From a virus, in the IMG/VR virus record IMGVR_UViG_3300025286_000120, positions 1 through 26,188 of that record: a stretch of 26,188 nt of DNA, one strand, 5' to 3'. Below the pieces are notes generated by a model. That model searched no databases, was not told the origin of the DNA, and worked only from the letters and a program-made list of their open reading frames with translations. The number at the start of each line of letters is the position of its first letter. Position 1 is the first letter of the stretch. Of this stretch, positions 1 through 26,188 are shown in pieces. The position numbers and the translations under genes are program-made.

Positions 1-10
1 CGTTGTGCCC

Positions 11-1306
11 TTAGTAGTCTGCTGGAATAGCGAGGTTGAAAAATGGTCTGCGGTTGGGGTCGTCACCGTCCGCTTTTATGTACTGCTTTGTTCCATTGCC
101 ACGGCTGTACCGTATCATACCAACACCGCCGCTCTCAACACCGCCCATGAAAATAGCGTCACCGTCAGCAGCCACCGCGTTCTGCTGTGCAGCGTGAGTA
201 TACTCATGCAGGCAGTCACCTGTGAACTTGTCAAACACGTACCCTTGACCAGTGCCGTCGTTGGCGTACATGTACCTCTCGTCCAAGGTGCAGGCGCTTG
301 GTGCGTTGCCGTTGGCTGTAATGGTACGCCACAAGCGCACACCGTCCTTGATTCTGAAGCAGCGTATGTTGCTCAAGTTGCCACCGTCATTGACCGTGGT
401 GCTTGTAATGAAAAGCCGTTCACCGTCACTTTCCATACAGAAGATCAGGGGCGTGCCACCTTGAATACCCACGCTCCAGACCAGCGCTGCAGTGGCCTTG
501 TTGTACGCACGCACTTGAAAGCCACCTGTTACATCGCCTGCGACGTAGGCGTAGCGCCAGTCAATAGCCACTGCGCGCACCGTAGCACCATGGACCAAGG
601 CCCCAATGAAAGGGGCGCCTGAGTGCCGGAACAGTTGCCCGTCAACGCCACCGTCATCAACGGCAAACACAACGCCGTCAGCAGCCAAGCCTTCGATATC
701 AACAAGCGCCAGCAGCGGGTAACCAGCGCGGTCAGCCAGGGTTAGGCGATCTACGTTGTACAACTCAGAACCAGCCTGTGCCACCGTGCCAGCCACGACC
801 GCGAAGCCGTCAGCCGTGATAACTTGAACGGTAGCACCCAGGTCACGCTCAGCGATCTTGAGACCGTTGCGGTCTGCGCGTATTAGGAAGTTGCCTTGGC
901 CGTAGTAAATGAATTCTCCGTCCGTTGCCATGGCTGTGATTGCCGTTGGCGACTTGTCACCTGCCAGGGACCACACGGTGGACATGGGCGCTTCAAAGCC
1001 TGTGCTTTTGCCCAGTATGAACACGTGCCCTTCAGGTGACACTTCAACAGACAGCAGCGCCACCGCTGATTCAAGGTTGCTAAAGGCGCGGATCTGCCAC
1101 GACTTGAACCACAGGATCGTGCGTATGATGAGGCGGAACAACCAATTGATAAGCGGATATGTGACCACCTCGTTGAGGTTGAAACCATCGTCACGCTTGG
1201 GCGCACTGGGTTCAATGAAGTCTGTACCTACAACGGCGCCGTCACACCATTCAAGATTCTCGACGTTCTCATGTGCCGTTGTTGGTTTTGTAAAGAATTC
1301 AGTCAT
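11..1306 (-). CDS. Beta-propeller tail-tip protein, probable adhesin
   Basis: A 431-aa protein at the distal end of the tail operon. The first ~75 residues hold a hydrophobic/aromatic segment (about 45-70: PLINWLFRLIIRTILWFKSW), which probably docks it to the baseplate. The rest is a series of short beta repeats of WD40/PQQ type (for example VWSLAGDKSPTAITAMATDG, VFDKFTGDCLHEYTH), predicting a beta-propeller of several blades. The ATG overlaps the stop of the upstream gene (ATGA), so it is translationally coupled to the last baseplate gene. Position after baseplate J and its partner is where tail fibres or receptor-binding proteins usually lie; the adhesin role is inferred from that and from the fold. 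No enzymatic motif was seen. The stop is at 11-13, so the gene is complete. Confidence 0.72.
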   Translation of the reverse strand: MTEFFTKPTTAHENVENLEWCDGAVVGTDFIEPSAPKRDDGFNLNEVVTYPLINWLFRLIIRTILWFKSWQIRAFSNLESAVALLSVEVSPEGHVFILGKSTGFEAPMSTVWSLAGDKSPTAITAMATDGEFIYYGQGNFLIRADRNGLKIAERDLGATVQVITADGFAVVAGTVAQAGSELYNVDRLTLADRAGYPLLALVDIEGLAADGVVFAVDDGGVDGQLFRHSGAPFIGALVHGATVRAVAIDWRYAYVAGDVTGGFQVRAYNKATAALVWSVGIQGGTPLIFCMESDGERLFITSTTVNDGGNLSNIRCFRIKDGVRLWRTITANGNAPSACTLDERYMYANDGTGQGYVFDKFTGDCLHEYTHAAQQNAVAADGDAIFMGGVESGGVGMIRYSRGNGTKQYIKADGDDPNRRPFFNLAIPADY

Positions 1307-1863
1307 GGCGCCAATATACCTCCTAGTTCCCCAACATCCAAACCGGGACCTATGTCAAGCCTGAATGGTGAAACTGGATCTACAATATCTATGCTTGAAA
1401 TACCAACGCCAGCAGTGGTGTTCTGTTCAATTACTGCGAAGGCACGCAGCGCCAGTTCTATGCTTGGTGGCACTGCAAGGGGTACTTGAATCTGGAAGGC
1501 AGCACTGGACAGGTGTATGTAGTGTGCGCCAGGTGCATTGAAAAATATGGCAGCGATGTTCCCAATTTGAGAAGCCAGGTGCCCTTTCCTGTTGGCCAGG
1601 ATCTTGCCCGTGATCAGCCGCCGATATTCATCGTCAACAAGGTTGCCGCGACCAAAGCCAACAAGGTCGCCGTATTGGTCCAGGTTGGAACCTGCGGCTG
1701 TTGTTAGAAGGCGCAACAAAATCAAGTCGCTGTATACGTCTTCCGCTTCTTGAATCTTTTCAGCCAACACCCTGATCAGTAGACCCACGTTGGTGCTGTC
1801 GCGCCATTCAGGGAGCCTACCGTCAAGCATGCGCTGAACGTGGTCTGGTATGTAAACGGTCAC
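1303..1863 (-). CDS. Baseplate / tail-end protein (gpI or DUF2612-like)
   Basis: A 186-aa protein starting with GTG, overlapping the stop of baseplate J as GTGA. Residues ~10-100 are helical (LIRVLAEKIQEAEDVYSDLI, then LLTTAAGSNLDQYGDLVGF and DDEYRRLITGKI). This pattern is typical of the baseplate protein that follows the J protein in myoviruses and forms the outer wedge that carries the fibre. The C-terminal ~70 residues are proline- and hydrophobic-rich (PLAVPPSIELALRAFAVIEQ). Family assignment rests on this pattern and on synteny; I cannot separate gpI-like from DUF2612-like families by eye. It should link the J wedge to the propeller protein next to it. Confidence 0.7.
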   Translation of the reverse strand: MTVYIPDHVQRMLDGRLPEWRDSTNVGLLIRVLAEKIQEAEDVYSDLILLRLLTTAAGSNLDQYGDLVGFGRGNLVDDEYRRLITGKILANRKGHLASQIGNIAAIFFNAPGAHYIHLSSAAFQIQVPLAVPPSIELALRAFAVIEQNTTAGVGISSIDIVDPVSPFRLDIGPGLDVGELGGILAP

Positions 1864-3044
1864 AGTATGGTCACCCTTGCCGTTGCAAAGCGTGCGATCT
1901 CATTACTGGCGACGACCACTGGCAGCGTGTTGATTGGGGCTGGTGCAGTGCCAACCGTAATATCAACATCCTGCAGACCAGCCACTGCTGCGAGTATCGC
2001 GCATTCAATCTGCTTGGGATATACGTCCTCACCAGCGACCAAAGCAACGTTGCCTTCGCCAATGCCAAGTGACCAGTCAAGGACAGCCTGCTTAACCTGG
2101 TCATCGCCGTCTGCTGGGTAGCCAACCAGCTTCTTGGTTAGCGTTACGTCCACCCAAAAGTCAGTCTCGGTGGCGAACGTGAAACGCACCGGTTGGTCGT
2201 TGCCTTGGTCGTCAACCACGATCACAACCGTAGTTCCAAAGCTGTCAATGCCCGCACCCTGCACGACCCACAGCACCTCAGCCACAGCTTGAATGTCTGC
2301 TGTTGACGGTAGTATGACAGCGCGATAGGTGTGTGGCGGCAAGCCGTCAGCGTTGGTGAAGTTGGTGCGGTTTGAAGTGACCGATACATGGGTCAGCTTG
2401 AGTTCATTGTCTTCAAGTTCCAGTGCGCTACGTATCGCGCCCTCGCTGCTGGACGTTCCAACACCCAGGCTGTTCTCCATGCGGATCCGCAGTATGGCGT
2501 CGGTCTCAAGCAGCCTACCAACCGAGGCGTCATCTGTGTTGGTTACAGTTGCCCAGCCAATAACAGAATCAACAATCTCTGAGATCTCGCCAGTCAGCGC
2601 TTCCACTGCACCGTCGTCTTCACTCTCAAGGACGACAGCCGTAGGCGCACCGCCAATGACAGTGGTTTCTTGAATGATCCAAAAGGTACCACCAGGGATC
2701 CGCACCCTGGATCCTGCTGGCACCGAGGTGGCTGGCACGCCAGTGATTAAACCAGGCGCAGTACTTGGCAGCGGAAGCAGCCTGGACACACCAATTAACG
2801 ACGCAAGGTTGTCCAGGGCGGCTGCTTCTGCAGCTGTGCGGCTGAATGAATTGTACAGATCAAGCGCTGCCTGCTGAATGGACACGTACCGCTGCAAGAA
2901 TAGGCTGATCATGTCACCAATGAAAGATCCTGACTTGGTATCAACGCCAGCACCAAAATGAACCTTGGCACGCGCAACCAAATCAATACGAGCCTCGGTT
3001 ACATCTTCAGTTGTCAGCCCTGCTGGGGTCAATACGAAGGTCAT
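1860..3044 (-). CDS. Baseplate J-like wedge protein
   Basis: A 394-aa protein of the baseplate J / T4 gp6 family, which forms the dimeric wedge ring around the tail hub. Recognisable features are the N-terminal helical part (SGSFIGDMISLFLQRYVSIQQAALDLYNSF..., residues ~38-70), the LIGVSRLLPLPSTAPGLITG block and the beta domain with VPAGSRVRIPGGTFWIIQET (~105-130). These are followed by TDDASVGRLLETDAILRIRME (~170-190), a typical J-family stretch before the second domain. Length fits the family. AGGA lies about 7-8 nt before the ATG. It sits directly between the gp25-like gene and the outer wedge gene, the standard order. Confidence 0.92.
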   Translation of the reverse strand: MTFVLTPAGLTTEDVTEARIDLVARAKVHFGAGVDTKSGSFIGDMISLFLQRYVSIQQAALDLYNSFSRTAAEAAALDNLASLIGVSRLLPLPSTAPGLITGVPATSVPAGSRVRIPGGTFWIIQETTVIGGAPTAVVLESEDDGAVEALTGEISEIVDSVIGWATVTNTDDASVGRLLETDAILRIRMENSLGVGTSSSEGAIRSALELEDNELKLTHVSVTSNRTNFTNADGLPPHTYRAVILPSTADIQAVAEVLWVVQGAGIDSFGTTVVIVVDDQGNDQPVRFTFATETDFWVDVTLTKKLVGYPADGDDQVKQAVLDWSLGIGEGNVALVAGEDVYPKQIECAILAAVAGLQDVDITVGTAPAPINTLPVVVASNEIARFATARVTIL

Positions 3045-3053
3045 GGTGGGTTC

Positions 3054-3410
3054 CTACAGTACAGCGTCAAGAAGACCTTGAGTTGTCTCGGCCTTGAAGC
3101 GCAACGTGTACTTGCGTTCAACAGGATCAAAGCCTGGCACAAACTCAATAATCGTCACAATATCAGATCGGCTTTCTAATGTCGCTCTCATGATCGCTGT
3201 AAACAAGGGCAAATCAACACCCTTGGTGAAAGCATGCTCAAGGAACGGCACACCAAACAAGGGATCGTCAACGTGGGTTCCCCTGATAGTTGCAAGCTGG
3301 ATCCGCACGCTTTGTGCAAGCTGGTCCAGCCCTTCAACAAAGAGAAAGTCACCCTTGCCGTCTGGTACGAGATCATGAGTCAACGGGTCTATGAGAGCAT
3401 CTCTTGCCAT
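3054..3410 (-). CDS. gp25/W-like baseplate wedge protein
   Basis: A 118-aa protein with the hallmarks of the T4 gp25 / P2 gpW family: a short beta N-terminus (TGDLVPDGKGDF-like, here DLVPDGKGDFLFVEGLDQLA), a helix with QSVRIQLATIRGTHVDDPLFG and a C-terminal strand pair (DPVERKYTLRFKAET). The family initiates sheath assembly on the baseplate and resembles the sheath handshake domain. Length matches. AAGGA lies about 10 nt before ATG. The upstream 134-bp gap contains a long inverted repeat (see 3435-3539), which could affect expression of this gene and all distal baseplate genes. Confidence 0.88.
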   Translation of the reverse strand: MARDALIDPLTHDLVPDGKGDFLFVEGLDQLAQSVRIQLATIRGTHVDDPLFGVPFLEHAFTKGVDLPLFTAIMRATLESRSDIVTIIEFVPGFDPVERKYTLRFKAETTQGLLDAVL

Positions 3411-3434
3411 GGTGTGTATTCCTTGCCTGTTTCA

Positions 3435-3539
3435 ATAGCGTGGCCTAGCGGGACACACAAGGCCCACAGCACCAGTATCTACCCCTAGACCTTGGAGCGC
3501 CGCTTGGCACGCCTTGTGTGTCCCGCTAGGCCACGCTAT
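3435..3539. repeat. 29-bp perfect inverted repeat around a 47-nt spacer
   Basis: Arms 3435-3463 and 3511-3539 are exact reverse complements over 29 bp; the match ends at both sides. The pair occupies most of the gap between the spike gene (stop at 3545) and the gp25-like gene (start at 3410). In the minus-strand transcript it would fold into a very stable hairpin, but no U-run follows, so it is not a classical intrinsic terminator. The spacer holds one copy of the CCCCTAGACC...GGAGCGC motif in the orientation opposite to transcription. Possible roles are an RNase III-type processing hairpin, a mobile-element scar or an invertible segment; none is proven. Confidence 0.9.
3479..3500 (+). repeat. 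Intergenic CCCCTAGACC/GGAGCGC motif, copy A
   Basis: On the plus strand this 22-nt stretch carries CCCCTAGACC, then TT, then GGAGCGC. It matches copy B (22144-22166, minus strand) except for one extra base in B. It lies inside the loop of the 29-bp inverted repeat and points away from the direction of transcription. No start codon follows at ribosome-binding distance. Confidence 0.7.
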
Positions 3540-3544
3540 GTGTG

Positions 3545-4246
3545 TCATTCAGCCTTGAGTTTGGTGGCTGCAACGCTGGCAAGTGTTCCTATGAGAGTGG
3601 GTGGTATTGAAGGCGCAAGCTCAGAGGTGGGGCCCGATGTCTTGGCCACTGGGCTGGGACCGGGAAAGTAATCGTGGCCGTGACCATCAAAGGTTGATTG
3701 TACCTTTGCGAGGCGGGCGTCAACAAGGTTGGCCAGCGCCACAAATTCAGGCGTACCCAGGTCCTTGATTACCGTCATGGCCGCACGGATTATGTACGCG
3801 CTTGGATCCTTGTCCGCTGCTGGTATCAAGTTACCCTTGTGACTGACACCTGGTGTGCATATGGCTGATGACAGGCTGAACCGCGCACGCTTCCTTGAGA
3901 CGCGACCCCTGTTACCATCGGCCAGCCATTCAGCCACGTTGTGAACCAAGAACCAAACCAGCACCGGGTTGCCTGCTTCAAGGGGTGCGGTCTGGCTCCA
4001 TTCATTGCCTGCTGCTGGTGTGCCGCCCTTTGGCCACAGCACGGGGATACCGCGCAGCAGTGGGATCGTCAGCGTTTCAGTTTGCCCTTCAAGCTTAGCA
4101 TTCATGACCAGTTGAATGGTTGCGCGTTCAGTGACTGCGTTATACGACACCACCTCACCAACGGCATTGGTCCACATGTTCATGTTGTTCAAGTTGATCA
4201 TGAGATCAACGAAGTCATGTGCGTCTGGTTCGTCTGTGCCAGCCAT
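3545..4246 (-). CDS. Baseplate spike / needle protein (Gp138/gpV-like)
   Basis: A 233-aa protein. Residues ~25-115 look like the OB-fold N-terminal domain of the Gp138/gp45/gpV spike family: MWTNAVGEVVSYNAVTERAT, then LRGIPVLWPKGGT and AGNPVLVWFLVHNVAEWL, the usual 'pressure' strands ending in a W/D-rich loop. Residues 189-191 form a His-Gly-His; HxH motifs near the tip of some phage spikes bind a metal, so this may be equivalent, but that is inference. The C-terminus (~192-233) is Pro/Ala/Ser-rich. It follows the hub gene by 4 bp and precedes the wedge genes, matching the Pam3-type baseplate order hub-spike-wedge. Confidence 0.8.
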   Translation of the reverse strand: MAGTDEPDAHDFVDLMINLNNMNMWTNAVGEVVSYNAVTERATIQLVMNAKLEGQTETLTIPLLRGIPVLWPKGGTPAAGNEWSQTAPLEAGNPVLVWFLVHNVAEWLADGNRGRVSRKRARFSLSSAICTPGVSHKGNLIPAADKDPSAYIIRAAMTVIKDLGTPEFVALANLVDARLAKVQSTFDGHGHDYFPGPSPVAKTSGPTSELAPSIPPTLIGTLASVAATKLKAE

Positions 4247-4250
4247 ACCG

Positions 4251-5117
4251 CTAACCTACTACCTCAGCGCCATGCAGGATCCGCGCTTTTATTATTGTTT
4301 GAAACCGCTGGCTGGCCTCGTAGCCGTCGCCCTTGAACTGCACGGTGCGCGCTACGTAAAAGCCCTTGATTTGTTCAGACTGCAATTGCAAGAACCTACC
4401 TGGCCGCATGTCTGGCAGCATGAGGCATGTCATCTCAACCGCTTTCTTCTTGCGCTTTGCACGGATCAACCCGGTGTTCTTGTTGAGTAAGAAGTCGCCT
4501 TGGTTTGTGGGTACGTCGTCACCAAGCAGGATCTGCAGGTTGCCATCGACAATGGACCACTCGCCTTCAAGGTCTTCAACTATCAGCTCATCCAATGCGG
4601 TGCGCAGTGGCCCGCAGAACGTAACGCCCTCAGGGTATATAAGTTCAGGGATCGCTGTGGTGCCAAAACCAGTTCCCAGATTGAACTGCGTTATTATGTC
4701 CTTGAGTATGGCGCCGTTGGATATTGGACCAGCGAACGACGTGTCATAGCGCGCTGTCCTGTACAGGATCCCTGCGTTCTTGACTTCAATGGTAGTGATC
4801 TTGTCCTCGCCCTTGCCTACCGTATCAAGCGACACGATGTCGCCTTTGATAATCGTGCCCTTGTAACCAGGCTTCCCTGTTGTGCCCTTGTAACCAGCTA
4901 TCAAGGTCGCAACAGCCAATGGCCTTGCCAGGATCTCAATGCTTTGCTCGTTCAAGTTCCATATCATGACCTTGGCTTTGTTGGGACGGCTGCTGCTTTT
5001 GTACAGCACGTCAAAGCCGATCCTGAAGCTCGGTGTCTTGAACGACACACCTTCCCCAACAAACTGCTCAGAGCTTGTGTTGAGACGGACAAATCTGCGG
5101 AACAAGCGTGCGCCCAT
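4251..5117 (-). CDS. Baseplate hub protein (gp27/gp44-like)
   Basis: A 288-aa protein from ATG at 5117. The frame stays open to a GTG at 5153 (12 residues more), but ATG 5117 lies one base after the stop of the plug gene and gives the natural N-terminus MGARLFRRFVRLN. It has the hub-family pattern: beta-rich domain (FRIGFDVLYKSSSRPNKAKV, MIWNLNEQSIEIL), GDIVSLDTVGKGEDKITTIE, a helix NGAILKDIITQF and the terminal FCGPLRTALDELIVEDLEGE / WSIVDGNLQILLGDD block. The hub trimer caps the tail tube and holds the spike encoded next. GP27-like folds cannot be split further by eye. Confidence 0.82.
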   Translation of the reverse strand: MGARLFRRFVRLNTSSEQFVGEGVSFKTPSFRIGFDVLYKSSSRPNKAKVMIWNLNEQSIEILARPLAVATLIAGYKGTTGKPGYKGTIIKGDIVSLDTVGKGEDKITTIEVKNAGILYRTARYDTSFAGPISNGAILKDIITQFNLGTGFGTTAIPELIYPEGVTFCGPLRTALDELIVEDLEGEWSIVDGNLQILLGDDVPTNQGDFLLNKNTGLIRAKRKKKAVEMTCLMLPDMRPGRFLQLQSEQIKGFYVARTVQFKGDGYEASQRFQTIIKARILHGAEVVG

Positions 5118-5118
5118 G

Positions 5119-5508
5119 TTAGATCGCGACCCCCGTAGGTGGTAGCTTTTCACGCAGCACTAGCGCAGCCGTTTCCATGATGTCGATCTCTTCAGCCGTT
5201 ATGTAGATCATGAACACCTTGGTGCCCAGGTCGCCCTTTGTTACCGGGGATATCTCGCCTTCCAAGCGTGTGGCGTACAGCTCGCCCGTTGGCAACCTCG
5301 GGTCCGTGAATGGGATCAACAGGTCAATGTATGTGACCAGCTTGATACCAGCAGCCAGCAGCACGTTGTCTTTATCGCTGATGTCCAGGCGCCACCGATC
5401 ATTCCGCGCGTCGTACCTGTAGTCCATGAAATACAGAACGTCGTCAATATCAACAGGACCCCTGGCAACATCTTCACCGTCAGGATCAAACGTGAAAGTG
5501 ATAGTCAT
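5119..5508 (-). CDS. Baseplate plug protein (Pam3 gp18-like)
   Basis: A 129-aa protein, mostly beta, with the stretch YFMDYRYDARNDRWRLDISD followed by GIKLVTYIDLLIPFTDPRLP and GELYATRLEGE. This arrangement is typical of the small baseplate plug protein known from cyanophage Pam3 and common just upstream of hub genes. ATG 5508 overlaps the Dit stop as TGATG, which is why I prefer it over the GTG at 5514. In Pam3 the plug closes the tube lumen between tape measure and hub. Family assignment is by sequence impression and gene position. Confidence 0.72.
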   Translation of the reverse strand: MTITFTFDPDGEDVARGPVDIDDVLYFMDYRYDARNDRWRLDISDKDNVLLAAGIKLVTYIDLLIPFTDPRLPTGELYATRLEGEISPVTKGDLGTKVFMIYITAEEIDIMETAALVLREKLPPTGVAI

Positions 5509-6245
5509 CAGCACACCCCAAAGTCGGTGTCACCCTTGAGACCGTCAGAATGAATATACTCATGCTTGCGGATCACGCCCTTCATTCTTGGGCTTGACTT
5601 CAAGCGTATGAAATGCGCCTTTTTTTGCTCAGGTGACAGGTCGGGATTCTCAAATATGGTCCTATTGAGTTCCCTGCGAGTAGCTTGACGGATCTTGTCC
5701 TCAGCTACCTGCGCCTTGAATACCTGCTGCCTGAAGTCAGCGCCTGCTTGCGCCTCAAGTTCCTTCTTGAGTTTAGCCCAGTCTTCACGGATCTCCTGTT
5801 CCAGCCTTGTTTGCGCAATCAACACGCGCTCGGCCTCGGAGATCGTGATCGTCTTCAAGTTGACTGACAGGCTTATCATGTCCCCTGTATCGGCACCGGC
5901 ATACGTACCGGTGACCATGGTGATCAACATGGAAGGTATGAACCCCAGTGTTGAACAAACCTCCATGGGTTCTTCCTTGAGTTGCAGTGCAAGCAGATTC
6001 GCGAACAGGTCCTGCAAGCGCATCTCACGCCCTTCAGATTCATCCAAGGGTGTAGCCGATACCACACCAGTCAAGGACAGCTCACGGGGCGGCTGGGTGA
6101 CGTGGTCTGTGATCTGCGAGCCGCCTTCAACAGGGTAATTGGTCACCTTGGAAGCAGCCTTGAATACCTCGCGGGTCGTAGCATCAAACATGAAGCTACC
6201 GAATGTAATGTCCTGCGGAGGTGTAAGTATGACGCGGTCTGCCAT
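5508..6245 (-). CDS. Dit-like distal tail protein with long helical C-terminus
   Basis: A 245-aa protein. Residues 1-135 fit the Dit-like fold of myovirus tails: ITFGSFMFDATTREVFKAAS, TDHVTQPPRELSLTGVVSAT, LLALQLKEEPMEVCSTLGFI and SMLITMVTGTYAGADTGD. Then comes a long charged helix-rich region (~136-235, EQEIREDWAKLKKELEAQAG...ATRRELNRTIFENPDLSPEQ) that most compact Dit proteins lack; it probably forms a coiled coil or an arm contacting tape measure or wedge. ATG shares a base with the tape measure stop (TAATG). It lies between tape measure and plug genes, the place where the tube-to-baseplate adaptor is expected. Confidence 0.75.
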   Translation of the reverse strand: MADRVILTPPQDITFGSFMFDATTREVFKAASKVTNYPVEGGSQITDHVTQPPRELSLTGVVSATPLDESEGREMRLQDLFANLLALQLKEEPMEVCSTLGFIPSMLITMVTGTYAGADTGDMISLSVNLKTITISEAERVLIAQTRLEQEIREDWAKLKKELEAQAGADFRQQVFKAQVAEDKIRQATRRELNRTIFENPDLSPEQKKAHFIRLKSSPRMKGVIRKHEYIHSDGLKGDTDFGVC

Positions 6246-8242
6246 TATTCAGTACCCTTAAGGCTGTTGACATTAGATGACCAGTCAGTCATGCCTTGCG
6301 TTGTACCTTCCCTTGAAGCAGCCGCAACAGCAGCAGGATCTGATGAGTCTGTATTCACGGTGACCTGAACGTTACCATGCATGTTGATTGCCTTGCTTGC
6401 GCCTGCCAGCGTTGGCGCGCTGAAGATCTGGTCAATCAACTTGTTGGCCCCAATGCTTGCGTGGATCCTACGGCCAGCACCAGCAGTGTCAAATCCGGGA
6501 CCGCCTAGCGACGGTTTGACTACGCCAGCCCACAACAGGATCTCGTTAGGCACCAGGCCAGCAGGCAACTTTCTAATAATGTTCTTCACGCCTTCAATAA
6601 AGCTTTCAAAGGCGTCAACAATGGGCGCGAAGATCATTCTCCCCATCTCTTGAATCGCATTGAATATAACGGACCAGCCTTCAAATATCTTTCCAAACGT
6701 GTCAGCCACTGCACCAAATATACTTTTCAAGATCCCGAGCACCGCACCCAGTATACCCTTCAGCAACTTGCCTATGAGCTTCACAATGAAAGCCACGATC
6801 TTCATGAGGAAAATAACGACCTTGATAATGGGCTTGAGTATTGTGGTCGCGATCTTGATCAGCACAGCAGCCACACTCAACACAGCGGCCACGATCTGCA
6901 TGACAATTTGTATGATTATTGTCACGATCTGGATTATTGGCGTCAGCACAGCACCAATGACATCAAGCATCGCTCCAACAAGATCACCCAGCACGCTGGC
7001 GATGCCTGCAAACGCAGGCGCAAGGATCCCAACAATGTCCTTGATAATGCTGGTTACCGCTTCCTTCATTTCAAGCAGCGCTGCAGCCATACCACCCAGG
7101 CCACCCTCAGCGCCTGCGAAGCTTTGAACGAACTTTCCAATAAGGGAAGGTCCGCCAACAAAGAACATAATGAGATCCACCACGACCGCTATGGCAGCGG
7201 CAATGGCAAAGACTATCGGGTTCATGAACAGCAGCGTTCTCAACAACCCTACCATCTTGAGCTTAACCAGCACGATGCCAGCCGCAATGGTGGCCAGTGT
7301 CGCTTTGACCGACAGGCCAAAAGCCACGACCTTGGGTACGGCCATGACCCCCACAAAGCCAGCCGTCGCAACCTTTGCCGCGTCACTGTTCTCCTGCACG
7401 ACCTTGATTTTGCCACCAAGCCCGTCAATGGCGATACCAAGCTTCTTGCCGATCTGGTCAGCCAGGTGGTCGTTGACAGATATCCATTTTATGATCTGGT
7501 CAACCAGCCTGAATACAGCGTCGTTTAAACCGCCCTCACCGATCTTAACTTGAAAGTTGGTGGTCGCGTCACTCAGGTTGGACAGCTTGCCGCCAACCGT
7601 TTGCATCTGATCTTCCATGCCGCTGGCGAACTTGGTTTCACCAATGCCAAGCAGGAAGTTAGATATGTTCTGACCACCACGCTTCACTTCCGTCTCAACA
7701 CCCTGCACCGTCAGCTTCACCGTCTTGGCTGTCGTTTGCGACGTAATGTTGAGTTGGGATCCAAGCTCCTCCGTCAAGCCCTTGTTGGCCTTGGTAATGG
7801 CCCCAGCAGCCTGCGCAATGGTGGTGCTGTTGGCAGCGGCGAGGTTACCTACCGATTTCATGACGGCGTTGGTGGGCTCGATGCCAGCAGCCTTGAGCTT
7901 GATATACGCCTGGGTCACGTTGTTGAGTTCAAACGGCGTTGTTGCCGCAAACTCCTTGATATCAGCGAACGCCTTTGCACCAGCCTTGGCTGAGCCCGTC
8001 ACTGACTTGAGCTGGGCGCCTAGCTTCTGTGCTTCCACGTTGGTGTTGATCAGACCCTTGAATGCAGACAACCCTGCAAAGGCGCCGATCATACCGGTGA
8101 TCTTGCCAGTGACGCCGTCAGCTGTTGCGCCGATCTTGGACACACCTTTCTTGAGAAGGTCCGCGCGCTTATCGGCCTTGTCAAAGCCTGCCTTGTCAAC
8201 CTTCATTCCCATAAAGGTAAACAGTCTGCGCACGATGGTCAT
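6245..8242 (-). CDS. Tail tape measure protein
   Basis: A 665-aa protein that sets tail length and is ejected into the host during infection. The N-terminal tape-measure domain spans ~60-270 (KLGAQLKSVTGSAKAGAKAF, IKEFAATTPFELNNVTQAYI, KLKAAGIEPTNAVMKSVGNL). Residues ~295-365 contain two or three hydrophobic segments, and ~395-515 is an unusually long run of Ile/Val-rich amphipathic helix (for example PIIQIVTIIIQIVMQIVAAV). This could enter the host membrane. At roughly 1.5 A per residue the length suggests a tail near 100 nm. ATG overlaps the chaperone stop as ATGA, and the chaperone pair is directly upstream, as in nearly all long-tailed phages. Confidence 0.93.
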   Translation of the reverse strand: MTIVRRLFTFMGMKVDKAGFDKADKRADLLKKGVSKIGATADGVTGKITGMIGAFAGLSAFKGLINTNVEAQKLGAQLKSVTGSAKAGAKAFADIKEFAATTPFELNNVTQAYIKLKAAGIEPTNAVMKSVGNLAAANSTTIAQAAGAITKANKGLTEELGSQLNITSQTTAKTVKLTVQGVETEVKRGGQNISNFLLGIGETKFASGMEDQMQTVGGKLSNLSDATTNFQVKIGEGGLNDAVFRLVDQIIKWISVNDHLADQIGKKLGIAIDGLGGKIKVVQENSDAAKVATAGFVGVMAVPKVVAFGLSVKATLATIAAGIVLVKLKMVGLLRTLLFMNPIVFAIAAAIAVVVDLIMFFVGGPSLIGKFVQSFAGAEGGLGGMAAALLEMKEAVTSIIKDIVGILAPAFAGIASVLGDLVGAMLDVIGAVLTPIIQIVTIIIQIVMQIVAAVLSVAAVLIKIATTILKPIIKVVIFLMKIVAFIVKLIGKLLKGILGAVLGILKSIFGAVADTFGKIFEGWSVIFNAIQEMGRMIFAPIVDAFESFIEGVKNIIRKLPAGLVPNEILLWAGVVKPSLGGPGFDTAGAGRRIHASIGANKLIDQIFSAPTLAGASKAINMHGNVQVTVNTDSSDPAAVAAASREGTTQGMTDWSSNVNSLKGTE

Positions 8243-8972
8243 TTATCAACCCCTTTGGTCACACCTGAGAGTAACTGTTCCAACAATGAATTAACAATGT
8301 GCATTCTGAACTGTTGTTGGAATCTAACCGCGTCCCACACCGCGTTCAGTTGCTTCAAGGTCCAGGTTCTCAACATCACCATTGGATCGTGTCCGGTGTT
8401 GGCAGCGAGGAGGTATACGTAGGCGCGGTGTCCATGTTTATCACACATACGCTTTTCAATCTCCTCAAGGTACTTCTGAGCCTGTCTCAGTTCGTAGCTT
8501 TGTTCTCTTCCTCCGTCTTCACCTTCTCTTCTTCCTCCTGGGAAGTCAGGCCAAACGATCCCAGGAGTTCCGTGAAAAAATCGCCAAAATTCTCCTCAAC
8601 AACCCACTGCAACGCCAGCGTACATTCAAGCAAACCACCAACGCCGTCATAAGCGAGCTTGAGAGAAGCCTTGTCCTTGATACGTGTGCCGCCCCTGCGT
8701 AACTTGCCAGCAGTGAACAGCTTGAGAGCGTACTTGAAGCCGCCCTTTCTCATTATGGATCTTGCAACGTCAGCGAAGGCCACGCCTGCAAGTGAACGAT
8801 CTTGAGACATGGCCGCCAAAGGGCTTGCCATCTCTACCATTTCAAGGGACATGTCCATTGACACATCGATGCATATTGGATCGCATGTGTACGGTACTTC
8901 AATGGTGACCCGGTCCCCGGCTTCATTCTTGCCTTGGTACCTTTCAATGGTCGTGTTGAATTCTGAATCCAT
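8239..8972 (-). CDS. Tail assembly chaperone G-T fusion made by -1 frameshift
   Basis: Predicted 244-aa product: residues 1-133 from the G frame (8972 to 8574), then 111 residues in the -1 frame to the stop at 8239-8241. The -1 frame is open from before the slippery site to that stop and has no better-looking start. Its only ATG (8448) would cut off a plausible helical stretch (ELRQAQKYLEEIEKRM). This is the arrangement of lambda gpG/gpGT: the fusion brings tape measure and tube subunits together. The slippery heptamer T TTT TTC is in the right frame at 8580-8574, followed by a stem-loop. The stop overlaps the tape measure ATG. Confidence 0.8.
8487..8972 (-). CDS. Tail assembly chaperone, G-like short form
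   Basis: A 161-aa protein made when ribosomes do not shift frame. The N-terminal part is beta-like with an acidic stretch (VTIEVPYTCDPICIDVSMDM), the middle is helical and basic (MRKGGFKYALKLFTAGKLRR), and the C-terminus is highly charged and Glu/Lys-rich (SQEEEEKVKTEEENKATN), as in many G-like chaperones. It acts in the cytoplasm as a chaperone for the tape measure protein. AGGAG lies 8 nt before ATG and is itself part of the repeated intergenic motif at 8978-9004. It sits between the tail tube and tape measure genes, as expected. Confidence 0.82.
   Translation of the reverse strand: MDSEFNTTIERYQGKNEAGDRVTIEVPYTCDPICIDVSMDMSLEMVEMASPLAAMSQDRSLAGVAFADVARSIMRKGGFKYALKLFTAGKLRRGGTRIKDKASLKLAYDGVGGLLECTLALQWVVEENFGDFFTELLGSFGLTSQEEEEKVKTEEENKATN
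8535..8580 (-). promoter_or_regulatory. Programmed -1 frameshift signal (slippery site plus stem-loop)
   Basis: In the sense (minus) strand the G-frame codons GAT TTT TTC form the heptamer T TTT TTC (8580-8574), an X XXY YYZ slippery site. Six bases (ACGGAA) later a perfect 9-bp stem begins: CTCCTGGGA (8567-8559) pairs with TCCCAGGAG (8543-8535) around a 15-nt loop. Spacer length and stem fit known -1 frameshift stimulators. A -1 slip enters exactly the frame of the T part. Confidence 0.82.
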
Positions 8973-8977
8973 GGTGC

Positions 8978-9004
8978 GCGCTCCTATATAGCGGTCTAGG
9001 GGAT
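8978..9004 (-). promoter_or_regulatory. Intergenic CCCCTAGACC/GGAGCGC motif, copy C
   Basis: On the minus strand: CCCCTAGACC, then GCTATATA, then GGAGCGC. Here GGAG is the ribosome binding site of the chaperone gene (ATG at 8972). The gap also holds CGCTAGG at 9008-9014, a heptamer also found in the arms of the 3435-3539 inverted repeat. A promoter, regulator site or shared mRNA leader are all possible. Confidence 0.6.
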
Positions 9005-9024
9005 TTCGCTAGGCGCCTTGAATG

Positions 9025-9468
9025 TTAGGCGTCCAGTTGTTCTCCGTGTCCAATCTCTGCTACCAGACATCGGATCTCGAAGTCTTTGGGTTGTGCGTCG
9101 TTGGCAAACTTCAGCACAGGCGTGTTTTTGATGTAGGCGGTTGTTGAGACCATCATGTTGCCAATGCTTCTCACGTCCTTGATAAGCAACCTGAACTTGT
9201 TATTGCCAGTACCACGGTCAGCCAGCCACAGCTTGTGCAGCACGCTTATTGAAGGACTGCCAGGGTGCAGCTTGAGCTTGACCATGGCACCAGGCATATC
9301 AATACGGTTCCTGGTCACGGTCTTGTGTGATCCAACAGTCTCAGTGAAACCGTCACCATCGGGTTCAATGCTTAGAAATTCACCGTCAGCGTACCCTTCC
9401 ACTATGTGTGTGATTCCAAGGGTCCCACTGATGACCATTTTGATGTCGTCTCTGTTGTATTCACTCAC
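9025..9468 (-). CDS. Tail tube protein (DUF3277/KPP10-like)
   Basis: A 147-aa protein, beta-rich, with the pattern of myovirus tube proteins: MVISGTLGITHIVEGYADGE at the N-terminus, a central RIDMPGAMVKLKLHPGSPSI and a helix SVLHKLWLADRG, then strands KFRLLIKDVRSIGNMMVSTT. GTG start at 9468 is chosen because AGGAG lies 7 nt upstream and no other start is as good. It forms the inner tube inside the sheath encoded just upstream. Family placement near KPP10-type tube proteins is from size, pattern and the sheath-tube-chaperone-tape measure order. Confidence 0.82.
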   Translation of the reverse strand: MSEYNRDDIKMVISGTLGITHIVEGYADGEFLSIEPDGDGFTETVGSHKTVTRNRIDMPGAMVKLKLHPGSPSISVLHKLWLADRGTGNNKFRLLIKDVRSIGNMMVSTTAYIKNTPVLKFANDAQPKDFEIRCLVAEIGHGEQLDA

Positions 9469-9531
9469 CTTGGAACTCCTGTTCTATGGTGCCCAGCAGG
9501 GCCGAGAAGGGGTGTGCACTGTGCCGTATGA

Positions 9532-9560
9532 CCCCTTGGGTGGGTTAGCCCGTCAAGGGG
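9532..9560 (-). other. Hairpin in the sheath-tube gap
   Basis: The 105-bp gap between sheath (stop at 9574) and tube (start at 9468) contains a 7-bp stem, CCCCTTG/CAAGGGG, at 9560-9554 and 9538-9532 with a 15-nt loop. No U-run follows in the sense strand, so it is at most a weak attenuator or an mRNA stability element. Separate expression levels of tube and sheath would make sense but are not shown. Confidence 0.35.
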
Positions 9561-9573
9561 CTGCTACGCCTTG

Positions 9574-10695
9574 TTAGGACGTGGCTACCTGACCAAGGAA
9601 GTCGCCCTCTTGAATTGCACCGGTCAAGGTGCCGCCGTAGGTGCGGCGGATAATGCGGTTTGTCTTGTCTGCACCCAGCACTTGCGTGATACGCAACGGC
9701 ACCACGAAGGGTGACCCGGGGTCTGTTGGGCTGTTTGTGCCTGGTGCGCGGCGCGTGAGGTGCTTGGCCGTAACGCCAATCTCAAGCCTGGTTTCAAGCA
9801 GGTTGTCAGTCACCGCGATACCGCTGTCGTCAAACGGGATCTTCCCACCAGCATTGACAAAGTCACTCTCAGCTTGGGTGAAGTCTTCAGCCACCCGTTC
9901 AGCCAGCCAGTCCTTCGTCAGTTGAATGTCAATGAACTCGCCGCTGACCAGCTTGCCCTTTTGCACTGAACCAAGGCCACGGACCTCGGTGTACACGTTG
10001 GCACCCTTGTTGAGAAGGTTGGTCAACAGCTGCGTTTCAGTCAACTGCAGCTGCTTGGTTACGCCAACCAACAATTGCCAAGCCACAATCGTGGTGTTGG
10101 TGTCAGGGTTGATCGCCAGGAACTTCGCCATGCTTGAGACCACCATGGGTTCCGTGACAGGATCATGGTAGAAGTATGCGGTGCGGTTGTATGAAAGACC
10201 CTGCAGATCTTCAAAGGTGTTGCCGCCGACATCGTTGGCCACGTCTGCTTCAGCACTGGTGGCGAAGTACAGCGTGGGCTTGTTGCGCGCTTCAGCGAAG
10301 GCAGCGATCAACAGGATGTTGGCGTTGTCGTAGGCGTTGGCGCCTGTAACCAACAACCCATACCAGTCATCGTCATCAAGCTGTACGGCCACAAGCTCGG
10401 TGCTGATTGGGTTGGCTGCAACGTACTGACCAGCCTTGACCTGAACAGGGCGGATCTCTTGGTTCAGCGCTGCTTTCAAGTTGGTGACACCCTGTGCCGT
10501 CAGATCCAAGTTGCCAGGCGCAGGGCCATCAGCGTCAATGGCTGTGCTGGTTGCGTAGGTCCTGACTTCATTATTTGCGAAGCCAGGCGCGTCAGTGTCA
10601 GACAACATGACCAAGATGTCACCAAAACCTTGAATGGTGACCTGGGGTGACCCGCTTGTTACTTGGCTTTGAATTAAGCTGTTGGCGTTTGCCAT
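9574..10695 (-). CDS. Tail sheath protein (DUF3383 family)
   Basis: A 373-aa protein. The start MANANSLIQSQVTSGSPQVT is followed by FGDILVMLSDTDA, the Asp-rich VAVQLDDDDWYGLLVTGANA, the domain TLYFATSAEADVANDVGGNT and the C-terminal RLEIGVTAKHLTRRAPGTNS and GTLTGAIQEGDFLGQV. This pattern is that of DUF3383 proteins, the contractile sheath of many small-baseplate myoviruses. The sheath contracts on infection and drives the tube through the envelope. AGGGGAAG precedes ATG by about 8 nt. Its presence is the main reason to call this a myovirus. Confidence 0.85.
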   Translation of the reverse strand: MANANSLIQSQVTSGSPQVTIQGFGDILVMLSDTDAPGFANNEVRTYATSTAIDADGPAPGNLDLTAQGVTNLKAALNQEIRPVQVKAGQYVAANPISTELVAVQLDDDDWYGLLVTGANAYDNANILLIAAFAEARNKPTLYFATSAEADVANDVGGNTFEDLQGLSYNRTAYFYHDPVTEPMVVSSMAKFLAINPDTNTTIVAWQLLVGVTKQLQLTETQLLTNLLNKGANVYTEVRGLGSVQKGKLVSGEFIDIQLTKDWLAERVAEDFTQAESDFVNAGGKIPFDDSGIAVTDNLLETRLEIGVTAKHLTRRAPGTNSPTDPGSPFVVPLRITQVLGADKTNRIIRRTYGGTLTGAIQEGDFLGQVATS

Positions 10696-10705
10696 GGAAC
10701 TTCCC

Positions 10706-11233
10706 CTAACAACTTACCAGCTGTTGAGTTGGTATCAGCGTTTCAATAACGTCTGCCCCGCTCTCTCTGGTAATCGTGAAACGGTATTTAAACTCGCGGA
10801 TCGTCCTGTTGTCCCAGATTGTGTCTAGGTCCTCACTGTCTTCAACGGTTGTACCTTGCGGTTCCTCTACAGTCAAACCCAATTGCTTTGCAAGCAACCT
10901 GAATGCCTGGTCGCGCAGGGACAAAATGAACTGATCCATCGCCTCCCTGTGTATGCCGCCAAATATCTGAAGCTCAAACAAACCAACACGGCACGACTTG
11001 GTAACCTGCTTCCCTGGCTTGCCGCCAAAAGCCTCGTCCAAGATCTTGGTTGTGGTTATGCCTGTGGTGCGGTGGCCGCCTACATCCAAGATCGCATACT
11101 GGCCGTCAACCTCAAGCAACTTAGGTGCGTTTTGTTTGGCGTAGTAAATGCGCCCGTTTGCCATACCGGTGCCCAATTCAACAAGTTGAAAGATCTGGCC
11201 TTCAATTGTGCTTGGTTGGTACGGGTGGGTCAT
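10706..11233 (-). CDS. Tail terminator / neck protein (LIC_12616-like)
   Basis: A 175-aa protein located just upstream of the sheath gene. It begins TIEGQIFQLVELGTGMANGR and continues with an alpha/beta stretch FELQIFGGIHREAMDQFILS, LRDQAFRLLAKQLGLTVEEP and a C-terminal beta hairpin FKYRFTITRESGADVIETLI. This composition and position fit the neck or tail-terminator proteins that cap the tube and sheath before joining the head. ATG overlaps the stop of the preceding gene as ATGA, suggesting coupled translation. Family name is tentative; the terminator role is inferred from gene order. Confidence 0.6.
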   Translation of the reverse strand: MTHPYQPSTIEGQIFQLVELGTGMANGRIYYAKQNAPKLLEVDGQYAILDVGGHRTTGITTTKILDEAFGGKPGKQVTKSCRVGLFELQIFGGIHREAMDQFILSLRDQAFRLLAKQLGLTVEEPQGTTVEDSEDLDTIWDNRTIREFKYRFTITRESGADVIETLIPTQQLVSC

Positions 11234-11625
11234 GTGTTCACGTCGTTCTGTTCATTGGCACGCAACAGAATGTACTTGAAATGGGATGTTGGCAAATTGT
11301 ATCGTCGCGTGCCACGGTTTTGTACAAAATGCACTTCCCACAATTCAATGCCTTCGCCTTGTCCGTCGTCTATCTCAACAACATCACAACGGGTTGGGTC
11401 GCCTTGCCTGACGGTCTTGAGAAGCGCCTTGGTGTACAGCTTACGAGCACCGCGTAACAGCGTGCCTTCCTGTTCATCTAACAGGTCCAGTTCCTTGCCT
11501 GAGGTAGGTTGAACACCGCCCCTGATAGTGAACACGGTATCAGCCGTCTCAGCGTACACACCGTCCACATAGCCCCCTGTGGACCTGCGCCTGATGTTGT
11601 ATATCTGGGGTCTAATGAATGCCAT
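11230..11625 (-). CDS. Head-tail joining / stopper-like protein
   Basis: A 131-aa protein with a beta-barrel-like pattern: IRRRSTGGYVDGVYAETADT, VFTIRGGVQPTSGKELDLLD, GTRRYNLPTSHFKYILLRA. Proteins of this size with a 'GxVQPTSGKELDLL..EGxR..' stretch are common in myovirus connector regions and are probably head-closure or stopper proteins. It sits between a gp10-like tail completion gene and the neck gene. The function is inferred from position; no catalytic motif is present. It starts 1 bp after the upstream stop, so translation is likely coupled. Confidence 0.55.
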   Translation of the reverse strand: MAFIRPQIYNIRRRSTGGYVDGVYAETADTVFTIRGGVQPTSGKELDLLDEQEGTLLRGARKLYTKALLKTVRQGDPTRCDVVEIDDGQGEGIELWEVHFVQNRGTRRYNLPTSHFKYILLRANEQNDVNT

Positions 11626-11626
11626 G

Positions 11627-12097
11627 TTACTTGCTCAGAATCTTCTTTATGTTGCCAACGAAGAACGTGATTGCACGCTGCATGTCGCCAGTATCAACAA
11701 GGGGCTTGGATGATCCCTTTGAGGCAATGGTTGAAGGTGCGTTCTTGTGGAAGCCGCCCTTTGAGATTGTTTGTATGATATCGTTCCTGGCCTTGATACC
11801 GATCCTGGTTAACCAGCCTGTGACCCTGGTGTGCGTTGGTCCAGTTACGTCTTGCCACATGTCGCTGAACATTTTGGCGTAGCTTTCTTGGTTCTTGTCA
11901 AAGGCGTTGCGCATGAATGGGCGCTTCTTGATATTGGCGTTGGGTGCGCCAAATTCATTGTGGTGAGCGTACTCCGAGATGTCGCCCTTGAAAATACCAG
12001 TGACCACGCCCCTGTCATTGGCGCCTGCCATGTTGCGCAGGATCTGTTCCCACACCCGTTTATCGTCCTTGACTGACAGCGTGATCTTGATTGTCAT
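11627..12097 (-). CDS. HK97 gp10-like tail completion protein
   Basis: A 156-aa protein. ATG at 12097 overlaps the upstream stop as ATGA; an ORF extension to 12163 would run through the upstream gene and is rejected. Helix-rich N-terminal half (KDDKRVWEQILRNMAGAND), then the typical EYAHHNEFGAPNANIKKRPF motif ('Y...hE.G......i..RPF'), a helix and the C-terminal KGGFHKNAPSTIASKGSSKP / LVDTGDMQRAITFFV motif. The two motifs HNEFG...RPF and LVDTG are characteristic of gp10-type proteins, which join the tail to the head completion ring. Confidence 0.78.
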   Translation of the reverse strand: MTIKITLSVKDDKRVWEQILRNMAGANDRGVVTGIFKGDISEYAHHNEFGAPNANIKKRPFMRNAFDKNQESYAKMFSDMWQDVTGPTHTRVTGWLTRIGIKARNDIIQTISKGGFHKNAPSTIASKGSSKPLVDTGDMQRAITFFVGNIKKILSK

Positions 12098-12516
12098 CTC
12101 ATTAATGTCCCGACCCGTTTGCCGTCCTTGTCCGTGCGGCGACCAAGCTTGTATGGGAACCACAAGCGGCGCACTGGTGGGGGAAGCGGAGATTGGAAGT
12201 AGTCACGGATCAGATTGAAACCGTAGGTGATCTGCACGTCGCCTTCTCTTATCGCACCAACACCACCAACGATATTCTCATTCTGTTCACAGAAGTTTTT
12301 AACAAACTCAAACAGACCAATTTGAATTGACGTGGGGTGCGTTACATCAACACAGCTCTCATCTTGGAATGGGTTGTCCAAGTACAGGTCGCCAATCTCA
12401 ATGGCCGCCTTGTAATACAGTTCCAAGATTGAATCATCAACGGTGAACTGCTGAAGGTACAGTCTTAGAAGCACCTCATCTGTTGCGTAGCTGTACGTCG
12501 CCGCCAATGTTGCCAT
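12094..12516 (-). CDS. Head-tail connector (gp6-like adaptor)
   Basis: A 140-aa protein, mostly helical in the first 100 residues (YSYATDEVLLRLYLQQFTVD, DSILELYYKAAIEIGDLYLD, ...SIQIGLFEFVKNFCEQNE). This is the look of HK97 gp6/SPP1 gp15 adaptor proteins that bind under the portal: several helices separated by short loops, then an extended basic tail (RRLWFPYKLGRRTDKDGKRV). The stop overlaps the next start. Assignment is by fold impression and order (capsid, unknown, adaptor, gp10-like, stopper, neck), not by a diagnostic motif. Confidence 0.6.
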   Translation of the reverse strand: MATLAATYSYATDEVLLRLYLQQFTVDDSILELYYKAAIEIGDLYLDNPFQDESCVDVTHPTSIQIGLFEFVKNFCEQNENIVGGVGAIREGDVQITYGFNLIRDYFQSPLPPPVRRLWFPYKLGRRTDKDGKRVGTLMR

Positions 12517-12522
12517 CTTGAA

Positions 12523-12996
12523 TTACCCCCCGTTGTGCTTGCTTAGCACTGCCTTCTTGACTGCCTCACGCAGTGTCTTCTCACCAAACCGCTTGTCGTA
12601 TGGATGATCTTCCAAGTTGTCATCCAACCATGCAATCAGCTCATCCTTATGCATTCTGTCAACTTGAAAGTCTGGCAGTTCCTTATGCGGCGACCGCACT
12701 GGTCCACTGGGCTCAGGCAACGGGTCCTTGAGTACAGGCTTGGCCATACCACGGGTGTCCGTGTTGGAATTCATGTTCATGGGGTGGTCATGCGCCTGGT
12801 GTGCTGGCGCACGCTCAAAGGCTTTCAAGGCGTGGTGCTTGTCGGTCTTGTAGCCTGTCACGTACTCAGCACGACCGGTCCTTTCAACCCAGCTCTCAGC
12901 GACCTGCTTTGATACGTTGTAGGTCCTGCCTGCCAGGTATTCACGCCCGTCTGGTCCACGGTACTTCTTCAACATCTTCACCAGTTTTGCAGCCAT
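12523..12996 (-). CDS. Unknown head-region protein with C-terminal helical domain
   Basis: A 157-aa protein. N-terminal ~45 residues (KMLKKYRGPDGREYLAGRTY, then NVSKQVAESWVERTGRAEYV) resemble the small beta-helix module often found in phage head-region proteins. Residues ~55-108 are low in order and rich in His, Pro, Asn and Met. The C-terminal ~45 residues (HKDELIAWLDDNLEDHPYDK, RFGEKTLREAVKKAV) look like a small LEM/HeH-type helical domain. GGAGG lies about 9 nt before ATG. It could be a minor head or completion protein; I do not assign a function. Confidence 0.6.
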   Translation of the reverse strand: MAAKLVKMLKKYRGPDGREYLAGRTYNVSKQVAESWVERTGRAEYVTGYKTDKHHALKAFERAPAHQAHDHPMNMNSNTDTRGMAKPVLKDPLPEPSGPVRSPHKELPDFQVDRMHKDELIAWLDDNLEDHPYDKRFGEKTLREAVKKAVLSKHNGG

Positions 12997-13047
12997 TTCT
13001 CACGCCTCCGTTCTCATGCACTTTGCGATTCAAGGTTGTAAAAGGTG

Positions 13048-13728
13048 TCAGCTATTGACACCCAGCTTGGCCAGTGTACCGCGTGCACGCTGAGCCGCAA
13101 GTGCTTCGGCGGTGATAGCTGTGTGCGTCATGTTGATAGTGTCAACGGCTACACGTTGAATCTTCGTCTCGCCAACCACCAAACCAAGCGTTGGGTCGTA
13201 CCCAGCGATGCCAGCAGCCGCAAGCGCTGCTTGAATTGCAGCCTCGTCTGGCTTGACTTCAGATGCGTCTGCAGCCTCGGCGCCAAACACTGCATGCAGT
13301 TCAGGTGTGCCGCTTACCATGATCACAACCCACACAACCCAATATGTCTGACCGTCTGCTGTCAACGCTGCTGGCGTAGCACCGGCAAGGTTGTGTGAAT
13401 TGGCCCACTCACCCGCACCCAGGATGATCGTGTCAACAGCGGCTGCAAAGCGTTTGAACACACTCAAGATCACATCGCCTACTGTGTAATCAACACGGTA
13501 CAGGATCTCGGTGCTGCCACTTGACCCATCGGTGAACACCAGGCCACCGTCAACCATGCGTGCGGTCCAGGCAACAGCCCAAGCAAACACACTTTGCAGC
13601 AGGTTGCGCATAGCTTGAATACTGATAAAGCCTCGCGAGCTTTCATCTTGACCTCGGACACGCCCAATCGCATCAGGGAGCGTGTCCAACATGTTTTGTA
13701 GACTTTTGAATGAATCGTTGGCAGGCAT
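13048..13728 (-). CDS. Unknown structural protein after the capsid gene
   Basis: A 226-aa protein I do not recognise. The N-terminus is helical (NDSFKSLQNMLDTLPDAIGR, RGFISIQAMRNLLQSVFAWA), the middle is beta-rich (GGLVFTDGSSGSTEILYRVD, QTYWVVWVVIMVSGTPELHA), and the C-terminal part is helical and Ala-rich (EAAIQAALAAAGIAGYDPTL, AITAEALAAQRARGTLAKL). GGAG lies 6 nt before ATG. It follows the major capsid gene but is separated from it by a strong intrinsic terminator, so it is expressed from read-through or from its own weak promoter. A decoration or minor head protein is possible from position alone. Confidence 0.6.
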   Translation of the reverse strand: MPANDSFKSLQNMLDTLPDAIGRVRGQDESSRGFISIQAMRNLLQSVFAWAVAWTARMVDGGLVFTDGSSGSTEILYRVDYTVGDVILSVFKRFAAAVDTIILGAGEWANSHNLAGATPAALTADGQTYWVVWVVIMVSGTPELHAVFGAEAADASEVKPDEAAIQAALAAAGIAGYDPTLGLVVGETKIQRVAVDTINMTHTAITAEALAAQRARGTLAKLGVNS

Positions 13729-13762
13729 CTCATGCTCCGTATTGAATCGTACTGTTCTTGCT

Positions 13763-13799
13763 AAAAAGGCCAGCCACGCTTTTTGTGTAGGCTGGCCTT
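13763..13799 (-). terminator. Intrinsic terminator after the major capsid gene
   Basis: In the sense (minus) strand a 10-bp perfect stem AAGGCCAGCC (13799-13790) / GGCTGGCCTT (13775-13766) with a 14-nt loop is followed by further T residues (the run of five T at 13767-13763 overlaps the stem end). It starts 35 bp after the major capsid stop. It is the only textbook rho-independent terminator I find in the window and would raise capsid relative to downstream transcripts. Confidence 0.88.
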
Positions 13800-13833
13800 A
13801 TGGGCTTTCAATTACCGGCAGATCAGCCAGGTA

Positions 13834-15333
13834 TTACGGGGGCGGTCCGTCAAAGTCACCAACGACAAAGCTGGTGGGTCGGTACGTGGCAAACGCAGCT
13901 CGCATCTCAGCCAGCAGCAGCAGCAGGTTTTTCACGAAGAAGTCTTCATGTTGGTCTGCGATCCGCACCTCGGCGTCCATGCGGTCCCACAGGGTCGCCG
14001 CGACATCAAAGGCGCCAGTGAGGAAGTCGCCTGCGCGGATCGCCTGCGTTTCAACAATTGGAACCCGCCACACAAAGCCGATGCCGTTGCCACTTTGAAC
14101 TTGGAAGAACGTGTAGTGACCGTCGCTGGCCTTCTGCGTTTCAATAAGCTCAAAGTCTGCGGGGTTCAACACCACACCAGACGGGCGATAGTTGGAAAGC
14201 CACACAAGCGTCATGGCGCGGCGGATAGCGTCAAGGCGCGTGTCACCAGCCAGGCCACTGGACTGCGCGTAGGTCAGCGCACCAGGGTTGGTCATGAGAC
14301 CCTGGTATTGGTCGCTTGCACCGTCGCCGTACAGGATCTGTTCCTCCTCACTCAAGCCCAGTGCGTCACGCAAGCGACCGTCAACCAGCTGTTGAATGAC
14401 TGGCGCGTCCTGTGACATTTGGCGGGAGATCGGGATCCAAGTTGCCAGCGTTTTAGCAACCTCAGTCACCAGGCTGTACTTGATATTCGCCCGTGGCTTG
14501 ATCTTGGCTTCAGGCGTGAAGATGAATTGGTCAGCTGTGACCTCAACATCCACCGCGTGCGTGTTGGAAAGGTTGGTAGTCAAGGTCAGTGTCTTGGCTG
14601 TGTGATCAACACCAGCAGCCGCGATGATCTTGGTCTCAACAGCACCAGTGCCAAAGGCCAGGACAATGGTTTGACCCGCAAAGAAACCGCGCGTGTTGAT
14701 CACGGTGACCACTGGCTGGCCAGCCGTGGCCTCAACTGACACCTCAGTGAAGAGAATGTGGAACACATCTTCACGGGGGAATTCAATTGCCTTCTCACTA
14801 AGCGGCAACACAGGGATCAGATCGCGGAGAACGCGAGGGCGCAACGCAATCATGATCGCCTGTTGCAACCTGAACTGATCAGTCAACGCCTCGCCGCTAC
14901 CAGCGTCAGTCGTGATCGTCTTCTTGAGAGTCTGCAGTGTGCTGTTCTTGGTAAAGAACGAACCCACTTCAACACCGCTGTCCATCTTCTTGTGCGTCTG
15001 TGACTTGGACTTGTTTTGCCATGTCTTGTACGCATCGCTTGTGACAAAGCGGTCACCAAGGGACTGGTTCTTGACACTGGGGTCCTTGAATCCGTCCTGC
15101 TCAAAGTCAGCTTGAATCTTGTCAACCTGCTCCTGCATGCCTTTGGCGTCTTCAACAACCTGTTCCCAGTGCTTGTTCATTTCGTCCATGAACACACCAG
15201 TTGCGTCGCTGGCTACGCCATGCTTAGCGATCTCTGAGTTTTGCTTTTCAAGACCTTCCTTGACCATTGTGGACAGGGATGCCAGTTCCGTGCGGAACTC
15301 AGCGAACTTTGCTTCCATTGCCTTGGCTTCCAT
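13834..15333 (-). CDS. Major capsid protein, HK97 fold
   Basis: A 499-aa protein. Residues 1-~120 are charged and helical (FRTELASLSTMVKEGLEKQN, ...EQVDKIQADFEQDGF), fitting a built-in scaffold (delta) domain to be removed by the protease encoded upstream. The core follows: TDQFRLQQAIMIALRPRVLR, IKYSLVTEVAKTLATWIPIS, RQMSQDAPVIQQLVDGRLRD, LGLSEEEQILYGDGASDQYQG, SNYRPSGVVLNPADFELIET and the C-terminal VRIADQHEDFFVKNLLLLLA. Between ~200 and ~275, where most relatives have a short E/P-loop link, there is an extra beta-rich stretch (GFFAGQTIVLAFGTGAVETK, TAKTLTLTTNL). AGGAG lies 9 nt before ATG; a strong terminator follows. Confidence 0.93.
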   Translation of the reverse strand: MEAKAMEAKFAEFRTELASLSTMVKEGLEKQNSEIAKHGVASDATGVFMDEMNKHWEQVVEDAKGMQEQVDKIQADFEQDGFKDPSVKNQSLGDRFVTSDAYKTWQNKSKSQTHKKMDSGVEVGSFFTKNSTLQTLKKTITTDAGSGEALTDQFRLQQAIMIALRPRVLRDLIPVLPLSEKAIEFPREDVFHILFTEVSVEATAGQPVVTVINTRGFFAGQTIVLAFGTGAVETKIIAAAGVDHTAKTLTLTTNLSNTHAVDVEVTADQFIFTPEAKIKPRANIKYSLVTEVAKTLATWIPISRQMSQDAPVIQQLVDGRLRDALGLSEEEQILYGDGASDQYQGLMTNPGALTYAQSSGLAGDTRLDAIRRAMTLVWLSNYRPSGVVLNPADFELIETQKASDGHYTFFQVQSGNGIGFVWRVPIVETQAIRAGDFLTGAFDVAATLWDRMDAEVRIADQHEDFFVKNLLLLLAEMRAAFATYRPTSFVVGDFDGPPP

Positions 15334-15360
15334 TCCAAGTCTCTCCTGTGTGCGGGGCCC

Positions 15361-16137
15361 TTAAGCCAAGCCAGCGAAAAAGTTTTTCATGTCCTTGAGT
15401 TGAGAAAGCAGCTCACCGCCGCCAGCCTCAAACGCCACGTCTTCAGCGGTCTTCTCATCTGTTGTTGAGTCGCCCGCACCGTCTGTGTACCGTGCCATTT
15501 CAATAAGCGCGTTGCCCATTTCAATGAGCTTGGATCTTGAAATGCTTCCAAGTGCAGTGCCAGTCTTTAATTCCTGGTGCGCGTTCCACATTTCAAATAG
15601 GTCACGCGGATTGATATCTTTCACGCTGGTAACACCAGCCTTGAGGTTCATTGGGAACGTTGCGCTTGAAATCTCCCACACACGCTTGACCTGGTGGATC
15701 GTCCTGCGTTGCCCTTTGGCGCCAGGGTTATCAACGTCGTGCAACGTGAATCCCTTTGCGTCCAACGAGTAACCAAAGGACATGCCACGCAGGACCTTCT
15801 CTGCATGCAGCGTCAGCATTTCATCTCCAAGCAGCGTGTTGGCCGCTTTGGAGGTGAAGGCCAGCCCCTTTGTCGTCTCATGCAATTCAAGCGTTCTTGC
15901 AAACGCCAGGTCAGCATTGTGGTTCTTGAGATGTACCAGCGAAGTGCCGTACTTCTTCAGCGCCTTGAAATATGCGCCTTCCTCAATAAGGTCGCCGCCG
16001 AGATCAACATTGCCCGTAATGGAAGAGAACCCTGATATAAGGCGGCTTTCAGTGTTGGCCTTGACTTCAAGGTCCTCACCGTCGTTACCTGCATCGCAGT
16101 ATTTTCTCTCGTACATTTCCGTCATTGGTGTTCCCAT
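15361..16137 (-). CDS. Prohead protease (HK97 family)
   Basis: A ~258-aa serine protease that matures the head by cleaving scaffold domains. Family pattern: LISGFSSITGNVDLGGDLIE, FKALKKYGTSLVHLKNHN (probable catalytic His in the VHLKNH stretch), LGDEMLTLHAEKVLRGMSFG (probable catalytic Ser in RGMSFGYS) and WEISSATFPMN. The C-terminal ~75 residues look extended and may be removed. Start is uncertain: GTG 16155, ATG 16137 and ATG 16125 are in frame. GGGAAC stands before ATG 16125 and supports it; I list 16137 as a compromise. It lies between the minor head protein and the capsid gene, the classical order. Confidence 0.88.
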   Translation of the reverse strand: MGTPMTEMYERKYCDAGNDGEDLEVKANTESRLISGFSSITGNVDLGGDLIEEGAYFKALKKYGTSLVHLKNHNADLAFARTLELHETTKGLAFTSKAANTLLGDEMLTLHAEKVLRGMSFGYSLDAKGFTLHDVDNPGAKGQRRTIHQVKRVWEISSATFPMNLKAGVTSVKDINPRDLFEMWNAHQELKTGTALGSISRSKLIEMGNALIEMARYTDGAGDSTTDEKTAEDVAFEAGGGELLSQLKDMKNFFAGLA

Positions 16138-16193
16138 GTGGTATTCACGGATCACAAAAGACCATAACGCTGTGCGGCTGTCAAGAGAACGAT

Positions 16194-17381
16194 CTATGTT
16201 GACGGTGTGTCTGGCTGGTTGGTTTGTGTAGTTGCGCCGCCTGGAATTACATTATAGAGAACCAAACACCGACAGTTGATATGGCCTGGTGGAACAAAGG
16301 AACTTGTTTTGCGTGTGCCGTCATGTGGGAACGTGTCCGTGAAACCAATGGCTGTTCCATGCAGCGGACCACAAAACGGGCACACCCTTTCGTCTAGCTG
16401 CGTGTGCCACACCTTGATTATGCTGTCCCCGTGCAGGGGCTGGCCTTCACCAAGGGCGTCCTGTAGCGCAAAGAACTGACCTTGGTTGTAAGCTGTTGCC
16501 ATCTCGGTACGTGCAATCATCTGGGCCCTGCGCTTCCTAAGGAACCCCGCGTACCGTTGTGACTGGCGTAGTGCTTGCGGCTGTGTTGAACCGCCAGCTA
16601 GCAGGCCAGCACGCAGCCTTTCAACAGCACGCGCATGTGTAGGCGTCAAGCCAATGAGCGGCTTAATGAATTGTGCAAGGCGCCTGCTGCTTATGCCTTC
16701 ACCGCCAAGCTTGGTAAGTACCGCACGTATAGCTCGCGCTTGACTGTTTGTTAGATCCTGTATTAGTTCACCGCCATGCTGTGCAAACCACTGGCGCATG
16801 TCCTTACCAATCAATTCAAATTCAACAAGATCGCCAAAGCTAGCAATGCCGGGTAGGATAGCTTTGACACCACGGGTGGCTGCAACCTCCCACTGCTCAT
16901 CTACTATGCCGCCATCAGCTATCATGGTCGCGTAGTCCTCTCGCCACCTTTCAATTGTTGCCGGGTCTAGGTCTCCACGGCTGACGGCAGCAGCCAGCTC
17001 CTCTGTGCTCAGCGCGTTGGCCTGGTTCACCCAAGCCTTCTCAAGGCCACGCACAAGCACTGACCGCGTAGCGTTCAACATGGACTGCATGGACTGCTCA
17101 AGCTTGCGTGTGTTGCGCACCAGTGGCTTGGCAGTACGGAAGCGGTTGCGCCTTGGCTTGGGTTTGGGATCGGTAACCGTAGGGTCCAAGCGAGGGTTAG
17201 GGATCTTAGATGGTTGGTCCCTACCGTCGTTCACCTTGGTGCCATCGTGCTGCCTGTGGTGCCCGTGTTGGCATGTTGAGACGGGAGCCCTATCGCTGGT
17301 CCACAATTGCCCGTCAAGGCCCGTCTGCTGCACGTTGGGGCCATCTATGGTGCGGTAGACTTTGTGCCAGCTGTTGGTCAT
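16194..17381 (-). CDS. Mu F-like minor head protein
   Basis: A 395-aa head morphogenesis protein. The first ~85 residues are His/Arg/Lys/Pro-rich and probably disordered (PSKIPNPRLDPTVTDPKPKP). A long helical region follows (RNTRKLEQSMQSMLNATRSV ... AVERLRAGLLAGG). The conserved Mu F C-terminal domain is clear at ~285-380: ARTEMATAYNQGQFFALQDA, WHTQLDERVCPFCGPLHGTA, then FVPPGHINCRCLVLYNV. The CPFC and HINCRC cysteines and His are the family signature and could bind zinc. Such proteins sit inside the head near the portal and may be injected. GAGG lies about 7 nt before ATG. Confidence 0.9.
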   Translation of the reverse strand: MTNSWHKVYRTIDGPNVQQTGLDGQLWTSDRAPVSTCQHGHHRQHDGTKVNDGRDQPSKIPNPRLDPTVTDPKPKPRRNRFRTAKPLVRNTRKLEQSMQSMLNATRSVLVRGLEKAWVNQANALSTEELAAAVSRGDLDPATIERWREDYATMIADGGIVDEQWEVAATRGVKAILPGIASFGDLVEFELIGKDMRQWFAQHGGELIQDLTNSQARAIRAVLTKLGGEGISSRRLAQFIKPLIGLTPTHARAVERLRAGLLAGGSTQPQALRQSQRYAGFLRKRRAQMIARTEMATAYNQGQFFALQDALGEGQPLHGDSIIKVWHTQLDERVCPFCGPLHGTAIGFTDTFPHDGTRKTSSFVPPGHINCRCLVLYNVIPGGATTQTNQPDTPST

Positions 17382-17382
17382 C

Positions 17383-17622
17383 TCAATCCTCTATGGGCTC
17401 ACATACAATCTCGCGCGTCTCTGAATCGCTGGTCCATGCATCCTTGCAGCCCCGCTTGTGGCTCTGCATGGGCTCACCCTTCCACCGCGTTTCAACACGC
17501 ACCTTAGTTCCGTCTCTTCTGTAGTAGTGGTGTGACAATCGCCACGGCCCAACCTTGTTGGTGTGCCAGGTGCGTACGGTTGCACCAACGTTAGAAACAA
17601 AAGTGTCCTTACTGTTGGCCAT
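17383..17622 (-). CDS. Small unknown protein
   Basis: A 79-aa protein, MANSKDTFVSNVGATVRTWH... to ...CEPIED, rich in Arg, Lys, Trp and Tyr in the middle (GPWRLSHHYYRRDGTKVRVE) with three Cys/His-containing segments near the end (MQSHKRGCKDAW). The start at 17622 is preferred because it overlaps the previous gene by only 14 bp and has a GA-rich stretch upstream; an ORF extension to 17664 is less likely. It could be a small beta-sheet or nucleic-acid-binding protein. No family recognised. It lies 1 bp before the minor head protein start. Confidence 0.55.
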   Translation of the reverse strand: MANSKDTFVSNVGATVRTWHTNKVGPWRLSHHYYRRDGTKVRVETRWKGEPMQSHKRGCKDAWTSDSETREIVCEPIED

Positions 17623-17848
17623 GGCTCCAGCCCTCACTTGATGGATGACTAGCCAGCAACACACCTAAGCATGGCACAAGCTGTATATATATGCGTGACA
17701 GTGGCTTAAGATCATGCACATCCATGTATTTACTATCCCAATAGACACCCACCCAGAAGTCATACAATGCAAAGTAAACAGTGATGGTCAGTGGTTTTCC
17801 GCTGCGCCGTAGAATACCTGGCACGTGGTATTCAATAAGTTTTTTCAT
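17609..17848 (-). CDS. Small unknown protein
   Basis: A 79-aa protein beginning MKKLIEYHVPGILRRSGKPL, with an aromatic beta-like core (ITVYFALYDFWVGVYWDSKY) and a hydrophobic stretch near the end (IYIQLVPCLGVLLASH). GAGGTG lies 5 nt before ATG, a good ribosome site, and the upstream gap is the most AT-rich in the window (17849-17941), so transcription may restart here. No family recognised; membrane association is conceivable but the hydrophobic stretch is short. Confidence 0.55.
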   Translation of the reverse strand: MKKLIEYHVPGILRRSGKPLTITVYFALYDFWVGVYWDSKYMDVHDLKPLSRIYIQLVPCLGVLLASHPSSEGWSHGQQ

Positions 17849-17941
17849 TACAGCACCTCACAAACAATAATAATAAAAATAGAACATTCAACATTGAAGA
17901 CAAGTGGAAGTTACGGATCACCTTATTGTGATTATCCATGG
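17849..17941 (-). promoter_or_regulatory. AT-rich gap, possible weak promoter
   Basis: This 93-bp gap includes a TATTTTTATTATTATTG stretch on the sense strand. A possible -35/-10 pair (TTGTCT, 16 bp, TATTTT) matches the sigma-70 consensus only 4/6 and 4/6, and a short palindrome TTCAAtgTTGAA lies between them. The AT-richness stands out against neighbours. I regard this as a candidate only. Confidence 0.3.
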
Positions 17942-18340
17942 TCACACCCTCCAAAGCGCATCAGCACCTGTGTGCTTGCAGTCGCTGCAGCCCCTACCCT
18001 TGCACTCCTCATGCATTGGCAAGCGTCCATCCAAGGCCACCTTATTGCACAACATGATTGCCGCGTCTGGTCTGGCCTCACCTGTGTGTATGGTGCGGTG
18101 CTCAACCAGCTTCCAACGTATGCGATAACGTGCACAGGCTTCCTTACATGCTGCAACTAGTATGCTCTGGTTCTGCATGTACGCCACAGGGTTGTTGACT
18201 ATGATCTGCTTGTGTGCTGCGTTCATGTCCTTTGCGAGTTTCAACACCCGCTGGCTTTCTGACTTGGGCATCAGCTTTCTAATAAGCGGGCGGATCTTGC
18301 CGTGCCTGCTGCCTCTTCTCTTACGCCTTGCCTTCTTCAA
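17942..18340 (-). CDS. Small basic protein with C-terminal zinc-finger-like cysteines
   Basis: A 132-aa protein. The start is TTG at 18340: AGGAGG lies 5 nt upstream, the best ribosome site in the region, and no ATG is close. The first ~20 residues are strongly basic (KKARRKRRGSRHGKIRPLIR). Residues ~30-85 are helical. The C-terminus carries ECKGRGCSDCKHTG (~112-125), close to one CxxCxGxG-type half of the DnaJ zinc finger, with another Cys at 98. This suggests a small zinc- and nucleic-acid-binding protein. Function unknown; it lies between two Cys-rich or small genes in the portal to minor-head segment. Confidence 0.6.
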   Translation of the reverse strand: MKKARRKRRGSRHGKIRPLIRKLMPKSESQRVLKLAKDMNAAHKQIIVNNPVAYMQNQSILVAACKEACARYRIRWKLVEHRTIHTGEARPDAAIMLCNKVALDGRLPMHEECKGRGCSDCKHTGADALWRV

Positions 18341-18374
18341 TACTGCCTCCTGTTGGGTGTTAGGTCAACGCAAC

Positions 18375-18686
18375 CTAACAGCCACAGCATGCCAGGTACA
18401 GGGTGTCGGCGCAACCATCACATTCAGGTAGCTGTTGCGCAAAGACCAGTTTCATGTTGTGTAGCGCAACGCCGCACATAGTCTGGCCTTCACCTTCTCT
18501 CACTATGTGCAGGCTGGTCTTGTCTTCCAAGAAGAACAGTGGTGTCACTTCAGCCTTGTGTTGCACGCAAATCATGTGACCATTCTCCCTGTTGTGCAGC
18601 ACGGCTGGTGTCACGTGTGCACATGAACATAGGAACGGGTGGCTGGTGTTTGGCATGACCAGTGTTGGTTTGTCTTTGTCTTTCAT
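18375..18686 (-). CDS. Cys/His-rich small protein
   Basis: A 103-aa protein whose ATG overlaps the portal stop as ATGA. It has ten Cys and eight His in 103 residues, including FLCSCAHVTP (~18-27), HMICVQHK (~37-44), LPECDGCADT (~86-95) and a terminal ACCGC. The pattern predicts one or two bound metal ions. Proteins of this type are scattered in phage genomes without known function. Coupling to the portal gene suggests a late role. I do not name a family. Confidence 0.6.
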   Translation of the reverse strand: MKDKDKPTLVMPNTSHPFLCSCAHVTPAVLHNRENGHMICVQHKAEVTPLFFLEDKTSLHIVREGEGQTMCGVALHNMKLVFAQQLPECDGCADTLYLACCGC

Positions 18687-20065
18687 GTCTCGGTCTCGCC
18701 TGTGGTGGCCAAGGACAGCGGCAACAGACTTGAGGGCACCAGTGCCACGTCACCGCCTGCGATGGGCTGCAGCGGCAAGCCAGACAGCAATATGGCCATG
18801 TTGATTGGGATCCCGTGCAGCACGAGGTCCTTGTACAGCGCAACCTTGTCCTTGATAATGTCACGCATGGCTGGCACCTGCATCAGATCGTATGCAGCGC
18901 GTACCGTTGGTGAACCGTCAGGCAGCGTGGGATACTCCTGACCCAGGTCCTTGTTGAACGCCTTGCGGAATTGTTCCAACAAAGGGATCAACGTGTCCTC
19001 CCACCAGGATCTTCTCAAGGTGATGATGTTGTTGTACGTCGCCTGGTGTAGCAAACCAACAAGGGGCGGCGGCACCAACATCCAAGCACAGATCTCGGTG
19101 GCTGTTTGCAGGCGGCTGGCTGTGAAGTCCATCTCGCGACCGGGTTCAGCCAGCCGTTGGAACTCAATGTCCCCACCTTGGATCAAGGGGCGCCTTGCGT
19201 TCATGGCCCCCATGTAATCCTCTTCAAGCTCCTCCATGAATGCCTCGCGCTGGTCAGGTCCCATCATGGACTTCACCTTGAATATGCCAGGCGGTATCAT
19301 GTTGTTCTTGAGTGAGTTGTATTGCCACTTGGAAGCTTCAATGTCAATTTGCACTGACCGTTCCGCTGCCTGCATTGGCGCCAGCCCCCAATAAGGGTTT
19401 GCCGGGTCTTGAAAGCGCATGTGCAGGAAGCAGTCGCGGGGCTCGTCCTTGAGTATGCCGCTGGTGGTGCGTACCTCATACTTGGCTATACCCAGCCCCT
19501 TCTCAACAATGGGTCGTACACGTGCCGGGTTGATTGGCCATATGCGTTTCAAGCGTAGGTTGGCGTCGCTGCCAACGCGGATCTTGGACAGCAGCGCGTT
19601 GCCAGTCAAGAACATGTGCAGCACCACAACCTGCATTAGTTCCATCCATGTTTGTTCAGGGTTGGGCTCACGCAGGATCCTTGATAGCGGGTGGTCATCG
19701 TCACGGACCCAGGTGCCGTCGCTTTGGCGGACCTCCGCGTACCACGTGGGTGAGCTTAGTGCCAAGGCCATGCGGGTTGCACAGGCGTACACCCATGTTG
19801 ACTTCTTCAGCCCGTCTTGAATTGCCTTGGCTGGGTCAAACTCAATAGGCATGGCACGACCCAACAAGAATGTTGGAACGATGTCGTGTGGTTCAATTGA
19901 TTTGAGGTGGCGCACCATGGCGCCGATGGGGATGCCACTTGGGATCTTGACTTCATGCACCTTGCCTTCAACAAGGCGGTCAAGCTTGCGTGCGTACCAC
20001 CAGGCTTTAGCGTTGGTCCATGGTTTGGACCACCAACTCATTCTCGCTACTTGTGTGCTCGCCAT
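18683..20065 (-). CDS. Portal protein (HK97 family)
   Basis: A 460-aa protein of the HK97-type portal family, which forms the 12-mer ring through which DNA enters the head. Typical stretches in order: AIQDGLKKSTWVYACATRMA, MELMQVVVLHMFLTGNALLS, LKRIWPINPARVRPIVEKGL, DCFLHMRFQDPANPYWGLAP, AAERSVQIDIEASKWQYNSL, KNNMIPPGIFKVKSMMG, and ATEICAWMLVPPPLVGLLHQ, ending in a stem/crown region. Length is normal. AGGA lies 7 nt before ATG. A 128-bp non-coding gap separates it from the terminase; neighbours are terminase upstream and the Cys-rich gene downstream. Confidence 0.93.
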   Translation of the reverse strand: MASTQVARMSWWSKPWTNAKAWWYARKLDRLVEGKVHEVKIPSGIPIGAMVRHLKSIEPHDIVPTFLLGRAMPIEFDPAKAIQDGLKKSTWVYACATRMALALSSPTWYAEVRQSDGTWVRDDDHPLSRILREPNPEQTWMELMQVVVLHMFLTGNALLSKIRVGSDANLRLKRIWPINPARVRPIVEKGLGIAKYEVRTTSGILKDEPRDCFLHMRFQDPANPYWGLAPMQAAERSVQIDIEASKWQYNSLKNNMIPPGIFKVKSMMGPDQREAFMEELEEDYMGAMNARRPLIQGGDIEFQRLAEPGREMDFTASRLQTATEICAWMLVPPPLVGLLHQATYNNIITLRRSWWEDTLIPLLEQFRKAFNKDLGQEYPTLPDGSPTVRAAYDLMQVPAMRDIIKDKVALYKDLVLHGIPINMAILLSGLPLQPIAGGDVALVPSSLLPLSLATTGETET

Positions 20066-20193
20066 AACGTGTCCTGTGTGTTATTGCATTCAACACGCAC
20101 ACCTTATCCGTTATGTGGTCAGGGCACAACGTACTTTGCGCCAGTAATGACCAAGGCAACCAAACAGCAGGTCCAACCACTGTATGAATCTTC
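20066..20193 (-). other. 128-bp gap between large terminase and portal genes
   Basis: I see no convincing small gene, terminator or sigma-70 promoter here. A short open frame crossing the gap (20007-20270) overlaps both neighbours and has no ribosome site; I treat it as a shadow. It is one of the longest gaps in the packaging module and contains the portal ribosome site near its end. Confidence 0.5.
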
Positions 20194-21642
20194 TCATGAT
20201 CTGCCTGTCCATTGCAGTGGCTTGCCGTATGGGTTCTTGGCTGGCTTGTTGCGCTTGGCCTTCCCAACACGACCGGTCCATGGCATTGAGTTCATCATGG
20301 TGCGTACAAAATTCAATAGCTGGCTGGTGGCGTCAACTTGGTCGTTGTTCTTACTCAAGGGGAAGCTGGTGACCTCCTTGATCCAGTCACTGACCCATGG
20401 TGCGGTATGTGGCAGTGGTGCGTGTACGTGCCCGGTCTTGAATTCTCCTGCAACACTGATTGCGCGTGCCAGCTTTGAATCCGTTGGGTTGATCGGTTGG
20501 AACCCACCCAGTGCTTCCAGTGCCGAGATGATTGCGGATCCGTTGGCCTTGTCCTCAACCAGCTTCAAGAACGCTTGCGGGTAGTCATTGTTGACACGCA
20601 CGACCTGTTCACACAGTTCAACAAAGGACCACTTGCCACGCACCTGGTGAACCAAGTACCGATCCGGTCCCTTGATTGCCCACACCTGACCCACACCATA
20701 GCTGGTCTTCTCGCCCTTCTTGAATGCGCAGTCCCATGACTGCAACCACAGGTCAACGTCGTGCGGCACGTTGGTCCAGAACTGCAGCCATGGGAACTTC
20801 CATACCGATCCTTCAAGTGGCACCGGCATCCCTTGGTACATGCCATTGAATGTGTGCGGTTTGTTCTCCTTGATTAACAACAGGTCCGTCGCAGTAAACC
20901 GGTCAGGGCACAGGGCTTCACCTGGCTTGCGACCAAAGGGATCGTTGTCACCTTCCTCGCACAGCGCCTTGACATTGATATGGTCCCAATTCTCAAACTT
21001 CCAGTCGTCCAACAGATGTGCGGTAAAGTCATTGTCGTGCCACCGCGTCATGATTACGATAATGGAACAGTTGGGCTCACGCCTGGTCCAGAATGTCTTC
21101 TCATAGAACGTCTGCTGTGACTGCAGCTTGGCTGGGCTCATGCTGTCTTCATAGTTCTTGTGCGGGTCATCAAATATGAGAAGGTCGCCACCGCGACCAG
21201 TGAACGACCCACCAACACCGCCTGTCTTCATGCCGCCGCCAACCATGGTCTCCCAGTCCTTGGCAGCGCGCTTGTTGGATCGTATGGGCTGTATGAGTTC
21301 AGATTCCTCATCCGTGAATAGGTTCAGGACCTTGCCACCCCAGTCGCTTGCAAAGCCTGCCTCGTAGCTGGCGAGCAGCACGCGCTTGGTTGGGAACCAA
21401 TGCACAAACCAAGCAGGCAACCACTTGGAAAGCAGGAACGACTTGCCGTGCCTGGGTGGCATGTTGATTATGATCCGCGCATTGCCTTGCAGGATCTTGC
21501 GCTGCACCATGCATGAGATCTGCCGTAGGTAGGTCCACGCCACCCAGTCGCCACCGCTTACCCACTGGGCAAACGTGTGCAGGTTGAGACGCCAGTACAT
21601 AGGATCCCAATCGCATTCAATATGGTACGGGCTCACTTGCAT
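20194..21642 (-). CDS. terL: Terminase large subunit
   Basis: A 482-aa ATPase/nuclease that pumps DNA into the head. The ATPase part has Walker A MPPRHGKS (61-68), an adenine/arginine stretch, Walker B LLIFDDP (154-160) and the coupling motif IIVIMTRWH (194-202). The RNase H-like nuclease part has acidic residues at SWD (D304), VEDKANG (E363/D364) and NDQVDA (D437), the expected triad. Length is typical. ATG at 21642 overlaps the coiled-coil gene by 10 bp. Unlike many phages, the small terminase gene is not adjacent: five small genes lie between. Confidence 0.95.
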   Translation of the reverse strand: MQVSPYHIECDWDPMYWRLNLHTFAQWVSGGDWVAWTYLRQISCMVQRKILQGNARIIINMPPRHGKSFLLSKWLPAWFVHWFPTKRVLLASYEAGFASDWGGKVLNLFTDEESELIQPIRSNKRAAKDWETMVGGGMKTGGVGGSFTGRGGDLLIFDDPHKNYEDSMSPAKLQSQQTFYEKTFWTRREPNCSIIVIMTRWHDNDFTAHLLDDWKFENWDHINVKALCEEGDNDPFGRKPGEALCPDRFTATDLLLIKENKPHTFNGMYQGMPVPLEGSVWKFPWLQFWTNVPHDVDLWLQSWDCAFKKGEKTSYGVGQVWAIKGPDRYLVHQVRGKWSFVELCEQVVRVNNDYPQAFLKLVEDKANGSAIISALEALGGFQPINPTDSKLARAISVAGEFKTGHVHAPLPHTAPWVSDWIKEVTSFPLSKNNDQVDATSQLLNFVRTMMNSMPWTGRVGKAKRNKPAKNPYGKPLQWTGRS

Positions 21643-22136
21643 TGACAGCTTTCAATGACAGCTTCAAGCTTCTTGGTATACTTGAAGTATGCATTATTAG
21701 AAGCAGCCAGCTCATTTATCTTCTTGAGTTCAGCCTGGCGTGGTACCAACGCACGTTCCAATTCAATACGCAGCCCAGCGTTCTCAGATTCAAGCTCAGC
21801 CACACGCCCCTTCCTATTCATGTTCTGCTCACCCAGTGATGCAGCGGCTGTGCCCTGCACCGTGAACATGTTGACCAGTTTGTCGTTGTGCTCCTTGGCT
21901 GCTTCCAATACATGGCGCAACCGCAATGCCTCCTTGAGTAGCCTGGCTATCTCATGCTCCTGATCAATCATCATATCAAGACGCTCGTTGGCCAGGTTGC
22001 GCATCTCCTTGAATCGTTCACGCTGCGTCTCAAGATCCTGCTTGGCTATAGCAAGCTGGTCCTGCCTTGCGTGCTCAAGGTCCTCACGTGCTGCATTGTC
22101 TAGCCGCTCTTGAATATGGGCTGGTATTGTCGTCAT
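21633..22136 (-). CDS. Coiled-coil protein of unknown role
   Basis: A 167-aa, almost wholly helical protein with heptad-like Leu/Ala/Glu spacing: ARQDQLAIAKQDLETQRERF, ALRLRHVLEAAKEHNDKLVN, RVAELESENAGLRIELERAL, ELKKINELAASNNAYFKYTK. A coiled coil is clear. The position between terminase subunits suggests a packaging or head-assembly helper, but no scaffold signature is visible and a scaffold would normally precede the capsid gene. The intergenic motif copy B supplies its ribosome site (GGAG about 10 nt before ATG). Function unknown. Confidence 0.65.
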   Translation of the reverse strand: MTTIPAHIQERLDNAAREDLEHARQDQLAIAKQDLETQRERFKEMRNLANERLDMMIDQEHEIARLLKEALRLRHVLEAAKEHNDKLVNMFTVQGTAAASLGEQNMNRKGRVAELESENAGLRIELERALVPRQAELKKINELAASNNAYFKYTKKLEAVIESCQCK

Positions 22137-22143
22137 TGTGTTT

Positions 22144-22166
22144 GCGCTCCATAGGTCTAGGGGTAG
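22144..22166 (-). promoter_or_regulatory. Intergenic CCCCTAGACC/GGAGCGC motif, copy B
   Basis: On the minus strand: CCCCTAGACC, then TAT, then GGAGCGC, ending 7 bp before the ATG of the coiled-coil gene (22136). Apart from one extra base it equals copy A over 22 positions and shares both blocks with copy C. GGAG serves as ribosome binding site. The first block contains CTAG, a rare tetranucleotide in this genome. Confidence 0.65.
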
Positions 22167-22175
22167 GGTTGTTGG

Positions 22176-22394
22176 TTACAGTGGCGGCGCTTGCAGCCCA
22201 AGACCAATGGCCACCAGTGAGAGGAAGTCATGCAAGGACATCTCGTAGCGATCACAGAACCTTTCAACGGTCCATGGTTGCCCAGTGTTTAGGTTGCACA
22301 GCTTACTTGCGCTGACCACCTTGCCGTCCTGTGTTTCAACATCACAGCACCACTTGGTGTTGCGCTGCTTGAATGCTGCTTTGTACCTTTCCAT
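22176..22394 (-). CDS. Small protein with the shared TVERFCDRYEMSLHDF module
   Basis: A 72-aa protein: MERYKAAFKQRNTKWCCDVE, then ASKLCNLNTGQPWTVERFCD and the stretch RYEMSLHDFLSLVA before a short tail. ATG 22394 lies 2 bp after the upstream stop with a GA-rich ribosome site before it; the ORF extension to 22424 is rejected. The 22-residue module starting at WTVERF is identical to that in the gene at 22704-22919 because of a 67-bp exact DNA repeat. The module looks like a small helical, perhaps helix-turn-helix, unit. No family recognised. Confidence 0.55.
   Translation of the reverse strand: MERYKAAFKQRNTKWCCDVETQDGKVVSASKLCNLNTGQPWTVERFCDRYEMSLHDFLSLVAIGLGLQAPPL
22210..22276. repeat. 67-bp direct repeat, copy 1
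   Basis: Identical over 67 bp to 22714-22780; flanks differ at once on both sides. It codes in the same relative frame for WTVERFCDRYEMSLHDFLSL and VA in both carrier genes. Perfect identity at silent sites means recent duplication or gene conversion. Confidence 0.95.
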
Positions 22395-22396
22395 TT

Positions 22397-22735
22397 TCAA
22401 TCTTCTCCCCTCACTGGTACCCACCGTCCGTTAATGAGTACCTCTGTTGTTGGTTCACTTGGCTGCTGTTGTTGGCGCTGCTTGGCTGCTTGCCTGGCGT
22501 AATGTGCACGCAGCCCTTCTCTCAATCTGTCTGCTGCTGCCTGTGCCCTATCAAGATCAGGCATGAAAGGGTTGGGGCCAGTAAAGTCAAACGTGCGCTC
22601 ACCTTTTGGCTTGTGGTACGTGTAATGGACACGGCTGGGTCCAGTGCCAAAGTCATACTGCACTTTGTGCTTCTTGTTGAACTGATCATGCAGCCGTGTC
22701 TTCTCACGCTCCAGCCACCAGTGAGAGGAAGTCAT
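22397..22735 (-). CDS. Small unknown protein, Gln-rich C-terminal part
   Basis: A 112-aa protein from ATG 22735, a start lying inside repeat copy 2 and overlapping the upstream gene by 32 bp. The recognisable body begins WWLEREKTRLHDQFNKKHKV and goes on QYDFGTGPSRVHYTYHKPKG, FDFTGPNPFMPDLDRAQAAA, a helical Ala/Arg/Gln-rich stretch (ARQAAKQRQQQQ) and TTEVLINGRWVPVRGED. The start is uncertain: upstream codons to 22828 translate the duplicated DNA in a different frame, so they are probably not natural coding sequence. No family recognised. Confidence 0.5.
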   Translation of the reverse strand: MTSSHWWLEREKTRLHDQFNKKHKVQYDFGTGPSRVHYTYHKPKGERTFDFTGPNPFMPDLDRAQAAADRLREGLRAHYARQAAKQRQQQQPSEPTTEVLINGRWVPVRGED

Positions 22736-22919
22736 GCAAGGACATCTCGTAGCGATCACAGAACCTTTCAACGGTCCATGTGTTGGCAGCGGCGCGTCTT
22801 GCGGCGGCGCGTATGGCTTCAACATCAAAGGCGCTGGCCTTTTGTTTTGACCTGCTGCGCTGCTGACGTCTCAATCTGTCCCAACGTGCTGTGTGCTTGT
22901 CATAGCTGTTGCGTGCCAT
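22704..22919 (-). CDS. Small protein with the shared TVERFCDRYEMSLHDF module
   Basis: A 71-aa protein. ATG 22919 is chosen because AAGGA lies ~9 nt upstream; longer in-frame extension to 23024 is low-complexity and His/Thr-rich. The N-terminal ~45 residues are very basic (TARWDRLRRQQRSRSKQKAS), then an Ala/Arg helix (VEAIRAAARRAAANT) and the repeated module WTVERFCDRYEMSLHDFLSL close to the C-terminus. Basic charge plus a helical module suggests DNA or RNA binding. It is a partial paralogue of the gene at 22176-22394, sharing only the 67-bp repeat. Confidence 0.55.
   Translation of the reverse strand: MARNSYDKHTARWDRLRRQQRSRSKQKASAFDVEAIRAAARRAAANTWTVERFCDRYEMSLHDFLSLVAGA
22714..22780. repeat. 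67-bp direct repeat, copy 2
   Basis: Exact copy of 22210-22276, 504 bp away in the same orientation. The region between the copies carries most of the gene at 22397-22735, so recombination between copies would delete that gene and fuse the two flanking ones in frame. Confidence 0.95.
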
Positions 22920-23107
22920 GGTTGGTCCTTGGGTGTGGGCTGTGTGCCTGCTGTGGCTACAGCGCAGTGCTGGGTGGCTTGGTGCATGTGTGTCTGCGTG
23001 GCCATATGAGCTTGGGTCTGCCATGTTTGCAAGGTGAATGAATAACCTTGGCTATGCGGAAGAACGTCCATTGAAATACTATGTTGAACCAGTGCAGCCT
23101 TGTCATG
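22920..23107 (-). other. 188-bp gap without a convincing gene
   Basis: The longest gap in the window. Short open frames here (for example 22871-23071) are rich in His, Thr and Gln and overlap real genes; none has a ribosome site, so I do not call them. The ribosome site AAGGA of the 22919 gene lies at its left end. No hairpin or clear promoter was seen. Confidence 0.5.
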
Positions 23108-23335
23108 TTACATCCACCAGAACTTGATGTTGAGTTTGTTGGCCAGTGCCCTATCAAGGTCGGTGCGCTGCACCACATCAGTGCGCAGGATCTTGTTGAT
23201 GGTTGTTGTTGAATACCAGAACAGAGTGGGCTTACCATCCTCACTCAACAGCTTGTATTCAACATCAACAAGCACGCCCTTAACACGCACGCTTGCCTTC
23301 TTATACGGTTGTGAGTGACCCGTTGCCGTTACCAT
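23108..23335 (-). CDS. Small unknown protein overlapping terS
   Basis: A 75-aa protein. ATG 23335 lies inside the Asn-Gly repeat region of the small terminase gene, giving a 35-bp overlap in another frame; GGGAACGGAA stands just before it as a possible ribosome site. The body KKASVRVKGVLVDVEYKLLS, GKPTLFWYSTTTINKILRTD, VQRTDLDRALANKLNIKFWW has alternating beta strands and a helix. No family recognised. An ORF extension to 23479 reads through the terminase gene and is rejected. Confidence 0.55.
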   Translation of the reverse strand: MVTATGHSQPYKKASVRVKGVLVDVEYKLLSEDGKPTLFWYSTTTINKILRTDVVQRTDLDRALANKLNIKFWWM

Positions 23336-23900
23336 TTCCGTTCCCGTTGGTGTGACCGTTGGTGCCGTTGCCGTTGTGCTTGCCGCTTTCAACAAGGCGC
23401 TTTTGTATCTCAGCATGGGCCAACACCTCAGCGTCGTGCAGCACACCAGGCTCACCCAGTATGGCACGCAGCTTTTCACGTGGGTCCATTACCACGCCAG
23501 TGCCACCGCCACCACCAATGCCACCTATGTTGACATTCACGTTGCGTGTTGGGCTGTACTCATCAGGCCAGCGTTGGGCGAGCATGCGCAGTGCCATTCT
23601 TGGGTCAGTGCGTGCGCTGTTGACTGACACAGCCAGCAGGTTGCGCTTGATCCTGCCCTCAGCTTCCATGATTGCTGTCATAAAGTTACAGCATTTGTCT
23701 TGGTATGGTGTGCGGTCTTCAGCCTCAACCTCCCATGCTTGCTTAGCTGTGCGTTGCCATAGTGAGAACGTTCCCCTAGCAATACCAACTACTTGGCAGG
23801 CAGTCTTGATTGTGCATGCACCTAACAGACACTTGACAAACGTGTCAACAAGTTCAGGTGTTAGTGCTGTCTTGCGACCTAATCTGTTGTTTGGGTTCAT
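23301..23900 (-). CDS. terS: Terminase small subunit
   Basis: A 199-aa DNA-recognition protein. ATG 23900 has GGAGGT 5 nt upstream; the ATG at 23912 would overlap this ribosome site, so I prefer 23900. Residues ~10-55 form a helix-turn-helix (LTPELVDTFVKCLLGACTIK, TACQVVGIARGTFSLWQRTA). The middle has the small-terminase pattern ARTDPRMALRMLAQRWPDEY followed by NVNVNIGGIGGGGG. The C-terminus is a repeat of Asn-Gly (HNGNGTNGHTNGNGNGNGNG, ~175-194). It binds the packaging site and loads TerL. Five genes separate it from terL. Confidence 0.78.
   Translation of the reverse strand: MNPNNRLGRKTALTPELVDTFVKCLLGACTIKTACQVVGIARGTFSLWQRTAKQAWEVEAEDRTPYQDKCCNFMTAIMEAEGRIKRNLLAVSVNSARTDPRMALRMLAQRWPDEYSPTRNVNVNIGGIGGGGGTGVVMDPREKLRAILGEPGVLHDAEVLAHAEIQKRLVESGKHNGNGTNGHTNGNGNGNGNGSLTTV
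23319..23375. repeat. Low-complexity repeat encoding (Asn-Gly)n
   Basis: A degenerate 6-bp repeat (plus strand GTTGCC/GTTACC/GTTCCC-like units) codes for the Asn-Gly tail of the small terminase. The start of the next gene lies inside it in another frame. Such tracts can change length by slippage in steps of two residues. Confidence 0.75.
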
Positions 23901-23950
23901 AAGGACCTCCATTCAATACAGTGGCAGCATAAGTGCACCAATGAATAGTT

Positions 23951-26188
23951 TCAATCCTGCTTGCATGCCTTTGTTGCTTTCAATGGGTCACCTTTGCAAA
24001 ACACCAGCACGTTCTGATGTACCTTGCCAAGCTTGCGGCTGTTGTTGAATGCCTTGGCAGTGCGTACCGGTACAGTGCCTAGTGGTGTCCTTAGTATGGC
24101 TTGGTTGTACAGCTTGGCACCAGCGTCATTGAATGCCGCAATGGTGTCAGATATAAAGTCGCGGTAGTAGCCCTTGGGTCCGCGTATGTCTCCCACTACA
24201 AAGCAGGCGAACCTGTGTTGCCTCAACCTCCATACTGCCTGCCTGATTATGTTCCGGTATGCTTCAATGAACTTATCGTACGGCATGTTGGAAAGGTCCC
24301 GTGGGTCGTCGCTGTACTGCTCAAGGTCAGCGTACGGGGGACATGAGAAGACCAGATCGTACTCACCTTCCAACATCGGTACCACGACTGAGCTGTCGCC
24401 GCATACCCACTCCGGTGTCCTCCTGTGTGCTGTTGGCTGCTGTGTTGGTTGTACCTCGGACCTGGGTCCAGGGACGACGCCATTGCTCTCCCATTCCGCT
24501 TCCGCATCTAGCGCGGCTTCTACCTCGGGAGGCATTGGCACCGTTATGTCCTGTCCTGCCAGGACGCTCTCAACAATGTTGTTGGCTGTGCTCTCACCAA
24601 ACAACTCCACGAGGCTATCACGCACCCCTACAATCACAGGTTGACCCATGTTGTAGTTGGTGCCACACGGGACGCCTTGCGGTACGCGGTTGTGTAGCAC
24701 CACGGTGTCATTGTCATTGATGACCAGTGGGTACAGGTGGCAAGTGACCGGCTTGTCCTTTGGAGTGAACGTGCAACCTTGGGAGCCGAGCTTTATGCAT
24801 GCGTCGTGTCCTTTGGAACGGCTGGCTTGTGCTGGCCAGAACGCCGGTGTGATGCAACACCTACCACCACACCCTCCCTTCTTGATTATGTTGGGCACAG
24901 TGCATGCGACCCTCTTGGACGCCCATGCTGCACTGAACTTGAGTGAACGCTCGCCCTTGCCTACTGCAACCGCATCAGCTCCTGACTCCGTCTTGCGTAC
25001 ACCCACGACCCACAACAGGTCACCGGGTTGCAACGTGGGTATGCACTTAGCTTCATAGTGGCTGTCCAATCTAAGACCATGCAGGTACACAGTGTCAGCC
25101 GGTGCGTGGTAGTCAGCCTCGCTCTCAATGAGGGTGCACATACTCTTCCATGTGGCTGGTGCGTACTCCTCCAGACGCTTGGTTGGGTTGGCACCAACGC
25201 ACACACCGACCACAGGTACAGTGATCCCGTGGTCAAGCATACCGTGCAGCACACCAGCCAAGGACATACCGCTGCCAACAGGCATCACGATCCGCTTTAC
25301 CTTGAGTCCTTTCAGGTTGGCGACCTGGGTGCGTGTGTAGCGCACAGCATCGGCGCACTCCATTCCAAAGGGGACCTCCTTATAACCACGAGCCTCTGCG
25401 TCCTTGCGTGCCTCAGCTATGATCTGTGAGTTGTATCCGGGACGGTGTTGGATGATCTGTGCGCCTGCTTCCATGGCACTGACCAGCTCCGGGGACAGCT
25501 CCCCTGCTGGCACATGGACACGGCAAGGCAGGTCCAGACGTTTGGCTATGTGTGCCACGATGTTGACCTGTGGACTGGATCTGGACCCTGCTGTAACCAA
25601 GCCCGTCTTGATGTCCTTGCACATGGTCCAGCATGTGCGCACCTTGCCACCGCGCACACCACCAACAGCGTACAGGTCGTCCCGCTTAACCAAGTACTTC
25701 CCCAACGTGGCAACAGGGGTCAGGTCTGGTTGGTGGTCCTTTGCCTCCTTGGTCAGCGTGATACTGATGTCCTTGATTGTAGACCACTGCTTGCGGTTGG
25801 CTTTGACCTGTTCCTCTCTAAGGTCCACCCCTGTGTACTCACGTCCCAACAAGCCAGCCACGATACCGCGCACACTACCGCCAGCGAACGGGTCTAAGAT
25901 CCGGTGCCCTGGTGCGGTGAACCAACGGTACAGGATCTCGCACAACACAGGATCAAAGATGCTCGTCCCAGACATGCCTGACCTATCCACTCCGTCATAT
26001 GAAGGAACCTCACCAAAGGCGAGCCCCTTCTGTACTGCGTTCAGTTGTTTCTGATTGCCGATAAGTAATCCATCACCTCGGCCCAACTCACTCTTGATAC
26101 CAATGGCTTTCCAGGATCTCTTTCTCTCGTTCCAATACCCTTGCCTCGCATCCAATACAGAGAAAGGTGGTACTATAAAACGATCAAC
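23951..26188 (-). CDS. DNA methyltransferase split by a PLP-enzyme domain and a Cys-cluster domain (5' partial)
   Basis: At least 745 codons; the frame is open to the right edge, so the true start lies outside (TTG 26155 is internal, and PPFSVLDARQGYWNERK crosses it). Numbering from 26155: residues ~60-125 are a methyltransferase SAM half (TSIFDPVLCEILYRWF, DPFAGGS at 88-94, YTGVDL at 107-112). Residues ~140-410 are a PLP fold-II domain: RDDLYAVGGVRGGKVR with K171 as probable Schiff-base lysine and VGSGMSLAG (293-301) as phosphate loop. Residues ~425-490 hold a YkgJ-like cluster (C429, C433, C434, C453, C461, C472). Residues ~583-722 are the other methyltransferase half with CGDSS and SCPPY (604-608). 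It probably modifies phage DNA; the product is unknown. Confidence 0.85.
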   Translation of the reverse strand, partial: VDRFIVPPFSVLDARQGYWNERKRSWKAIGIKSELGRGDGLLIGNQKQLNAVQKGLAFGEVPSYDGVDRSGMSGTSIFDPVLCEILYRWFTAPGHRILDPFAGGSVRGIVAGLLGREYTGVDLREEQVKANRKQWSTIKDISITLTKEAKDHQPDLTPVATLGKYLVKRDDLYAVGGVRGGKVRTCWTMCKDIKTGLVTAGSRSSPQVNIVAHIAKRLDLPCRVHVPAGELSPELVSAMEAGAQIIQHRPGYNSQIIAEARKDAEARGYKEVPFGMECADAVRYTRTQVANLKGLKVKRIVMPVGSGMSLAGVLHGMLDHGITVPVVGVCVGANPTKRLEEYAPATWKSMCTLIESEADYHAPADTVYLHGLRLDSHYEAKCIPTLQPGDLLWVVGVRKTESGADAVAVGKGERSLKFSAAWASKRVACTVPNIIKKGGCGGRCCITPAFWPAQASRSKGHDACIKLGSQGCTFTPKDKPVTCHLYPLVINDNDTVVLHNRVPQGVPCGTNYNMGQPVIVGVRDSLVELFGESTANNIVESVLAGQDITVPMPPEVEAALDAEAEWESNGVVPGPRSEVQPTQQPTAHRRTPEWVCGDSSVVVPMLEGEYDLVFSCPPYADLEQYSDDPRDLSNMPYDKFIEAYRNIIRQAVWRLRQHRFACFVVGDIRGPKGYYRDFISDTIAAFNDAGAKLYNQAILRTPLGTVPVRTAKAFNNSRKLGKVHQNVLVFCKGDPLKATKACKQD

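Follow-up and report, generated by a model that had tools for sequence, protein, structure and literature searches.

A PLP-dependent domain inserted in a phage ParB-methylase: a candidate self-contained enzyme for DNA-base hypermodification

The analyzed window, 26,188 bp in length, is the entire IMG/VR record IMGVR_UViG_3300025286_000120. An uninterrupted open reading frame (ORF) of 745 codons lies on its minus strand and runs from 26188 to a stop codon at 23951-23953. The ORF is open on the 5' side, where the contig ends at 26188. Because the window is the whole record and the ORF meets its end, the true N-terminus is missing, and the TTG listed as start codon is not where translation really begins. 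The parts of the encoded protein and the terminase genes were located as follows.

23951..26188, minus strand: whole ORF, consisting of a ParB tail, methylase N-terminal half, PLP domain, YkgJ/DUF3109-like domain, and methylase C-terminal half
26066..26188, minus strand: end of the ParB-methylase linker, residues 1-41, matching positions 166-205 of the ParB-like phrog_15396 (E value, 4.8e-7)
25745..26188, minus strand: methylase N-terminal half, residues 1-148, with motif I DPFAGGS (99-105) and the motif II region YTGVDL
24974..25738, minus strand: fold-type II PLP domain, residues 151-405, with K182, S205-P-Q, VGSGMSLAG (304-312), and Tyr378-Glu379
24554..24952, minus strand: YkgJ/DUF3109-like domain, residues 413-545, with eight conserved cysteines and CX3CC
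23954..24421, minus strand: methylase C-terminal half, residues 590-745, with motif III GDS (597-599) and motif IV SCPPYADLE (615-623)
23301..23912, minus strand: terminase small subunit, the next downstream gene
20194..21642, minus strand: terminase large subunit

The gene for the split methylase sits just before the genes for the small and large terminase subunits and the portal, and the methylase-PLP genes of phages Vincenzo and ZS04 have a similar near-terminase position. Two neighboring small ORFs on the minus strand, at 22176-22424 and 22704-23024, both carry TVERFCDRYEMSLHDFLSLVA near their C-termini. This duplicated module falls between the methylase gene and that of the large terminase subunit. 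The preliminary description had reported one frame holding both methylase motif I and the catalytic SCPPY motif, and the two were indeed found in a single frame, with SCPPY at residues 615-619. The long gap between them is real, but its length was given as about 490 residues and is about 510 when counted. The ParB domain that normally precedes the methylase is cut off in this contig and had been missed.

Next, the two methylase stretches were compared with known families. Both matched N6_N4_Mtase in Pfam (PF01555; E value, 8.8e-9; 36.1 bits against a gathering threshold of 26.7) and phrog_498, annotated as a DNA methyltransferase, in PHROGs (E value, 5.6e-78). Uninterrupted ParB-plus-methylase proteins of the same family are Listeria phage B054 gp77, Enterococcus phage phiFL3A gp36, HCTV-2 gp11, and Vincenzo gp1. 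In uninterrupted members, [ST]CPPY follows motif I after about 70 residues (about 68 from motif I to motif IV in P0006), which agrees with the earlier statement that the two halves are adjacent in ordinary members. A ParB domain lies upstream of the methylase in most complete relatives; in two, ParB_N scored 23.9 and 20.8 against a cutoff of 26.3, with strong matches to ParB phrogs. B054 gp77 and phiFL3A gp36 have the same ParB and CPPY family (phrog_498) in the same order, without a PLP or cysteine-cluster insert, and thus show the parental form. A survey of phage ParB-methylases (PMC12704722) makes no mention of PLP or pyridoxal in its main text. When the methylase alone was used as the query in a viral scan, eight loci were recovered, mostly near-copies of B054.

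Motif IV of amino-methylases normally opens with D, N, or S. The pattern [DNS]PP[YFW] was not matched in this family, and CPPY was found instead in 75 of the 76 methylase sequences, including those of the uninterrupted B054, phiFL3A, and HCTV-2 (e.g., P0006, P0007, and P0008). The cysteine-first motif IV belongs to the family with or without the PLP insert, which makes the family a variant subfamily rather than an ordinary member of N6_N4_Mtase. The sequence does not reveal the target base, as the solved methylase closest to it in sequence is an m2G enzyme for tRNA (E value, 8e-4).

The uninterrupted homologues align along both methylase halves. The insertion falls between the helix downstream of motif II (...LREEQVKANRKQW) and the strand that bears motif III (GDS). 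The PLP domain occupies the methylase loop that joins helix B to strand 3. Going by the order usual for class I methylase folds, this loop would lie across the sheet from the methylase active site, and the PLP domain is therefore expected to act as a tethered second active site outside the methylase pocket. In an AlphaFold2 model built with 34 relatives, pLDDT was mostly >80 in both methylase halves and 86 to 98 in the PLP domain; prediction was poor for the cysteine segment and the linkers. A Foldseek search of BFVD aligned the uninterrupted phage methylase A0A6J5Q9J0 (318 amino acids) with the model over 752 columns, with a TM score of 0.77 by target length and a root mean square deviation of 8.7 Å. 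The two halves are accordingly predicted to close into one methylase fold. The VIA-align comparison of the whole model covered residues 148 to 406, with no solved methylase among its matches.

The assignment of a fold-type II PLP domain with a lysine context and a glycine loop held up. GGVRGGK was located at residues 176 to 182 upstream of VGSGMSLAG, and PALP (PF00291) matched residues 164 to 354 above its gathering threshold (E value, 1.5e-11; 44.7 bits against 35). In PHROGs, phrog_3650 matched over the PLP domain of the studied protein (P0001) with an E value of 4.2e-23. The predicted domain aligned with 1j0a over 252 residues (Z score, 25.0; 2.9 Å; VIA-align), and D-cysteine desulfhydrase was tied with an ACC deaminase homologue (Z scores, 24.7 versus 25.0 over about 250 residues; Foldseek and VIA-align). 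The lysine aligned with that of real family members: K182, S205, and Y378, the tyrosine of LDPxYEAK (LDSHYEAK here), were invariant in 21 diverse copies. The domain therefore shares its fold (Z scores of about 24 to 25) and its PLP lysine, serine, and tyrosine with D-cysteine desulfhydrase and ACC deaminase, and a Tyr-Glu pair with ACC deaminase. Unlike these enzymes, it has SP in place of SN and scores far below the family cutoffs (20.2 bits against 289.4 for TIGR01275, ACC deaminase/D-cysteine desulfhydrase), and its family is essentially restricted to phages, in or beside a DNA enzyme. Compared with a cellular ACC deaminase, the phage copies show, besides SP for SN, the motif GYNSxI and the ending WxVG. 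The SPQ/GYNSxI/WxVG signature is common to Vi01_182 of phage ViI, is partly present in Montesquieu MONT_41 and Cygsa01_62, and is absent from the cellular ACC deaminase compared. The Erythrobacter/Microcystis type is more diverged, with the lysine and tyrosine kept.

These residues bear on a regulatory or structural reading, in which the PLP domain has lost its chemistry and serves to sense a ligand or to recognize the DNA target. Inserts in DNA methylases frequently have a part in target recognition, and the Erythrobacter-type copies are strongly diverged, as such a role would allow. However, the active-site lysine, serine, and tyrosine are conserved across the diverse copies, even the diverged type retains the lysine and tyrosine, and the PLP enzyme also occurs as a separate gene. 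We consider this reading very improbable.

The cysteine segment had been described as six cysteines in YkgJ-like spacing. The segment was recovered, but with eight cysteines (429, 440, 444, 445, 464, 472, 483, and 508), which include CX3CC and are invariant in seven relatives. DUF3109 matched below its gathering threshold (21.6 bits against 33.5; E value, 2.2e-4; Pfam), and CxxCxxCC/YkgJ matched weakly in one relative (15.2 bits against 23). When the domain was searched alone, it turned up in 12 contigs; the methylase accompanied it in 11 of them and the PLP domain in 10, and where a partner was missing, the YkgJ-like domain lay at a contig edge. It stands after the PLP insert, between the methylase and the PLP domain, or as a gene of its own between them (L065). 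Most relatives do without it. The domain proposed as a metal cluster is therefore real but an optional part of the system. A functional lead comes by analogy from FliB, which has CX4CX3CC, eight conserved cysteines, and one [4Fe-4S] cluster and uses SAM (PMC8598068). The likeness to FliB/YkgJ lies in the CX3CC core and the number of conserved cysteines (PMC8598068), whereas the spacing before CX3CC differs and the putative metal site here is fused into a DNA enzyme.

Another module, a C-terminal domain of about 300 amino acids after the PLP domain, was found at L104:8736-9650 and L072:4863-5744; the former belongs to an 1,185-amino-acid ParB-methylase-PLP-ligase-like protein of a Loktanella metagenome-assembled genome. 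The domain gave no Pfam or PDB sequence match, and a viral scan with the L104 sequence returned no further relatives. Its low-confidence model (pLDDT, 52.5) gave YbdK, glutamine synthetase, and GCL as the best Foldseek rows (E values, 0.05 to 1.1), and the domain is possibly a glutamine-synthetase-like, amide-bond-forming ligase. Such a ligase was discarded as a general part of the system, since among 48 viral records it was present only in L072, with L104 as an additional case.

The distribution of the PLP family was examined with a 21-sequence profile. Relatives were found in 133 viral contigs (80 kept) versus 2 of 84,980 bacterial and archaeal genomes. The same methylase family was present at 79 of the 86 PLP loci, and PLP domain and methylase shared one ORF at 57 of the 86 (near-copies included in both counts). 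A separate methylase gene was detected in the fetched flank at 18 further loci and elsewhere in the record at 3 more. ZS04 also has both in one ORF; its PLP domain is too divergent for the BLAST search used, and the insert was seen by alignment. At seven PLP locus rows (five distinct), no CPPY methylase was found in the record or genome searched. Two of these, L061 (a 257-kb record) and L105 (Bradyrhizobium), may have an alternative partner.

Insertion is the commonest arrangement. The preliminary description knew of no characterized enzyme with this architecture, which is nevertheless not a one-off: about 40 viral proteins, mostly clearly distinct, have the inserted arrangement. An assembly artefact or mis-joined frames could be suspected as the source of the split methylase, given that the ORF runs off the contig end; these proteins and the complete Pam4 genome show the same arrangement, which rules this out and leaves it a negligible probability. 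The PLP domain is also found fused after the methylase (C-terminal in L014, L042, and L104), fused before it (N-terminal in L088), or encoded by a separate gene (Vincenzo, L078, L079, L094, and others). The inserted state changed at least six times on well-supported branches of the PLP tree, which was built by a quick search and is silent on cellular origin, because its two cellular outgroup rows are an antisense ORF and TrpB. As the same two enzymes have been repeatedly joined and split, these data are strong evidence that the PLP enzyme and the methylase act in one pathway. A search of open-licence full texts, with subscription papers outside its scope, found no description of the methylase-PLP architecture.

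Several individual loci were also inspected. In Erythrobacter phage ZS04, a feature similar to PAPS reductase (L003:1-939) lies close upstream of the PLP-inserted methylase. Two annotated proteins are probably mis-annotated PLP partners of a ParB-methylase, namely XAI96327 of Microcystis phage Mae-JY30 (L109:6108-6818, "DNA modification methylase") and Vincenzo gp2 (L004:1406-2275, "nucleoside/carboxylate deaminase").

The linkage has to be weighed against plain 6mA, 4mC, or m2G methylation, with the PLP enzyme independently metabolizing a free amino acid and joined to the methylase for co-expression. Uninterrupted methylases with no PLP gene nearby exist in B054, phiFL3A, and HCTV-2; some phages thus keep the methylase without the PLP enzyme, which counts against joint hypermodification. 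The PLP domain also resembles deaminases and desulfhydrases of free amino acids, and because it is ACC-deaminase-like, a role on a free metabolite is possible. On the other hand, the linkage survives repeated fusion and fission across many unrelated phages, and this PLP family seldom occurs away from the CPPY methylase. Plain methylation with separate PLP metabolism is therefore regarded as rather unlikely.

Relatives of the PLP domain were then considered in phages that hypermodify thymidine. The studied domain and the stand-alone PLP protein of Vincenzo both match phrog_3650, of which Vi01_182 of the Salmonella phage ViI is a full-length member. The kinship is distant (the Vincenzo protein is about 29 to 34% identical to the ViI and Montesquieu enzymes) and rests on long branches. 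MONT_41 of the Glutamicibacter phage Montesquieu (L141:4977-5879), annotated as an ACC deaminase, overlaps a gene for alpha-glutamyl/putrescinyl thymine pyrophosphorylase clade 2 and lies near genes for thymidylate kinase and pyrimidine hydroxymethylase; it is likely a hypermodification enzyme. The Cygsa01 homologue lies near thymidylate synthase-like and dNMP kinase genes. Lee et al. (NAR, 2022) reportedly describe PLP-dependent decarboxylases that act on amino acids already bound to DNA. DNA of ViI-like phages carries 5-(2-aminoethoxy)methyl-dU (PMC11721090, PMC6449724). Given these relatives of the PLP domain in phages that hypermodify thymidine, hypermodification, as suggested in the preliminary description, fits better than plain methylation.

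Thymidine hypermodification in phages M6 and ViI uses a 5hmU kinase, an amino acid:DNA transferase, and a PLP enzyme, and the phrog_3650 PLP family is shared with the system described here. Both would link amino-acid-type chemistry to DNA, with a likely antinuclease purpose; the present system differs in its SAM-dependent, amino-methylase-type domain, often within one polypeptide. The 5hmU kinase domain (HMUDK_hel, PF18723) was absent from 27 of 28 window-type viral records, a set that contains many fragments and does not include the studied record, and from all four cultured carriers searched (Pam4, ZS04, Mae-JY30, and Vincenzo). The search controls, ViI and Montesquieu, were positive. The thymidine 5hmU route was therefore rejected for the carriers in which the kinase is absent. 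The only window-type record tested that has the kinase domain is L078 (G036:C1:25964-26788), where both routes may coexist.

A second comparison concerns CmoX, CmoA, and CmoY, which make 5-carboxymethylcytosine, CmoA supplying carboxy-SAM to CmoX (PMC12783734). In those systems, too, a phage SAM-type DNA enzyme installs a handle that an ATP-dependent ligase extends, and genes with ParB domains are often nearby (PMC12783734). CmoX belongs to the C5-methylases and has an SPPC motif, whereas the present family has CPPY and is of the amino-methylase type; the CmoX systems as described have no PLP domain, and the carriers here have no CmoA. Specifically, the Cx-SAM synthase CmoA (TIGR00740) was found in none of 32 carrier records, and a CmoA-type donor was rejected for them. 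With the 5hmU kinase missing from all but one of the viral records searched and CmoA from all, the same kind of PLP enzyme appears to work here with a methylase in place of the 5hmU/kinase/transferase route.

The CmoA result also bears on donor supply, in which the PLP domain would convert SAM or a free amino acid into an unusual methyl-donor analogue that the methylase domain then transfers to DNA, as in the CmoA-CmoX pair. The tethering of the PLP domain to a SAM enzyme is in keeping with such a role, and a dedicated cofactor-making partner has a phage precedent (PMC12783734). Nevertheless, apart from the lack of CmoA in the carrier records, no conversion of SAM by ACC-deaminase-type folds is known, and a phage relative of the PLP domain has as its neighbor a member of a class of enzymes that couple amino acids to DNA. 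We regard donor supply as improbable.

Altogether, the protein is probably, though by no means certainly, a phage enzyme for self-contained hypermodification of DNA bases, in which the PLP domain would tailor an amino acid on or for the base. In this proposal, the ParB-fold domain and the SAM-dependent, CPPY methylase-type domain would bind DNA, and the methylase domain would put a SAM-derived group onto a base. The PLP domain would then process the amino-acid moiety on the modified base or prepare the moiety that is used. In some phages, the cysteine-cluster (FliB/YkgJ-like) domain or the glutamine-synthetase-like ligase may add a further step, and the phage DNA would in the end be hidden from nucleases. 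The data show the domain identities, the conserved catalytic residues, a nearly constant genomic linkage, and the relation of the PLP domain to enzymes of phages with hypermodified thymidine; DNA as substrate of the PLP step, the sequence of steps, the chemistry, the target base, and the protection are inferred from them. As a tentative chemistry, which we hold with low confidence, the CPPY domain could move the 3-amino-3-carboxypropyl group of SAM, in place of its methyl group, to a base amine and so create a DNA-linked amino acid in a single step, the PLP domain could decarboxylate it or carry out an elimination, and the cysteine cluster (through Fe-S/SAM chemistry like that of FliB) or the ligase could elaborate the product. 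Such a transfer followed by a PLP step would be chemically economical. Feeding of the PLP enzyme by a serine kinase of the ParB/SerK type was set aside, since ParB-methylases without a PLP enzyme are common.

The genes described here would call for corrected annotation where they are labeled as ACC or nucleoside deaminase, DNA modification methylase, or ParB. Cultured carriers for testing are the Mycobacterium phages Vincenzo and AlanGrant (host M. smegmatis mc2 155), the Pseudanabaena phage Pam4, the Erythrobacter phages R6L and ZS04, and the Microcystis phage Mae-JY30. Known rich modifications of phage DNA mostly begin at a hydroxymethyl (or carboxymethyl) handle and involve several separate enzymes. 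The aminocarboxypropyl route, if true, would mean hypermodification independent of 5hmU in a single polypeptide. If the proposed function is correct, a single chain that pairs a SAM-dependent base modifier with a PLP enzyme, to which cysteine-cluster and ligase modules may be added, would constitute an unrecognized path to modified DNA that is widespread and confined to phages.
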